DNA of 54,538 nucleotides from Acetobacteraceae bacterium (GTDB lineage: Bacteria; Pseudomonadota; Alphaproteobacteria; Acetobacterales; Acetobacteraceae). Numbering within the stretch: the stretch's first letter is position 1; the number at the start of each line of letters is the position of its first letter. The DNA lies in NCBI GenBank assembly GCA_027487385.1, contig JAIYDS010000048.1, forward strand, positions 1 to 54,538, in the 5' to 3' direction. Shown here one piece after another: positions 1 to 54,538 of the stretch. Below the pieces are notes generated by a model. The model saw only the letters and a list, made by a program, of their open reading frames with translations, did not search any database and was not told the DNA's origin. Both the position numbers and the translations under genes were made by a program.

Positions 1-138
1 CGGCTGGAGACGCTCTCCTTCCAGGCGCGTGGCTTCTACGAAAAGCTCGGCTACAGCGTCATCGGAACCCTGCCGGATTATCCCCCCGGCCATACCCTCT
101 ATTGGCTCGCCAAACGGCTTGAAGAAGGAAACGCCTGA
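1..138 (+). CDS. GNAT-family N-acetyltransferase, C-terminal end only
   Basis: The window opens inside a reading frame whose last 45 residues are visible. They contain FQARGFYEKLGY, the typical C-terminal signature of GNAT acetyltransferases (the alpha4 to beta7 part of the acetyl-CoA-binding fold), and end in KRLEEGNA. The frame stops with TGA at 136-138, and the next gene starts on the last base of that stop (TGATG), so the two are probably translated together. The substrate cannot be read from this fragment. The N-terminal part lies outside the window. Confidence 0.75.
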   Translation, partial: RLETLSFQARGFYEKLGYSVIGTLPDYPPGHTLYWLAKRLEEGNA

Positions 139-875
139 TGTTCAAACTCGACGGCAAGATCGCTCTCGTCACCGGGGCCTCCTCCGGCATCGGCATCGGC
201 ATCGCCGAGGCGCTGCACGCCCAGGGCGCGCATGTCGTCCTCACCGGCCGGCGCGAGGCGGAGCTGAACGCCGTGGCAGCAGGGCTGGGCGAGCGCGCCA
301 GCGTGATGCCGGCCGATCTGAACGACCCCGCCGCGCCCGCGGCCCTGGTGGAGGGCATCGAGGCCGCGCATGGCAAGCTCGACATCCTGGTGAACAATGC
401 CGGCTTCACGCGGGACATGCTGGCGCTGCGCATGGGCGATGAGGATTGGAACGCCGTGCTGGAGGTGGACCTCAACGCCCCCTTCCGCCTGGCGCGCGCC
501 GCGCTGCGCGGGATGATGAAGCGCCGCACGGGGCGCATCGTCTCCATCGCCTCCATCGTGGGTGTGACCGGCAATGCCGGCCAGGCGAATTACGCGGCCG
601 CGAAGGCTGGCCTGATCGGCATGAGCAAGGCGCTGGCGCAGGAGGTCGCGCCGCGCGGCGTGACCATCAACGTCGTCGCTCCCGGCTTCATCGCGACGCC
701 GATGACCGACAAGCTGAACGAGGCGCAGAAGACCGGCCTGCTCTCCCGCATTCCGCTCGGCAAGATGGGGAGCGCGAAGGATGTGGCCTCGGCCGTTGCC
801 TATCTCGCCTCGGATGAGGCGGCCTGGGTCACCGGCACCACCATCCATGTGAATGGCGGCATGCTGATGGTGTGA
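138..875 (+). CDS. fabG: 3-oxoacyl-ACP reductase, FabG type (SDR family)
   Basis: This is a classical short-chain dehydrogenase of 245 residues, the usual FabG length. The cofactor loop TGASSGIGIG is at residues 12-21 and NNAG at 86-89. The catalytic Ser139, Tyr152 and Lys156 are present in IASIVG and NYAAAKAG. The C-terminus VTGTTIHVNGGMLMV is close to FabG. The expected reaction is NADPH-dependent reduction of 3-oxoacyl-ACP in the cytoplasm. FabG normally sits with fabD, acpP and fabF; here the upstream neighbour is a GNAT gene and the downstream one a sensor-like protein. It could therefore be a secondary FabG paralogue or another SDR reductase. The start is set by the one-base overlap with the upstream stop. 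Confidence 0.82.
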   Translation: MFKLDGKIALVTGASSGIGIGIAEALHAQGAHVVLTGRREAELNAVAAGLGERASVMPADLNDPAAPAALVEGIEAAHGKLDILVNNAGFTRDMLALRMGDEDWNAVLEVDLNAPFRLARAALRGMMKRRTGRIVSIASIVGVTGNAGQANYAAAKAGLIGMSKALAQEVAPRGVTINVVAPGFIATPMTDKLNEAQKTGLLSRIPLGKMGSAKDVASAVAYLASDEAAWVTGTTIHVNGGMLMV

Positions 876-885
876 TGGGCCTTGC

Positions 886-907
886 GGCGCGCCGGGCGCG
901 CCTGTTT
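886..907 (+). terminator. Possible rho-independent terminator after fabG
   Basis: About ten bases after the fabG stop there is an inverted repeat, GGCGCG (886-891) and CGCGCC (897-902), with a five-base loop, followed by TGTTT. The stem is short and the T run is broken, so it may be only a weak terminator or a chance GC palindrome. Confidence 0.3.
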
Positions 908-941
908 AGTGCCAGGGACCGATTTCGGGGGGTTTCCAGCC

Positions 942-2288
942 ATGGCCAGGCCCGGCCGCGCGCTGTTCCAGTCCTTGCTGCACCGCTCCTCCATCGCCTT
1001 CATGCTGCTGGTGACGACGCTGCTCGTGGCCAGCTGGGTGCTGATCCAGGACGGCACCCATGGCCTGCGCCAGGCTGCGCTGACCACGGCGACGCAAAAT
1101 GCCGCCCGCGCCGCGCTGGCCCTGAAGGATGAGATGCAGGCCATCGAGGCGCGGCTCTGGGTGGCGCAGCGCGAGGCGCGGCCCTTGCCCAGCATCGCCT
1201 TCACCCCACTCCCGCCCGAGATCACCGCCACGCTGGGCGGCGTGGAGCCCGGGCAGCTTCGGCTCTGGCCCCTGCCGCGCAATCCCCAGGCCCCGGCCGA
1301 GCTGCTGGTCTTCCTGGCCCCGGCGCAGCCCGGCGCCGCCACGGCTGCCATTCGCCTGCCCGTCGCCGCGCTGGACCTGCTGCTGGCGCCGGCGCCCGGC
1401 ACCGCGCTGCGGCTGGTGAGCGGGCTTGGTACGGAGCTCGCTTCGCTCGGCACGCCGGGCACTGTGCAGGCCAGCCTCTGGGTGCGTGAGGGTGCGCTGC
1501 GGGTCGAGGCTTCGGCCTCGCCGGCGGCGATGTCGCTCGCGGTCTGGCTGATCCCGCTCTTTGGCCTGGGCACGCTTGGCTTCATCTTCGCCAAGCACCT
1601 CCAGCGCAGTGACCGGGTGGAGCTGAAGCTCACCGCGCTGCGCGGCAGCCTCGCGCGCCACGCCGCGCAGCTGAGCGTGAACGAGGCGCGCATGCGGCTT
1701 TCGCAGGGCGAGCGCGTCACGGCCGAGCGGCGCGAGGCGGCGCTGATCGATGCCTGGCCGCAGCCCGTCGCCCTGGTGGATGCGGAGGGCAGGCTGGTCA
1801 CCTGGAATCCAGGCTTCGCGGAGCTGCTGCCGCCCGAGGCGCTGCGGCGCGACCTGCCGCTTGGCATGCTGACGCGGCACCTCGATGTCCGTGTGCCGGG
1901 CAAGGACAATGGGCGGCGCGGTCCCGGCCAGCGGCCGCGCGCGCGCGGCATCCCGCTGCTGGATGGCAGCCGTCTCTATGAGGTTCTGGCTGATGCGCCT
2001 TCCCCCGGCCTGGCCGAGGCGCGCAGCCTGTGCCGGGCGGAAATGCTGGCCCGCGCCCCCCAGCTGCGCGAGGGGCTGCGCGCCGGCGATGCCGATGCGG
2101 TGCGGCTGCACGCCCATGCGCTGCGTGGGCTGGCGGCGAATTTTGGACTGGCGGCGCTGGTGCCGGCGCTGGCGGCGGTGGAGCGCGCGGCCCAGGCTGC
2201 CGACCCGGCCGGCATGGCGGCGGCGCTGGAGGGGTTCGAGGCGGAATTCACCCTGGCCCTGGACCAACTGGGCAGCAGCGCGGCGTGA
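942..2288 (+). CDS. Membrane-anchored PAS-Hpt histidine phosphotransfer protein
   Basis: The protein has 448 residues from the ATG at 942, which has GGGGGG about eight bases upstream; an in-frame ATG at 882 adds 20 residues without a hydrophobic start. One membrane helix (about residues 17-36) is followed by a periplasmic segment and a second helix (about 196-218). A PAS-like module (about 266-350; ALVDAEGRLVTWNPGFAELL) comes next, then a helical domain with HALRGLAANFG around His392. This matches the HxxK/RGxxxxxG phosphorylation site of Hpt domains. No HisKA or HATPase domain lies between PAS and Hpt, so the protein cannot phosphorylate itself by the usual route. I infer that it relays phosphate from an unlinked kinase. 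It is flanked by two SDR genes that give no clue to the signal. Confidence 0.6.
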   Translation: MARPGRALFQSLLHRSSIAFMLLVTTLLVASWVLIQDGTHGLRQAALTTATQNAARAALALKDEMQAIEARLWVAQREARPLPSIAFTPLPPEITATLGGVEPGQLRLWPLPRNPQAPAELLVFLAPAQPGAATAAIRLPVAALDLLLAPAPGTALRLVSGLGTELASLGTPGTVQASLWVREGALRVEASASPAAMSLAVWLIPLFGLGTLGFIFAKHLQRSDRVELKLTALRGSLARHAAQLSVNEARMRLSQGERVTAERREAALIDAWPQPVALVDAEGRLVTWNPGFAELLPPEALRRDLPLGMLTRHLDVRVPGKDNGRRGPGQRPRARGIPLLDGSRLYEVLADAPSPGLAEARSLCRAEMLARAPQLREGLRAGDADAVRLHAHALRGLAANFGLAALVPALAAVERAAQAADPAGMAAALEGFEAEFTLALDQLGSSAA

Positions 2289-2307
2289 ACGGCAAGGAAG
2301 CGTGCGA

Positions 2308-3048
2308 ATGACGGCAAGGGAACTCACCGGCCGCGTGGCCATCGTGACGGGGGGCGCGCGGGGCCTCGGCCTCGCCATCGCCGAGCGGCTGGCCGCGGGC
2401 GGCGCGCGGATCGCGCTCTGGGACAGCGATTGGCCAGCGCTGGCCTCGGCCGCTGCCACGCTCGGCGCCCATGCCGAAACGGCCGACGTGACCGATGCGG
2501 CGGCGCTGGAGGCCGCGTTGGCCCGCACCGAGGCGGCGTTGGGGCCCTGCGACATCATGGTGGCCAATGCCGGCATCACCGGCCCCAATCACCCGCTGGA
2601 GGAATATCCCATCGCCGATTGGCGGCGGGTGATCGAGGTGGATCTGGTGGGCGTCTATCTCACCTGCCGCGCCGTGCTGCCGGGCATGCGCGCGCGGGAT
2701 CGCGGGCGGATCGTGAACATCGCCAGCATTGCCGGTAAGGAGGGTAATCCCAATGCCTCGGCCTATTCCGCGGCCAAGGCGGGGGTGATCGCGCTGACCA
2801 AATCCCTGGGCAAGGAATTGGCGATGACGGGCGTGCGGGTGAACTGCATCACCCCCGCCGCCGTCGAGACCGAGCTTTTCGCGCAGATGACGCCCGAGCA
2901 GATCGCCTGGATGAAGTCGAAAATCCCGATGGGGCGCTTTGGCCTCGCTTCGGAGGTGGCGGAAATGGCCGCCTTCCTGGCCTCGGATGCGGTCAGCTTC
3001 TCCACCGGGGCGGTGTTCGACTGCTCGGGCGGGAGGGCGGTGTATTGA
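2308..3048 (+). CDS. SDR-family NAD(P)-dependent dehydrogenase
   Basis: This is a 246-residue classical SDR with TGGARGLG (residues 14-21), NAG (87-89), catalytic Ser140 and the YxxxK pair Tyr153/Lys157. The C-terminus FDCSGGRAVY resembles 2-keto-3-deoxy-L-fuconate and 2-keto-3-deoxy-L-rhamnonate dehydrogenases, whose C-termini I recall ending in a similar SGGRATY. A sugar-acid substrate is therefore plausible but not proven. The start ATG has the ribosome site AAGGAA 8-13 bases upstream. The stop overlaps the next gene's TTG start (TTGA), suggesting coupling to the glycan block that follows. Confidence 0.72.
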   Translation: MTARELTGRVAIVTGGARGLGLAIAERLAAGGARIALWDSDWPALASAAATLGAHAETADVTDAAALEAALARTEAALGPCDIMVANAGITGPNHPLEEYPIADWRRVIEVDLVGVYLTCRAVLPGMRARDRGRIVNIASIAGKEGNPNASAYSAAKAGVIALTKSLGKELAMTGVRVNCITPAAVETELFAQMTPEQIAWMKSKIPMGRFGLASEVAEMAAFLASDAVSFSTGAVFDCSGGRAVY

Positions 3049-3452
3049 GCGAGGGGGCGCCGCCGATCCTGGCGCCGATCTCCTTCGGCGAGCTGCTGGA
3101 CAAGATCTCCATCCTGGAGCTGAAGGAGGAAGCGATCCAGACCGAGCCCGCGCGTGGCTTCGTCCTGGCGGAGCTGGCGGCGCTGCGGGAGATCCTCGCC
3201 GGCCTGGACCTCACGGCGCGGCCGGAGATCGCGGCTGATGCGGCACGCCTGGCCGAGGTGAACCGGAGTCTCTGGCAGGTGGAGGATGCGCTGCGCGCGC
3301 ATGAGGCGCGGCAGGATTTCGGGCCGGGCTTCATCGCCCTGGCCCGTTCGGTCTACACCACGAATGACGAGCGGGCGCGGTTGAAGGCGCGGCTCAATCA
3401 CCGCTTTGGGTCGAGGGTGGTCGAGGTGAAATCCTACGGGGCGCGGGAATGA
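3045..3452 (+). CDS. DUF6165 family protein
   Basis: This small acidic, mostly helical protein of 135 residues begins with PISFGELLDKISILELKEEA, a pattern I recognise from the DUF6165 family. Members of that family often sit beside glycosyltransferase and TPR genes of surface-glycan clusters; their biochemical role is unknown. The start codon is TTG, fixed by a four-base TTGA overlap with the upstream SDR stop, and no in-frame ATG lies nearby. The gene overlaps the next one by ATGA. Its position at the head of a glycosyltransferase block suggests a structural or regulatory part in glycan synthesis. Confidence 0.68.
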   Translation: MSEGAPPILAPISFGELLDKISILELKEEAIQTEPARGFVLAELAALREILAGLDLTARPEIAADAARLAEVNRSLWQVEDALRAHEARQDFGPGFIALARSVYTTNDERARLKARLNHRFGSRVVEVKSYGARE

Positions 3453-4771
3453 GCGGGGGAGAGGATGCCGGCTCGGCCGCCCCCTGGGCCGCCCCCTTGG
3501 GCGATGCGGCACCCCCCCTGCTGGGCGCGCTGGACGGCGTGACGGCGGAGGGGCTGGAGGGCTGGCTGTTCGATCCCGCGCGGCCGCTCTGGCCGGTGAT
3601 GTTCCGGGTCTCCCTGGGCGGAGCCGATCTCGGCCGCCACATCGCCAACCTCCCGCCGCATCCGGCGGCACCAGGCCGGCTGCGCTTCCGCATCCCGCTG
3701 CCGGCCGGACTGCCGCCGGAGGCCGCGCAGCATGCCGTGATCCTCACCCTGGACGGGCGGCGTGCCCTCACCTCGGAGGGGTGGCAGGAGCGCGTCCCGG
3801 ACGCGGGGCTGGGCGCGGCGCCATCGCAGCCCGCTGCAGAGCCGCCTGGCGCACCGGCCCCGGCCTTGCCGCCGGAGCCCATTTCGGAGCTTCCCGCGGC
3901 GCTGGTCCCCGCCGTGCCTCAGCCTCCACCCCCCATTCCCGAAGCTGCCCCCATCCCAGCCCCTTTGGCCGAGGCCGCGCCCTTGCCCCCACCCCCGCCG
4001 CCTGAGTTGGCGAATCTGCTGGACCAGCTGGACCCCGCCCAGCGCCTCGCCCTGGTCGAGAAGGCCTTCCAGGCGAAGGATTGGCCCGTGGTGCTGGCGC
4101 TGACCGAGAACCTGCCAGGCACCGCGCGCGATCCGCGCCTTGTCACCTTTCGCGGCCGTGCCTTCTTCTACCAGGGGCGTCATGCCGAGGCGGTGGAGAC
4201 GCTGCGCTTCATCCAGGCGCGCCACCCGCAACGCCACACCGCCATGCTCTTCCTGGGTCGCGCCCTGGCGCAGCTCGGCCAATTGCCCGAGGCGCGGGAG
4301 GTGCTGGCCCATTGCCGCGCCGGCAACCCGGCCGAGCCGCGCTATGTCTTCGAGGCCGGGCGGATCGCCGCGCGGCTGGTGCAGGGGGATGACGGCCAGG
4401 CGGAACCCCGCCCGGATCTGCGGGAGGAGGCGACGAGCCTCCTGCGCCAGGCCTTCGAGATGCGCCCGACCGACCATCGCGCCCCCCGCCTGCTGGCGCA
4501 GCTCACCTTGCTTGAAGGGCGGATCAGCGAGGCCCTTTCCCTGCTGGAGACGGCGGTCGCCCTCGCCCCGCAGCAGGCCGAACTGCGCATGGAGCTTGCC
4601 CGTGTGCTGACCCGGCTGAACCGGCTGGAAGAGGCGCTGGCGGCCGCCGAGGCCGCGGCGCGCCTGGATCCGCTGCGCGACGGTGCCGCTTTCGCCGTGC
4701 GCATCCTGCAGCGCTGGCTGGAGGCCCGCCGGACGGGGCCGCTCCGCATCGACGAGGTCGCGCCCGCTTGA
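3449..4771 (+). CDS. TPR-repeat protein with N-terminal beta module and proline-rich linker
   Basis: The protein has 440 residues in three parts. Residues about 22-115 form a beta-rich module beginning LLGALDGVTAEGLEGWLFDP. Residues about 120-185 are a low-complexity proline/alanine linker. Residues about 187-430 are helical pairs typical of tetratricopeptide repeats (for example FYQGRHAEAVETLRFIQARHP and NRLEEALAAAEAAARLDP). No signal peptide is visible. TPR proteins of this kind scaffold partners. Overlaps of four bases at both ends (ATGA and TTGA) tie it to DUF6165 and to the GT4-GT9 gene, so it probably serves the same glycan pathway. No enzymatic motif is seen. Confidence 0.65.
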   Translation: MSGGEDAGSAAPWAAPLGDAAPPLLGALDGVTAEGLEGWLFDPARPLWPVMFRVSLGGADLGRHIANLPPHPAAPGRLRFRIPLPAGLPPEAAQHAVILTLDGRRALTSEGWQERVPDAGLGAAPSQPAAEPPGAPAPALPPEPISELPAALVPAVPQPPPPIPEAAPIPAPLAEAAPLPPPPPPELANLLDQLDPAQRLALVEKAFQAKDWPVVLALTENLPGTARDPRLVTFRGRAFFYQGRHAEAVETLRFIQARHPQRHTAMLFLGRALAQLGQLPEAREVLAHCRAGNPAEPRYVFEAGRIAARLVQGDDGQAEPRPDLREEATSLLRQAFEMRPTDHRAPRLLAQLTLLEGRISEALSLLETAVALAPQQAELRMELARVLTRLNRLEEALAAAEAAARLDPLRDGAAFAVRILQRWLEARRTGPLRIDEVAPA

Positions 4772-7023
4772 ACCACCCGCCCGAACCGGATTGGGTGAGC
4801 TTCGGCCCCGCGCCCGAGCTGCCGGAAGCCTTGGCGACCGCCTTGCCCGACCGCGCCGCCCTGCTGGAATGGCAGGGCGGTGCGGCGCAGCTCTGGCGCG
4901 GCGCCTATCTGCGCGATCTGCGCGAATTCGGACTGGTGGCGCCGGATGCGCCGGCTGCCGCCCTGCTGGAGGCCGCCCGGCGCCATCCGCTGGTGCATCG
5001 CTTCGGCGGCGCCCTGCCGGCGCTGGGGTCCCGCCCGGCGGGCGGGCGCGAGGTGGCTCTGATCTCCCGCTTCGGCGTGCAGAAATTCGGCGGCGTCGAG
5101 CATTTCCTGCTGCAGATGGCGCGGCTCTACCGCGAGATGGGCTTCCGCCCCACCATCCTCGGCACCCGGGCCGAACGCGCGGGTGAGGTGGGGGAGGTGG
5201 AGGGCATCGCCTATGCCTTCATCGCCGAGACCCCCAAGGCACTGTTCCGCTTTGCCTGGGAACGCCGCCTGGCGCTGGCGCATGTGGTCTCGGGGCTGGG
5301 CTTCGAGGTGGCGGCGGCGCTGCGCTTCCTGGATGTGCGGCTGGTCTTCGGCGTGCATTTCTGGCGTGAGCTCTTCCACCCCCGCACCGGCCAGGGCGGC
5401 TACTTCCCCGACCTGCCGGAAGGCCATAACCGCCGCCCCGAGGCCGAGCTGCTGCTGGCCGATGCCGATGCCCTCTACGCCAATTCCGCCTTCACCCGCG
5501 GGCTGGTGGAGGATGTCTTCGGCCCGCGCCTGCCCATCCTGCCCTCGCTGCCCGACGACGTGGCGCTCGCCACCGCGCCGACGACGGCCCGGCGGGAGCT
5601 GGTGCTGCTGGCCAATGCACGCATGGACAAGGGCTTCGGCCTGATGCTGCGCATCGCCGCGCTGTTGCCGCAGCGGCGCTTCGTGGCGCTGGCCACCCAA
5701 TCCGACCGCCACGCCGCCCTCGCCGCCGCCGAAGAGGCGCGCCTCAGCAATGTCGAGGTGCTGGAGCGCGTGGCGGAGATGGCGCCGCTCTATGCCCGGG
5801 CCCGCGCCGTTCTGGTGCCGAGCTACCGCTTCGTCGAGAGCTTCAGCCGTGTGGTCATCGAGGCCCAGCGCCTCGGCGTGCCGGTGATCGGCTCGGATCG
5901 CGGCAATGTGCCGCTGCTGCTGGCCGAAAGCGGGGTGAGCCTGCCCGAGGACCCCGAGCTCTGGGCGGCGGAGCTGACGCGGCTGTTTGACGAGCCCGCC
6001 CATTGGGCCGCGCGTTCGGCCGCGGCGTTGCAGAATTCGGCGCGCCATCCTTTCGATGCGCAGGCCGGGCGGCTCGCGCGGCTCATCGCCGGGCTGGAGG
6101 CGCCGGTGCTGGTGGCGGTGGGATCGGGCATCGGCAATGTGATCCACACCACGCCGCTGATCCGCAACCTGGCACGGCGGCTGGGCCGGCCGGTGGATGT
6201 GGTGGTGGCGGGGGATTCGCCCGGCGCGCTGGCCGCCGTCGCGCATCCGGAGCATGTCCGGCACGTCTTCCCGCTGAATGACCTCGTGCTGCGGCGGCGC
6301 TACGCCGTGGTTTTCGTCACCCAGAGCTTCGGCCAGCTGCAACCCGCCTTCCGCGCCGAGCATGTGGTCCATTCGCGGCAATGGGGCCTGTTCCACGCGG
6401 GGCATGCGCTGCACGAGGCGGAGTTCAACCTGGCGGCGGCGCAGGCGCTGCTCGGCCTGCCCTATGCGCCCGAGGATGTCACAGCCTGCTTCTTCGCCGA
6501 TCTGACGGCCCGGCCGGGCGCGCGCCCGCTGCTCGGCCTGCATGCCGGCTCGAAGAGCGGCGTCTGGGCCGCCAAGCGCTGGCCGCATTTCGCCGAGCTC
6601 TCGGCCCGGCTGATGGCGCGCGGCGTGGCCGTCGCCTCCTTCGGCACGCCGGATGAATATGTCCCCGGCACGGAGGACCGCACCGGCGGCAGCATCGAGG
6701 CGATGGCGCTGGCAATGCGCGACTGCACCGTCTTCCTGGCCAATGACAGCGGCGTGATGAACATCGCCCATGCGCTGGGCCTGCCGCTGGTGGCGATCTT
6801 CGGGCCCACGGCGCCGGCCACGCGCGGGCCACGCGGCGCCCATGCCACCATCCTGGCGCTGGACAAGCCCTGCGCGCCCTGCGAATTGGCCGGGCCCGGC
6901 GGGCCCTTCGCCCAAATGACGTGCCGATGCATCGGCGAGATCACGGTGGATCGCGTGGAAGCGGCACTTTTGGCGCGTCTTGTGGCGGAACCGCGTCTTC
7001 CCGCGCCCCCTGCGGCGGGATAG
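4768..7023 (+). CDS. Two-domain glycosyltransferase: GT4 fused to GT9 (heptosyltransferase-like)
   Basis: The protein has 751 residues. After a 95-residue leader, residues about 96-440 are a GT-B retaining glycosyltransferase of family GT4: SRFGVQKFGGVEHFLLQMA at the N-lobe and the E-x7-E pair in ESFSRVVIEAQRLGVPVIG. Residues about 449-745 are a second GT-B unit of family GT9: GSGIGNVIHTTPLIRNLARR, then GLHAGSKSGVWAAKRWPHF, then NDSGVMNIAHALGLPLVAIF and GPT. GT9 enzymes transfer heptose or related sugars to lipid A core or other acceptors, usually as stand-alone proteins of about 340 residues. The fusion suggests two consecutive sugar transfers. The start is TTG, set by the TTGA overlap with the TPR gene. 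Confidence 0.8.
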   Translation: MNHPPEPDWVSFGPAPELPEALATALPDRAALLEWQGGAAQLWRGAYLRDLREFGLVAPDAPAAALLEAARRHPLVHRFGGALPALGSRPAGGREVALISRFGVQKFGGVEHFLLQMARLYREMGFRPTILGTRAERAGEVGEVEGIAYAFIAETPKALFRFAWERRLALAHVVSGLGFEVAAALRFLDVRLVFGVHFWRELFHPRTGQGGYFPDLPEGHNRRPEAELLLADADALYANSAFTRGLVEDVFGPRLPILPSLPDDVALATAPTTARRELVLLANARMDKGFGLMLRIAALLPQRRFVALATQSDRHAALAAAEEARLSNVEVLERVAEMAPLYARARAVLVPSYRFVESFSRVVIEAQRLGVPVIGSDRGNVPLLLAESGVSLPEDPELWAAELTRLFDEPAHWAARSAAALQNSARHPFDAQAGRLARLIAGLEAPVLVAVGSGIGNVIHTTPLIRNLARRLGRPVDVVVAGDSPGALAAVAHPEHVRHVFPLNDLVLRRRYAVVFVTQSFGQLQPAFRAEHVVHSRQWGLFHAGHALHEAEFNLAAAQALLGLPYAPEDVTACFFADLTARPGARPLLGLHAGSKSGVWAAKRWPHFAELSARLMARGVAVASFGTPDEYVPGTEDRTGGSIEAMALAMRDCTVFLANDSGVMNIAHALGLPLVAIFGPTAPATRGPRGAHATILALDKPCAPCELAGPGGPFAQMTCRCIGEITVDRVEAALLARLVAEPRLPAPPAAG

Positions 7024-7024
7024 T

Positions 7025-7042
7025 TTCGCAACTTGGTGCGAA
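7025..7042 (+). other. Small perfect hairpin in front of the GT2-GT4 gene
   Basis: TTCGCA (7025-7030) and TGCGAA (7037-7042) form a perfect six-base stem with a six-base loop, two bases after the GT4-GT9 stop and 28 bases before the next ATG. The gap is only 47 bases, so this may be a weak terminator, an RNA processing point or nothing. Confidence 0.25.
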
Positions 7043-7070
7043 GCCGCCTCTCGACCCAGCGGAGTTTTGA

Positions 7071-10000
7071 ATGGCCGTCGTGGACCGGATCAGTGATGCC
7101 GATTGGCTGGTGGTCTGGAAGAAGCAGTCGGACGCCCGTGTCGGCCGTGCCTCGCGGCTGGAGGATGGCGCGGTCCGTGCCGATTGCCGCGGCTGCAACG
7201 GCGCGACGCGCCTGCTGCTCCCGCTCGGCGCCGCGCTGGACCGCGCGGCGACGCTGCAATTGGGCATCGGCCTGCGCGTCGAGAAGGTGAGCCCGGCCCG
7301 GCCGGTGGAATGGGTGGCGCTGCTGCGCGGGCCCGACCCCGCCGATCTCACCCTCGTGAAGAAGCTGGAGAGCCTGCCCGTGATGGGCGCGCAGGGGCGC
7401 GACTGGAGCTGGACCCTCGCCGCGAACGATTTGGCCGAGGCGGAAGGCGAGCTCTACCTCGCGGTCCAATGCGCGCCGCGCAGCCAGGCGGTGATGGTCA
7501 GCGGCAGCCTGCGGCAGGAGTTGCCCGCGCCGCCCGAGCCGGTGGCGCCCGCCCCGCCCCCTGCGCCCCCGCCAAAGGCCGAAGCCGCGGAGGCCGGCGG
7601 TCCCGGCCCGGCCTCCCGCCGCCGTGTGCGCGCGTTGCCGGGAGGCGCCAGTCTGGTGTTCCGCACGGCCGGCGACGCCCAGGCCTGCAAGATCACCACT
7701 GAGGACGAGACGCGCGGCGTGTTGCGACTCGACCCCTCGGCCTGCGCCCAGGATCTTCGCTTGATCCTGCCCGTGCCGCGGCCGGATGGTCCGCCGCCGC
7801 CGGAGGGGCTGGGCTGGCCGCTCGGCATCCGGATGGACGCGGCTGAACTGGGCAGCAAGGACAAGCGCAGCCTGCTCTGGCTGGCGCTGACGCAGGGCGC
7901 CTCCCCGGTCAGCCTGGAATTGCACCGGATGGTGGCCAAGCGAATCCGCGCGCCGGGCACCCTGGGTCCGCTCGCCTGGGATGCGGCGCTGGACCCCCGC
8001 GTGCCGCCCGAGGCGGCGATCTACCTCACCTTGCAGATCGCCGGCGGCGGATCGCCGGTGCTGGTCACCATCCCCGAATTCGGGCCGGGCACGCGCCACG
8101 GCCAATGGAGCCCGGCCACGGGCGGCAGCCTGCAAGGTCGCGTCTCGGCCGGCGAAGACACGCCCGGCATGGTGCTGCACCGGGCGGGGCGGCTGGTCCC
8201 GGTCACGCCCCGCGCCAAGGCGCTGCCCGAGGGCGGCACCCAGCTCACCCTGGGCGCCGCCGCCCTGGATGCCGCGCTGCGCGAAGCGGGCTGGGCCGAT
8301 GGCCAGCCCTTCGAGGCGCTGCTGCTCGCCGGGGACACGCTGCTGGACCGCCAGAGCGTGACCATCACCGCGCGTGAGGAAGAGGGCGCGCTGGAGGAAG
8401 CGACGCCCGCCCGCATCCGCGGCTGGGCCGGCATCAAGGGCCAGCCGGAGCTGGGCGCCGAGGTGGAGTTGCTGGTGAACGGCCTGCCTTATGCCGCGTT
8501 CAGCACGAGCCCACCGGGGCGCCTCTTCGAGACGCGCCTGCTGCTCGGCACCCGGGCGGAGGGCGAGCGCATCGAGCTGCGCGGTCGCAACGCCGGGCAG
8601 CTTCTGGGCGAGGCACGCCTGCTCACTGGCCTGCCGCGGCGGATGAGCGATCCGGCGGCTGCACTGCGCGCCACCATCGCGCTGCGTGAGCACCCGCCGC
8701 GAGTGACGGTGCTGCTGCCGCTGAGCGACGCGGATGCGGCGGCGGAAGCGACACTCGCCGCGCTGGCGGCGCAGATGCCCGGCTGGGCACGGATCCTGCT
8801 GCTGGATCGCGGTTGCACGCGGCCGGCCCTGACGGCGCTGCTGGCCGGGCATGAGGTTCTGCGGGTGGCCGGCGGCCTGGCCGACGTCTTCAACCAGGGC
8901 ATCGCCGCGGCCGGCACGGATGACGTGGTGCTGCTGGCGCCCGGGACGCGCCCCGGCCCGCGCTGGCTGCACCGGCTCCGCTTCGCGGCCCTCGCCACCG
9001 ACCGGCCCGCCAGCATCGGCGCGCTGAACACGGGTTGCGATGCGCTCTGGCCCCGGCCGGATGCCGCGCGCCTCCTGGCGCAGCAGGCGGGCGGGTTACG
9101 GCCGGAAGTGCCGGTGATGGGCGGCCCCTGCCTTTACCTGCGCCGCGCGGCGCTGGACGCCGTGGGCGGCTTCGACGCGGAAAGCTTCCCCGAAGGCAGT
9201 GGCTGGCAGGTGGATTGGGCGATGCGCGCCCGCTATCTCGGCTTCACCCATCATGTCGAGGAAGGCTGCCTGGTCGGGCCCTCCCAGCCGGAGGCGCTGA
9301 CGCCGGAGGCCGAGGCGCTGCTCGGCCATCGCTATGCCGAGCTGCCGCGCCTGCGCGCCGCCCTGGCCGAGACGCCCGCCTGGCGTGGTGTCACGCACCG
9401 CCTGGCGCAACTCACGCAGGATGCCCCCGCTCCGGCCCGGCCGCGCTGCCTCTTCGTCATCAGCACGCGCACCGGCGGCACGCCGCAAACCAACCAGGAC
9501 CTGATGCGCGCCTTGCAGCCGGGGCATGAGACGCTGCTGCTGCATTGCGACGGGCGGGTGATGACGCTCTCCCGCATCACCGCCGCGAGCGAAGCCGTGC
9601 TGGCCAGCCACACGCTCGCCGAGCCCATCGGCGTCCTCAACCACCGCTCGGCCGAATATGACGCGGTGGTGGCCGATTGGCTGCAAGGCGAGGCGGTGGA
9701 GCTGCTGCATGTGCGGCACATGGCCTGGCACAGCCTGGGTCTGATCGAGCGTGCGCGGGCGCTGGGCATTGCCGTGGTCGTCTCCTTCCATGATTTCTAT
9801 ACGGTCTGCCCCACGGTGAAGCTGCTGGACCCGCAGATGACGCCCTGTGGCGGCGTCTGCACCGTCGGCGAGGGGGATTGCCGGGCCGAGCTCTGGCCGC
9901 GCGAAACGGTGCCGCCGCTGCGCGACCGCTGGGTGCACAATTGGCGCGCGATGATGGGGCCGGTGCTGGCGCAGGCGGATGCCTTCGTCACCACCTCCAC

Positions 10001-10664
10001 CAGCGCGCGGGAGACGATCCTGCGCGCCTTCCCCGCGCTGGCGGAGAAACCCTTCGAGGTGATCCGCCACGGCCGGGATTTCGCCCATCTGGACCGCCCG
10101 CCCCCAGCCCCGCCCGGTCGCGCCGAGCCGCTGCGCCTGCTGGTGCTGGGCAATATCAGCCGGGCCAAGGGGGCGGAGCTGCTGCGCGACCTGGCGGCGC
10201 TGGACACGGCCGAGCGGCTGGAGATCCATGTGGCGGGCGAGATCGACAGCCGGCTGAAGCCCGCGCGCATCTTCCTGCACGGACCCTATGAGCGGGATTC
10301 GGTGCTTCGGGTGATCGAGGAGGTGAAGCCCCATCTGGGCGCCGTTCTCTCGCTCTGGCCCGAGACCTATTCGCATACGCTGACCGAGCTTTGGTCGGCG
10401 GGCGTTCCGGTGCTGGGCTTCGATCTCGGCGCCGTGGGCGAGCGCATCCGTGAGACGGGCGGCGGCTGGCTGTTGCAGGACACCACGCCCGAGGCCGTGT
10501 ACCAGGCGCTGCGCCGCATCGCCGCCGACACCGAGGGACATGCCGCGCGCAGCGCGGCGGTGGAGGCCTGGCGTCAGGGGGAGGGGCGGCGGCATGGGAC
10601 CGGCGCCATGGCCGCTTCCTATGCGGCGCTTTATGCGCGGCTTGGGGTGGCTGCAAACCCGTAA
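7071..10664 (+). CDS. Large glycosyltransferase: beta modules + degenerate GT2 + GT4
   Basis: The protein has 1197 residues. The first 540 or so are beta-rich, with a proline-rich linker near 165-195 and a module around 430-530 (RIRGWAGIKGQPELGAEVEL) resembling the N-terminal module of the TPR protein at 3449. Residues about 543-785 have the fold pattern of GT2 (VTVLLPLSDADAAAEATLAA, NQGIAAAGTDDVVLLAPGTR, GGFDAESFP). The acidic metal-binding pair normally at the position of APGT is missing. Residues about 790-1190 are a GT4 unit with E-x7-E in WPETYSHTLTELWSAGVPVL. I infer that the GT4 half is active and the GT2 half may be structural. The ATG at 7071 has GCGGAG about seven bases upstream. 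Confidence 0.72.
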   Translation: MAVVDRISDADWLVVWKKQSDARVGRASRLEDGAVRADCRGCNGATRLLLPLGAALDRAATLQLGIGLRVEKVSPARPVEWVALLRGPDPADLTLVKKLESLPVMGAQGRDWSWTLAANDLAEAEGELYLAVQCAPRSQAVMVSGSLRQELPAPPEPVAPAPPPAPPPKAEAAEAGGPGPASRRRVRALPGGASLVFRTAGDAQACKITTEDETRGVLRLDPSACAQDLRLILPVPRPDGPPPPEGLGWPLGIRMDAAELGSKDKRSLLWLALTQGASPVSLELHRMVAKRIRAPGTLGPLAWDAALDPRVPPEAAIYLTLQIAGGGSPVLVTIPEFGPGTRHGQWSPATGGSLQGRVSAGEDTPGMVLHRAGRLVPVTPRAKALPEGGTQLTLGAAALDAALREAGWADGQPFEALLLAGDTLLDRQSVTITAREEEGALEEATPARIRGWAGIKGQPELGAEVELLVNGLPYAAFSTSPPGRLFETRLLLGTRAEGERIELRGRNAGQLLGEARLLTGLPRRMSDPAAALRATIALREHPPRVTVLLPLSDADAAAEATLAALAAQMPGWARILLLDRGCTRPALTALLAGHEVLRVAGGLADVFNQGIAAAGTDDVVLLAPGTRPGPRWLHRLRFAALATDRPASIGALNTGCDALWPRPDAARLLAQQAGGLRPEVPVMGGPCLYLRRAALDAVGGFDAESFPEGSGWQVDWAMRARYLGFTHHVEEGCLVGPSQPEALTPEAEALLGHRYAELPRLRAALAETPAWRGVTHRLAQLTQDAPAPARPRCLFVISTRTGGTPQTNQDLMRALQPGHETLLLHCDGRVMTLSRITAASEAVLASHTLAEPIGVLNHRSAEYDAVVADWLQGEAVELLHVRHMAWHSLGLIERARALGIAVVVSFHDFYTVCPTVKLLDPQMTPCGGVCTVGEGDCRAELWPRETVPPLRDRWVHNWRAMMGPVLAQADAFVTTSTSARETILRAFPALAEKPFEVIRHGRDFAHLDRPPPAPPGRAEPLRLLVLGNISRAKGAELLRDLAALDTAERLEIHVAGEIDSRLKPARIFLHGPYERDSVLRVIEEVKPHLGAVLSLWPETYSHTLTELWSAGVPVLGFDLGAVGERIRETGGGWLLQDTTPEAVYQALRRIAADTEGHAARSAAVEAWRQGEGRRHGTGAMAASYAALYARLGVAANP

Positions 10665-10667
10665 ACT

Positions 10668-10710
10668 GGGCCTCCGGCGGCCGGGGCCGAAAGGCCCCGG
10701 ACCCCGATCC
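10668..10710 (+). repeat. Intergenic hairpin repeat, family A, copy 1
   Basis: A 43-base element starts GGGCCTCCGGCGG and contains the stem CCGGGGCC (10681-10688), a GAAA tetraloop and GGCCCCGG (10693-10700), ending ACCCCGATCC. A near-identical copy lies at 43281-43322. It sits between the convergent glycosyltransferase and ahpD genes, four bases after the former's stop. The stable GNRA-loop hairpin could act as a two-way transcription barrier or protect RNA 3' ends. Confidence 0.75.
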
Positions 10711-10714
10711 TGGT

Positions 10715-11245
10715 TCAGGCTGCCAGGGATTCCTCGGCTTCGATGGTCACGGCGGTGGCATGCACCACGGAGGCGATGCGGATGGCGGCCTGCACCTGCT
10801 CGCTGGTGATGCCGGCATGCTTCACCACCTTCTCGTGGCTTTCCATGCACATGCCGCAGCCATTGATGGCTGAGACGGCGAGCGACCAGAGCTCGAAATC
10901 AGCCTTGTCCACGCCAGGGCGGGCCATGATGTTCATGCGCAGCTTGGCCGGCATCGAGGGGTAGTCGCCGCCCACCAGGTGGGTGAAGCGGTAATAGACA
11001 TTGTTCATGCCCATCACCGAGGCGGCGCCCTTGGCGGCGGTCAGCGCCTCAGCGCTCAGCTGCGGGCCGAATTCCGCGAGGATGGCGCGGGTGACCGTCG
11101 CGTTGCGGCTGGCGAGGGCAGAGACGATGAAGGTGCCGGCGCGCTGCTGCGCGGTGAGCGCGGGCTCGGCGGCGAGTGAACCGAGGTTCAGCTTCTGGTC
11201 CTTGGCGTATTCGGGGAGGGCATTGCGCAGGGCTTCCAGCGACAT
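10715..11245 (-). CDS. ahpD: Alkyl hydroperoxide reductase AhpD-like (carboxymuconolactone decarboxylase fold)
   Basis: The protein has 176 residues from the ATG at 11245 ([16 protein letters not shown]). The redox motif CGMC is at Cys130 and Cys133, with Glu118 and His137 around it. These positions match those I recall for the proton-relay and thiol residues of Mycobacterium AhpD, but residue 132 is Met where that enzyme has His. AhpD acts as a lipoyl-dependent disulfide reductase that re-reduces the peroxiredoxin AhpC. The gene lies downstream of ahpC on the same strand, with a 144-base gap that carries two hairpins. A longer frame to 11314 exists but adds residues not typical of the family. 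Confidence 0.88.
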
Positions 11246-11285
11246 GGCGCGGGCTCCAAACAGATCAGATTGTGGGAAAATCGAA

Positions 11286-11335
11286 CCCCGTCGCAAAGCG
11301 ACCGGGGGGTCCAAGGGGGGCTGACTGCCCCCCTT
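11286..11335 (-). other. Two adjacent hairpins between ahpC and ahpD
   Basis: One inverted repeat pairs CCCCGTCGC (11286-11294) with GCGA-C-CGGGG (11298-11307), with a single bulged base. A second pairs AAGGGGGG (11313-11320) with CCCCCCTT (11328-11335) around a seven-base loop; on the plus strand it is followed by TT. On the ahpC-ahpD transcript these hairpins could attenuate ahpD or stabilise the ahpC message. The T run is better placed for transcription on the plus strand, so a terminator role for the minus strand is uncertain. Confidence 0.4.
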
Positions 11336-11389
11336 TTCGCCGCGGAGCTAGGGTTGGTGTGGCGGCTGGCTCCGCGGCGAACGGCTAGC

Positions 11390-11965
11390 TCAGGCGGCCT
11401 TGGCGAAGAGCTCTTCCGGCTTCAGGGCATCTCCGCCCTTGGTCCAGTTGCAGGGGCAGAGTTCGTCGGTCTGCAGCGCGTCCAGGATGCGCAGCGTCTC
11501 CTGCGGGTTGCGGCCGACATTCAGGCCGTTCACCGAGACGTGCATGATCGTGCCCTCGGGGTCCACGATGAAGGTCACGCGCAGCGGCACGCCGGCGGTC
11601 TTGTCGAGGACGCCCAGCGCCGTGCTCAGCTCGCGCTTCACATCGGCCAGCATCGGGAAGGGGAGGTCCTTGATGTCGCTGTTGTGCACGCGCCAGTTCA
11701 GGTGAACGAACTCGCTGTCGGTCGAGACGCCGTAGATCACCGCATCGCGATCATTGAACTCGCCCTGGAGCTTGCCGAAGGCGGCGATTTCGGTCGGGCA
11801 GATGAAGGTGAAGTCCTTCGGCCAAAAGAAGACGACCTTCCACTTGCCGGCATCGCTCTGGTCGGTCACCTGGATGAAGGACTTGCCGGGGCCCTTCAGG
11901 CCCTCGGGGCCGCCTTGGACGGCAGTGAGGTCAAAGCTCGGGAATTTGTCGCCAACGGTCAGCAT
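11390..11965 (-). CDS. ahpC: Peroxiredoxin, alkyl hydroperoxide reductase subunit C
   Basis: The protein has 191 residues starting MLTVGDKFPSF at 11965, with the ribosome site AGGAG about seven bases upstream. The peroxidatic Cys56 is in DFTFICPTEI, and the C-terminal CPCNW (Cys170 and Cys172) supplies the resolving thiol as in AhpC enzymes paired with AhpD. It reduces hydrogen peroxide, organic peroxides and peroxynitrite in the cytoplasm. The next gene on the same strand is its likely reductant, ahpD, so the pair is self-contained. No oxyR-like gene is adjacent. Confidence 0.92.
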   Translation of the reverse strand: MLTVGDKFPSFDLTAVQGGPEGLKGPGKSFIQVTDQSDAGKWKVVFFWPKDFTFICPTEIAAFGKLQGEFNDRDAVIYGVSTDSEFVHLNWRVHNSDIKDLPFPMLADVKRELSTALGVLDKTAGVPLRVTFIVDPEGTIMHVSVNGLNVGRNPQETLRILDALQTDELCPCNWTKGGDALKPEELFAKAA

Positions 11966-12019
11966 GGTGGGATCTCCTGCGGGAAAGATGTCGGGCCGAT
12001 CGTTCCGGTCCTGCATCGC

Positions 12020-12047
12020 GATATTGCACTGCACCATGCTTTTGCAA
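12020..12047 (-). promoter_or_regulatory. Possible ahpC promoter
   Basis: Reading the minus strand, TTGCAA (12047-12042) is followed after 16 bases by AATATC (12025-12020), about 55 bases upstream of the ahpC ATG. The match to -35/-10 boxes is partial. It is the only AT-richer stretch in the 118-base gap between ahpC and the helicase gene, which makes it the best candidate. Confidence 0.3.
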
Positions 12048-12083
12048 GGAAGCACCCGCAAGATTCTTCCAGCACAGCGCAGC

Positions 12084-15000
12084 TCATGCCTGCGCTGTAA
12101 GCACCAGCTGCCCGGAGCCGATCAGCATGGCCAGGCGTGCCGCCAAAGCAGGCATGGCGCTGGGCTCCAGCCCCAGGAGGCGCGTCACGCCTTCGGCCAA
12201 TTCCTCCTCGCTCGCCCGCGGGTCCAGCGCCAGCACGTCGCGCCCCGCGGCCGCCACTTCCTCGGGATGGATCATGGCCGGGCGGCGCAGATGGGCGGCG
12301 GCGGCGCGGCGGTCCCGCGCCTGGACGGGTCCGCGCTCCTCGGGGAACCAGAAGCCGCCGGCCTCGGAGACGCCTTGCAGCAGCCGCGCCTCGTTCAGCG
12401 CGGCGGCGAAGGCCTTGGCATCGGGCGCGGCGGCGCCCAGCAGCAGGCGCAGGCGTTCCTGCACCGCATCGCCATGCACCGGCGCCTCGGTGGCGATGAT
12501 GCTTGCGATGAGGCCGGCCAGCTCGGCGCGGTTGGCGGGCGCGCGGTCCATTGTCGCCTCGATATAGGCGGGCGCCATTTGCAACCCAGAGACCGGCGCC
12601 GCGGCTTCGGGGGCGGCCAGGCCCAGCGGGGCGCGCAGCCGGGCGGCGGCGGCCTCCGGCTGGTTCAGCCAATCGAGCGACCAGCTGCGCGCCAGCGCCC
12701 AGCCCATCCCCTCCAGCGCCATCTGCCGGCCGCGATCCCGATCGCGGGCGCAGCGCAGGCCGGACCAATCCGCGCCATCCACCTCCACACCCAGGTCGAA
12801 GCCCTGCGGGCCGCGCGCCGCGACATCGAGAAACAGGCCGGACAGGCCCACGCGGGGCACCGCCTCGCGCCCCGATTGCGTGATGAGCCCAGCGATCAAC
12901 CCTGCGATGGACGAGCCCTCGCGCGTCTCGGCCCGGGCCATGGCGCCGCCGGCGGCGAAGCCGAGGAAGGTCTTGAGCGCGGCCACGCCGCGCCCCTTGG
13001 CGCGCTCCAGATCCACCTCCTCCGCGCCGATGCCGGAGAAGACGATGCAGCGCTTTTTCGCGCGGGTGATCAGCACGTTCAGCCGCCGCTCGCCGCCATC
13101 ATTCGAAAGCGGGCCGAAGCGCATGGCGAGCTTGCCATCGGCACCACGGCCATAGCCCACGCTGATCATGATGGAATCGCGCTCATCGCCCTGCACGTTT
13201 TCCAGGTTCTTCACGAAGAAGGGCTCGGCCGGATGGGCGGTGAAGAAGGCCTCGGTCTCGGGGCTTTCGCGGCGCAGCGCCTCCACCGCATCGGCGATGG
13301 CGTCGCGCTGGGTGACGGAGAAGGCGGCGACGCCCAGCGTATCGCCCGGCGTTTCGCGCGCATGGCGCAGCACCGCCTCGGCCACGGCGCGGGCTTCCTC
13401 GGCGTTAGAACTGCCCTTGAAGCGGCCTTCCACGCGGTTCAGCGACAAGCCGAGCGCCGGGCTGCGCGGCCTGGGCGAGGGCAGCACAAGAAGGCGGCTG
13501 TCGTAGAATTCGGCATTGCTGGTGGCGATCAGGCTCTCGTGCCGGCTGCGATAATGCCAGCGCAGCATGGCCGTCGGGATGCCGCGCGCATTGGCCAGGC
13601 CCAGGATGCTCTCCACATCGCGCGCATCCAGCGCGTCATCCTCTTCGGCGGGCGCGTCCTCGCTCTCCTCCGTCATGCGCTGGAAGAAGCGGGTGGGGGG
13701 CATCTGCTTGTCATCGCCGACCACGACGATCTGCCGCGCGCGGGCGATGGCGCCCAGCGCATCCACCGGCTCGATCTGGCTGGCCTCATCCATCACCAGC
13801 AGGTCGAAGACGGGGAAGCCGGCTTGCGTCGCGTGGTGCGGATTGGCCAGGAATTGCGCGACGCTCAGCGGGCTGAGCATGAGGATGGGCTTGGCCTTGC
13901 GGATCAGCGGCGCGGCGCGCGACAGCAGCGTGCGCAACGGCGCATGGCCGCGCTTGCGCTCGAATTCGCCGCGCAGGAAGGCGAGGGCCGCGCCTTCCTC
14001 CCCCTGCCGCAGCGCCTCGACGCGCCCGGCGTGGATCGCGGCGGCCTCGGCGCGCGCCAGGCGGACGCGGGCGGCGTCCGCCGCGCGGAAATCCAGCACC
14101 CAGCGATCCGCCGCCGCGCCGTCAAAGGCGGCGAGTTCGGGATGCGCGCGCATCGCCACCCGGAACAGGGCTTCCAGGATGGCGAAATCCAGCGCGGCTT
14201 CGGCCGCATCCGGCGGCAGGGTGCCGCTGGTCAAAGCCTCGGCGAGCGGGGCGAGGCTGGGTTCGGCGGCCTCGGCACGCGCCCAGGCCTGCCAGGGGGC
14301 CAGCGCCTCGGGCTCCGCGGCCATGGCGGCCAGGCGCTCGGCTGTCGCGGCGAAGGATTCCGCGGGTGCCAGGCCGGTGGCGTCGCGGATCGCAGCCCAG
14401 GCGGAGAGCGCCTCGCGCTGCGCCGGGCCGGCGGGCGGCGCTTCAAAGGCCGAAGCGTGGCGCGCCATCCAGGCGAGGCCTGCTTCCAGCGCGGCCGCAT
14501 CCGGCCCGGCGCCGAGCCTGGCCCGCGCCGCCTGCGCCGCCAGCAGGGCATCGAGCGCCGCCATATCCTCCGGGTCGCGCAACGCGGCGGCGAGGGCCGC
14601 CTTGGCCGCGCGCCGCCCGCCATCCAGGAAGCCCAGCATGCCGCCGGGCCTGGCCAGTGTGTCGCGCGCGGCAGCGAGGCCCGGCGCGTCCAGCGCGCCG
14701 GGCAGAAAGCGCGGATCCTGGGTGGCAACCAAGCGCAGATCGGCGAGGCGCGCCTGCGCCGCGGGAACCTCCTCCGGCCGCATCGGCGCTTCCGCGCGCA
14801 GGGCTTCGGCGGCCAAGGCGGCCTCCGCCTCGGCCACGCCGGCCGGCGCCGCGGCGAGGGATCGGATGGCGCGCGGCAATTCCGACATCAGGCGCTGCGC
14901 CGCGATGGCATCGAGCGGCGCCGTCACCCCGCGCCAGGGGCTCCGCGCGCCCGCCACCGTGCTCGCCAGGTTGCGCGCCGCCTCGCGCAGGGCGCGCAGC

Positions 15001-16364
15001 CGCGCCGCATTCCATCCCGCGGGGTCCAGCCGGAAGGGCGGCGGCGTGGCGCCCGAGGCGCGGAGCGCGGCGAGCCGGCCCACCACCTCCTGCACGGTCA
15101 CGCCCGTCTCACCCACCACATCCCGCATCGCCGCCGCGTGCCGGTTCAGCCTGCCGCGCAGATCACCCAGGCGCTGCACCGCCGCCTCGCGCTGCGGCGG
15201 CACGGGTGGCGGCAGCGCGAGCGTGGCGCGCAGCTCATCCAGCACGGCGCGCTTGGATTGCTTCTCGCTGTGCAATTCGAGCACGGCCGCGCCCAGGCCG
15301 AATTGCGTGAGGCGGCGCTTCACCACCTCCAGCGCCGCCGCCTTCTCGGCCACGAAGAGCACGCTGCGCCCATCCATCACCGCCTGGGCCAGGATGTTCA
15401 CGATGGTCTGGCTCTTGCCCGTGCCGGGCGGCCCCTGGATCACCAGGGAATGGCCGCGCCGCACCGCCTCGGCGGCCAGGGCCTGGCTGCCATCCACCTC
15501 CACCACATGATCCAGCTTCTCGACCGGAATCGCCGCATCCACATCGGCGTCATCGGCGAAGGGGGGCGGTTCGGCGGCGGGGGGGGTGGGATCGAGCAGG
15601 CGCAGCACGGTCGGGTGCGTCAGCAGCCCGGGATGCCCCACCGGGTCCAGGTCCCGCCACATCAGGAATTTCGCGAAGGCGAAGATGCCGAGCGCCAGCG
15701 CATCGGCCTCCACGCGCCAGCCCTCGCGCGCGCCGGTGGCGGCCTGCATGCGCGCCGCCCAATCGGCCGGCGTTTCCCCGGTGAAATCCGGCAAGGTGAT
15801 GCGGAAATCCACGCTGAGCTTTTCGCGCAGCGAGAGGTTTTCCACCACATCCTCCGGGCTCGCGCGCAGGCGGAAGCGGTTGCTCACCCCTTCGCGTTCC
15901 AGCGTGGCGGGAATGAGGGCGAGGGGCGCCGCGCGCTCGGTGCCGGGCGTGCCCGGGTCGCGCCAGATCAGGGCGCCCACGGCGAGGAACAAGCTCGGCA
16001 CGCCGCTCTCCTCGCGCGCGCTGCGGGCATCGCTCATCACATCGCGCAGGCGGCGGGTGAGTTCCTCGGCGGAGAGGGCCACGCGCAGCTGCGTGTCACG
16101 CCGCCATTCCTCGCGCGTCGTGCTGCTGCTGGCGGTGGCGACGCCCTCGGCGCGCTTGCGCGTCTTCGCCTCGCCCGCCACACCGGCCTCGAAGCCGAAG
16201 CCCTTGCCGGCGGCGAGCTGCGCCACGACGAAATTCGCATCCTCGTCGGCGATGCGGATCACTCCGCGGGAGCGGCCCTGCGCCGGCAGGCTGAGAAGGC
16301 GGTTGCGGGTGGAAAGGTCAATCAGCGCGCGCCGCGCCTGTTCGAGCTGCGCGGCGAGACTCAT
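12084..16364 (-). CDS. DUF4011 / SF1 helicase / MTES_1575-type nuclease / DUF3320 protein
   Basis: This is a 1426-residue multidomain protein. The N-terminus (about 1-280) fits DUF4011, with LIDLSTRNRLLSL near its start. The superfamily-1 helicase has Walker A GPPGTGKSQT near 311, Walker B LLVMDEASQIEP near 857, WHYRSRHE near 940 and NVLITRAKKR near 1096. The central insert is helical and alanine-rich. Residues about 1165-1215 match the PD-(D/E)xK-like MTES_1575/Vsr-type nuclease (EVDGADW, then RDRDRGRQMALEGMGW), and residues about 1255-1300 fit DUF3320. This architecture has been reported in defence islands as a candidate single-gene anti-phage protein. The gene overlaps the antiporter by four bases (ATGA). 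The long open frames opposite it are GC artefacts. Confidence 0.82.
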   Translation of the reverse strand: MSLAAQLEQARRALIDLSTRNRLLSLPAQGRSRGVIRIADEDANFVVAQLAAGKGFGFEAGVAGEAKTRKRAEGVATASSSTTREEWRRDTQLRVALSAEELTRRLRDVMSDARSAREESGVPSLFLAVGALIWRDPGTPGTERAAPLALIPATLEREGVSNRFRLRASPEDVVENLSLREKLSVDFRITLPDFTGETPADWAARMQAATGAREGWRVEADALALGIFAFAKFLMWRDLDPVGHPGLLTHPTVLRLLDPTPPAAEPPPFADDADVDAAIPVEKLDHVVEVDGSQALAAEAVRRGHSLVIQGPPGTGKSQTIVNILAQAVMDGRSVLFVAEKAAALEVVKRRLTQFGLGAAVLELHSEKQSKRAVLDELRATLALPPPVPPQREAAVQRLGDLRGRLNRHAAAMRDVVGETGVTVQEVVGRLAALRASGATPPPFRLDPAGWNAARLRALREAARNLASTVAGARSPWRGVTAPLDAIAAQRLMSELPRAIRSLAAAPAGVAEAEAALAAEALRAEAPMRPEEVPAAQARLADLRLVATQDPRFLPGALDAPGLAAARDTLARPGGMLGFLDGGRRAAKAALAAALRDPEDMAALDALLAAQAARARLGAGPDAAALEAGLAWMARHASAFEAPPAGPAQREALSAWAAIRDATGLAPAESFAATAERLAAMAAEPEALAPWQAWARAEAAEPSLAPLAEALTSGTLPPDAAEAALDFAILEALFRVAMRAHPELAAFDGAAADRWVLDFRAADAARVRLARAEAAAIHAGRVEALRQGEEGAALAFLRGEFERKRGHAPLRTLLSRAAPLIRKAKPILMLSPLSVAQFLANPHHATQAGFPVFDLLVMDEASQIEPVDALGAIARARQIVVVGDDKQMPPTRFFQRMTEESEDAPAEEDDALDARDVESILGLANARGIPTAMLRWHYRSRHESLIATSNAEFYDSRLLVLPSPRPRSPALGLSLNRVEGRFKGSSNAEEARAVAEAVLRHARETPGDTLGVAAFSVTQRDAIADAVEALRRESPETEAFFTAHPAEPFFVKNLENVQGDERDSIMISVGYGRGADGKLAMRFGPLSNDGGERRLNVLITRAKKRCIVFSGIGAEEVDLERAKGRGVAALKTFLGFAAGGAMARAETREGSSIAGLIAGLITQSGREAVPRVGLSGLFLDVAARGPQGFDLGVEVDGADWSGLRCARDRDRGRQMALEGMGWALARSWSLDWLNQPEAAAARLRAPLGLAAPEAAAPVSGLQMAPAYIEATMDRAPANRAELAGLIASIIATEAPVHGDAVQERLRLLLGAAAPDAKAFAAALNEARLLQGVSEAGGFWFPEERGPVQARDRRAAAAHLRRPAMIHPEEVAAAGRDVLALDPRASEEELAEGVTRLLGLEPSAMPALAARLAMLIGSGQLVLTAQA

Positions 16365-17929
16365 CCGAGCGCGTTCCTCAAGCGATTCTCCTCGAAATCC
16401 AGCTCCTGGCTCAGCTTGGTGAGCAATTCCTCGGCCAGCCTATCCTCGGCCTGGAGGGCGAGGATGGCGCGGCGCGCCGCCTCCAGCCCTTCCAGCCGCA
16501 CGGCGCGGCGCGCGGCACGCTCGGCCGCCACGGCGGCACCGCCCTGGGTGACGCGCTTCAGATGGCTGGCGCGGTCCACATGCTCGGCCAGCAGATCCTG
16601 CGCGATGGGGCCATAGAGAACGTCGCTTGCCCGCTTGCGGATGGCGCCCAGCATGGCCTCCGCCGCCGCATGCCGGGCATGGGCTTCCTCGGGGTCGATG
16701 CCGTGCGGATGCGGTGCCTGCACCAGGCCCATGCGCTTGATCAGCCATTCCAGCGTGGTCCCCTGCACCACCAGCGTCGCGAGGATGGCGCAGAAGGCGA
16801 GGAAGATGATGAGGTCCCGCTCCGGGAAATTCAGCGGCAGCGCGATGGCGGCGGCGAGCGAGACCACGCCGCGCATCCCCGCCCAGGAGATGATGACGAG
16901 GGTGGGCACGGAGGGCAGCGGATCCCGCCGCCGCAGGCCCGGAAGCAGCCGCGGCAGGGCCGCCGCCGGAAAGACCCAGAGGAAACGCGAGATGATCAGC
17001 GCGAGCGAGATGACGAGGGCGAGGCCCGCCAGTTCCAGCGCGCCGCGATCCCCGAGCCGGCCGACAATGTCATTCAGCTGGAGCCCGATCAGGATGAAGA
17101 CCAGCGAGGTCAGCACGAATTCCACGAATTCCCAGACCGCCCGCGCCTCCAGCCGGGTGCGCGCGGAAAACACCCGGTGCTGGGCGCGGCCCAGCATGAT
17201 GCCGGCGGTGACCACGGCCATCACGCCCGAGAGATGCAAGGCCTCGGCCGCCAGGAAGGCGGCATAGCCGGCGAGGAAGGAGAGCGAGGTTTCCAGCAGC
17301 GTGTCGTTCAGCCGGGCCAGCGCCCAGAGCGCGCCGCGCGCCACCGCCCAGCCCAGGGCGATGCCGCCCAGCCCCAGCAGGAAGAAGCTGCCCACGGCCT
17401 CATGCGGCACGAAGCTGCCAGCCGCCATGGCGGCGATGGCGAAGCGATAGATCACCAGCGCCGAGGCGTCATTCACCAGGCTCTCGCCCTCCAGCACCGT
17501 CACGATGCGGCGCGGCAGGTTCAGCCGTTGCAGCACGGCGGCGGCCGCCACCGCATCGGGCGGGGCCAGGATGGCGCCGAGCGCGATGGCCGCCGCCCAG
17601 GGCATGTCGGGGATCAGCAGCCGCGCCACCCAGCCGACCAGGAAGGCGGTGAAGGCGACGCAGCCCACCGCCAGCAGCAGGATGGGGCGCAGATTGCGGC
17701 GAAAGGCGTTCCAGTCGGTGCGGAAGGCGCTGGCCTGCAGCAGCGGCGGCAGGAAAAAGGCCAGCGCCAGCTCCGGATTCAGCGTCACATCCGGCAGGCC
17801 CGGGATGAAGGCGATGGCCGAGCCGGCGAGGATCAGCACCACCGCATAGGGAAGCCCCGCGAAGCGCGCCAGAACGGCCAGCGCGACGCAGGCGGCCATC
17901 ATGGCCAGGACGGCCTCAACGATCTCCAT
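16361..17929 (-). CDS. Na+/H+ antiporter, CPA1 (NhaP) type
   Basis: The protein has 522 residues: about 12 membrane helices over residues 1-395, then a hydrophilic, helical cytoplasmic tail. Signature segments are FFLPPLLQASAFRTDW, GAILAPPDAVAAAAVL and EGESLVNDASALV (the acidic-Asn-Asp ion-binding helix), all typical of CPA1 sodium/proton exchangers. It should exchange cytoplasmic Na+ for H+ in the inner membrane. It overlaps the small upstream gene by one base and the helicase gene by four. Its co-location with the sodium-dependent bicarbonate transporter sbtA suggests that it restores the Na+ gradient that sbtA uses. Confidence 0.88.
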   Translation of the reverse strand: MEIVEAVLAMMAACVALAVLARFAGLPYAVVLILAGSAIAFIPGLPDVTLNPELALAFFLPPLLQASAFRTDWNAFRRNLRPILLLAVGCVAFTAFLVGWVARLLIPDMPWAAAIALGAILAPPDAVAAAAVLQRLNLPRRIVTVLEGESLVNDASALVIYRFAIAAMAAGSFVPHEAVGSFFLLGLGGIALGWAVARGALWALARLNDTLLETSLSFLAGYAAFLAAEALHLSGVMAVVTAGIMLGRAQHRVFSARTRLEARAVWEFVEFVLTSLVFILIGLQLNDIVGRLGDRGALELAGLALVISLALIISRFLWVFPAAALPRLLPGLRRRDPLPSVPTLVIISWAGMRGVVSLAAAIALPLNFPERDLIIFLAFCAILATLVVQGTTLEWLIKRMGLVQAPHPHGIDPEEAHARHAAAEAMLGAIRKRASDVLYGPIAQDLLAEHVDRASHLKRVTQGGAAVAAERAARRAVRLEGLEAARRAILALQAEDRLAEELLTKLSQELDFEENRLRNALG

Positions 17930-18087
17930 CAGCGGCGCTTGATCAGGGCCGCGGCCACGACGCAGGCGGCGATGATGGCCACCGTCATCATCCCCTGGAC
18001 AACGGTGTAGTTCGGCGCATCGGGCGCAACGAACCAGGCGGCGACGGCGCCACCCGCCAGCAATGCGAGACGCAGAATCCAGGCCAT
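17929..18087 (-). CDS. Small two-helix membrane protein
   Basis: A 52-residue hydrophobic protein starts MAWILRLALLAGGAVAAWF, with a second membrane helix over about residues 29-48 and a basic end (KRR). I do not recognise a family. Its stop shares one base with the antiporter ATG (TGATG), so translation is probably coupled and the product may assist the antiporter. A longer frame starting at 18135 lacks a hydrophobic beginning and runs close to sbtB. The 52-base gap to sbtB holds no clear terminator. Confidence 0.6.
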   Translation of the reverse strand: MAWILRLALLAGGAVAAWFVAPDAPNYTVVQGMMTVAIIAACVVAAALIKRR

Positions 18088-18139
18088 CGCGGCACCTCCG
18101 GCCTCAGGATGCCACGGCGGCCCGGCTGATGCCATGCCG

Positions 18140-18445
18140 TTAGAAGTGTTCGGCCCGCAGCACCTGGCAATCGGTGATGTTCACGATGGCCGGGCGGGCG
18201 CCGAGCAATTCCTCACGCGCCTCCACCACCCGATCCGCCACCGCCGCCCCGCAGATGCAGATGATCACCACATTGTCGAGCACGCCGGAGAGGTCCCCCC
18301 CGCGCCGCACGCCCTGCCGCCCGCGTCCGGCGAGCACGGGCAGCTGCGTCCAGCCGGTGGCGCCCAGCCGATCCAGCAGGTCGGTCACCTCGCCCGCCCG
18401 CACGGCCTCGACAACGATCTCGATGCGTTTGCGCGCATGCGTCAT
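18140..18445 (-). CDS. sbtB: PII-like regulator of the bicarbonate transporter (SbtB type)
   Basis: This 101-residue protein has the PII-like ferredoxin fold pattern: KRIEIVVEAV, a GATGWTQL turn, a T-loop segment GRGRQGVRRGGDLSG and the C-terminal VLRAEHF. The cyanobacterial SbtB C-terminal Cys-rich loop is absent; only one Cys is present, before VLR. SbtB proteins bind adenylyl nucleotides and gate the SbtA transporter at the membrane. The start at 18445 gives an ATGA overlap with the end of sbtA, which strongly supports the pairing. A longer frame to 18472 has no family support. Confidence 0.82.
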   Translation of the reverse strand: MTHARKRIEIVVEAVRAGEVTDLLDRLGATGWTQLPVLAGRGRQGVRRGGDLSGVLDNVVIICICGAAVADRVVEAREELLGARPAIVNITDCQVLRAEHF

Positions 18446-19407
18446 GAGCCTACCCCGGCCAGGCGAATCCACAGCGGAATGCCAATCAGGATATTGAAGG
18501 GGAAGGTGATGGCGACGGATAGGGTGACGTAGATCCCCGCATCAGCGCGCGGCAGGGCCAGGCGCATGGCCGCCGGCACCGCGATATAGCTGGCCGAGCC
18601 CGCCAGCACCGCCATCAGCGCCACGCCCCCGGGCGAAAGGCCGATCAGCCCTCCGGTGAAAAGGCCAGCCGCACCGCCGATGAGCGGCATGATCAGGCCG
18701 AAGGCGATGATGGGCAGCGGCAATCCCTTGCCGCTGGCGCGCAGTTGCCGCACCGCCATCAGCCCCATTTCCAGCAGGAAAAGGCACAGCGCGCCGGGAA
18801 ACAGCGCCTCGGTGAAGGGGGCGAGCTGCCTTCGGCCGGGCTCGCCGGCCAGGTAGCCGATCAGGAAGCTGCCCATCAGCAGCACCACAGGGCCGTTCAG
18901 CAGCACCTCGCGCGCCAGCTTGCGGGTGTTGAGCTTGGGCGCATCGGCGTTGCCGCCCAGCCGGGCCAGCAGCAGCGCGGTCAGGATGGCCGGCGTCTCC
19001 ATCACCGCCAGAACCGCCGGCATGAAGCCCTCCTGCGCCACGCCCAGCGTCACCAGCGTGCCGGAGGCGGCGGCGAAGGTGACCACGCTGACCGAGCCGT
19101 AATGCCCCGAGACCGCCGCCGCCGTCTCCCGGTCCAGCTTCGAGCCGAGGCGTAGCAGCAGGAAGGCCGGCAAGGGCAGCAGGAAGGAGAGCAGCACCCC
19201 GGCCGCCAGCGCCGCCCAGAGCCCCTCGGAAGCACCCGGCATGGCCAGCGCCGCGCCGCCCTTCAGCCCGATGGCGACCATCAGGTACAGCGAGAGGCTG
19301 CGCGCCAGGGCCTCTGGCACGGAAAGCTCGGCGCGCACGGCGCCGGCGCCGAAGCCCAGCGCGAAGAACATCACGGGGGGCGGGATCAGGGCGAGGAGGC
19401 TGGACAC
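18442..19407 (-). CDS. sbtA: Sodium-dependent bicarbonate transporter SbtA
   Basis: This 321-residue membrane protein of about ten helices matches the Sbt_1 (DUF897) family: an inverted-repeat carrier with FFALGFGAGAVRAELSVPEA at the N-terminus, GHYGSVSVVTFAAASGTL in the first core and AGSASYIAVPAAMRLALP in the second. SbtA takes up HCO3- with Na+ across the inner membrane. It is best known in cyanobacteria, but homologues occur in heterotrophs, where bicarbonate feeds carboxylases. It is the first gene of a five-gene minus-strand run with sbtB, a small membrane protein, an antiporter and a helicase. No carbon-fixation gene is in the window. Confidence 0.87.
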   Translation of the reverse strand: MSSLLALIPPPVMFFALGFGAGAVRAELSVPEALARSLSLYLMVAIGLKGGAALAMPGASEGLWAALAAGVLLSFLLPLPAFLLLRLGSKLDRETAAAVSGHYGSVSVVTFAAASGTLVTLGVAQEGFMPAVLAVMETPAILTALLLARLGGNADAPKLNTRKLAREVLLNGPVVLLMGSFLIGYLAGEPGRRQLAPFTEALFPGALCLFLLEMGLMAVRQLRASGKGLPLPIIAFGLIMPLIGGAAGLFTGGLIGLSPGGVALMAVLAGSASYIAVPAAMRLALPRADAGIYVTLSVAITFPFNILIGIPLWIRLAGVGS

Positions 19408-19535
19408 GGCCCGTGCCTAGCCGGAACCGGCCTCAGGGGGAACACCCGGCCCGGGAACCACCTTCGGGCATGCCAAGGTTGACCAAGACGCAAGCCTCAA
19501 GAGAGCATGCCCCCAGATCACCCTGGAGGAACTCC

Positions 19536-19913
19536 ATGCCTGATGCGGGCCTCTCGCTCTCGCCCGACGCCATGCGCCAGCGCGCGCTGGAAACGCTCGC
19601 CTCGCTTGTGGGCGGCACCTTCTGGGAGAAGATGCGCATCGAGGCGGCGGCGCGCATCCTGGTCACCGCCCGGCGCGTCGCGCTCCTGGCCGAGAGTGAG
19701 CAGCTGGAGGGCCCGGCGCCCGAGGGCGCGATCCTGGAGCTGGCGCAGCGCTGGGATGCTGGCGCCATGACCGCCAATGAATTCGCCGAGACGCTGGAGA
19801 CGGCCGAGATCGTCGCCGTCCTGGCGGAAGCGCCGGCCTGGGCTGAGGCGGTCTGGGGCGCGCAAAGCCGCGTGGCGGAGGCCGAGAAGGCCAGGCTGCT
19901 CCACCGGCTCTGA
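19536..19913 (+). CDS. Hypothetical helical protein upstream of puuE
   Basis: The protein has 125 residues, mostly helical and rich in Ala and Glu, with no signal peptide, membrane segment, Cys pair or motif that I recognise. The ATG at 19536 has GGAGGA 6-11 bases upstream, which decides the start over an upstream ATG at 19413. A TTGACC box at 19479-19484 could be a -35 element but lacks a good partner. The gene ends 60 bases before puuE on the same strand, so it may belong to the ureide run. Confidence 0.5.
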   Translation: MPDAGLSLSPDAMRQRALETLASLVGGTFWEKMRIEAAARILVTARRVALLAESEQLEGPAPEGAILELAQRWDAGAMTANEFAETLETAEIVAVLAEAPAWAEAVWGAQSRVAEAEKARLLHRL

Positions 19914-19973
19914 CGGGCTGGCGCGCCGCCGGAGCCTGCGCCATGCTGCGCGCCGGCATCCGCAGGAGCTTCC

Positions 19974-20894
19974 ATGGCCGACCACGCCGCCCGCGATTTC
20001 ATCGGCTACGGCCAGAACCCGCCGGACCCGCAATGGCCGGGTGGCGCCAAGATCGCCGTCAATTTCGTGATGAATTACGAGGAGGGTTCTGAGCCCTCCA
20101 TGCAGGATGGCGAAGGCTTCACCGAGACCGGCCTGACCGAGGCGCATGGCCTGAACCAGGTGAAGTCCGGCCGGGACCTCGCCGCCGAGGGCATGTTCGA
20201 ATATGGCAGCCGCGTCGGCTTCTGGCGGCTCATGCGCCTCTTCCAGGAACGCGGCCTGCCGATGACGGTCTTCGGCTGCGCGCTCGCCCTGGAACGCAAC
20301 CCCGAGGCCGCCGCCGCCATCCGCGCGAGCGGCTTTGACGTCTGCTCGCATGGCTGGCGCTGGGTGAAGCATTTCGAACTCAGCGAGGCCGAGGAGCGCG
20401 AGCATATCCGCCTGGCCGTGGCCAGCCTGGAGAAGACCGTGGGCCACCGGCCGGATGGCTGGTATTGCCGCTATGGACCCAGCGTGAACACCCGCCGCCT
20501 GGTCGCGGAAGAGGGCGGTTTCCTCTACGACAGCGACTATTACGGCGATGAATTGCCGATCTGGAAGACCGTGCTCGGCAAGCCGCACCTCGTCGTGCCC
20601 TATTCGCTGACCAACAATGACGGGAAATACGCGGGCTGGATGGGCACCTCCGACCAGTGGTTCTCCTACATCCGCGACGCCTTCGACATGCTGTATGAGG
20701 AAGGCGCCAAGGGCCAGCCCAAGATGATGTCCATCGGGCTGCACTTGCGGCTGATCGGCCATCCGGCGCGGGCGATGGGGCTGCGGCGCGTGCTGGACCA
20801 CATCGCCGCGCGCCGCGATGTCTGGATCACGCGGCGCGTGGATATCGCGAAGCATTGGATGGCGGTGCACCCCTACCAGCCGCCGCGCGATTGA
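19974..20894 (+). CDS. puuE: Allantoinase PuuE (polysaccharide-deacetylase fold)
   Basis: This 306-residue protein has the features of PuuE allantoinase: DFIGYGQNPPDPQWPGGAKI at the N-terminus, VNFVMNYEEGSE, and the NodB-fold segment ASGFDVCSHGWRW. This family hydrolyses allantoin to allantoate without the metal site of classical allantoinases. Some relatives act on other ureides or chitin-like substrates, so the exact substrate is an inference supported by the downstream amidase and M20 hydrolase genes. A start at 19974 matches the family's usual beginning and has AGGAG about seven bases upstream. Confidence 0.82.
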   Translation: MADHAARDFIGYGQNPPDPQWPGGAKIAVNFVMNYEEGSEPSMQDGEGFTETGLTEAHGLNQVKSGRDLAAEGMFEYGSRVGFWRLMRLFQERGLPMTVFGCALALERNPEAAAAIRASGFDVCSHGWRWVKHFELSEAEEREHIRLAVASLEKTVGHRPDGWYCRYGPSVNTRRLVAEEGGFLYDSDYYGDELPIWKTVLGKPHLVVPYSLTNNDGKYAGWMGTSDQWFSYIRDAFDMLYEEGAKGQPKMMSIGLHLRLIGHPARAMGLRRVLDHIAARRDVWITRRVDIAKHWMAVHPYQPPRD

Positions 20895-20974
20895 CGCCGC
20901 GGCGGAGCCGCTGCCAAGCTCCGGCCCGGGAGAACGCAGCATACGGGCAACAGGCTTTTGTCTGGAGGTCATTC

Positions 20975-21016
20975 ATGCGCCGTGCTCCCAACCCCGTATC
21001 GGCCCTGTCCGCATGA
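20975..21016 (+). CDS. Possible 13-residue leader peptide before the atzG-like gene
   Basis: An ATG at 20975 has a strong ribosome site, TGGAGGT, about five bases upstream and opens a frame encoding MRRAPNPVSALSA. Its TGA stop overlaps the ATG of the next gene (ATGA at 21013-21016). The next gene itself has no visible ribosome site. Translation of the leader could deliver ribosomes to it. A sequencing frameshift is another possible explanation. Confidence 0.4.
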   Translation: MRRAPNPVSALSA

Positions 21017-21210
21017 CCTCGGACCTCGAACTGGATTTCCAGTCGGCGCTGCGCGTCGCCGGCATCACCATCGCGCCCGAGCGCTACGCCATCATGCTGG
21101 AGGCCTATCGCTCATGGCGCGCCTTGGCCCTCGTGCTCGATGAGCCGACGCCCTATGCGCATGAACCCGCAGCGGCGCCGCATCCTGTCGCCAGCCCGGC
21201 GCGCGCGTGA
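21013..21210 (+). CDS. DUF4089 / AtzG-like small subunit of amidase
   Basis: This 65-residue protein (DFQSALRVAGITIAPERYAIML, then a proline-rich tail) fits the DUF4089 family. In the cyanuric-acid pathway its member AtzG forms a complex with the amidase AtzE and stabilises it. The gene overlaps the adjoining AtzE-like gene by one base (TGATG), as expected for partners made together. There is no atzD-, atzH- or trzF-like gene in the window, so the AtzG/AtzE pair here probably serves a different carbamoyl substrate. Confidence 0.7.
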   Translation: MTSDLELDFQSALRVAGITIAPERYAIMLEAYRSWRALALVLDEPTPYAHEPAAAPHPVASPARA

Positions 21211-22598
21211 TGGCCGCCCCCGTTCCCTCACTTGCCGAGGCCTCGGCCGGCATCGCCGCCGGCACGCTCTCCCCCGTGGCGCTCACCGAGGCGGCGCTGG
21301 CCCGCATCGCGGCCCAGGAGCCCCGGCTCAACGCCTTCATCACCCTGACGGCCGAGCGCGCCCGCGCCGCCGCCGCCAAGGCCGAAGCGGAGATCAATGC
21401 CGGGCGCCGGATCGGCCCGCTGCACGGCATCCCCTATGCGCTGAAAGACATCTATGACGTGGCCGGCGTGCGGACCACGGCGCATTCCCGCGTGCTGCTG
21501 GACAATATCGCGACCGCGGATTCCGACGCGACGGAGCGGCTGGAAGCGGCCGGCATGGTGCTGCTGGGCAAGCTTGCGACGCATGAATTCGCGCGGGGCG
21601 GGGTGAATGACGCGCTGGCCTTCCCGCGCGCAAAAAACCCCTGGAACCCGGCGCATTTCGCGGGTGGCTCCTCCTCCGGCTCGGGCGTGGCCGTCGCCTC
21701 CGGCATGGTGGCATTGGCCATGGGCTCGGACACGGGCGGCTCCATCCGCTTGCCGGCGGCCTTCTCCGGCTGCGTCGGCCTCAAGCCCACCTATGGGCGG
21801 CTCAGCCGGCGCGGCGTGGTGCCGCTCAGCTTCGGGCTGGACCATACGGGCCCCCTGACCCGCACGGTCGAGGATTGCGCCATGGCGATGCAGGCCCTGT
21901 CCGGCTTTGACCCGCGCGACCCCGGCTCCGCCGACCAGCCGGTGGGCGATTACCTCACCGGCCTGAGATCCGGCGTGGCGGGCATGCGCCTCGGCTATGC
22001 GCGCGCCTATGGCGTCGAGGCCGGGATTGATGCCGAGGCCCAGGCGGCCATGGACGCCGCCGCGCAGACCCTGGCGCAACAAGGTGCCGAGATCGTCGAG
22101 ATCACCCTGCCCGCGCTGCGCCGCTTCGAAGCCGCCTGCTGGACCATCCTGCATGCCGAGAGCTTCGCCATCCACCAGCAGGATCTGCGCCATCGCCCCG
22201 AGGCCTATGGGCGCGTGACCTTCGAGCGCATCGTGCTCGGCGCCTTCGTCACCGGGCCGCAATATGTCCAGGCACAGCGCCTGCGCCACCAATTGACGGC
22301 CGAGGTGGATGCACAGTTCAGTCAGGTGGATGGCATCCTCTGCGCCCCCGCCCATGGCGCGGCCCCGGCGGCGGTGGATGTGGATGATGGCCCTTGGCGC
22401 CGCGCCCAGCCCATCACGGCCGCCTTCAACGTGACAGGCCATCCGGCGCTCTGCCTGCCGGCCGGCTTCGCCGCCAATGGCATGCCGCTCTCGCTGCAGA
22501 TCGTCGGCCGCAGCTTTGGCGAGGCGGAGGTGCTGCGCATCGCCCAGGCCTTCGAGCAGGCGACGGAATGGCACAAGGCGCGCCCACCGGAGGCATGA
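21210..22598 (+). CDS. AtzE-family amidase (amidase-signature hydrolase)
   Basis: The protein has 462 residues and a complete amidase-signature triad: Lys79 in YALKDI, the cis-Ser in the GGSSSGSG stretch near 152-159 and the nucleophile Ser178 in GSDTGGSIR. The overall sequence is like AtzE, 1-carboxybiuret hydrolase, and it sits directly after an AtzG-like gene. Its placement between puuE and an M20 carbamoyl hydrolase suggests a role in breaking down ureide intermediates. Other amide substrates remain possible. The start is ATG 21210; a GTG at 21207 would give a four-base overlap instead. Confidence 0.8.
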   Translation: MAAPVPSLAEASAGIAAGTLSPVALTEAALARIAAQEPRLNAFITLTAERARAAAAKAEAEINAGRRIGPLHGIPYALKDIYDVAGVRTTAHSRVLLDNIATADSDATERLEAAGMVLLGKLATHEFARGGVNDALAFPRAKNPWNPAHFAGGSSSGSGVAVASGMVALAMGSDTGGSIRLPAAFSGCVGLKPTYGRLSRRGVVPLSFGLDHTGPLTRTVEDCAMAMQALSGFDPRDPGSADQPVGDYLTGLRSGVAGMRLGYARAYGVEAGIDAEAQAAMDAAAQTLAQQGAEIVEITLPALRRFEAACWTILHAESFAIHQQDLRHRPEAYGRVTFERIVLGAFVTGPQYVQAQRLRHQLTAEVDAQFSQVDGILCAPAHGAAPAAVDVDDGPWRRAQPITAAFNVTGHPALCLPAGFAANGMPLSLQIVGRSFGEAEVLRIAQAFEQATEWHKARPPEA

Positions 22599-22603
22599 AC
22601 AGA

Positions 22604-23869
22604 ATGGCCACGAATCTCCGCCCCGACATCAGCCTCGCGCAGCGGCTCTTCGACGCGCTGCGCGAGCAGACCTTCGACGGCGTGGGCGTCACGCGCGAGG
22701 CCTATGGGCGGGGCGAGGAGATTGCCCATGCGCTGGTCCGCGCCGAGGCCGAGGCGCTCGGCCTCGAGATCAGCGTGGATTTCGCCGGCAATATGTACAT
22801 GACGCTGCCGGGCACGGATCGCAGCCTGCCGCGTATCATCCTGGGCAGCCACCTGGATTCCGTGCCGCAAGGCGGGAATTACGATGGCGCGGCGGGGGTG
22901 CTTTGCGGCCTCTCCGTCGTCGCTGGGATGACGCGGTCGGGCTTCGTGCCGGCGCGCGACATCACCGTGATGGCGATCCGCGCAGAAGAGGGCGGCGCCT
23001 GGTTCAACGGCTTCCCCGGCAGCCGCGGCGCGCTGGGCAGCTTCCCGCCCGAGAACCTGGCCATCCTGCGCCCCGACACAGGCCTCTCGCTGGAACACCA
23101 CATGCGCGAACTGGGCTTCGACCCCGATGCGCTGCGCAGCGGCCGCAAGCATCTGCGGCGCGAGGATGTGCACGCCTATCTGGAGCTGCATATCGAGCAG
23201 GGCCCGGTGCTGGAGGCCGAGGAAATCCCTATGGGGATCGTCACCGCCCTGCCCGGCAATCGCCGCATCCGTCGCGGCATCGTGCGCGGCGAGTGGAACC
23301 ATTCGGGCGCCACGCCGCGCGCCTACCGGCATGACGCCGCCCTCGCCCTGGCGGAATTCGCGCATCGCCTCGATCTTTTCTGGGGCGCGCTCGAGGCGGA
23401 GGGCGTGCCCCTGGTCATCACCTTCTGCACCATCGCGACGACGGAGCAGGCAGGCTTCGGCAAGGTGCCGGGCGAGATCACCTTCAGCCTCGATGTCCGC
23501 GCGCCGGAACTGCCGACGCTCGATCGCGCCTATGCCGAGATCGACCGGCTCATCGCCGAAATCTCCGCCACGCGCGGCGTCAGCTTCGAACTCACCGGGC
23601 GGCAGGCCAGCGTGCCGACGCCCATGGATGCCGGGCTGCGCGAAGCGATCCGCCAATCGGCCGAGGCGATGGGCATCGCCCACAAGATCATGCCGTCCGG
23701 CGGCGGGCATGATGCGGCCGCCTTCGCCCAGGCGGGGATCCCCGCCGCCATGGTCTTCGTGCGCAACCAGAATGGCAGCCACACGCCGCTGGAGGCGATG
23801 CGCATGGAGGATTTCGCGGCGGCGACCACGGCCATCACCCATTGGGCCGCCCAGGCCGCCTCGGCCTGA
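22604..23869 (+). CDS. M20-family N-carbamoyl-L-amino-acid / allantoate amidohydrolase
   Basis: The protein has 421 residues of the M20 hydantoinase/carbamoylase type. Metal ligands are visible: His83 in GSHLDSVP, Asp94 in GNYDGAAG, Glu128/Glu129 in RAEEGG, the His of LELHIEQGP and a late His in GSHTPLEA. Family members include allantoate amidohydrolase, ureidoglycolate hydrolase and N-carbamoyl-L-amino-acid hydrolase. Next to puuE, allantoate hydrolysis is the best guess. The ATG at 22604 has GGAGG ten bases upstream; an in-frame ATG at 22595 overlaps the amidase stop but leaves no room for a ribosome site. Confidence 0.8.
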   Translation: MATNLRPDISLAQRLFDALREQTFDGVGVTREAYGRGEEIAHALVRAEAEALGLEISVDFAGNMYMTLPGTDRSLPRIILGSHLDSVPQGGNYDGAAGVLCGLSVVAGMTRSGFVPARDITVMAIRAEEGGAWFNGFPGSRGALGSFPPENLAILRPDTGLSLEHHMRELGFDPDALRSGRKHLRREDVHAYLELHIEQGPVLEAEEIPMGIVTALPGNRRIRRGIVRGEWNHSGATPRAYRHDAALALAEFAHRLDLFWGALEAEGVPLVITFCTIATTEQAGFGKVPGEITFSLDVRAPELPTLDRAYAEIDRLIAEISATRGVSFELTGRQASVPTPMDAGLREAIRQSAEAMGIAHKIMPSGGGHDAAAFAQAGIPAAMVFVRNQNGSHTPLEAMRMEDFAAATTAITHWAAQAASA

Positions 23870-24008
23870 CGCCGCGGGAAGCGGCAGTCGCTCGGCGCCC
23901 TGCCGCAAGCTTGGGCTGGGCCGGCCCACGCAACCCCCGGTCGGCTGGCTTTGCGCTTGCGGCGGGCGCCTGGCGCCGTCAGCCTCTCCGCTTCGAGGAG
24001 TGATCCGC

Positions 24009-24926
24009 ATGAGTGGCTTGACCCATGAGCAGGCGCATATCCGCGCCCCCGCCCCGGCGGCGATGATGCACCTGGCCGGGCGCTCGGATGCCGAAGGGCT
24101 GAAGCGGCTGGCCATTCATCTCGGCCTGCTGCTGCTGACCGGCACGCTGGTCGCGCTGCTGCCGGGCTGGTGGAAGGCGCCGGCCGTGGTGGCGCTCGGC
24201 ATGGTGCAGGCCGCGCTGTTTGCGCCCTTCCATGAGACGATGCACCAGACGGCCTTCGCCACGCGCAAGCTGAACGCCGTGGTGGGCTGGCTCGCCGGCG
24301 CGCCCTCGTTGTTCAACTGGCATTTCTATCAGGTCTATCACCTGGCCCATCACCGCCACACGCAGGACCCGCTGAAGGATCCGGAGCTGCTGCAACAGCC
24401 TCCGCCCATGGAATTCCGCGGCTATCTGCTGCGCATGCTGGCCATCCCCTATTGGCGCTCGCGCTTCCGCTTCGCGGTGGATGGGCTGCGCGGCGACTAT
24501 TCGGCCTATCCCTATTTCCAGCCGGAGACAGCGCCGCGCGTGATCCGCAGCATGCGCTGGATGCTGGCTTTCGTGCTCACCGTGGCGGTGCTGATTGTCG
24601 CGGTGTTCGGCTGGCAGGCGCTGCTGCTCTATTGGGTGCTGCCGCAGCTCATCGGCCAGCCGCTGCTGCGCTGCTACCTCTTCACCGAGCACACGCTCTG
24701 CTCGCAGGAGCGGGACGGGTTGACCAACACGCGCACCATGCTGACCACACCGCTGCTGCGCCTCCTGATGTGGAACATGCCCTTCCACGCCGAGCATCAC
24801 CTCTACCCCTTCATCCCCTTCCACCGCCTGCCCGAGGCGCATGGCGTGCTGCGGGAGAAGCTGGCCCATGTGCATCCGGGCTATGTGGATTGGCACCGGC
24901 GCTTCCTGGCGCGCATGCGGGCGTAG
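24009..24926 (+). CDS. Membrane fatty-acid desaturase family protein
   Basis: The protein has 305 residues with four or more membrane helices and the three histidine clusters of di-iron membrane desaturases: HETMH near residue 78, HLAHHRH near 116 and HAEHH near 262. The family introduces double bonds or hydroxyl groups into acyl or related chains, using electrons from ferredoxin or cytochrome. AGGAG lies about eight bases before the ATG at 24009. A 139-base gap separates it from the ureide genes, so it is probably a separate unit. The substrate is unknown. Its 3' end is four bases from the end of the convergent gene at 24931. Confidence 0.75.
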   Translation: MSGLTHEQAHIRAPAPAAMMHLAGRSDAEGLKRLAIHLGLLLLTGTLVALLPGWWKAPAVVALGMVQAALFAPFHETMHQTAFATRKLNAVVGWLAGAPSLFNWHFYQVYHLAHHRHTQDPLKDPELLQQPPPMEFRGYLLRMLAIPYWRSRFRFAVDGLRGDYSAYPYFQPETAPRVIRSMRWMLAFVLTVAVLIVAVFGWQALLLYWVLPQLIGQPLLRCYLFTEHTLCSQERDGLTNTRTMLTTPLLRLLMWNMPFHAEHHLYPFIPFHRLPEAHGVLREKLAHVHPGYVDWHRRFLARMRA

Positions 24927-24930
24927 CCGC

Positions 24931-25881
24931 TCAGCCGGCGCGGCCGAGCGCCCGTTCCGTCAGCGTCTGGAACTTCCGCGAGGCCCGGGCGAGCCGCTGC
25001 TCCCAGGCCGGGTCGGGGCTTTGCCCGGCGCTGAGCTTGAAGAAGGCCTGGAGCAGGCAGGCCACCTGGAAGGGCTCGATCAGCGCGGCCTTCACCGCCC
25101 AGGCGAAGACCAGCGCGAAGACCAGTCCCCCGCCCGACCAGCCGCCCGGCATCGCATAGACCAGGGCGGCGGCGGGGGCGAGGACGACAAGGAAGATCAG
25201 GAGGCTCAACGTCCAGCCGATGACCAGCAGGAAGGCGGAGTTGCGGAACATCCCGCCGGCATTCTGCGCGTAGAGGATCAGGGCCACGCGCGCCGAATCC
25301 CAGGGGTCGGTGGCCTTGGTGCGGATGGCATGGCCGAGGACCACCTCATCCGCCACCCCGGCCAGCAGCCGCATGATGGAGTGGAGCAGCGAGAGCAGCT
25401 CCTCGACCACGCGCGTGGGAATCAGGATGCGCGACAGGCCATGCAGGAGGCTGAAAATCGCCTCCAGCACGCCGCGGACCAGCTGGTCGAGCACGAAGAG
25501 CAGGTTCGCTTCGGTGAAGCGTTCCCGCACCAGGGTGGTGGCGTGGCGGATCTGCGCGCGGCCGGAGGGCAGGCCACGCCCCTCCATCAGCTCGATCATC
25601 ACCGCGATATGCCCGGCCTTGACCATGTAGAGGATGTATTCGCGCAGCAGATAGACGATGCCGAAGGTGGTGCCAAAGCCGGCCACGCCGCCCAGCAGCG
25701 TCGTCCATTCGCGAAAATCCTTGCTGCCGAGCGCGCCGATGAGCCAGCCGATTCCAGCGCCACCGGCCGTCAGCACCACATAGGCGGCGGAGATGGTGAA
25801 ATAGACCAGCAGGCGAAACAGCAGGAAGGGCCAGGTGCGCAGCATCAGCCCCAACGCCCGTGTGACGGAGAAATCCCACAT
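24931..25881 (-). CDS. Uncharacterised polytopic membrane protein
   Basis: This 316-residue protein starts MWDFSVTRALGLMLRTWPFL. It has membrane helices near residues 18-50, 60-80 and 205-260 and amphipathic helices in between. I recognise no catalytic motif and do not assign a family. The C-terminal 40 residues are charged (SPDPAWEQRLARASRKFQTL). It is 15 bases downstream of the MFS gene on the same strand, so the two are probably co-transcribed. Confidence 0.6.
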   Translation of the reverse strand: MWDFSVTRALGLMLRTWPFLLFRLLVYFTISAAYVVLTAGGAGIGWLIGALGSKDFREWTTLLGGVAGFGTTFGIVYLLREYILYMVKAGHIAVMIELMEGRGLPSGRAQIRHATTLVRERFTEANLLFVLDQLVRGVLEAIFSLLHGLSRILIPTRVVEELLSLLHSIMRLLAGVADEVVLGHAIRTKATDPWDSARVALILYAQNAGGMFRNSAFLLVIGWTLSLLIFLVVLAPAAALVYAMPGGWSGGGLVFALVFAWAVKAALIEPFQVACLLQAFFKLSAGQSPDPAWEQRLARASRKFQTLTERALGRAG

Positions 25882-25896
25882 CGCAAATCCCCGGAG

Positions 25897-27108
25897 TTAC
25901 CGGCGGAAAAGGATGAGCGCCGAGGCTGCCTGAAGCAAGGCCGCCGCGACCAGCACCGCGGCACCCGAGCCTGAGAGGTCGCGCAGCAGGCCGAAGCCGC
26001 CCGGCGTCAACGCATAGGTCGCCTGGTTCACGGCGGTGACGAGGGCAACGACGCGGCCGACATCAGCGCGGGTGAATTCCACCTGCGCGATCATGGGCGG
26101 CAGGGAGAGCATGTTGCCCACCGTCAGCCCCACGACGACGCAGCCCAGCAGCAGGAGCGGTGCGCTGACATCCAGCGCGGCCAGCAGGATCAGCGTGCCC
26201 AGCGCCTGCAAGGCGAAGTTCCAGGCGCCGGCGCGGCGGCGATCCGCCCCCACCGGCAGCGCCCAGGCCAGCAGGGTGCGACCGATCACGGCGCAGATGG
26301 TGATGAGGCTGAGGGCGAGGCCGGCACCGAAGGGCCCGAGTGTGGGCGCGATCAGCGAGAAGAGATGCGCGAGCAGGCCGACCAGCGCCGCCGCCCCGAG
26401 GCTGAAGCCGGCGCAGAGGCTCAGGAAGCGCGGCTCCCGCCAGATGGCGTGGCCGGGCGGCAGGCTCGGCGCATCCACCGTGCCGGCGGCGCGCGGCGCG
26501 GGCGGATCGGCGGCCACGCCCAGGCTTTGCGGCGTCTGGCGCAGGAAGGACAGCGCAAGCAGGCTCATCACGGCCAGGGTGGCGGCGGCGATGACCGCGC
26601 CTGCCAGCGGAAAGCCCCATTGATGGATCAGCAGCGCCCAGAGGGGCGCGAAGACCACGCCGCCCATGCTGGCGCCATTGAAGGCCAGCGCGATGGCGGC
26701 GGGGCGGCGGCCATCGAACCAGGGGGTGATCATGGCGTTGATGGAGGCGCCGCTGGTCAGCGCCCAGCCCGCGCCGCTGAAACAGGCGGCGGCGAAGATC
26801 TGCCAGGGCTGGGTGGCGCTGGACCAGCCGAGCAGGCCGAGTGCCGTCAGCCCCGCGCCCAGAAGCACCAGATTGAGGATGCCGAGCCGCGCCTGAACGG
26901 TCGGAAACCGCGCAACGAGCAGCGCGCCCAGCAGGAAATGCGTGGTGATGGCAGCGGAGATGAGCGAGACGGACCAGCCATGCTGGTCATGCAGCGCTTC
27001 CAGGAAGATGCCCGGGCCATAGAAGCCGATGCCCCAGGCGAAGATGGCGATGGTGAAGGCGGCCCAGACGACCCGCCAGCCGAAATAGCGTGGTTCCGTT
27101 CTCACCAT
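25897..27108 (-). CDS. Major facilitator superfamily transporter
   Basis: The protein has 403 residues with twelve predicted helices in two halves joined by a hydrophilic loop near residues 180-205. The first helix region RYFGWRVVWAAFTIAIFAWG and the GAGWALTSGASINAMITPWF and DGRRPAAIALAF segments are typical of the monocarboxylate/oxalate-formate branch of the MFS. The cargo is likely a small organic acid, but this is only an inference. The start at 27108 has GAGGG just upstream; ATGs at 27117 and 27153 are alternatives. A hairpin repeat lies between it and the next gene. Confidence 0.72.
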   Translation of the reverse strand: MVRTEPRYFGWRVVWAAFTIAIFAWGIGFYGPGIFLEALHDQHGWSVSLISAAITTHFLLGALLVARFPTVQARLGILNLVLLGAGLTALGLLGWSSATQPWQIFAAACFSGAGWALTSGASINAMITPWFDGRRPAAIALAFNGASMGGVVFAPLWALLIHQWGFPLAGAVIAAATLAVMSLLALSFLRQTPQSLGVAADPPAPRAAGTVDAPSLPPGHAIWREPRFLSLCAGFSLGAAALVGLLAHLFSLIAPTLGPFGAGLALSLITICAVIGRTLLAWALPVGADRRRAGAWNFALQALGTLILLAALDVSAPLLLLGCVVVGLTVGNMLSLPPMIAQVEFTRADVGRVVALVTAVNQATYALTPGGFGLLRDLSGSGAAVLVAAALLQAASALILFRR

Positions 27109-27127
27109 CGCCCTCATCCCCCGCCCA

Positions 27128-27214
27128 GAGCATGATCCGCGGAGGTGGAACACCGAAGCGGTGAATCATCCTCTCCACAAAGGCTGGATCGCGATCCATC
27201 GGATCACGATCCAG
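27128..27214 (+). repeat. Intergenic hairpin repeat, family B, copy 1
   Basis: The arms GAGCATGATCCGC (27128-27140) and GCGGTGAATCATCCTC (27158-27173) fold back, with GGTG-GAA-CACC (27144-27154) at the tip. A tail follows with the perfect palindrome GGATCGCGATCC (27186-27197) and then GGATCACGATCC (27201-27212). Related copies are at 33572-33641, 36938-37030 and 41387-41433. The opening bases resemble the GCATGATCC palindromic repeats that I recall from other alphaproteobacterial genomes. This copy is 24 bases past the end of the UxaA-like gene. Confidence 0.7.
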
Positions 27215-27237
27215 GGGAATGGCGGGATGGTGCCGGA

Positions 27238-28413
27238 TCAGGCGCTTTCGTAAAGCCGCGTCAGCGAGAATTCGCGATGGCCGAGCAGTTCGGCCGCCGT
27301 GAGTTCGCCATCGGCGGTGCGCAGCATGCAGTCCAGCAGCGCCTCGCCCGCGTCGTCCATGTTCATCCGCTTCTGCAGCAGGCCGGTCACGTCCACGTCA
27401 ATGTGTTCGCTCATGGTGCGCTGCGTGCGCGGATTGGCGGTCAGCTTGATCACCGGCAGGATCGGGTTGCCGATGACATTGCCCTGGCCCGTCGGGAAGA
27501 AATGCACGGCATAGCCCGAGGCCGCGCAGAGCGTGACCATCTCGGCCGCGGCCGAGGAGCTGTCCATGAACCAGAGCCCGGGGCCCGTCGGCACCTCGGC
27601 CTTGTCCAGCACGCCATCCACCAGGCACTTCTTGCCGATCTTCTGGATATTGCCGAGGGCCTTTTCCTCGATGGTGGTCAGGCCACCCTCGATATTGCCC
27701 TTGGTGGGCTGGCTGTCCGAGAGGTCGCTCGTCTTGTTCGCCTCGATGACGGCCTGGTAGCGGTCGAACATCGCCATGAATTGCTGGCGGATCTCCGGCG
27801 TCTTGCAACGCGCGGCCACCAGATGCTCGCCACCCGTCAGCTCGGTGGTTTCCCCGAAGACCAGCGTGTGGCCGGCTTCCCAGAGCTTGTCGAAGGCATT
27901 GCCCACAGTCGGGCAGGAGGCGAGGCCGGAGGTCGTGTCGCTCTCGCCGCACTTGGTCGAGACCCACAGCTCCTGCAGCGGCGCCTTCACCTTCTTCAGC
28001 TTGGAGGCGTGCTTCACCATGCGATAGGCGGCGCGCGAGGCGTTCATGATGGTGTTCAGATCGCCATTCTGCTCGATGGCGAAGCCTTCCACCGGCTTGC
28101 CGCTCAGCGCGATGCCCTCGACGATCTTGCCGGTCCAGCCGGGCTCGATGCCGATGACGATGACGGCGGCGACATTCGGGTTGCAGCCGGTGCCGATCAG
28201 CGTGCGGAAATGCAGCTCCAGGTCGGCGCCGAATTGCAGGCGGCCATAGGCGTGCGGGATCGCCATGGCACCCTTGATGTTGTTCGCGACGGCCTCGGCG
28301 GCGGCGTTGGAGAGGTCATCCACCGGCAGGATGATGACGTGGTTGCGCACGCCCATGCGGCCATTCTCGCGGCGCCAGCCCTCGAAGGAGGAGCCCTTCA
28401 GATTCATTGCCAT
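27238..28413 (-). CDS. UxaA-family hydro-lyase, large subunit (altronate dehydratase / sulfolactate lyase type)
   Basis: The 391-residue protein matches the large C-terminal domain of UxaA-type lyases: [20 protein letters not shown] at the N-terminus, conserved Cys in [29 protein letters not shown], and [20 protein letters not shown]. In single-chain altronate dehydratase the small SAF domain precedes it; here that domain is a separate gene 12 bases upstream, as in sulfolactate sulfo-lyase SuyAB. Reactions in the family are Fe-dependent elimination of water or sulfite from sugar acids or related acids. The substrate cannot be decided here. The divergent GntR gene is the likely regulator. Confidence 0.75.
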
Positions 28414-28425
28414 TTGGCGTTCCCC

Positions 28426-28710
28426 CTACCAGCGCTTCGTCTTGACGTTGTGGACGTGCAGGTGCTCGCCCGGCGCGATGTCGGCGATGGCCTTGCCGAT
28501 ATCAATGCCGTACTTGATGATCGTGTCCCCCGCCTTGATCGCCTTGATGGCGAGCTTGTGGCCGATGGGGATGTCCGACTTCGCGTCGAACTCGATCATC
28601 TTGTCCTGGTCCATGATCCAGCCGTTGATGCGGTTGCTGGCGCTCAGGCCTTCAACCACCACGACTCCCACGGAATCACCTTCGTCATGCACGACGAAAT
28701 GAATCGTCAT
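28426..28710 (-). CDS. UxaA-family hydro-lyase, small subunit (SAF domain)
   Basis: This 94-residue protein (MTIHFVVHDEGDSVGVVVVE, then IPIGHKLAIKAIKAGDTIIK and YGIDIGKAIADIAPGEHLHV) is the SAF-like N-terminal domain of UxaA enzymes. It is encoded as a separate subunit, like SuyA of sulfolactate lyase. GHK and HVHN are the conserved positions at the active-site interface with the large subunit. AGGAGGG lies about 6-12 bases upstream of the ATG at 28710. The gene heads the operon and faces gntR across 69 bases that carry a likely operator. Confidence 0.78.
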   Translation of the reverse strand: MTIHFVVHDEGDSVGVVVVEGLSASNRINGWIMDQDKMIEFDAKSDIPIGHKLAIKAIKAGDTIIKYGIDIGKAIADIAPGEHLHVHNVKTKRW

Positions 28711-28737
28711 CGGGGTTCCCTCCTGTTCAATGCGACG

Positions 28738-28775
28738 AGGCTATGCCGCTCTTGAACTCAAGTCAACTATATGAC
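28738..28775 (-). promoter_or_regulatory. Promoter of the UxaA-like operon with GntR-type operator
   Basis: On the minus strand TTGACT (28766-28761) is followed after 17 bases by TAGCCT (28743-28738), with the start codon of the small subunit 27 bases further. The -35 box is part of an inverted repeat, GTCA (28762-28765) and TGAC (28772-28775) with a six-base centre. Its size and position suit a GntR/HutC-type repressor, and the first codon of gntR is only five bases beyond it. Binding there would block the operon and probably gntR itself. Confidence 0.5.
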
Positions 28776-28779
28776 CTAG

Positions 28780-29514
28780 ATGAGCTGCATGAATATCGAA
28801 ACCCCCGTGGAACCCCCCCTTTGGCGCCAGGTGCGCGCCGCCATCGTGGCGCAGATCGCCGCCGGCGAATTCCCGCCCGGCACCCCCCTGCCGGCCGAGA
28901 AGGCGCTGGCCGAGCGGTTTTCCTGCGCCATCGGCACCATCCGCCGCGCCACGGACGGGCTGGTGGCGGAGGGAGTGCTGAGCCGGCAACAGGGGCGCGG
29001 CACCTTCGTGGCGCAGCACACGCCGGAGCGGCTGTTCCGCTTCTTCCACCTGCGCCAGCCGGATGGCACGGCGGAGCTGCCGCGCACCGAATTCCTGGAT
29101 TTCTCTCGCCGCGCGGCGGATGCCGAGCAGGCGGCCGCGCTCAACCTCGCCCCCGGCGCAGCCCTGCTGCGCGCCCGGCACCTCCAGCACCTGGCCGGCC
29201 GCCCGGCCATGCTGGAAAAGCTCTGGCTGCCCGAGGCGCTGTTTCCCGGGCTGGATGGGCCGCGCTTCGCGGGGCGGCCAGGCACGGTCTATGACCTTTA
29301 CCAGCGCGAATTCGGCATCAGCGTGACGCGCATCGATGAGCAGCTGCGCGCCGCCATCCCCAATGCCCGCAATGCCGAGCGCCTGGGCCTGCGCGTGGGT
29401 GAGCCCGCGCTCTTCATCCGCCGCATCGCCTTCGCGGTGGATGGCCGGCCGGTGGAACTGCGCCTGGCCTGGGCCGACACGCGGGAACTCGCCTACTTCA
29501 ACAGCCGGGCCTGA
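28780..29514 (+). CDS. GntR-family transcriptional regulator with UTRA domain (HutC subfamily)
   Basis: The protein has 244 residues. The winged helix-turn-helix spans about residues 10-75 (LWRQVRAAIVAQIAAGEFPP, LAERFSCAIGTIRRATDGL, QQGRGTFVA). A UTRA ligand-binding domain follows (about 90-240). It is divergent from the split UxaA-family genes and probably represses them in the absence of a small-acid effector. A GTCA-N6-TGAC repeat ends five bases before the start. Two in-frame ATGs are close together (28780 and 28789); neither has a strong ribosome site. Confidence 0.85.
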   Translation: MSCMNIETPVEPPLWRQVRAAIVAQIAAGEFPPGTPLPAEKALAERFSCAIGTIRRATDGLVAEGVLSRQQGRGTFVAQHTPERLFRFFHLRQPDGTAELPRTEFLDFSRRAADAEQAAALNLAPGAALLRARHLQHLAGRPAMLEKLWLPEALFPGLDGPRFAGRPGTVYDLYQREFGISVTRIDEQLRAAIPNARNAERLGLRVGEPALFIRRIAFAVDGRPVELRLAWADTRELAYFNSRA

Positions 29515-29551
29515 CGTGGCAAAAGGCACGCCTCAGCATGGAGTGCGAAAG

Positions 29552-30427
29552 ATGGCCGGCGTGTTCTGGTACAATGGGGTCTGGTCCACCGAGGAGCCGA
29601 AGATCATCGGCCCGATGGATCATTGCTTCTGGCTGGGCTCGGTCATCTTCGACGGCGCGCGCTCCATCACCGGCTGGGCGCCCGACCTGGATCGCCATTG
29701 CGCCCGCGCGGTGCGCTCGGCGCTCGTCATGGGCATGAAGCCGACCAAGACTCCCGAGGAAATCGAGGCGCTCTGCCAGGAGGGCATTCGCCGCATGGGG
29801 CTCGAGGCCACGCTCTACATCCGGCCCATGTTCTTCATCCGCCAGGGGCTGGGCGCGGCGCGGCCGGATCCGAGCAGCACGGATTTCATCCTCTCGCTCT
29901 ATGACACGCCGCTGCCGGCCTGGGCCGGCTTCTCGGCCATGCTCTCGCCCTTCCGCAAGCCCGCCACGGACATGGCGCCGACGGATGCGAAGGCCGCCTG
30001 CCTCTACCCCAACGGCGCGCGCGCCACGGCCTGGGCCAATGAGCGCGGGCATGACATGGCGGTGATGAGCGACGTGGCCGGCAACATCGCGGAATTCGCC
30101 AGCTCCAACCTCTGGTTCGCCAAGGATGGCGTGGTGGTGACGCCGGCGGTGAACCACACCTTCCTGAACGGCATCACGCGCCAGCGCGTGCTGACCCTGT
30201 TCCGCGAGGCGGGCGTGCCCGTGGAAGAACGCGCCGTGCGCCCCGAGGAACTGGACGAGGCCGACGAGATCTTCTCGACGGGCAATTACGCCAAGGTGCA
30301 GCCGGTGATCCGCTACAATGGCCGCGACCTGCCCATCGGCCCCTTCGCCACCAAGGCGCGCGAGATGTATTTCGCCTGGATGCGCGCCCAGCCGCGCCTG
30401 GTGAGCGAGGCCGCCGCGGCCGAATAG
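29552..30427 (+). CDS. Class IV aminotransferase, branched-chain amino acid type
   Basis: The protein has 291 residues of the fold-type IV PLP family. The lysine forming the PLP Schiff base is Lys147 in TDAKAACLYPNG, and GNIAEFASSNLW (about 177-188) carries the conserved Glu and Asn near the cofactor phosphate. BCAT enzymes of this group exchange amino groups between branched-chain amino acids and 2-oxoglutarate; some relatives act on D-amino acids or omega-amino substrates. GGAG is eight bases before the ATG at 29552. It is 37 bases after gntR on the same strand. Confidence 0.78.
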   Translation: MAGVFWYNGVWSTEEPKIIGPMDHCFWLGSVIFDGARSITGWAPDLDRHCARAVRSALVMGMKPTKTPEEIEALCQEGIRRMGLEATLYIRPMFFIRQGLGAARPDPSSTDFILSLYDTPLPAWAGFSAMLSPFRKPATDMAPTDAKAACLYPNGARATAWANERGHDMAVMSDVAGNIAEFASSNLWFAKDGVVVTPAVNHTFLNGITRQRVLTLFREAGVPVEERAVRPEELDEADEIFSTGNYAKVQPVIRYNGRDLPIGPFATKAREMYFAWMRAQPRLVSEAAAAE

Positions 30428-30444
30428 CCGGCAAAAAGCCGGTT
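30428..30444 (+). terminator. Possible weak terminator after the aminotransferase gene
   Basis: CCGGC (30428-30432), a loop of five A and GCCGG (30438-30442), followed by TT, form a small hairpin directly after the TAG stop. The T run is too short for a strong intrinsic terminator. Confidence 0.3.
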
Positions 30445-30458
30445 GCATCCTGGCCGCA

Positions 30459-31226
30459 ATGGGCCAGACTTCGGGGATGGAACCACGCGCCATCCCCTTT
30501 CCCGCCGGCGGCTATCGTTTTGTGCCGGGGCGGCAATTCTCCGGCGGGGTCGCGGCCGAGCCGGGCTTCGCGCTGCGCCGGGTGCGCTTCCAGAAGCCGC
30601 TGCCCCTGGCGCAGGGCCTCGCCGCCGCGCGCGCCATCCTCGCCGCTTCCGGCCGCCCGCCCGAGGCGCTGGCCGCCTGTGAGCTGCGCTCCCCCCTGCC
30701 GCTGCCGATTGCGGATTTCATCGCCTTCAACGAGCGCTACCTTGCCGCCCTCACCGCCGAGGGCTTCACCGCTGCGCCGCCCTATCCCATCGGCCGCAGC
30801 AACCTGGCGCCCATCCTCGCCCCGCCGGCCGAGGTCGTGCTCTTTGCCATCACCTTCACCGTGCCGGCGGAAGGGCCGGGCGGCCTGGATTTCTTCATCT
30901 CCGGCAAGCCCGAGAACCGCGCGGCCGCGAGCTTCGAGGAAGGCATCGTGGGCGGCGCCGATGTCTCGGCCGCCGGGCTGCGCGGGAAGGCCGAATATGT
31001 GATGGGCGAGCTGCGCGCCCGCATGGCGGAACTGGGCGTGGAGGAACACCGCGTCACCGGCGCCCAGGCCTACACGATCCACCCGCTCGATCCGGTGCTC
31101 GAGATCGTGACCGGCCGCATGCCGCTGGCCTGGGGCGGGCTGACCCTGGTGCCGGCGCATCCGCCCGTCACCGGCCTCGCCTTCGAGGTGGATCTGCGTG
31201 CCATCTCGCAGGAATGCGTCGCGTGA
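30459..31226 (+). CDS. Uncharacterised protein, C-terminal half RidA-like
   Basis: The protein has 255 residues. The first half (GGYRFVPGRQFSGGVAAEPG onward) is not recognised. The last 90 residues (AAGLRGKAEYVMGELRARMA, then GAQAYTIHPLD and PPVTGLAFEVDLRAI) follow the pattern of the RidA/YjgF enamine-deaminase fold, but the arginine that is key in RidA is not clearly placed. It is coupled to the FMN monooxygenase by a one-base TGATG overlap. That suggests it handles a reactive product of the oxygenase, which is my inference. The start is uncertain between the ATGs at 30459 and 30477. Confidence 0.5.
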   Translation: MGQTSGMEPRAIPFPAGGYRFVPGRQFSGGVAAEPGFALRRVRFQKPLPLAQGLAAARAILAASGRPPEALAACELRSPLPLPIADFIAFNERYLAALTAEGFTAAPPYPIGRSNLAPILAPPAEVVLFAITFTVPAEGPGGLDFFISGKPENRAAASFEEGIVGGADVSAAGLRGKAEYVMGELRARMAELGVEEHRVTGAQAYTIHPLDPVLEIVTGRMPLAWGGLTLVPAHPPVTGLAFEVDLRAISQECVA

Positions 31227-32530
31227 TGACGCGCAAGATGCACCTCGTGGCCTATTTGAAGTCTGGCCCCAATGCCAGCTACCCCAGCAGCTGGCGCCAC
31301 CCCTCGGCCACGCTGGATGACCTGTTTGATCCTCGCCGCTGGGAGGATTGCGCCCGCATGCTGGAAGCCGCGCGCTTCGATGCCTGCTTCTTCGCCGATG
31401 GCCTTGGCATCCCCGATCTCTACAAGGGGAGCTACGACGATTATCTCGGCCGTGGCGGCCAGCTCAGCCTGATGGATCCGATGGTGCTGGCGCCCATGAT
31501 GGCGCGCGTGACGGAGCATCTGGGCATCGGCGTCACCCTCTCCACCAGCTTCATCGCGCCCTATGTCATCGCGCGCTACCTCGGCTCGCTCGATCTGATG
31601 AGCCAGGGGCGCGCGGCCTGGAATGTCGTCACCACCGGGCGTGATTTCGAGGCGCAGAATTGCGGCATGCCGGGCCTCCCCCCCAAGGAGGAGCGTTACG
31701 ACATGGCCGATGAGGTGATGGAAGCCTGCGACGCGCTGTGGAATGGCTGGGACGAGGATGCCCTGGTCCTGGACCGCGCGAGCGGCGTCTTCGCCGATCC
31801 CGCCAAGGTGCGCTACGCGAATTACCAAGGGAAATACATCAGCACGCGGGGGCCGCTTTCCATCCCGCGCAGCCCGCAGGTGCGGCCGGGCATCATGCAG
31901 GCCGGCGCCTCGCCGCGCGGCCGGGCCTTTGCCGCCCGCTGGGCCGAGATGATCTTCGCCACCCCCGCCACCAAGGCGGATTCCCTGGCCTATCGCATGG
32001 ATATCCGCGCGCGGATGGAAGCGATCGGCCGGAACCCGGATGAATGCGCCGTGCTGCCCTCGATGACGGTGGTGGTGGGCGAGACGGAGAGCATCGCGCG
32101 GGAGAAGGCGGCCTATCTGGAATCGCTGGTGGATCCGGAACTGGTCATCGCCTCCAGCTCTTGGTCCGTCGTCGCCGATCTCAGCAAGGTGGAGACGCCC
32201 GAGGCGATGGCCGCGGCCGATACCAACCAGGGCGTGCAGGGCCATCGGGACCGGATGATCCAGGTGGCCAAGGCCAAGGGCATCACTTTCGCGGAGGCGG
32301 TGCGCCTGCCGCGCGCGCTGGTCGCCGGCACGCCCGCCATGATCGCGGACATCATGGAGGATTGGTTCACCTCCGGCGCCTGCGACGGCTTCATCCTGCC
32401 ACCCACCATCTTCCCCACCACCTTCGAGGAATTCGGCCGCATGGTGGTGCCGGAATTGCAGCGGCGCGGCATCTTCCGGCGCGACTATGCCGGGCGGACC
32501 CTGCGCGAGAACCTGCGCGACCCGGGCTGA
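31226..32530 (+). CDS. LLM-class FMN-dependent monooxygenase (NtaA/SnaA/DszA type)
   Basis: The protein has 434 residues of the bacterial-luciferase-like NtaA/SnaA/DszA branch: MHLVAYLKSGPNASYPSSWR at the start, then ARFDACFFADGLGIPDLYKG, GRAAWNVVTTGRDFEAQNCG, RYDMADEVMEACDALWNGW and QAGASPRGRAFAARWAEMIF. Enzymes of this group use FMNH2 from a separate reductase and O2 to attack amines, sulfur compounds or aminopolycarboxylates. No flavin reductase gene is adjacent. The ATG at 31226 shares a base with the upstream stop; the in-frame ATG at 31214 would lie inside the upstream gene. Confidence 0.83.
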   Translation: MTRKMHLVAYLKSGPNASYPSSWRHPSATLDDLFDPRRWEDCARMLEAARFDACFFADGLGIPDLYKGSYDDYLGRGGQLSLMDPMVLAPMMARVTEHLGIGVTLSTSFIAPYVIARYLGSLDLMSQGRAAWNVVTTGRDFEAQNCGMPGLPPKEERYDMADEVMEACDALWNGWDEDALVLDRASGVFADPAKVRYANYQGKYISTRGPLSIPRSPQVRPGIMQAGASPRGRAFAARWAEMIFATPATKADSLAYRMDIRARMEAIGRNPDECAVLPSMTVVVGETESIAREKAAYLESLVDPELVIASSSWSVVADLSKVETPEAMAAADTNQGVQGHRDRMIQVAKAKGITFAEAVRLPRALVAGTPAMIADIMEDWFTSGACDGFILPPTIFPTTFEEFGRMVVPELQRRGIFRRDYAGRTLRENLRDPG

Positions 32531-32540
32531 TCAGCCCGGG
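32521..32540. terminator. Perfect 20-base palindrome spanning two convergent stop codons
   Basis: The last four codons of the monooxygenase gene and the last codons of the convergent membrane-protein gene form a perfect palindrome, CCCGGGCTGA joined to its complement TCAGCCCGGG. The two stop codons (TGA on plus, TCA read as TGA on minus) meet at its centre. It may act as a two-way transcription barrier, but there is no loop and no T run. Confidence 0.45.
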
Positions 32541-33028
32541 CCGAAGAACATCCGGCGCAATTCGCCAGGCCCCAGCTGCTCGCTGATCAGGCGGATGACG
32601 AAATAGGGCAGCAGGATCAGCCAGAGCAGCAGCGCGGTGGCGGCCAGTTCCATGAGGTTGCCACCCGCCACGCCCTCCATCCCGGCACGCGCCGGGCGGC
32701 CATGCACAAGCGCCACGACCGCTTCCTCCACGACGGTCAACGCCACCAGCAGCAGGAGGAACAGGGACGTCCGCCAAACGATGTTCACGACCAGCCGCTT
32801 GCCGCGCATCCGCTCGCCAAGCCGGGCGGCGTGGCCGAGGACCATGAACTTCGCCATCACCATGGCCTTGAAGAAGGCGAAGCCATAGGCCGCGAAGACA
32901 ATGCCATCGGCCCGCAGCACCGCCTCGCGATAGAAGATCACCGCGCCAAAGGCGACGTAGAGATAGAGGAAGATGCTGCCGTATTCCTGCAACTCGTGCA
33001 GCAGCTTCCCCTTCAGGCCGGTGCTCAC
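32531..33028 (-). CDS. Uncharacterised membrane protein
   Basis: This 165-residue protein has about four membrane helices (near residues 17-35, 38-58, 84-103 and 128-148), with basic loops and a family-like start LLHELQEYGSIFLYLYVAFG. I do not know a function. It overlaps the upstream NTF2-like gene by four bases (ATGA) and is therefore probably translated with it. Its stop codon abuts that of the monooxygenase gene. Confidence 0.6.
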   Translation of the reverse strand: MSTGLKGKLLHELQEYGSIFLYLYVAFGAVIFYREAVLRADGIVFAAYGFAFFKAMVMAKFMVLGHAARLGERMRGKRLVVNIVWRTSLFLLLLVALTVVEEAVVALVHGRPARAGMEGVAGGNLMELAATALLLWLILLPYFVIRLISEQLGPGELRRMFFGPG

Positions 33029-33492
33029 GCGCCCTCAGGCACGCGCGTTGCCTGGCTGGCGGCCAGCACCCATTCGCCATTCACCCGCGCCATCATCTGC
33101 ACCCAGCGCACCTGGATGATGCGGTTCTCGGTGATGCTGCGGATGGGGCTGCGCGCGGTGATCACCGCCGCATCCGGGTTGAGCACGCGGATCGAGAGTT
33201 CCTCCACCGCGGCCAGCTCGATCACCGGATCGCCGGCGAGGATGGAGACCAGCCGCGCGTCGCGCCCATCCACCTTCCCGGTGGTGTGGGTGTGGGTGAA
33301 GGAGGGGGCGAACATATCGCGCAGCTTGGCCACATCCCGCTCCCGTGCGGCGGCCTGGAGGCCGACGCGGAAGGCCATCACCTGCTGCTCGATGTGGCCG
33401 GCCCGCTCCGCCGTCAGGTCATGATGCGGGTGGGCCATGGCGGCCGAGGCCGGCAGGGCGAGGGCCAGGGCGAGAAGCGTGCGGCGATGCAT
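33025..33492 (-). CDS. Secreted NTF2-like (SnoaL/DUF4440-type) protein
   Basis: The protein has 155 residues. The first 20 form a signal peptide (MHRRTLLALALALPASAAMA). The rest matches the NTF2-like cone fold: a helix with FRVGLQAAARERDVAKLRDM, then THTHTTGKVDGRDARLVSI, IRVLNPDAAVITARSPI and the final strand VNGEWVLAASQATRV. Such domains bind small ligands or act as simple enzymes; nothing more specific can be read. It probably works in the periplasm. It is coupled to the membrane protein at 32531. Confidence 0.68.
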   Translation of the reverse strand: MHRRTLLALALALPASAAMAHPHHDLTAERAGHIEQQVMAFRVGLQAAARERDVAKLRDMFAPSFTHTHTTGKVDGRDARLVSILAGDPVIELAAVEELSIRVLNPDAAVITARSPIRSITENRIIQVRWVQMMARVNGEWVLAASQATRVPEGA

Positions 33493-33571
33493 GGAGCGGC
33501 TCCGTTTTGCAGATGCGAAATCCTGGCCCGCGTGGGAGAGGCGGTCAATCGCTTTCGCAGCGCGCGGCGCC

Positions 33572-33641
33572 GTGATCCGCCAACACGGATCACGCTGCGG
33601 GCTTTGCCCAGAGGAGGATCCACCGCCTTGGTGATCCCTCC
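33572..33641 (-). repeat. Intergenic hairpin repeat, family B, copy 2 (diverged, minus orientation)
   Basis: Two fold-back units are present: GTGATCCG (33572-33579) with CGGATCAC (33586-33593), a perfect eight-base stem, and GGAGGATCCACC (33613-33624) with GGTGATCCCTCC (33630-33641). The reverse complement aligns with the copy at 36938-37030 in order and spacing (TTTTGG, ATCACCAA, GGCG, CCTCT, GGATCACG). It lies 16 bases past the end of the AlgJ-like gene with its head towards that gene. The 164-base gap at 33493-33656 holds little else. Confidence 0.55.
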
Positions 33642-33656
33642 AAAACGGGCCTTGCC

Positions 33657-34772
33657 CTACTGCGCCAGGAAGGCGCGCTCCTCCTCGCCGATCGGCTGCA
33701 CCATGCCGCGCTCCAGCACCTCCCAGATGATCACGCGGGGCGGTGCCTCGCGGAAGGTGGCGCCGGCGAAATAGGTCCGTGCCGCGCCGGCGAAGCCGCC
33801 GCCCGCCTGGGCGAGATTGGTCACGGCCGCGCCCAGCGCCTCCTGCAGGAAGCCATGGAAATTGGCGTTGAGCGAGTAGGAGGAGCCGATCAGCGCCACT
33901 TGGGGCGAGGCCTCGTCATCCAGCAGACCACCGCCGCCGCCCGCGGCTGCGGGCGCGGTGGTGTTGGCCAGGCGCTGGCGATCCGGCGCGGGGCGCCAGC
34001 CATCGGGCATGATGTCGAGGCCCATGAGGCGCAGCAGGTCACCCGGGCCATTGCTCTCCTCGGCGGCGAAGCGCGTGGTGAAGCCGCCGGGGCGGTCGAG
34101 GTTCAGGTGGCGGGCGGCCTCGGCGATCTGGCGCGCAGCCAGCGCGGCACCCTCCTGGTTCCAATGCGTGTCGGTGCGCCAATAGGCCGGGCGCTGCGCG
34201 GCGAGCGCCCGCAGCGGCGCCAGCAGCGGTATGGGCGTGATGCCGCGCGCCTCAAAGGCGGCCACCAGCTCGGCATGGCGCCCGGCCGCCTGGGCGGAGA
34301 GCGGCGCGCCGCAGAGTTGCTCGGCATGCACGCGGGCCTTGTCGGGCACGATGGCGACCAGGAGGGTGATGTTCTGCGTGGCCAGGCGTTCCTTGATGCG
34401 GGCCAGGCCGGCGACACGCTCGGCCATGGCGGCGGAGGCGTCGGGCCAGGGGCGCAATTCCTCTGTCAGGAAGAGCCAGTCGTCGCAGCCGACGCGCACC
34501 TGCGGCCCGCCGGAATCGAAGAAGCGCCAGCGGAAGAAGCCGCCCGCCGCGCGGACATAGGGGTCCACCGGCAGGTTGTGCGCCATGACGTAGTTCACCG
34601 CGGCCGCGAAGCGCCCGGCCAGGAAGGCCTCCAGCGTCAGCGTCGGCGCCAGGCGACGCTGCGCCGGCTCCGAGGCAATGGCCGCCACGCCCTGCCAGGC
34701 GCCCCAGCCCAGGATCGCGATGATCACCGCCGCCTGGAGGGTCGCCATCCGCTTGATCCAGCTCTCGATCAT
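33657..34772 (-). CDS. AlgJ/AlgX-like O-acetylation protein (SGNH-type)
   Basis: The protein has 371 residues. One N-terminal membrane helix (about 8-30) anchors a periplasmic SGNH-like domain. Visible signatures are DDWLFLTEELRPWPD, the catalytic-type TDTHWNQEG near residue 200-207 and GSSYSLNANFHGFLQ near 294. AlgJ and AlgX receive acetyl groups and place them on alginate; related pairs acetylate cellulose or other polymers. It starts ten bases after its MBOAT partner, with GAGGAG upstream of the ATG. Which polymer is modified cannot be told; the neighbouring bcsD makes cellulose a candidate. Confidence 0.75.
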   Translation of the reverse strand: MIESWIKRMATLQAAVIIAILGWGAWQGVAAIASEPAQRRLAPTLTLEAFLAGRFAAAVNYVMAHNLPVDPYVRAAGGFFRWRFFDSGGPQVRVGCDDWLFLTEELRPWPDASAAMAERVAGLARIKERLATQNITLLVAIVPDKARVHAEQLCGAPLSAQAAGRHAELVAAFEARGITPIPLLAPLRALAAQRPAYWRTDTHWNQEGAALAARQIAEAARHLNLDRPGGFTTRFAAEESNGPGDLLRLMGLDIMPDGWRPAPDRQRLANTTAPAAAGGGGGLLDDEASPQVALIGSSYSLNANFHGFLQEALGAAVTNLAQAGGGFAGAARTYFAGATFREAPPRVIIWEVLERGMVQPIGEEERAFLAQ

Positions 34773-34782
34773 CTGCGGCTCC

Positions 34783-36204
34783 TCAGAACTGGAAGTAGAG
34801 GAAGGGGACGGCGGCGCGGCTGTAGAGCAGGATCATCCCCAGGATGAAGCCCGCCGTCGGCGCCCAGAACCAGCAGAGGCGCCAGAAGCCACTCATCGCC
34901 TCGACCGGCCGCTGCCAGGGCAGGCGCGTCCCGAAGAGCGGGAGATAGACCAGAACCACGCCGATCAGCACGCACCACCATTGGTCCGGCGTGACCTGCC
35001 AGGCCAGCGCGTCGGAGAGGCCGACGCTGGAGGGCCAGAACATCGCGCCATACATGGCGAAGGCGCTGGTCACGTCATGCGCGCGGAAGGCGACCCAGCC
35101 CAGGATCACGGCCAGCATCAGCAGCGCATTGCCCAGGATGAAGGGCATCGGCCCATTCCCAGCCGCGCGCCAATAGCGGTGCAGCGCCAGCAGGCCGCCA
35201 TGCCAGAAGCCCCAGAGGATGAAGGTCCAGTTGGCGCCGTGCCAGAAGCCGCCAATCACCATGGTGAGCAGCAGGTTCACATAGGTGCGCACCGGGCCCT
35301 TCCGGTTGCCGCCCAGCGAAATATAGAGGTAGTCGCGCAGGAAGCGGCTCAGCGTCATGTGCCAGCGCTGCCAGAATTCCTGGATATTGCCCGCGAGATA
35401 GGGGTTGTTGAAATTCTCCGGGAAGCGGAAGGCGCACATCATGGCCAGGCCGATGGCCATGGCCGAATAGCCCGCGAAGTCGAAGAACAATTGCAGCGTG
35501 TAGCCGATGGCGCCCGCCCAGGCATCGGCCATGGAGGGGTTGGGCAGCGCATAGACCACATCCACCATGGGGGCGATGGTATCGGCGATCAGCACCTTCA
35601 TGCAGAAGCCGATCATGAAGCGCCGCGCGCCGAGGCCGAATTTCTCCCAGCTGTGGACGCGATGCTTCAGGTCATGCTCGATCTCGGCATAGCGCACGAT
35701 GGGGCCCGCGATGAGCTGGCTGAAGATGGCCTTGTAGGCCGCGTAAGCCACGAAGTTGCGGCTGACCGGCACGTCCTTCCGCCACACATCGATCAGGTAG
35801 CTGACCGATTGCAGCACGTAGAAGCTCAGGCCGATGGGCAGGATGATCTCGTGCCAGGGCGTGGGGGTGAGGCCCATCGCCGTCACCACCTGGTTGAAGC
35901 TCTGCACGCCGAAATTCGCGTATTTGAAATAGGCGAGCACGCCGAGATTGCCGATCAGGCCCAGCATCATCCAGCGGAAGCGCGTGTCCGAGGCTTCCTC
36001 GGCCGCGTTCACCCGCAGCGCGACAAAGAAGGTGAAGAGCGTGACGCCACCCAGAAGCGCCAGGAAATCCACCCGCCACCAGGCGTAGAAGGCCCAGGAC
36101 AGCAGCAGGATCGTCCAGTTGCGGAAGCGCGCCGGCGTCAGGAAATAGAGGACGAAGAACAGCGGCAGGAAAAGGAAGAGAAATTCAAAGGAGGCGAAGA
36201 TCAT
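34783..36204 (-). CDS. MBOAT-family O-acyltransferase, AlgI type
   Basis: The protein has 473 residues with about eleven membrane helices. It begins MIFASFEFLFLFLPLFFVLY as AlgI proteins do, has IQEFWQRWHMTLSRFLRDYL and YISLGGNRKG, and carries the catalytic His near 322 in GGFWHGANWTFILWGFWHGG. It should move acetyl groups across the inner membrane for the AlgJ-like protein encoded just downstream. GGAAGGA is about nine bases upstream of the ATG. There is no alginate polymerase gene in the window, so the polymer is not alginate by any visible evidence. Confidence 0.87.
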   Translation of the reverse strand: MIFASFEFLFLFLPLFFVLYFLTPARFRNWTILLLSWAFYAWWRVDFLALLGGVTLFTFFVALRVNAAEEASDTRFRWMMLGLIGNLGVLAYFKYANFGVQSFNQVVTAMGLTPTPWHEIILPIGLSFYVLQSVSYLIDVWRKDVPVSRNFVAYAAYKAIFSQLIAGPIVRYAEIEHDLKHRVHSWEKFGLGARRFMIGFCMKVLIADTIAPMVDVVYALPNPSMADAWAGAIGYTLQLFFDFAGYSAMAIGLAMMCAFRFPENFNNPYLAGNIQEFWQRWHMTLSRFLRDYLYISLGGNRKGPVRTYVNLLLTMVIGGFWHGANWTFILWGFWHGGLLALHRYWRAAGNGPMPFILGNALLMLAVILGWVAFRAHDVTSAFAMYGAMFWPSSVGLSDALAWQVTPDQWWCVLIGVVLVYLPLFGTRLPWQRPVEAMSGFWRLCWFWAPTAGFILGMILLYSRAAVPFLYFQF

Positions 36205-36400
36205 GCGCCGATTCCTTCCCGCATGCGCCGAGGATAGGGCCCGCAGCAGGGTGCGGCAGGGCGGATTGGCGCACAGCCCATTGAGTTTCCTCGATTCGTC
36301 GAAAACCGGAGATTCCGCTTACCATCGCGAGAAACGGTTTCGCAATGGCCGCACCGGGGCGGCATGAAGTTCCACCCGCGGTTGTGCGCGGCGCGCGCAT

Positions 36401-36429
36401 TTTCCGCGCGGGAGTTTCTCCTCTATAAG
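36401..36429 (+). promoter_or_regulatory. Possible bcsD promoter
   Basis: TTTCCG (36401-36406) and TATAAG (36424-36429) are spaced by 17 bases and end 33 bases before the bcsD ATG. A short palindrome, GAAACGGTTTC (36331-36341), lies further upstream in the 258-base gap shared with the divergent algI-like gene and could be an operator. Confidence 0.35.
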
Positions 36430-36462
36430 CGGGCCGCGACGCGGTTTCCCTCAACCCAAGGC

Positions 36463-36945
36463 ATGCTTGTGCAGGACCAGCTCTCCGATCCCAATGCCCT
36501 GAACTACTTCGCCAAGCGCGGCGTGGCGCCGCAATGGCGGGTGTTCCTGCGCGCGATGATGGAGACGCTGGAAAGCCATCTCGAACCGGGGGCGCGCGAG
36601 GGGATGCTGCGCATGGTCGGCGCCCGCATGGCGGCGCTGATGCCGCTTCCCGCCTGCTCGACCCTGGGCGAGCTGGAGGCGCGCATGAATGACACGCTGG
36701 CCATCGCCGATTGGGGATATGTGCAGCTCAGCCTCGATGTGAACAACCGCACCGTGCTGCTGCGCCATGTGGCGGCGCCGCTGGTCGGCACCCATGCCGA
36801 TCTCACCGGCGGCTGGATCGGCTCGGTGCTGGAGGGGCTCTATGGCGCCTGGTTCAGCCACCAGCCGGGGGCCGAGCCGGGCATCCATGTGCGGCGCTGG
36901 GGCCCGGATGGCGGCGCCATGCTGCTGCGCTACGCCAGAGGCTGA
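36463..36945 (+). CDS. bcsD: Cellulose synthase subunit D (BcsD family)
   Basis: The protein has 160 residues, close to the 156 of Komagataeibacter BcsD. It follows the family pattern: WRVFLRAMMETLESHLEPGA, MLRMVGARMAALMPLP, CSTLGELEARMNDTLAIADW and GYVQLSLDVNNRTVLLRHVA. In acetic acid bacteria BcsD forms a periplasmic octameric ring that helps bundle cellulose chains as they leave the cell. No bcsA, bcsB or bcsC gene is nearby; the neighbours are the divergent AlgI/AlgJ pair. An in-frame ATG at 36364 would add 33 residues unlike the family. The ribosome site is weak at either start. Confidence 0.7.
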   Translation: MLVQDQLSDPNALNYFAKRGVAPQWRVFLRAMMETLESHLEPGAREGMLRMVGARMAALMPLPACSTLGELEARMNDTLAIADWGYVQLSLDVNNRTVLLRHVAAPLVGTHADLTGGWIGSVLEGLYGAWFSHQPGAEPGIHVRRWGPDGGAMLLRYARG

Positions 36946-37030
36946 TCGGTTTTGGTGGAATCACCAAAGGCGTGAAGCAGCCTCTCAACAAGGCTGGACC
37001 GTGCTCCAGCGACAGCGGATCACGATCCAG
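36938..37030 (+). repeat. Intergenic hairpin repeat, family B, copy 3
   Basis: The outer arms GAGGCTG (36938-36944) and CAGCCTC (36978-36984) pair perfectly, and the inner stem is TTTGGTG (36951-36957), loop GAAT, CACCAAA (36962-36968). The tail carries GGATCACGATCCAG as in copy 1. The outer arm overlaps the bcsD stop codon. Compared with copy 1, both arms of the outer stem have changed together, so pairing is kept. Confidence 0.7.
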
Positions 37031-37066
37031 AGGCTGATGCGCTCCGCGCGGGGGAGCTGAACCGCC

Positions 37067-38302
37067 TCAGCGGTTTGCGCGCGCCACAACCGCCTCGAAC
37101 AGCACCTGGCAGCCGGCCTCCGCTTCCTCCGGCAGGATGCTCTCCGCCTCGTTGTGGCTGAGGCCATCCTTGCAGGGGGTGAAGATCATCGCGGCCGGCA
37201 CGCGCCGCGCCACATAGACCGCATCATGCCCGGCGCCGGAGATGATCTCCCGTGCCGGATAGCCGAGCCGCGCGGCCGCCTGGCGCACCAGATCCACGCA
37301 GGCGGCATCGAAGGGCTGGGCGGGGATGTCAAACAGCTTTGTCAGCTCCAGCCGGCAGCCATTCTGCGCCACCAGCGCCGCGGCTTCCGCCGGGAAGCGC
37401 GCCATCAGCGCCTGGACCTGGGCATCCTCCGGGTGGCGGAATTCGATGCTGAAGCGCACCTCGCCCGGCACCACATTGCGGCTGTTCGGCAGGACCTGGA
37501 GCTGGCCCACCGTGCCGCGACCCTCCTCGCCGCGCTCGCGCATCAATTCATCCACCAGCGCGATCACGCGCGAAGCCGCCACCAGCGCGTCGCGCCGCGC
37601 GGAGGGCGGCGTGGTGCCGGCATGGGCGTCCTGCCCCGTGATCACCGCGTCATACCAGACCTGGCCCTGCGCGCCGGTGACGATGCCGATCTGCTTGCCC
37701 TCGCGCTCCAGGATGGGGCCTTGCTCGATATGCAGCTCGAAATAGGCGTCCGCTGGGAAGGGGGCGGCGGGGTGCGCGCCCTTGTAGCCGATGGAGTCCA
37801 GCGCCTCGCTCACCGTCACGCCGTCGAGGTCGGTGAAGCCATAGGCTTCCTCCAGCCCGAAGATCCCGGCCCAGACGCCGCTGCCCATCAGCGAATGGCC
37901 GAAGCGGCTGCCTTCCTCATCTGTCCAGTTCACCAGCTCGATCGGCGCTTCGGTGGTGATGTTGAGGTCGTTGAGCGAGCGCATCACCTCAAGCCCCGCG
38001 ATCACGCCCAGCGCGCCGTCAAATTTCCCGCCCGTCGGCTGGCTGTCGAGGTGGCTGCCGAGCAGCACGGGCAGGCGCTTCGGGTCCCGCCCCTCGCGGC
38101 GGGCGAACATGTTGCCCATGGCGTCCACGCGCATGGTGAGGCCGAGTTCCTCGCACCAGGCGGTGAAGCGCTGGCGGCCGGCCTTGTCCACCTCGGTCAG
38201 GGTCAGGCGCTTCACGCCGCCCTTGGGTGTCGCGCCGATTTCGGCCATGGCCATGAGGGTGTCCCACAGGCGTGGGCCGTTGATCTTCTGATTCGTGCTC
38301 AT
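37067..38302 (-). CDS. M20-family N-carbamoyl-L-amino-acid hydrolase (hydantoinase/carbamoylase)
   Basis: The protein has 411 residues from the ATG at 38302 (MSTNQKINGPRLWDTLM). Metal-site motifs of the Zn-dependent carbamoylase group are all present: GSHLDSQPTGGKFDGALG, WTDEEGSRFGHSLMGSGVW, ELHIEQGPILEREGKQIGI, DAHAGTTP and GLSHNEAE. These enzymes cleave N-carbamoyl-L-amino acids or beta-ureido acids to amino acid, CO2 and ammonia. It differs clearly from the M20 enzyme at 22604 and more closely resembles typical L-carbamoylases or beta-ureidopropionase. The solute-binding protein gene ends 20 bases before it on the same strand. Confidence 0.83.
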   Translation of the reverse strand: MSTNQKINGPRLWDTLMAMAEIGATPKGGVKRLTLTEVDKAGRQRFTAWCEELGLTMRVDAMGNMFARREGRDPKRLPVLLGSHLDSQPTGGKFDGALGVIAGLEVMRSLNDLNITTEAPIELVNWTDEEGSRFGHSLMGSGVWAGIFGLEEAYGFTDLDGVTVSEALDSIGYKGAHPAAPFPADAYFELHIEQGPILEREGKQIGIVTGAQGQVWYDAVITGQDAHAGTTPPSARRDALVAASRVIALVDELMRERGEEGRGTVGQLQVLPNSRNVVPGEVRFSIEFRHPEDAQVQALMARFPAEAAALVAQNGCRLELTKLFDIPAQPFDAACVDLVRQAAARLGYPAREIISGAGHDAVYVARRVPAAMIFTPCKDGLSHNEAESILPEEAEAGCQVLFEAVVARANR

Positions 38303-38322
38303 TTCCGAAGGATAGCGGGGCC

Positions 38323-39063
38323 TCAGACGACCTGGAAACCCACCGCCCGGAACATGGCCGCCCCCTCGCTCGCGGCGAAGGCGATGAAGGCGCGCGCGCC
38401 CTCGGGGTCCGCCGCGCGGCTCGCCACGGCCGCGACATAGGGCGTGATGAGCTGCGCGCTCTCCGGCAGGGGGGCCACCAGCACCGCACCCGGCTCGGCC
38501 AGGATTTCGCTGGCCTGGGTGATGACCAGCGCCACCTCGCCCCGCGCCACCGCCTGCACGGCGGCCAGGCCGCGGGGGAAGGGACGGCGCGGCGTGGTCA
38601 CGCCCAGCCGGTCCAGCAGCGCCATCACATGCCGCCCGCTCGTCGCGCCCGCCGCGCCATCGCTCAGCCCGATGCTGGGGGCCGCGCGCAGGATGGCCGC
38701 CAGCTCCGCCTCGTCGCGCATGTCGGGCAGGGGCTGCCCGCGGCGGATGCCGAGGGCGAGGCGCATGCGCCCCATCTCCTGCCGCGAATCCGCCAGGGCG
38801 AAGCCGTCGCGGATCAGCCCATCCAGCGCGGGCGCGGCGTTGAGCACCACATCCACCGCCTCCCCCGTGCGCAGCCGCGCCGCCACCTGGCCGCCATTGC
38901 CGGTCTCGGTGCGGATCGCCCGGCCGGTGCGGGCAGTGAAGGCCTGGGCGATCCGCGCCACCGGCGTTTCGGTGGCCCCGGTGCCGAGCACCAGCAGCGA
39001 CGGAGGCGCCTGCGCCAGGGCGGGCGTGGCGAGAAGAAGGGGCAGGGCGCGGCGAAAGACCAT
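38323..39063 (-). CDS. Periplasmic substrate-binding protein, ModA-like fold
   Basis: The protein has 246 residues from the ATG at 39063, with a signal peptide MVFRRALPLLLATPALAQA. Then follow LLVLGTGATETPVARIAQAF, GNGGQVAARLRTGEAVDVVL and PYVAAVASRAADPEGARAFI, the layout of molybdate/tungstate-type binding proteins. No membrane permease or ATPase gene is next to it, so the ligand and transporter are unknown. It lies directly upstream of the carbamoylase gene, which may hint at an organic ligand. The divergent aldolase gene starts 46 bases away. Confidence 0.65.
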   Translation of the reverse strand: MVFRRALPLLLATPALAQAPPSLLVLGTGATETPVARIAQAFTARTGRAIRTETGNGGQVAARLRTGEAVDVVLNAAPALDGLIRDGFALADSRQEMGRMRLALGIRRGQPLPDMRDEAELAAILRAAPSIGLSDGAAGATSGRHVMALLDRLGVTTPRRPFPRGLAAVQAVARGEVALVITQASEILAEPGAVLVAPLPESAQLITPYVAAVASRAADPEGARAFIAFAASEGAAMFRAVGFQVV

Positions 39064-39108
39064 CCCCAGAGCCTTGCCCCAAGCGCGCGGGACTGCAACT
39101 GATGCGTC

Positions 39109-39894
39109 ATGGCCCATGCTCTCGACACCGCCGCCCCCGCTCTTCTCCGCAACTCCGACCTTGACCGCCCCGAGGTGCGCCAGGCGCGGGTGGACCTTGC
39201 CGCCTGCTTCCGCATGGCGGCGAAGCTCGGCCTGCAGGAGGGGATCTGCAACCACTTCTCGCTCGTGGTGCCCGGGCGGGACGATCTGATGCTGGTGAAC
39301 CCCTATGGCTATGCCTTCGCGGAGGTTACCGCCTCCAGCCTGGTCATCTGCGATTTTGAGGGCCGCGTGGTGGCGGGCAGCGGCGTGCCGGAAGCGACGG
39401 CCTTCTACATCCATGCCCGCCTGCACCTGAAGCACCCGCGCGCCAAGGCCGCCTTCCACACCCACATGCCCAACGCCACGGCCCTCTCCATGCTGGAGGG
39501 GCCGCCCTTGGTCTGGGCCGGGCAGACGGCGCTGAAATTCTACGGCCGCACGATGGTGGACGAGGATTATAATGGCCTCGCCCTCGATGAGCGCGAGGGC
39601 GACCGCATCGCCGCCGCGCTGGGCGATGCCGATATCGTCTTCATGAAGAACCACGGCGTGATGGTGGTGGGGCCGAGCGTCGCGGAAGCCTGGGATGACC
39701 TCTACTACCTGGAGCGCGCGGCCGAGGTGCAGCGCCTGGCCATGGCCACGGGCCGCGTGCTGAAGCCCGTGCCGGAGGCGGTGGCCCGGGCCACCTACAC
39801 CCAGATGCGCGAGGGCGACCGCGAAAGCGCGCGCCTGCACCTGGAGAGCATCAAGCGCCAGTTGATGAAGGAACAGCCCGACTTCGCGGATTGA
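39109..39894 (+). CDS. Class II aldolase/adducin family protein
   Basis: The protein has 261 residues. The zinc-site residues of the class II aldolase family are visible: Glu95 in GVPEATAFYIHARL, His117 and His119 in FHTHMPN, and His182 in MKNHGVMVVG. The N-lobe has CNHFSLVVPGRDDLMLVNPY. Family members act on sugar phosphates or as decarboxylases and epimerases; the substrate here is not clear. It stands alone on the plus strand between minus-strand genes and converges on the amidohydrolase gene, with 27 bases between stops. Confidence 0.77.
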   Translation: MAHALDTAAPALLRNSDLDRPEVRQARVDLAACFRMAAKLGLQEGICNHFSLVVPGRDDLMLVNPYGYAFAEVTASSLVICDFEGRVVAGSGVPEATAFYIHARLHLKHPRAKAAFHTHMPNATALSMLEGPPLVWAGQTALKFYGRTMVDEDYNGLALDEREGDRIAAALGDADIVFMKNHGVMVVGPSVAEAWDDLYYLERAAEVQRLAMATGRVLKPVPEAVARATYTQMREGDRESARLHLESIKRQLMKEQPDFAD

Positions 39895-39921
39895 GGCCGC
39901 GGGGCATCGCATGCCCCCAGG

Positions 39922-41364
39922 TCAGGTCACCACCGGGCCCACCGGCTGCATCGCGACGGGCTTGCCGCTGGCCGCCAGGGCCGCCGGCAGGGGGCGGAAG
40001 CCTTCCGGCACCTCGATATCCGGCCGTTGGGCAAAGAGCCTGGCCCAGGCGCGGTCGGACACCTCATTCGCTTCGCGGATGATGCGCGCCTCATCCATGG
40101 TGAGCACCACGCCGTCGCGCATCAGCCAGCGCCCATCCACCATCACATCCTCCACATCGCGCGCCTGGCCCTGGTGCACGAAGACCGAGACAGGGCGCAG
40201 GAAGGGCACCAGATGCGCGCGGTCGGTGCGGATCATGATGAGGTCCGCCAGGTTGCCGGGCGCCAGCCAGCCGCCATCCGGCACGCCCATCGCCTTGTAG
40301 CCGTTGCGGGTGGCCCAGCGCAGCGCCTCCTCCGGCGTGGGGTTGCGGCCATCCTTGCGGCGCACGCGCTCCATGAAGAGCCCGGTGCGCATCACTTCCA
40401 CCATGTCCTCGGCCATGTTGTCGCTGCCCATGGCGATGTTGCAGCCGGCCTCGGCCATCTCGCAGACGCGCGGTGACAATCCACGCCGCGCGGCGATGGC
40501 GGAGTTGAAGGCCACATGCGCCCCGCGCTTGCCGAGGATCTTCTCCTCCAGCGGCGCCATGCACCGGCAATGCGCGCCGATCATCCGGTCATGGATGAAG
40601 CCGATGGAATCCAGGAACTCGGTCGGCAGCATGTTGTGATGCGCCTGCACCGCCGCCACCTCGCCCCAGATCTGGTTGAGATGGATGGTGCAGATCGTGT
40701 CCAGCTCCTGCTGCAAGGCGCGCAAGTCACGCAGCAGCTCGGGCGAGCACATGTCGGGCGCCCAGGCCGAGACACCGACGCGGATGCGCCCCTCCCCCGC
40801 GCCATTCCACTTCGCATGCAGCGCGCGGATTCGGGCGAGGCCCGCCTCGCCCAGCTTCGGGTCACGCACGAATTCCGCCGGGTCGCCGATGGAGGTGCCC
40901 ACGCGGTCCCAGCTGCGCTCGGCCAGCAGCATGCGCAGACCGGTGGCCTCCATCTGCGCCGCATAGTTCTCGATCTGTGCGGCATCCTCCAGCACGGCGG
41001 TGGTGCCGGAGCGCAGGGCTTCCAGCGCGCCCAGCTCGCACATGACGGCCTGCTCCTCCGCGGTGAGCGGCGGCAGCGGGATGGGCGAAAGGCCACCGGT
41101 GAAAGGCGGCTCATGCGGCGGCGAGAGATCCTCGAAGACGCCGCGCGCCAGCGTCATCACCAGATGGGTGTGGATATTGGCGAAGCCCGGGAAGATGGCG
41201 CGGCCTGTGGCATCGACCACTTCGGCGCCGGGGAAGCGCGCGGCGATGTCAGCGCTGGGCCCGATGGCGGCGATGCGGCTGCCCTCGATCGCGATGGCGC
41301 CGTCATGGTGGATCGTGCCGGCCTCATCGCCGGTGACGATGGTGGCGTTGGTGATCAGCAGCAT
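39922..41364 (-). CDS. Amidohydrolase-superfamily deaminase (TrzA/AtzB/SAH-deaminase-like)
   Basis: The protein has 480 residues. The metal-binding HTH is at His65 and His67 in FANIHTHLVM, later ligands appear in TICTIHLNQIWGEV and MIGAHCRCMAPLEE, and the catalytic Asp is in IAMGSDNMAEDMVEVM. This is the layout of the cytosine/SAH/triazine deaminase branch, acting on nitrogen heterocycles. Together with carbamoyl hydrolases in the window it suggests use of cyclic nitrogen compounds, but the substrate is unknown. GAGGGC lies just upstream of the ATG at 41364. Confidence 0.77.
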   Translation of the reverse strand: MLLITNATIVTGDEAGTIHHDGAIAIEGSRIAAIGPSADIAARFPGAEVVDATGRAIFPGFANIHTHLVMTLARGVFEDLSPPHEPPFTGGLSPIPLPPLTAEEQAVMCELGALEALRSGTTAVLEDAAQIENYAAQMEATGLRMLLAERSWDRVGTSIGDPAEFVRDPKLGEAGLARIRALHAKWNGAGEGRIRVGVSAWAPDMCSPELLRDLRALQQELDTICTIHLNQIWGEVAAVQAHHNMLPTEFLDSIGFIHDRMIGAHCRCMAPLEEKILGKRGAHVAFNSAIAARRGLSPRVCEMAEAGCNIAMGSDNMAEDMVEVMRTGLFMERVRRKDGRNPTPEEALRWATRNGYKAMGVPDGGWLAPGNLADLIMIRTDRAHLVPFLRPVSVFVHQGQARDVEDVMVDGRWLMRDGVVLTMDEARIIREANEVSDRAWARLFAQRPDIEVPEGFRPLPAALAASGKPVAMQPVGPVVT

Positions 41365-41386
41365 GGGCCGTGCCCTCCTGGGTTGC

Positions 41387-41433
41387 GAGGATGATTCAGC
41401 GTCCCGGCGATGCCGCCCCGACGCATCATGCTC
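41387..41433 (-). repeat. Intergenic hairpin repeat, family B, copy 4 (head only)
   Basis: Reading the minus strand, GAGCATGAT (41433-41425) pairs with the ATCATCCTC end (41395-41387). Inside it GCGT (41424-41421) pairs with ACGC (41402-41399) and GGGCGGC (41418-41412) with the GCCGGG segment (41408-41403) around an ATC loop. The outer arms match copy 1; the inner stems differ in both arms at once. The palindromic tail of the other copies is missing. The element begins on the last base of the binding-protein gene's stop codon. Confidence 0.6.
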
Positions 41434-42407
41434 TACTCCGCCTGGATGTTGGCCTCACGCACCAGCCGCGTCCAGAAGGCCCGCTGCTCGCGCATATGGG
41501 CGTCCAGCACAGCGCCCGGCGTGAAGGCGGCGACCGAGCCCATGCTGGTCATCTGCGCCACCATGGCGGGCTCGCTCATCACCGCGCGGAAGCCATCCTC
41601 CAGGATTTGCCGCCGCGCCGGCGGGATGCGCGCAGGGGCGATGACGCCGTTGAAGCCCATCAGCGCCCAATCCGTTCCCGTCTCCCGCACCGTGGGAATA
41701 TCCGGCAGACCCGGATGCCGCTCGGGCGAGGAGATGGCCAGCACCCGCACGCGGCCGCCCTCATGCGCACCGCGGAACACGCCGTAATTGCCGACCATGA
41801 GCTGCACATCGCCCGCCAGCAGCCCCTGCAGCGCCGGGCCGGTGCCGCGATAGGGCACATGCGTCATGGAAACCCCCGCCGCGCGCCGCCAGGATTCGTA
41901 GAAGAGATGCGGCCCCGAGCCGATGCCGGCCGAGCCGAAATGCAGCGCATCCGGCCGCGCCTTCAGCAGCGCCACGAACTCCTGCATGCTCCGCGCCGGC
42001 ACCGCGGCCGAGACCACCAGCACCGAAGGCCCGGCGGTCAGCTGCGCCACGCCGACGAAATCGCGCTGCGTGTCGAAGGGCAGATTGGGATAGAGCGCAT
42101 GCGTGATGCCAAGATTGCCCGCATCGCCCATGAAGAGCGTGTGCCCGTCCGGCTCGACCCGCGCCATGAACTCCATGGCGATATTGCCATTGGCGCCGCC
42201 CCGATTTTCTACCACCACCGGCTGGCCCAGCCGCTCGGAAAGCCGCTGCATGATGGGCCGCCCCACCGTGTCCACGCCGCCGCCCGCCGGATAGCCGATG
42301 ACGAGGCGGATCGGCCGGTCCGGAAAGGCGCCCTGGGCGAGTGCAGGCGGGGCGAGCGCGGGGCTGGCGAGCGGGGCAAGCAGCAAGGCGCGACGTGTGG
42401 CGAGCAT
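41433..42407 (-). CDS. TTT-family (Bug) tricarboxylate-type solute-binding protein 1
   Basis: The protein has 324 residues, with a signal peptide (LLLAPLASPALAPPALAQG). Hallmarks of the Bug family follow: FPDRPIRLVIGYPAGGGVDT, VVVENRGGANGNIAMEF, HFGSAGIGSGPHLFYESW and MTHVPYRGTGPALQGLLAGD. It binds a small carboxylate or related compound in the periplasm. The TctA/TctB membrane parts are not nearby, as is common for this expanded family. GGAG lies eight bases before the ATG at 42407. The 169-base gap to the divergent gene at 42577 should carry both promoters, but no convincing boxes are seen. Confidence 0.86.
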   Translation of the reverse strand: MLATRRALLLAPLASPALAPPALAQGAFPDRPIRLVIGYPAGGGVDTVGRPIMQRLSERLGQPVVVENRGGANGNIAMEFMARVEPDGHTLFMGDAGNLGITHALYPNLPFDTQRDFVGVAQLTAGPSVLVVSAAVPARSMQEFVALLKARPDALHFGSAGIGSGPHLFYESWRRAAGVSMTHVPYRGTGPALQGLLAGDVQLMVGNYGVFRGAHEGGRVRVLAISSPERHPGLPDIPTVRETGTDWALMGFNGVIAPARIPPARRQILEDGFRAVMSEPAMVAQMTSMGSVAAFTPGAVLDAHMREQRAFWTRLVREANIQAE

Positions 42408-42576
42408 CAGGGTGTCTCCGCTGGGGTGCACAAGCCTCGCGCTTCGGGATGCGAGCGCAAAGCGGAAATTGCGCGGAAATCCAAGGCCCACCCCGCATCT
42501 GCCCAAGGCTTGGGCGGCGCCCCTTCTGGCCGGCCGCGATGCGGGGCATGCTGCGCGCAACCACGAGGAGAACGCC

Positions 42577-43272
42577 ATGTCCACCCCCCAGCCCGTCGCC
42601 GGCTTGCTGCTCTTTCCGGGCATGACGCAGCTCGACCTCACCGGCCCTTACGAGGTGATCGCGCGCCTGCCCGGCTGGCGCACCGAGATCGTCGGCAAGA
42701 CCATCCATCCGGTGAAGACGGATCGCGGCCTGGTCATCACCCCCTCCATCGCCTTTGCCGAGGCGCCGCAATTCGACCTGCTGATCGTCCCTGGCGGCCC
42801 CGGCACGGATGACGCCATCCTGGATGCCGAGACGGTAGAATTCGTCCGCCGCCAGGGTGCGGGCGCGAAGCACATTTTCGGCATCTGCACCGGCAGCCTG
42901 CTGCTGGGTGCGGCCGGGCTGCTCCGGGGCAAGCGCGCCGGCGGCCATTGGGCGGCGCGCGACCTGCTGGCGCAATTTGGCGCCGAGGTGAGCGACGCGC
43001 GCATGACGAAGGACGGCAAGATCTACACGGCGGGCGGCGTCACCTCGGGCATCGACATGGCGCTGCAGGTGGTGGCCGATCTGGCGGGCGAGGATGTGGC
43101 GATGGGCATCCAGCTGCAGATCGAATACGACCCGGCACCGCCCTTCAACGCCGGGACGCCCTTCGTGGCGCCAGCCGCGATCGTGGAGCGGGCGCGCAAT
43201 GCGGGGGCGGCGCGGCGGGCCATTCGCGCGGCGGCGGTCGAAACGGCGGCGGGGCGGCTGGCGTCAACGTAA
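42577..43272 (+). CDS. DJ-1/PfpI-family protein, isonitrile-hydratase-like
   Basis: The protein has 231 residues. The nucleophilic elbow Cys104 is in FGICTGSLLLGAAGLLRGKR, and Asp20 and Glu26 in LDLTGPYEVI match the supporting acidic residues. This arrangement and the GGHW segment after the elbow are typical of isonitrile (cyclohexyl isocyanide) hydratases, which convert isocyanides to N-formamides. Related proteins have other or unknown roles, so the assignment is moderate. GAGGAG lies about seven bases before the ATG at 42577. The gene stops before a family A hairpin repeat. Confidence 0.76.
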   Translation: MSTPQPVAGLLLFPGMTQLDLTGPYEVIARLPGWRTEIVGKTIHPVKTDRGLVITPSIAFAEAPQFDLLIVPGGPGTDDAILDAETVEFVRRQGAGAKHIFGICTGSLLLGAAGLLRGKRAGGHWAARDLLAQFGAEVSDARMTKDGKIYTAGGVTSGIDMALQVVADLAGEDVAMGIQLQIEYDPAPPFNAGTPFVAPAAIVERARNAGAARRAIRAAAVETAAGRLAST

Positions 43273-43280
43273 AAGAAAGA

Positions 43281-43322
43281 GGGCCTCCGGCGGCTGGGGC
43301 CGAAAGGCCCCAGACCCCGATC
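43281..43322 (+). repeat. Intergenic hairpin repeat, family A, copy 2
   Basis: This is the second copy of the element at 10668-10710. It starts GGGCCTCCGGCGG and has the stem CTGGGGCC (43294-43301), the same GAAA loop and GGCCCCAG (43306-43313), then ACCCCGATCC. The second stem pair is T-A here and C-G in copy 1, a compensatory change. Like copy 1 it lies between convergent genes, close after the plus-strand stop. Confidence 0.75.
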
Positions 43323-43325
43323 CAA

Positions 43326-44354
43326 CTATACGGCCAGCCGGTACACGCGCGCCGCTGTCTCGGAGAACAGCTCCGTTCGCTCACTCGCGCTCGCGCCCGC
43401 GGCCAGGCGCTTGAAGGCGTTCCACAGCACCGGGTAGCTGCACATGCCCTTGTCCACCGGGAAGTTGCTCTCGAACATGCAGCGCGCCGCGCCGAAGGCC
43501 TCGATGCAGGTCTCGATGGTGGGGCGCCAGGCCTCCGCGAGCGCCAGCGAGGTCGGCGGCAAGGGCTGCTGGTGAAACTGATCCCCGCCCACATCCATCG
43601 CAAGCCCGCCCAGCTTCATCATCACATTCGGGCAGGCGGCCAGCGCGCGGATGGAGGCGAGCCATTCGGCGAAGATCCCGTCACGGCGATAAGGGCCCAG
43701 CCCCAGCGGTCCGCCGCAATGATCCACGATGAGCGTCAGCTCCGGCACGGCCCGCGCCACCTCCAGCACCTGCGGCAATTGCGGGTGATAGGCCCAGACA
43801 TCCAGCGTGAGGCCCATGGCGGCCAGGCGGCGCGCACCCTCGCGGAATTCGGGCCGCGGCAAGGGCCCGGGCGCGGGTGATTCGAGGTTGCTGCGGATCT
43901 CGGGCGCGGCATCCCAGGCGGTGCGGTTGCGCACGCCACGGAAGCGCCCGCCGGCGATCGCCACGTGCTCCTCCAGCAGCGGCGTGACACGGTCCCCGAG
44001 GGTGAGGTCCACCAGGCCCACGATGCCGGCACAGGCCCGCGTCGCTGCGCCCGCGGCCGCTTCGGCCACGCGCGTCATGAAGCGCGTCTCGCCCAGCGGC
44101 CGGCGCTCGGGCGCCTCGGTCATGTCGTATTGCGCGCCGCACTGGATGAAGACCGTGGCGCGGATGTCATGCCCCGTGCCGGTATCGGCCAGCAATTCGG
44201 GGAGAAGGTAGCGCTGGTCCACTTGCTCCCAGATGTGGTGGTGCGGATCGATGATCGGCAGGCCAGGGTCGAGGATCGGCTCCGCATGCTGCGCGAGCCA
44301 GGCCTCGCGGATGGCGATGTGGCGGGAGGCCGTCATGGAGGGTGGCGGGATCAT
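43326..44354 (-). CDS. Amidohydrolase family 2 (TIM-barrel metal-dependent hydrolase)
   Basis: The protein has 342 residues from the ATG at 44354, which has GGAG eight bases upstream. The metal-binding HxH lies in IIDPHHHIWEQ (His38 and His40). Later ligands are in LTLIVDHCGGPLGL and CMFESNFPVDKGMCS. This is the lactonase/decarboxylase branch of amidohydrolases that includes L-fuconolactonase-like and 2-pyrone-4,6-dicarboxylate lactonase-like enzymes. It lies four bases downstream of a TTT binding-protein gene, so the two are one operon and the bound compound may be its substrate or precursor. Confidence 0.78.
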   Translation of the reverse strand: MIPPPSMTASRHIAIREAWLAQHAEPILDPGLPIIDPHHHIWEQVDQRYLLPELLADTGTGHDIRATVFIQCGAQYDMTEAPERRPLGETRFMTRVAEAAAGAATRACAGIVGLVDLTLGDRVTPLLEEHVAIAGGRFRGVRNRTAWDAAPEIRSNLESPAPGPLPRPEFREGARRLAAMGLTLDVWAYHPQLPQVLEVARAVPELTLIVDHCGGPLGLGPYRRDGIFAEWLASIRALAACPNVMMKLGGLAMDVGGDQFHQQPLPPTSLALAEAWRPTIETCIEAFGAARCMFESNFPVDKGMCSYPVLWNAFKRLAAGASASERTELFSETAARVYRLAV

Positions 44355-44358
44355 GGGG

Positions 44359-45345
44359 CTACTCCAGGCGGATATTGGCGTCGCGCACAAAGGCCTGCCA
44401 CTTGGCGCTCTCGCTGCGGAAGAAGGCGGCGAATTGCTCGGGCGTATTGGGCTCGGCCGTCAGGTCGCTGGCGCGCAGGGTCTGCTGAAAGGCCGGATCC
44501 ACCACGATCTGGTTGAGCAGGGCGGAAAGCCGCTCCACCACGGCGGACGGCGTGCCGGTGCGGAGAAAAATGCCGTTCCACTCGACGGTGGCGAAGCCCG
44601 GCAGCGTTTCCGACAGGGCGGGCAGGTCCGGCAGGGCGTTGATGCGCGGGCGGGCGCCGGTATGCGCGAGCGCCTTCACCTGCCCATCACGCACCTGCGC
44701 CACGGCCGAGTTCACATTGCCGAAGAAGAGCTCGATCTGCCCGGCGACCAGGTCGGTCAAGGCCGGCGCTCCGCCGCGATAGGGGATGTGGTTGGCGCGC
44801 ACGCCCGCATCGCGCAGGAACAGCTCCAGCACCAGATGCTGCTGGGAGCCGATGCCGGAGGAACCGGCGGCGAAATTGCCATTGGCGCGGCGCATGATCT
44901 CGATCAGCTCAGGAACGCTGCGCGCCGGCGAATTGCGCCGCACCAGCACCAGCTGCGGCACCGACATGGTCTGGAAGACCGGGAGGAACTCGCGCTCCGG
45001 CACATGGCGCTGCCCGCCGAACAGGGCGGGCGTGACCGAAATCGGCGTCGCCTGGTTCATGATGGTGTAGCCATCATTCGGCGCCTGGATCATCGCCTGC
45101 TCACCGATGGTGCCGGTGGCGCCGCCGCGATTCTCGACCACGAAGGGCTGGCCCGTGCGGGTGGCCAGCGCCTGGGCGTACAGCCGACCCACAAGATCGG
45201 CCGCGCCGCCCGCGGGCCATGGGACGATCATGCGGACCGGCCGGCTGGGCCAGGGGGGTTGCGCCAAGGCCGGCGTCGCCAAGGCCGCAAGGGGGGACAG
45301 CGGCGCGGCCAGCACCAGGCGGCGCCCGAACGGGGTGTGTGTCAT
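44359..45345 (-). CDS. TTT-family (Bug) tricarboxylate-type solute-binding protein 2
   Basis: The protein has 328 residues with a signal peptide ending ATPALAQP. It shows the Bug family signatures WPSRPVRMIVPWPAGGAADL, FVVENRGGATGTIGEQAM, FAAGSSGIGSQQHLVLELF and ANHIPYRGGAPALTDLVAGQ. It differs well from the binding protein at 41433, so the two probably bind different ligands. AGAGGAAA precedes the ATG at 45345. It is encoded four bases upstream of the amidohydrolase family 2 gene. No TctAB permease is in the window. Confidence 0.86.
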   Translation of the reverse strand: MTHTPFGRRLVLAAPLSPLAALATPALAQPPWPSRPVRMIVPWPAGGAADLVGRLYAQALATRTGQPFVVENRGGATGTIGEQAMIQAPNDGYTIMNQATPISVTPALFGGQRHVPEREFLPVFQTMSVPQLVLVRRNSPARSVPELIEIMRRANGNFAAGSSGIGSQQHLVLELFLRDAGVRANHIPYRGGAPALTDLVAGQIELFFGNVNSAVAQVRDGQVKALAHTGARPRINALPDLPALSETLPGFATVEWNGIFLRTGTPSAVVERLSALLNQIVVDPAFQQTLRASDLTAEPNTPEQFAAFFRSESAKWQAFVRDANIRLE

Positions 45346-45405
45346 CGCGCGTTTCCTCTCCGGTGAGGCATGTTGCGCGGTTCCGAGGGGTTGCGAAAGC
45401 CAGCG

Positions 45406-45927
45406 CTACCCATTCGCCTCCAGAAGGGCAAGAAGCCCGGCCAGGATCTGCTCCGGCGCGGGCGGGCAGCCGGGAATCACAAGGTCCACCGGCAAGGCAG
45501 CCTCCACGCCGCCGAGCACGGCGTAGCTGCCGCGGAACACCCCGCCATCCACCGCGCAGTCGCCCAGCGCCACCACCCAGCAGGGCTCGGGCGTCGCGGC
45601 GCGCGCGCGCTCCAGCGCCTCGGCCATGTTGCGCGTGACCGGGCCGGTGACGAGCAGGATATCGGCATGGCGCGGGCTCGCCACGAAGCGCAGGCCGAAG
45701 CGCTCCAGGTCATGCGCCACATTCTGCAGCGCATTCACCTCCAGCTCGCACCCATTGCAGCTGCCGGCATCCACCTGGCGGATGGCAAGCGATCGGCCGA
45801 GCCGGGATTGCGCCGCTTCGTCCAGCCTGGCGCGCAACTCGGCCAGGATCTCGGGCGGCGTGGCCTCCGGCGCGGCATCGGTGAGTGGGCGGGAGACGAG
45901 GTTGCGCAGCAGCTTGGGGATGAGCAT
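45406..45927 (-). CDS. Small FeS subunit of Hyf/Ech-related complex (HyfI/NuoB-like)
   Basis: The protein has 173 residues. The four cysteines that bind the cluster nearest the active site in NuoB and in hydrogenase small subunits are all present: Cys57 and Cys60 in GSCNGCELEV, Cys124 in LGDCAVDGG and Cys154 in IPGCPPAPEQI. The CxxC form is that of group 4 hydrogenases, not the CC of complex I. It is the last gene of the operon and starts on the last base of the VOC gene stop. The FeS site is intact although its partner large subunit lacks the Ni site. Confidence 0.85.
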   Translation of the reverse strand: MLIPKLLRNLVSRPLTDAAPEATPPEILAELRARLDEAAQSRLGRSLAIRQVDAGSCNGCELEVNALQNVAHDLERFGLRFVASPRHADILLVTGPVTRNMAEALERARAATPEPCWVVALGDCAVDGGVFRGSYAVLGGVEAALPVDLVIPGCPPAPEQILAGLLALLEANG

Positions 45928-46307
45928 CAGCCGGTCTCCGGCGTGGCTTCGGTGAAAACCAGGCGATTGCCGAAGGGATCAGCCACCTCCATGTCGCGCC
46001 AGCCCCAGGGCCGCTCCAGGATGCCGGGCCGCGCGTGGCGGTAATCCTTGGCGGTGAGTTCCGCATGCAGCGCATCCAGCCCCGTCATGCGCAGCATCAG
46101 CTTGGTGCCGGGCGTGCCATCGCCGAAATGCTCGCTGAGGAACAGCAGCAGCGCGCCGCGCGACACCTGCGCGAAGAGGGGCGCGGTCGTGTCGAAGCGA
46201 TGCTCCCAATCCCAGGACATCCCGAGGAAATCGACATAGAATTCGCGCGCCTTCGCCACGTCGAAGATGCGCAGCACGGGGATGGTGGCGTCGAAGCGCG
46301 GGTTCAC
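45927..46307 (-). CDS. VOC-superfamily (glyoxalase/bleomycin-resistance-like) protein
   Basis: The protein has 126 residues and two beta-alpha-beta-beta-beta units of the VOC fold: TIPVLRIFDVAKAREFYVDF and LGMSWDWEHRF, then TGLDALHAELTAKDYRHARP and WGWRDMEVADPFGNRLVFTE. PFGNRL and a late Glu are typical metal-site or fold positions. VOC proteins include glyoxalases, dioxygenases and drug-binding proteins. The gene lies between two subunit genes of the Hyf-like complex, overlapping the upstream one by four bases and the downstream one by one. That is unusual and suggests a fixed place in the operon. Its function there is unknown. Confidence 0.78.
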   Translation of the reverse strand: MNPRFDATIPVLRIFDVAKAREFYVDFLGMSWDWEHRFDTTAPLFAQVSRGALLLFLSEHFGDGTPGTKLMLRMTGLDALHAELTAKDYRHARPGILERPWGWRDMEVADPFGNRLVFTEATPETG

Positions 46308-47788
46308 AGATCCACCCCGCTATAGCTGCCATTGATGCTTTTGTTGATCAGCGGGAAGTCGGCCACGATGTTGCCGATCACCGCGGCCTCCAGCAGCGGC
46401 CAATGCAGCCAGGAGGGGTCGCGCAGCATGCAGGCCTCGATGCCGCCTGCGCCATCCAGCCGCATCCAGGCGAGGCATTCGCCGCGGAAGCCCTCCACCA
46501 GCGCGATGCCCTCGCCACCGCGCGGCGGGAGGGTCACGGTGAGTTCTCCTTCCGGCAGGGCGGGCAGCAGGGATTGCAGCATGGCAACGGATTGCAGCGC
46601 CTCGTCGTAGCGCTGGCGCCAGCGCGCATCCACATCGGCGCCGGACTGTGTGGCCAGCGCCTCTGGCGCCAACTCGCCGGTCAGGAGCCGGGCGTCGAAG
46701 CCGCGGCCCGCCGCACGGCCCACCACGCCGCCGGGCGCGAAACCCGCGACCAGTTCCGGCACCATGACGCCGGTGCCCAGCACGCGGTCCTGCAGGCTCG
46801 CATGGCTTTCGTAGAGCGCCAGCAGCTGAGGCAGTTCGGCCGCGATGGCGGTCAGCGACGCCAGAAGCGCCGCGATCCCTTCGCCATTGAGATCCTGCGC
46901 CACGCCGCCTGGCAGCACGCGGTCCATCATCAGGCGATGGCCAAACGCCGTGGCCTGGGCCCGCAGCAGCCCTTCGCGGAGCCACCCGCAGCGCGCATGG
47001 ATCACGGCGAAGGCCGCGTCGTTGGAAATGAAGCCGAGGTCGTTCAGGTGATTGTGCAGCCGCTCCAGCTCCAGCATCGCGCTTCGTAGGGCAAGCGCGC
47101 GCGGCGGCGCCTCCACCTCCAGCGCCGCTTCCGCCGCGCGGGCGAAGGCCAGCGAATGTGCCACCGTCGTATCGCCCGAGAGTCGCGCGGCGAAGCGGGC
47201 CGCGGCGCGCGGCGGCTTGCCCTGGATCAGCGAGAGCGTGCCCTTGTGCGTATAGCCCAGCCGCACCTCCAGCCGGACGATGATCTCGCCCTGGATGTGG
47301 AAGCGGAAATGCCCGGGCTCGATGATCCCCGCATGGATGGGGCCGACCGGGATGATGTGCACGCCATCGCCCGTGGCCGGCAGGAATTCCATCGGCTGGG
47401 GGTTGGGCGCCTGCGCGGCCGGGCGGCCAGAGAGCGGCCCCAGCAGGGGCCAGCGGCCGTGATCCAGGAAGGGCCGTGGATCGGTGCCGCCTTCCGCCTC
47501 GATGCCCCAGAGGTCGCGCAGCGCGCGCTCGAAGAGGGCGGCGCTGGGCCAGAGCGGGGAGAGGGCGGGGATGCGCCCCTCCTCTGCCGGGACGGAGGCC
47601 AGCAGCACCTCCATCCGTTCCTCGTCCAGGAAGGCGGCATGCGCATGGCCGGCTTCGCCCCAGAGCCCGAGCAGCGCGAAACCCGGCGCGGGCGCCAGCG
47701 CGGCCCAGCGCCGTGCGTCGAGCTGATGGCGCGGCCAGGGCCGGCAGCCCATGGAAAGGCCGGATTGGATCAGCGCGCGCAGCGTCAT
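46304..47788 (-). CDS. Large subunit of Hyf/Ech-related complex (HyfG/NuoCD-like) without Ni-binding cysteines
   Basis: The protein has 494 residues: an N-terminal NuoC-like part (about 1-140) and a NuoD/hydrogenase-large-subunit part (IVRLEVRLGYTHKGTLSLIQ). In NiFe hydrogenases the first Ni motif reads R-V-C-G-I-C-x-x-x-H-S; here it is RLSGDTTVAHS, with Ser204 and Thr207 in place of the two Cys. The C-terminal D-P-C-x-x-C motif is replaced by INGSYSGVDL (Ser488, Gly491). The protein therefore cannot hold the NiFe centre. This matches the Ehr (energy-converting-hydrogenase-related) complexes. The start at 47788 overlaps the upstream gene by ATGA. Calling it a hydrogenase would be wrong. Confidence 0.85.
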   Translation of the reverse strand: MTLRALIQSGLSMGCRPWPRHQLDARRWAALAPAPGFALLGLWGEAGHAHAAFLDEERMEVLLASVPAEEGRIPALSPLWPSAALFERALRDLWGIEAEGGTDPRPFLDHGRWPLLGPLSGRPAAQAPNPQPMEFLPATGDGVHIIPVGPIHAGIIEPGHFRFHIQGEIIVRLEVRLGYTHKGTLSLIQGKPPRAAARFAARLSGDTTVAHSLAFARAAEAALEVEAPPRALALRSAMLELERLHNHLNDLGFISNDAAFAVIHARCGWLREGLLRAQATAFGHRLMMDRVLPGGVAQDLNGEGIAALLASLTAIAAELPQLLALYESHASLQDRVLGTGVMVPELVAGFAPGGVVGRAAGRGFDARLLTGELAPEALATQSGADVDARWRQRYDEALQSVAMLQSLLPALPEGELTVTLPPRGGEGIALVEGFRGECLAWMRLDGAGGIEACMLRDPSWLHWPLLEAAVIGNIVADFPLINKSINGSYSGVDL

Positions 47789-49200
47789 GCCAGCAGCCTC
47801 GACGCTTCCAGCAGCATCCGCGACAGCGGCGCGGGCAGGGCGATCGCCAGGATCGCCGCCAGCAGCAGATGCACCCAGAGCGGCAGCAGCGTGGCAAGGC
47901 CCGCCGCCATCGGCGCCGGTTGCGGCGTGGGCAGGCCGAAGCAGAGCCGCTGCATGGCGTGCAGCAGCGCCGTGCCGGCCACCAGCAGCCCCAGGATGAA
48001 GAGCGGCAGCAGCCACGGCGCCTCACGTCCGATGGCCGAGGCGAGCAGCAATTCCGAGGCAAAGAGGCTGAAGGGCGGCAGCCCCGCCAACGCCGCCATG
48101 GCCAGCGCCAGGCCCCAGCCCAGCGCGGGATGCGAGGTGGCGAGCCCGCCGATTGCCGCCATGTGCTGCGCCCCCTTGATCCGCACCGCGCGGCCGATGG
48201 CGAAGAAGGCCGCCGACTTCACCAGCGAATGGCCCCAGAGATGCAGCAGCCCGGCCATGGTGCCGACCGCGCCGCCCACCCCGAAGGCAATGGCCGCGAT
48301 GCCCATATGCTCGATGCTGCTCCAGCCGAAGAGGCGCTTCGCGTCCCGCCGCCGCCAGAGGGACAGCCCCGCCAGCAGCAGCGTGGCCATCCCCATCACG
48401 ATGAGGAAAATCCCCGGCGGGATGGTCTCAGGATGGGCGGCGACGATGCTCTTGCCGCGCAGGATGGCCAGCATCGCCGCATTCAGCAGCAGGCCGGAGA
48501 GCACGGCGGCAATGGGCGTCGGCCCCTCGGCATGGGCGTCGGGCAGCCAGGAATGCATCGGCACGAGGCCGGCCTTGGTGCCGAAGCCCACCAGCAGGAA
48601 CACGAAGGCGAGGTTCAGAAGGCTGGGATCGGCCCGCGCCGCCAGCGCCCGCAGCGCGGTGTAGGAAAGCTGCCCCTCGGCATGGCCGGCCAGCGGCTGC
48701 GCGGCCAGTGCCAGGACGATCAGCCCGAACAGCGCCAGCGCGATGCCCACGCCGCAGAGGATGAAGAATTTCCACGCCGCCTCGATCGCCGCCGGCGTGC
48801 GATGCAGCGCCACCATCAGCACGCAGGCGAGCGTCCCCGCCTCGATCGCCACCCACATGATGCCCAGATTGTCGGCCAGCAGCGCCAGGTAATGCGCCGC
48901 CATGAAGCCCTGGAAGGCCGCGTGATAGGCGCGGCGCTGCGGGGTGTCGAAGCCCTCGCCCTCGATGTCCTGCGCGGAAAAGATGGCCGTGCTGAAGCCG
49001 ACGATGGCGGCGATGAGAACCAGCGGCGTGTTCAGCGCATCGGCGCGCAGCCAGCCTGTGCCGGCGGGTTCGCCCAGCAGCAGCAAGGCAAAAATCAGCG
49101 CGACGCCCGAGGCCAGGATGTTGATCCGCGGCGCCTGCGCCGGCAGCGCCGCGCAAAGCGCCGCGCCCAGGACCGGCGTGAGGATGAGCCAGAGCGTCAT
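47785..49200 (-). CDS. Antiporter-like membrane subunit (HyfF/NuoN-type)
   Basis: This 471-residue protein of about fourteen membrane helices belongs to the Mrp/Nuo antiporter-like family: IMWVAIEAGTLACVLMVALH with the helix-5 Glu, VGFGTKAGLVPMHSWLPDAH with the helix-7 Lys, and HLWGHSLVKSAAFFAIGRAV with later Lys and His. These are the charged residues of the proton channel in complex I-like enzymes, so it should move H+ or Na+. It overlaps hyfE- and hyfG-like genes by four bases on either side. Confidence 0.86.
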   Translation of the reverse strand: MTLWLILTPVLGAALCAALPAQAPRINILASGVALIFALLLLGEPAGTGWLRADALNTPLVLIAAIVGFSTAIFSAQDIEGEGFDTPQRRAYHAAFQGFMAAHYLALLADNLGIMWVAIEAGTLACVLMVALHRTPAAIEAAWKFFILCGVGIALALFGLIVLALAAQPLAGHAEGQLSYTALRALAARADPSLLNLAFVFLLVGFGTKAGLVPMHSWLPDAHAEGPTPIAAVLSGLLLNAAMLAILRGKSIVAAHPETIPPGIFLIVMGMATLLLAGLSLWRRRDAKRLFGWSSIEHMGIAAIAFGVGGAVGTMAGLLHLWGHSLVKSAAFFAIGRAVRIKGAQHMAAIGGLATSHPALGWGLALAMAALAGLPPFSLFASELLLASAIGREAPWLLPLFILGLLVAGTALLHAMQRLCFGLPTPQPAPMAAGLATLLPLWVHLLLAAILAIALPAPLSRMLLEASRLLA

Positions 49201-49865
49201 CGCCCCTCTCCGCGATGCGGATCGAGCACCGAGGTGTCCAGGCTGTCGAAGCGCTCATGCAGCACGCGGGCAAAGACGCCGGCGATGACGGCGATGACCA
49301 GCACCAGCCCCGCGGTGGAAAGCTCGATCACCAGCGGCATGCCGGCCACGCCGACGGCGGCCAGCACCAGCCCATTCTCCAGCGTCATCAGCCCCGCGAT
49401 CTGCGCCAGCGCCGTGCGCCGCGTGACCATCATCAGCAGGCCCAGCAGCACGATGGAGAGCGCGATGGCCAGATCCTCCCGCGCCAGGGCCCGCGCGCCC
49501 GCCGTCGCCGGCAGCACAACGAGGATACTGAGGCCGACCAGCGCAAAGCCCGCGATCATGCTGGCGCCGATGCCCGAGGCGGGCTCGGCCCGGCGTGCGG
49601 GTGGCAACTGCATCACCAGGCGCCGCAGATAGATCGGGATGAGGATGCCCTTGGCGAGCAGCGCGATGGCAGCGGTGATGTAGAGCTGCGGCGCGCCCTG
49701 CACATAACCTTGCCACAGCGCCGCCAGCGCCAGGAAGACGCCCTGCAGCGCCAGCGCATTCACCAGGGCGAAGATGCGCCGCTGATAGAGCAGCACGAAG
49801 GAGATGAGCAGCATGGCGCCGCCCAGCACATGCGCCACATCATAGGAGGTGTCGCCGAAGCCCAT
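49197..49865 (-). CDS. HyfE-like membrane subunit
   Basis: This 222-residue protein has about six membrane helices. The region ISFVLLYQRRIFALVNALAL and the C-terminal LAQIAGLMTLENGLVLAAVG (with the NuoK-like Glu) identify it as HyfE, which combines a NuoK-like unit with additional helices. It would link the antiporter subunits to the rest of the membrane arm. The ATG at 49865 has GGAGG four bases upstream; a GTG at 49868 is too close to it. The gap of 58 bases before it, after the hyfC-like stop, is the only sizeable spacing in the operon. Confidence 0.82.
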   Translation of the reverse strand: MGFGDTSYDVAHVLGGAMLLISFVLLYQRRIFALVNALALQGVFLALAALWQGYVQGAPQLYITAAIALLAKGILIPIYLRRLVMQLPPARRAEPASGIGASMIAGFALVGLSILVVLPATAGARALAREDLAIALSIVLLGLLMMVTRRTALAQIAGLMTLENGLVLAAVGVAGMPLVIELSTAGLVLVIAVIAGVFARVLHERFDSLDTSVLDPHRGEGR

Positions 49866-49923
49866 CACGCCTCCGATGGTCGAAGCGGCGAAGGCCGCGG
49901 AGAGCTGAATCGGCGGCGCGACA

Positions 49924-50883
49924 TCACGCCAATCCTGTGGAAACGAAGATCAGCGCCGCCGCCAGCAGGGCCAGCATCAGCGCGCCGCCCAGGAACTCCG
50001 GCACGCGGAAGACGCGCATCTTGGCGATGGCGCTTTCGAACACCGCCAGCGCCAGGGCCAGCAGCCCGATCTTCCCCGCCCAAAGCACCAGGCCCAGCCC
50101 CCAGGCAAAGGGCCCGCTGCCCGGCGCCGCCGTGCCGAAGGGCAGGAACAGCGCGGCCAGCAGCCCGAGCCAGACCAGCAGCTTCAGCGCCGCCTGCATC
50201 TCCCACAGCGCGAGATGCCGGCCCGAGGCCTCCAGCAGCATCGCCTCATGCACCATGGTGAGTTCCAGATGCGTGGCGGGATTGTCCACCGGCACGCGGG
50301 CATTCTCGGCCAGGGCCACCGCCACCAACGCCACCGCGGCGAAGAGCAGCGAAACGCGCAGGCCCATTTGCCCATCCGCCAGCCCATGGCCGATGGCGTT
50401 CAGATTGGTGCTGCCGATCAGCACGGCGAAGACCATGACGCAGACCAGCAGCGCGGGTTCGGCGAAGACGGCGAAGGTCATCTCGCGCGCCGCCCCCAGC
50501 CCGCCAAAGGGCGTGCCGGCATCATGCCCGTTCAGCGCCAGCGCCACGCGCGACAGCGCAAGAAGCCCGCCGATCAGCAGCAGATCGGCCATGGGCGCCA
50601 GCACCATGCCGAAGGCGAAGCTCGGCACCAGCACGGCCGCCAGCAACGTCGCCCCAAGCGCGAGATAGGGCGCCACGCGGGAGACCGGGCTGGCGCTCTC
50701 GGCCAGCACCGGGCGCTTGCGCAGCAGCTTCAGGATGTCCCGCCAGGGCTGCAGGGGATGCGGGCCGCGCCGCCCCATCAGCCGCGATTTCAGCCAGCGC
50801 ACCGCGCCCACCAGCAGCGGCGCCGCCGCCAGCATGAGCGCGAAGTGCAGGATCTGCGTGACAAGGCTGCCCAGCACCGCCAT
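49924..50883 (-). CDS. HyfC/NuoH-like membrane subunit
   Basis: The protein has 319 residues with about eight membrane helices. The family markers are GRRGPHPLQPWRDILKLLRK and the acidic stretch ENARVPVDNPATHLELTMVH with EAMLLEASGRHLALWE, the region that in NuoH and EchB contacts the hydrophilic arm and starts the proton channel. It anchors the FeS and large subunits to the membrane. Its ATG shares one base with the upstream hyfB-like stop (TGATG). Confidence 0.87.
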   Translation of the reverse strand: MAVLGSLVTQILHFALMLAAAPLLVGAVRWLKSRLMGRRGPHPLQPWRDILKLLRKRPVLAESASPVSRVAPYLALGATLLAAVLVPSFAFGMVLAPMADLLLIGGLLALSRVALALNGHDAGTPFGGLGAAREMTFAVFAEPALLVCVMVFAVLIGSTNLNAIGHGLADGQMGLRVSLLFAAVALVAVALAENARVPVDNPATHLELTMVHEAMLLEASGRHLALWEMQAALKLLVWLGLLAALFLPFGTAAPGSGPFAWGLGLVLWAGKIGLLALALAVFESAIAKMRVFRVPEFLGGALMLALLAAALIFVSTGLA

Positions 50884-52865
50884 CAGCCGCGTTCCAGCCA
50901 GGCGATGAGCGCCAGCAGGCAGACCAGCGTGCCGAAGGTGAGCGTCAGATAGAGACGCAGGCTCAAGCCACGCAGCAACTCCGCCTCGCGCGAGAGGGCG
51001 CGGCGGGCGCGGGCCAGCGGGTAGAGCAGGCGCGTGAAGCCGCGATCCTGGCCTTCGACGCGCAGTGTCGCGGCGGCTGCGGCGCCGGGCGGCTGGTTCA
51101 CCAGCCATTCGCGCGGCGCGATGGCCAATTCGCCCAGGCTGCGCCGGATGGGCTGGCCGATGCCCTGGGCGCTCACCTGGCTCAGCGGGTCACCGAAGGG
51201 CAGGTGCGGTGGCGGTGGCATGAAGCCGCAATCCCAGGCGGCCCCGCGCGTCGGCGCCTCGGCCGAGCGACGGCGGATCAGAAGGTAGAGACCGGCCACC
51301 AGCACCACCAGGCCCAGCGCCACCAGCCCCGGCATGTAGCGCGCGCCGCCATCGCCCAGCGCCAGGTCCAGGCCGAAATGCGGCGCACCGGCCTGGGCGC
51401 CCAGGACCTGGCGGATCGGCCCGTCCAGCCCGCCCAGCGCCAGCGCCGCCAGCGGCCCCAGCAGCAAGGTGAGCCCGGCCGGCAGAATCAGCGCGGCGCG
51501 CATCATGCCGATGGCATCCGGCGCCCCCGCCCCGCGCGGCGTGCGCGGGCGGCCCAGGAAGACCAGGCCGATCAGCCGCACCATCGCCGCCGCGGCCAGG
51601 CCGATCGCCATCCCCACGACGGCCAGGGAAACGGCCGCGATCAGCTGGACCGACATGTCCGAGACCCGGAAGCCCTGGATCAGCGCCTGCAGGAGCAGCC
51701 ATTCGCTGGCGAAGCCCGAAAGCGGCGGCAGGGCGGCGGCGGAGAGCGCCCCCAGCATCGCGCAACCCGCCACCCAGGGCATGCGATGGATCAGCCCCCC
51801 CAGCCGGTCCGGATCGCGGCTGCCGGCCAGGCTGTACACTGCCCCCATGCAGAGGAAGAGCAGCGTCTTGAAGCCCGCATGGTTCAGCGCGTGCAGCAGC
51901 GCGGCCGCGAGTGCCACGCTGGCCAGCGGCAGGAGATCCGCCCCGCGATAGACCAGCGCGAGGCCGAGTGCTGCGGCCATCAGCCCCATGTTTTCGAGCG
52001 TGGAGCAGGCCAGGATGGATTTCGTGTCCCGCTCCAGATTGGCGCGCAGCGCGCCGATCAGCGCGGTCGCCACGCCGAGGGCGATCAGCGGCAGGCCCCA
52101 CCAGGCCGGCTGGGCGGCGCCGCAGAGGTCGAACAGGATGCGGATCATCACATAGAGTGCGATCTTCACCATGGCGCCCGACATCAGCGCCGAAACCGGC
52201 GTGGCGGCGGCGGGATGGGCCAGGGGCAGCCAGACATGGAAGGGCACGAGCCCCGCCTTGGAGCCGGCCCCCAGCACCACCAGCAGCAGCACCCCGGCCG
52301 CGCGCCAGCCCTCGGGCGGCGCCCCCCGCATGGCGGCGAAGCCCAGCCCCGACCCCGCCAACAGCGCAAAGGCGCCGATCAGGCAGATGCCGGAAAAGGC
52401 GGCGAAGGCCAGGTAAAGCCGCGCCGCCCGCCGCCCTGCGCCCGTCGCGTGCCGGGCCGCGATCAGCGCCCAGGAGGCGAGGGACATCAGCTCGAAGCCC
52501 AGCACCAGGGTGAAGCCATCCGCCGCGATCAGCGTCAGCGCCATGCCGGCCAGGAAAAGGGGGAAGGCCGCGCCCTCCGCCCGGGGCGGCGGCGGGGAGG
52601 CGGCGGCGAAAAGGCAGGATGGCACGGCCACCAGCGCCAGGATCACCAGGAACCAGCCACCCAGCGCATCCACCGCGATCTGCGTGGGCGCCCAGGGCGG
52701 GCCCAGGGGCAGGGCCACGCTCGGCAGGCCCACCAGCCCCACCACTCCAAGCCCCGCCGCCGCCAGGGCGGAGCCCAGGAACACCACGCGCGGCGCACGG
52801 CCGTAGGCCCCCAGGGCCGAAAGCGCCAGCAGGATCAGGAAGCTGGCGCCCAGCAGCGTCAGCAC
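50883..52865 (-). CDS. HyfB/NuoL-type antiporter-like membrane subunit
   Basis: This 660-residue protein has about sixteen membrane helices and is the first gene of the operon. The antiporter-like core shows GFELMSLASWALIAARHATG with the helix-5 Glu, GAGSKAGLVPFHVWLPLAHP with the helix-7 Lys and ALLHALNHAGFKTLLFLCMG with the following His and Lys. The start is GTG at 52865, with GGAGG about eight bases upstream. The C-terminus ends with a lone membrane helix as in HyfB. It should conduct ions driven by the redox chemistry of the complex. Confidence 0.87.
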   Translation of the reverse strand: MLTLLGASFLILLALSALGAYGRAPRVVFLGSALAAAGLGVVGLVGLPSVALPLGPPWAPTQIAVDALGGWFLVILALVAVPSCLFAAASPPPPRAEGAAFPLFLAGMALTLIAADGFTLVLGFELMSLASWALIAARHATGAGRRAARLYLAFAAFSGICLIGAFALLAGSGLGFAAMRGAPPEGWRAAGVLLLVVLGAGSKAGLVPFHVWLPLAHPAAATPVSALMSGAMVKIALYVMIRILFDLCGAAQPAWWGLPLIALGVATALIGALRANLERDTKSILACSTLENMGLMAAALGLALVYRGADLLPLASVALAAALLHALNHAGFKTLLFLCMGAVYSLAGSRDPDRLGGLIHRMPWVAGCAMLGALSAAALPPLSGFASEWLLLQALIQGFRVSDMSVQLIAAVSLAVVGMAIGLAAAAMVRLIGLVFLGRPRTPRGAGAPDAIGMMRAALILPAGLTLLLGPLAALALGGLDGPIRQVLGAQAGAPHFGLDLALGDGGARYMPGLVALGLVVLVAGLYLLIRRRSAEAPTRGAAWDCGFMPPPPHLPFGDPLSQVSAQGIGQPIRRSLGELAIAPREWLVNQPPGAAAAATLRVEGQDRGFTRLLYPLARARRALSREAELLRGLSLRLYLTLTFGTLVCLLALIAWLERG

Positions 52866-52937
52866 CCCCAGCCTCCAGCCCTCAGGATCGCGAATCGTTC
52901 AGCCATCGGAATCAGCTTAGCAGCCCCTGCGCCCAGA

Positions 52938-52982
52938 GCGAGGGTGGATGGCGAGGGTGGATGGCGAGGGTGGATCGCGAGG
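52938..52982. repeat. 13-base tandem repeat, about 3.4 copies
   Basis: The unit GCGAGGGTGGATG is repeated at 52938-52950, 52951-52963 and 52964-52976 (last base C instead of G), followed by a partial GCGAGG. It lies in the 188-base gap between the divergent hyfB-like and dctQ genes. It could bind a regulator or be a slippage product. Confidence 0.8.
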
Positions 52983-52987
52983 CTCAG

Positions 52988-53016
52988 TTCAGGCTGGACA
53001 AGCGGCAAGTTATGTT
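52988..53016 (+). promoter_or_regulatory. Possible promoter of the TRAP operon
   Basis: TTCAGG (52988-52993) and TATGTT (53011-53016), spaced by 17 bases, precede the dctQ ATG by about 40 bases and follow the tandem repeat directly. TATGTT is one of very few AT-rich hexamers in the gap. Confidence 0.35.
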
Positions 53017-53053
53017 TAGGGAGCGTGACGCGAGTTCCGGCGGGGAGGACGCG

Positions 53054-53602
53054 ATGGGTATGCTTCTGGCCTTCAGCCGGGGCGTGGACTGGATGGGCGA
53101 GAAATTCGGCCGCGTGGCCGATTGGTGCATCCTGCTAGCCTGCGCCATCAGCGCCGGCAATGCGCTCAGCCGCTACGGCTTCAACATCTCTTCCAACGCC
53201 TGGCTGGAGGTGCAGTGGTACCTCTTCGCCGCGGTGGTGATGCTGGGCGCCAGCTACACGCTGTTCCGCAACGAGCATGTCCGGGTGGACCTGATCTACG
53301 GCTGGATGAGCGAGCGCGGCCGGCTCTATGTGGATATCTTCGGCATCATCGTCTTCCTGCTGCCGGCGATGATCCTCCTCACCTGGATGACCTGGCCCTT
53401 CTTCATGGACAGCTTCCTCCGCAACGAGGGCTCGGCCAGCCCCGGCGGCCTGCTGCGCTGGCCGGCGAAGTTCCTTCTGCCCCTCGGCTTCTTCCTGCTG
53501 GTGCTGCAAGGGCTTTCGGAGCTGATCAAGCGCATCGCCCTGCTGCGCGGCCCGGTCGAGGGGGTTGCCGTCGTCACCGAATACCAGCGGCCCGAACAGT
53601 GA
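53054..53602 (+). CDS. dctQ: TRAP transporter small permease (DctQ)
   Basis: The protein has 182 residues with four membrane helices. It shows the DctQ pattern: ISAGNALSRYGFNISSNAWL, EVQWYLFAAVVMLGASYTLF and RNEHVRVDLIYGWM. DctQ pairs with the large permease DctM, encoded ten bases downstream, and a periplasmic binding protein to import carboxylates with Na+. The binding-protein gene is not in the window. GGGGAGGA lies 8-15 bases before the ATG at 53054; the ATG at 53060 is possible too. Confidence 0.88.
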   Translation: MGMLLAFSRGVDWMGEKFGRVADWCILLACAISAGNALSRYGFNISSNAWLEVQWYLFAAVVMLGASYTLFRNEHVRVDLIYGWMSERGRLYVDIFGIIVFLLPAMILLTWMTWPFFMDSFLRNEGSASPGGLLRWPAKFLLPLGFFLLVLQGLSELIKRIALLRGPVEGVAVVTEYQRPEQ

Positions 53603-53612
53603 GGTCTGCCCC

Positions 53613-54538
53613 ATGAGCCTCGACATCATGCCGCCGCTCATGTTTGGCGGCCTTGTCCTCTTCCTGCTGCTGGGATTCCCGGTCGCCTTCTCGCTCTGCG
53701 CGGTGGGGCTGTTCTTCGGCTTTCTCTCCATCGAGCTGGGCTTCTTCACCCCTGCCTATCTCGGCAACCTGCCGATCCGCGTCTTCGGCATCCTCTCGAA
53801 CGACCTGCTCCTGGCCATTCCCTTCTTCACCCTGATGGGGGCCATCCTGGAGCGTTGCGGCCTGGCCGAGGACCTGCTGGAGGGCACCGGGCAATTGTTC
53901 GGGAAGATCCCGGGCGGGCTCGCCTATGCCGTCATCATCGTGGGCGCCGTGCTGGGCGCCATCACCGGCACGGTCGCGGCCTCGGTCATCGCGATGGGCA
54001 TGATCTCCCTGCCCATCATGATCCGCTATGGCTATGACATGCGGATCGCGACCGGCGTGATCGCGGCCTCCGGCACCATCACCCAGCTGATTCCGCCTTC
54101 GCTGGTTCTGATCGTCCTGGGCGATCAGCTCGGCAAGAGCGTGGGTGACATGTATGCGGGCGCCATCGGGCCCTCGATCCTGCAGATCCTGCTCTTCATC
54201 GGCTTCATCGCGGTGGTCTCCATCGTGGCGCCGCACAAAATGCCGCCCTTGCCGCCCGAGGCGCTGATGCCGCGCGGCTGGCCGCTCTATCGCCGCGTGC
54301 TGAAGGGCATGGTTCCCTCCATCGCGCTGATCTTCCTCGTCCTCGGGACCATCTTCATGGGCCTCGCCACGCCGACGGAGGCCGGGGCCATGGGGGCGGT
54401 CGGGGCCGTGGTGCTGGCCGTGATGAATGGCCGCTTCACCTGGAAGCTGCTGCGCGAGGCGATGGGAAACACCATGCGCCTCACTTCCATGGTGATCTTC
54501 ATCCTGATCGGCGCCACGGTGTTCAGCCTGGTCTTCCA
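53613..54538 (+). CDS. dctM: TRAP transporter large permease (DctM), partial
   Basis: The first 308 codons are visible and the gene runs off the window end. The protein is a polytopic membrane protein with the DctM features GGLVLFLLLGFPVAFSLCAV, NDLLLAIPFFTLMGAILERC, GAITGTVAASVIAMGMISLP, TITQLIPPSLVLIVLGDQ and ATPTEAGAMGAVGAV. It forms the substrate path of the TRAP transporter with DctQ. It uses an ion gradient, usually Na+. A binding-protein gene may follow outside the window. Confidence 0.9.
   Translation, partial: MSLDIMPPLMFGGLVLFLLLGFPVAFSLCAVGLFFGFLSIELGFFTPAYLGNLPIRVFGILSNDLLLAIPFFTLMGAILERCGLAEDLLEGTGQLFGKIPGGLAYAVIIVGAVLGAITGTVAASVIAMGMISLPIMIRYGYDMRIATGVIAASGTITQLIPPSLVLIVLGDQLGKSVGDMYAGAIGPSILQILLFIGFIAVVSIVAPHKMPPLPPEALMPRGWPLYRRVLKGMVPSIALIFLVLGTIFMGLATPTEAGAMGAVGAVVLAVMNGRFTWKLLREAMGNTMRLTSMVIFILIGATVFSLVF

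What the first reader, a model, noticed from the sequence alone, without database searches (positions are those of the whole stretch)
46304..47788. Hyf-like large subunit with all four Ni-ligating cysteines replaced: an Ehr complex, not a hydrogenase
The sequence shows RLSGDTTVAHS where NiFe hydrogenases have R-V-C-G-I-C-x-x-x-H-S (Ser204 and Thr207 for Cys), and INGSYSGVDL where they have D-P-C-x-x-C-x-D-R (Ser488 and Gly491 for Cys). The small subunit at 45406 keeps Cys57, Cys60, Cys124 and Cys154, and four membrane subunits (hyfB-, hyfC-, hyfE-, hyfF-like) are intact with their channel charges. Loss of the Ni site with retention of the FeS and pump parts implies selection for another electron reaction. 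Such Ehr complexes have been noted in the literature, but their donors and acceptors are not established.
Basis: partly seen in the sequence, partly recalled or inferred. Interest (0 to 1): 0.72.

Follow-up and report, generated by a model that had tools for sequence, protein, structure and literature searches.

The report
Hydrogenase-like ion pump lacking metal site
This operon encodes a membrane complex built like a hydrogen-making enzyme but with all four nickel-holding cysteines replaced, so it is almost certainly not a hydrogenase; such complexes are already known (as "Ehr") and common in related bacteria, but what they react with is still an open question.

Summary
On the minus strand, 47788-46304 encodes a 494-aa HycE/HyfG-like large subunit with Ser204, Thr207, Ser488 and Gly491 where [NiFe] hydrogenases have cysteines; it stops right after the last motif, with no maturation tail. 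The small subunit keeps its four cluster cysteines; four membrane subunits are present. No HypD or HycI was found in the genome (88.75% complete).

In 166 aligned large subunits, 160 rows without the four-cysteine set form one side of a branch; 120 of 166 carry Ser-Ser-Ser-Gly there. No ferredoxin-type (2x[4Fe-4S]) ORF was seen around the operon in 140 of 141 loci, and I found no conserved redox neighbour. The hydrogenase proton-relay Glu (E157) is kept in 149 of 160; the complex I quinone residues His38/Tyr87 are replaced. A VOC (glyoxalase-type) gene is wedged between large and small subunit here and in seven other loci.

Best reading: a redox-driven ion pump fed by an outside carrier; donor and acceptor are inferred, not shown. 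New member of a known kind; moderate interest.

The parts
46304..47788 (-). Large subunit (EhrL/HyfG-like), 494 aa; NuoC-like N-terminal part plus NuoD/HycE-like part; Ni ligands replaced by S204, T207, S488, G491; no C-terminal maturation tail
45406..45927 (-). Small subunit (EhrS/HyfI-like), 173 aa; C57-x-x-C60, C124, C154: one hydrogenase-type proximal [4Fe-4S] site (cluster inferred)
45927..46307 (-). VOC-fold gene (Pfam Glyoxalase_7), 126 aa, GTG start overlapping the large-subunit stop and stop overlapping the small-subunit ATG
47785..49200 (-). Antiporter-like membrane subunit (HyfF-like), 471 aa
49197..49868 (-). HyfE-like membrane subunit, 223 aa (no Pfam hit; NCBIfam hydrogenase 4 membrane subunit E 1.3e-21, below its cut-off)
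49924..50883 (-). NuoH/HyfC-like membrane anchor, 319 aa
50883..52865 (-). Antiporter-like membrane subunit (HyfB/NuoL-like), 660 aa; first gene of the operon

Best explanation
The operon encodes a six-subunit Ehr complex (membrane subunits of HyfB, HyfC, HyfE and HyfF type, large subunit L, small subunit S), nearest to HycE/HyfG-type hydrogenases but without the Ni-Fe site. Most likely a soluble or docked electron carrier encoded elsewhere reduces the single predicted [4Fe-4S] cluster of the small subunit. The electron is then used, with a proton delivered through the retained Glu157 relay, on a small acceptor bound in the metal-free chamber left by the Ni-Fe site. The event is passed through the HyfC-like anchor to the two antiporter-like subunits, which move H+ (or exchange Na+ for H+). 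Shown: anatomy, loss of all four ligands, conservation of the substitute motif, retention of cluster cysteines, no ferredoxin-type ORF near the operon. Inferred: cluster, electron flow, acceptor, ion pumping, direction. For an aerobic relative of Roseomonas my best guess for the acceptor is a quinone bound in a way unlike complex I (about 0.3); a polar metabolite is about as likely.
For: 160 of 166 rows, the window among them, lack the four-cysteine set and are not NuoD; the other six are 3 CCCC rows (HyfG, HycE, L080) and 3 NuoD-type rows (NuoCD and L203, L204, so named because the tree joins them to NuoCD). Residues shared with hydrogenases but not NuoD: 18, including E157-P-G-H-F-R162 and R435; shared with NuoD but not hydrogenases: 2 (three reference rows on each side). 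E157, aligned with MbhL E21, kept in 149 of 160. S204, G205 and D206 invariant in 43 of 43 rows of A3. Pairwise dN/dS of the large subunit 0.085 to 0.35 in five pairs. Closest solved structure by profile and by fold is HycE of formate hydrogenlyase. Genes collinear in 101 of 141 loci. No HypD or HycI match in the genome.
Against: No electron donor is encoded nearby: no ORF with two CxxCxxCxxxC motifs around the operon in 140 of 141 loci, 101 of which had the whole 12 kb in view, and no redox partner among the 8 recurrent neighbour clusters that I annotated through 10 proteins, apart from an aldo/keto reductase that lies next to it in a minority; so the electron path has no known entrance. I did not search the whole genome for donors such as formate dehydrogenase. 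Residues equivalent to complex I His38 and Tyr87 (quinone headgroup) are Ile156 and Gly205, which speaks against a complex-I-like quinone site. The HyfC-like anchor lacks two Glu of its loop. Nothing here measures redox chemistry or transport. The model is of one chain, and its low-confidence stretches (134-180, 472-480, 491-494) hold Glu157 and part of the C-terminal motif, so the chamber itself is not modelled.
Confidence: 0.55

Rival explanations
1. Redox-gated antiporter: no through-flow of electrons. The single cluster acts as a sensor whose redox or protonation state opens or closes ion exchange through the HyfB/HyfF-like subunits.
For: Only one predicted cluster, no ferredoxin-type ORF around the operon in 140 of 141 loci, no metal site, but proton-relay Glu kept in 149 of 160 and antiporter residues kept in the window.
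Against: Complexes of this superfamily with known function couple real redox turnover (general knowledge; MBS passages read in PMC7684303). The conserved polar set at the old Ni site (S204, D206, N486, S488) looks more like a binding or catalytic site than a sensor would need.
Confidence: 0.2
2. Formate-linked complex: a formate dehydrogenase docks on the small subunit and feeds it, as proposed for other Ehr complexes. This is a special case of the best explanation with the donor named.
For: From print only: FDH-Ehr complexes are hypothesised in Margulisbacteria and Saganbacteria (passages, PMC6349859), and Ehr subunits were more abundant in formate-grown Geobacter than in hydrogen-containing conditions (passage, PMC7894505).
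Against: No formate dehydrogenase among the neighbour clusters annotated; the genome was not searched for one.
Confidence: 0.1
3. Catalysis at the proximal cluster itself, as in the sulfur-reducing MBS complex of Pyrococcus furiosus.
For: MBS also lost part of the Ni-Fe ligands and uses the proximal cluster (passages read in PMC7684303).
Against: MBS does this with one non-cysteinyl iron, because its Cys loop is three residues shorter; here the C-x-x-C spacing is the hydrogenase type and all four cysteines are invariant in 14 of 14 small subunits. MBS lacks the E21 equivalent; 149 of 160 rows here keep it.
Confidence: 0.06
4. A real [NiFe] or other metal hydrogenase with displaced ligands.
For: Overall HycE fold; most relatives carry Cys481 and Cys487 next to the old site (both in 114 of 160).
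Against: The window lacks both of those cysteines; no HypD, no HycI match; no maturation tail; outside L080, HycE and HyfG only single cysteines at a ligand column, in L083 and L124.
Confidence: 0.02
5. A decaying former hydrogenase with no function.
For: Some relatives in the same family have lost much of the signature and several of them sit on long branches inside the core clade.
Against: dN/dS under 1 in all ten pairs tested, also in two pairs of diverged large subunits (0.22 and 0.32); reading frames open in the window; large-subunit match at E <= 2e-86 in 122 of 200 family genomes (hand count) and hits in other classes.
Confidence: 0.03

Closest known systems
Ehr (Ech- / energy-converting-hydrogenase-related) complexes, first described in Geobacter; the hyc-family genes of the M. 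tuberculosis operon Rv0081-Rv0087 are also called EHR (PMC7894505, PMC3569383, PMC6728331, passages read)
   Same: Hydrogenase-like large and small subunits with NuoL-like and HyfE-like membrane subunits; Ni-Fe cysteines absent in most; function not established in the passages read.
   Different: No Geobacter or mycobacterial sequence was compared here. This clade has a VOC gene inserted in some members.
E. coli formate hydrogenlyase large/small subunits HycE/HycG and Hyf (hydrogenase 4)
   Same: Closest solved structures; same kinds of subunit; shared motif EPGHFR.
   Different: Those have all four Ni ligands, a C-terminal tail, HyfH/HycF and HyfA/HycB ferredoxin-type subunits; none of these is in this operon.
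MBS (sulfane sulfur reductase) of Pyrococcus furiosus
   Same: Hydrogenase-related complex that lost Ni-Fe ligands and carries antiporter subunits.
   Different: MBS keeps two of four ligand cysteines, has an open-coordinated cluster and lacks the relay Glu (passages, PMC7684303); here no ligand cysteine, CxxC type, Glu kept.
Respiratory complex I (NuoCD, NuoB, NuoH, NuoL/M/N)
   Same: Superfamily and overall fold; no Ni site.
   Different: Quinone residues His38/Tyr87 replaced; small subunit has CxxC, not tandem Cys (PMC7684303); no NuoI, NuoE, NuoF or NuoG in the operon.

Membership tests
[quoted passage not shown]
Ehr complexes | Small subunit with proximal-cluster cysteines | tested here: met
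Ehr complexes | NuoL-like and HyfE-like membrane subunits (listed for Geobacter in PMC7894505) in one operon with large and small subunit | tested here: met
   the HyfE-like call rests on an NCBIfam hit below cut-off and the alignment
Ehr complexes | Common descent with Geobacter EhrL | not tested
   no Geobacter sequence was fetched; one search holds mainly Alphaproteobacteria, some Betaproteobacteria and one Nitrospirota MAG
Group 4 [NiFe] hydrogenase | Four Cys ligands (CxxC ... CxxC) of the Ni-Fe site | tested here: not met
Group 4 [NiFe] hydrogenase | Maturation genes (HypD; endopeptidase HycI) | tested here: not met
   genome 88.75% complete; one search gives HypD in 7 of 49 related genomes
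Hydrogenase 4 (Hyf) | Ferredoxin-type subunits (HyfH, HyfA) in the operon | tested here: not met
   the E. coli loci gave their known ones as positive controls (HyfA/HycB-sized ORFs only with the looser pattern)
Complex I | Quinone-headgroup residues (Nqo4 His38, Tyr87 equivalents) | tested here: not met
MBS | Proximal cluster with only three cysteine ligands because of a shortened Cys loop | tested here: not met
   spacing read against the description in PMC7684303; no structure of this small subunit was predicted
Any redox pump | Electron transfer coupled to ion transport | not testable with these tools
   needs biochemistry

The most novel reading that the evidence does not exclude
A hydrogenase module stripped to one cluster and a polar metal-free pocket works as a redox- or proton-gated switch on antiporter subunits, without any continuous electron flow; in some Roseomonas-like bacteria a VOC-fold protein, co-translated between the two catalytic subunits, brings or shapes the ligand of that pocket.
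Probability: 0.12. Interest if true: 0.75.

Novelty: new member of a known kind. Interest (0 to 1): 0.35.

Why it matters
Ehr complexes are found in many bacteria and lie between hydrogenases and complex I, yet no donor, acceptor or transported ion is established in the passages I read. The survey here narrows the options: a conserved substitute motif, a kept proton-relay Glu, a hydrogenase-type cluster site, and no electron-input subunit seen near the operon in 140 of 141 loci. Several hosts are named culturable species, which makes the question testable.

Tried and rejected
Quinone site like complex I: disfavoured on the two headgroup residues. MBS-like cluster catalysis: disfavoured on Cys spacing. 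A redox partner in the neighbourhood: the recurrent neighbours annotated are a TRAP transporter (DctM and DctQ in 20 of 61 family loci each, window included; DctP in 5), aldo/keto reductase (16 of 61), DUF1489, aminopeptidase, HolC and a small HTH protein, which look like lineage synteny; other clusters were not annotated. Replacement ligands: Cys481 and Cys487 occur together in 114 of 160 and are both absent in 31, but counted on the tree the co-variation is only suggestive (median p 0.06), and the window has neither. Literature: searches returned no paper; one search listed nothing whose title or abstract start concerns this operon (listing only). I found no paper on this alphaproteobacterial Ehr clade in searches, but PMC8691401, PMC6688271 and PMC4378227 were seen only in listings, Coppi 2005 is recalled and Marreiros 2013 was seen only as a reference.

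Limits: the 60 family loci were hand-picked from the ranked list to spread over genera. A3 uses 42 of those 80 plus the window. Gene calls come from my own codon-usage script; a first version was poor and dropped. The ferredoxin scan missed HyfA and HycB in its own controls; the looser rerun catches ORFs of that size and gives the same single hit, L148, which was not followed up; single motifs in 12 other loci, a 71-residue ORF in the window included, were not followed up. The tree is a quick search with long branches flagged. A2 includes E. coli HyfI and HycG, so the HycG hit is partly by construction.

Full report
What is there. The gene of the finding lies on the minus strand, 47788-46304, and gives 494 residues. 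It is the fifth of seven tightly packed genes on that strand: HyfB-like 52865-50883, HyfC-like 50883-49924, HyfE-like 49868-49197, HyfF-like 49200-47785, the large subunit, a VOC gene 46307-45927 and the small subunit 45927-45406. Pfam gives Complex1_49kDa (7e-20), Complex1_30kDa (9e-8) and NiFeSe_Hases (7e-7) for the large subunit, Oxidored_q6 (3e-33) for the small one, Proton_antipo_M for two membrane subunits and NADHdh for the HyfC-like one; the HyfE-like one has no Pfam hit and an NCBIfam hit below cut-off. There is no room in the operon for HyfA, HyfD or HyfH, which the E. coli hyf operon has.

The Ni site. Residues 204, 207, 488 and 491 are Ser, Thr, Ser and Gly against the four cysteines of HycE and HyfG. 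The chain ends at the motif, while HycE and HyfG continue for 32 residues. The window's genome has no match to HypD or HycI (completeness 88.75%), and its only PF00374 match is this gene. Of 49 related genomes that carry the operon or a diverged form of it, 42 lack HypD (I gave 49 of the 57 genomes from which loci were taken). G113, which carries the one CCCC relative, also lacks HypD but is only 88% complete, so that row does not help.

How common and how constrained. In 200 genomes of the same family, 195 have some match to the large subunit at E <= 1e-5, which includes ordinary NuoD; by my hand count of the rows, 122 of 200 have one at E <= 2e-86 and 78 do not. In 289 genomes of the class, 24, the window's own included, have a match at E <= 1e-150 by hand count. 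In 166 aligned large subunits the four positions read SSSG in 120; CCCC occurs only in HyfG, HycE and L080; a single cysteine at one position occurs in L083 and L124. The 160 rows that are neither CCCC nor NuoD-type are one side of a branch (SH-aLRT 99); L080, HyfG/HycE and NuoD lie on the other (quick tree, long branches flagged, unrooted). Inside that clade some members of the same family have lost much of the signature, several on long branches. dN/dS is below 1 in all ten pairs tested: large subunit 0.085, 0.22, 0.27, 0.32 and 0.35; small subunit 0.06, 0.24 and 0.31; VOC 0.42 and 0.49. So this does not look like decay.

What the site looks like. At 95% or more of 143 core rows, 22 residues are specific to Ehr against six reference rows, among them S204, D206, N256, H284, D289, N486, S488 and G491. 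Eighteen others are shared with hydrogenases (HyfG, HycE, L080) but not NuoD, including E157-P-G-H-F-R162 and R435, and only two with NuoD but not hydrogenases. [quoted passage not shown] it is kept in 149 of 160. The equivalents of complex I His38 and Tyr87 are Ile156 and Gly205 in the window, Ile in 142 and Gly in 151 of 160. Part of this conservation is by selection, since one scan pattern covers IEPGHFR and another DFPL[CIV]NKS. That these residues line one pocket is inferred from the hydrogenase alignment, not from a model.

The small subunit. C57-x-x-C60, C124 and C154 are invariant in 14 of 14 small subunits, from relatives with core, diverged (L074, L082) and CCCC (L080) large subunits and from E. 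coli HyfI and HycG. This is the hydrogenase spacing, not the tandem pair of complex I nor the shortened loop of MBS as described in PMC7684303.

Electron supply. I looked in six frames around the operon (8 kb upstream to 4 kb downstream of the large subunit, whole in 101 of 141 loci) for ORFs with two CxxCxxCxxxC motifs. One of 141 loci has one (L148, 390 residues, not followed up). The first pattern rang once in each E. coli control, for ORFs the size of HyfH, HycF and NuoI, but missed HyfA and HycB; a looser pattern also rings for ORFs of their size and gives the same single hit in the 141 loci. Genes are collinear B-C-E-F-G-I in 101 of 141 loci; I attribute the rest mostly to contig ends or to subunits too diverged for tblastn. 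No redox partner stood out among the recurrent neighbours that I annotated; an aldo/keto reductase is near the operon in 16 of 61 family loci, not always in the same place, and I take it for lineage synteny. The donor is therefore encoded elsewhere or does not exist; the genome was not searched for candidate donors.

The VOC gene. A Glyoxalase_7 gene (2e-45) sits between large and small subunit with 4-base and 1-base overlaps. It is present at this place in 7 of 141 loci, the window included, and in one more locus, L208. In 100 family genomes 10 have a match at E <= 1e-15, and 6 of those 10, the window's own included, are at this operon (neighbours checked). L033 and L034 are very close in the large subunit, but only L034 has the gene at the operon. 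It is sporadic, so not needed for the complex in general, yet preferentially placed there. Its role is unknown; similarity to bleomycin-binding proteins is far below NCBIfam cut-offs. Seven other loci have a G-I gap over 230 bases without this gene; two of those gaps (L045, L099) hold a small ORF resembling each other.

Structure. AlphaFold2 with A3 gave mean pLDDT 82.4, pTM 0.87. Foldseek's best match is HycE of formate hydrogenlyase (7z0s_E, E 2e-29, query TM-score 0.86), ahead of complex I NuoCD. The profile of A3 scores HycE 305 bits, MbhL 189 and the best NuoD 171. The stretches with Glu157 and part of the C-terminal motif have pLDDT under 50, so no pocket geometry is claimed.

Comparison with print. 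Ehr complexes are described as related to group 4 hydrogenases without Ni/Fe ligands, with function unknown or suspected charge translocation (passages read in PMC6349859 and PMC10284858), first found in Geobacter, with most members lacking the cysteines (passage in PMC3569383). The Geobacter subunits EhrA (NuoL-like), EhrC (HyfE-like), EhrL and EhrS are listed in PMC7894505 (passages read), which also reports higher Ehr abundance with formate and suggests a link to formate dehydrogenase; PMC6349859 hypothesises FDH-Ehr complexes. The tuberculosis-complex EHR is judged not a functional hydrogenase for lack of maturation genes (passage in PMC6728331). The window's operon meets this definition. 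I did not compare it with a Geobacter or mycobacterial sequence.

Verdict. Identity as an Ehr-type, non-hydrogenase complex: about 0.95. Redox-driven ion pump with an outside donor: about 0.55 to 0.6. Exact donor and acceptor: open.

Noticed in passing
window 45927-46307 (-): A VOC/Glyoxalase_7 gene is wedged between large and small subunit with overlapping stop/start codons; also at this place in L032, L034, L040, L046, L050, L097 and L208, absent there in L033, whose large subunit is very close to L034's.
   Followed up: partly
L080, 9101-10696 (-): A relative in the same family with all four Ni cysteines; it ends at the CYSCTDR motif without a tail, and the ferredoxin scan found nothing nearby. 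Its genome shows no HypD but is 88% complete.
   Followed up: partly
L062, L074, L077-L079, L081-L088: Diverged large subunits nested in the core Ehr clade that have lost most of the signature; the two small subunits aligned from this group (L074, L082) keep all four cysteines, and dN/dS in two pairs is 0.22 and 0.32.
   Followed up: partly
large-subunit residues 481 and 487 in relatives: A pair of cysteines near the old Ni site, both present in 114 of 160 and both absent in 31 including the window; co-loss on the tree only suggestive.
   Followed up: partly
L045 10672-10939 and L099 9506-9984: A different small ORF, alike in the two loci, lies between large and small subunit.
   Followed up: no
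window 53060-54536 (+): DctQ and DctM of a TRAP transporter lie divergent from the operon; the pair recurs in 20 of 61 family loci, window included.
   Followed up: partly
window 12084-16364 (-): 1426-aa protein with DUF4011, helicase-type AAA domains and an MTES_1575 nuclease domain, a possible defence-type protein.
   Followed up: no
window 41433-42431 and 44359-45345 (-): Two TctC-type solute receptors close to two amidohydrolase genes, a catabolic-looking neighbourhood.
   Followed up: no
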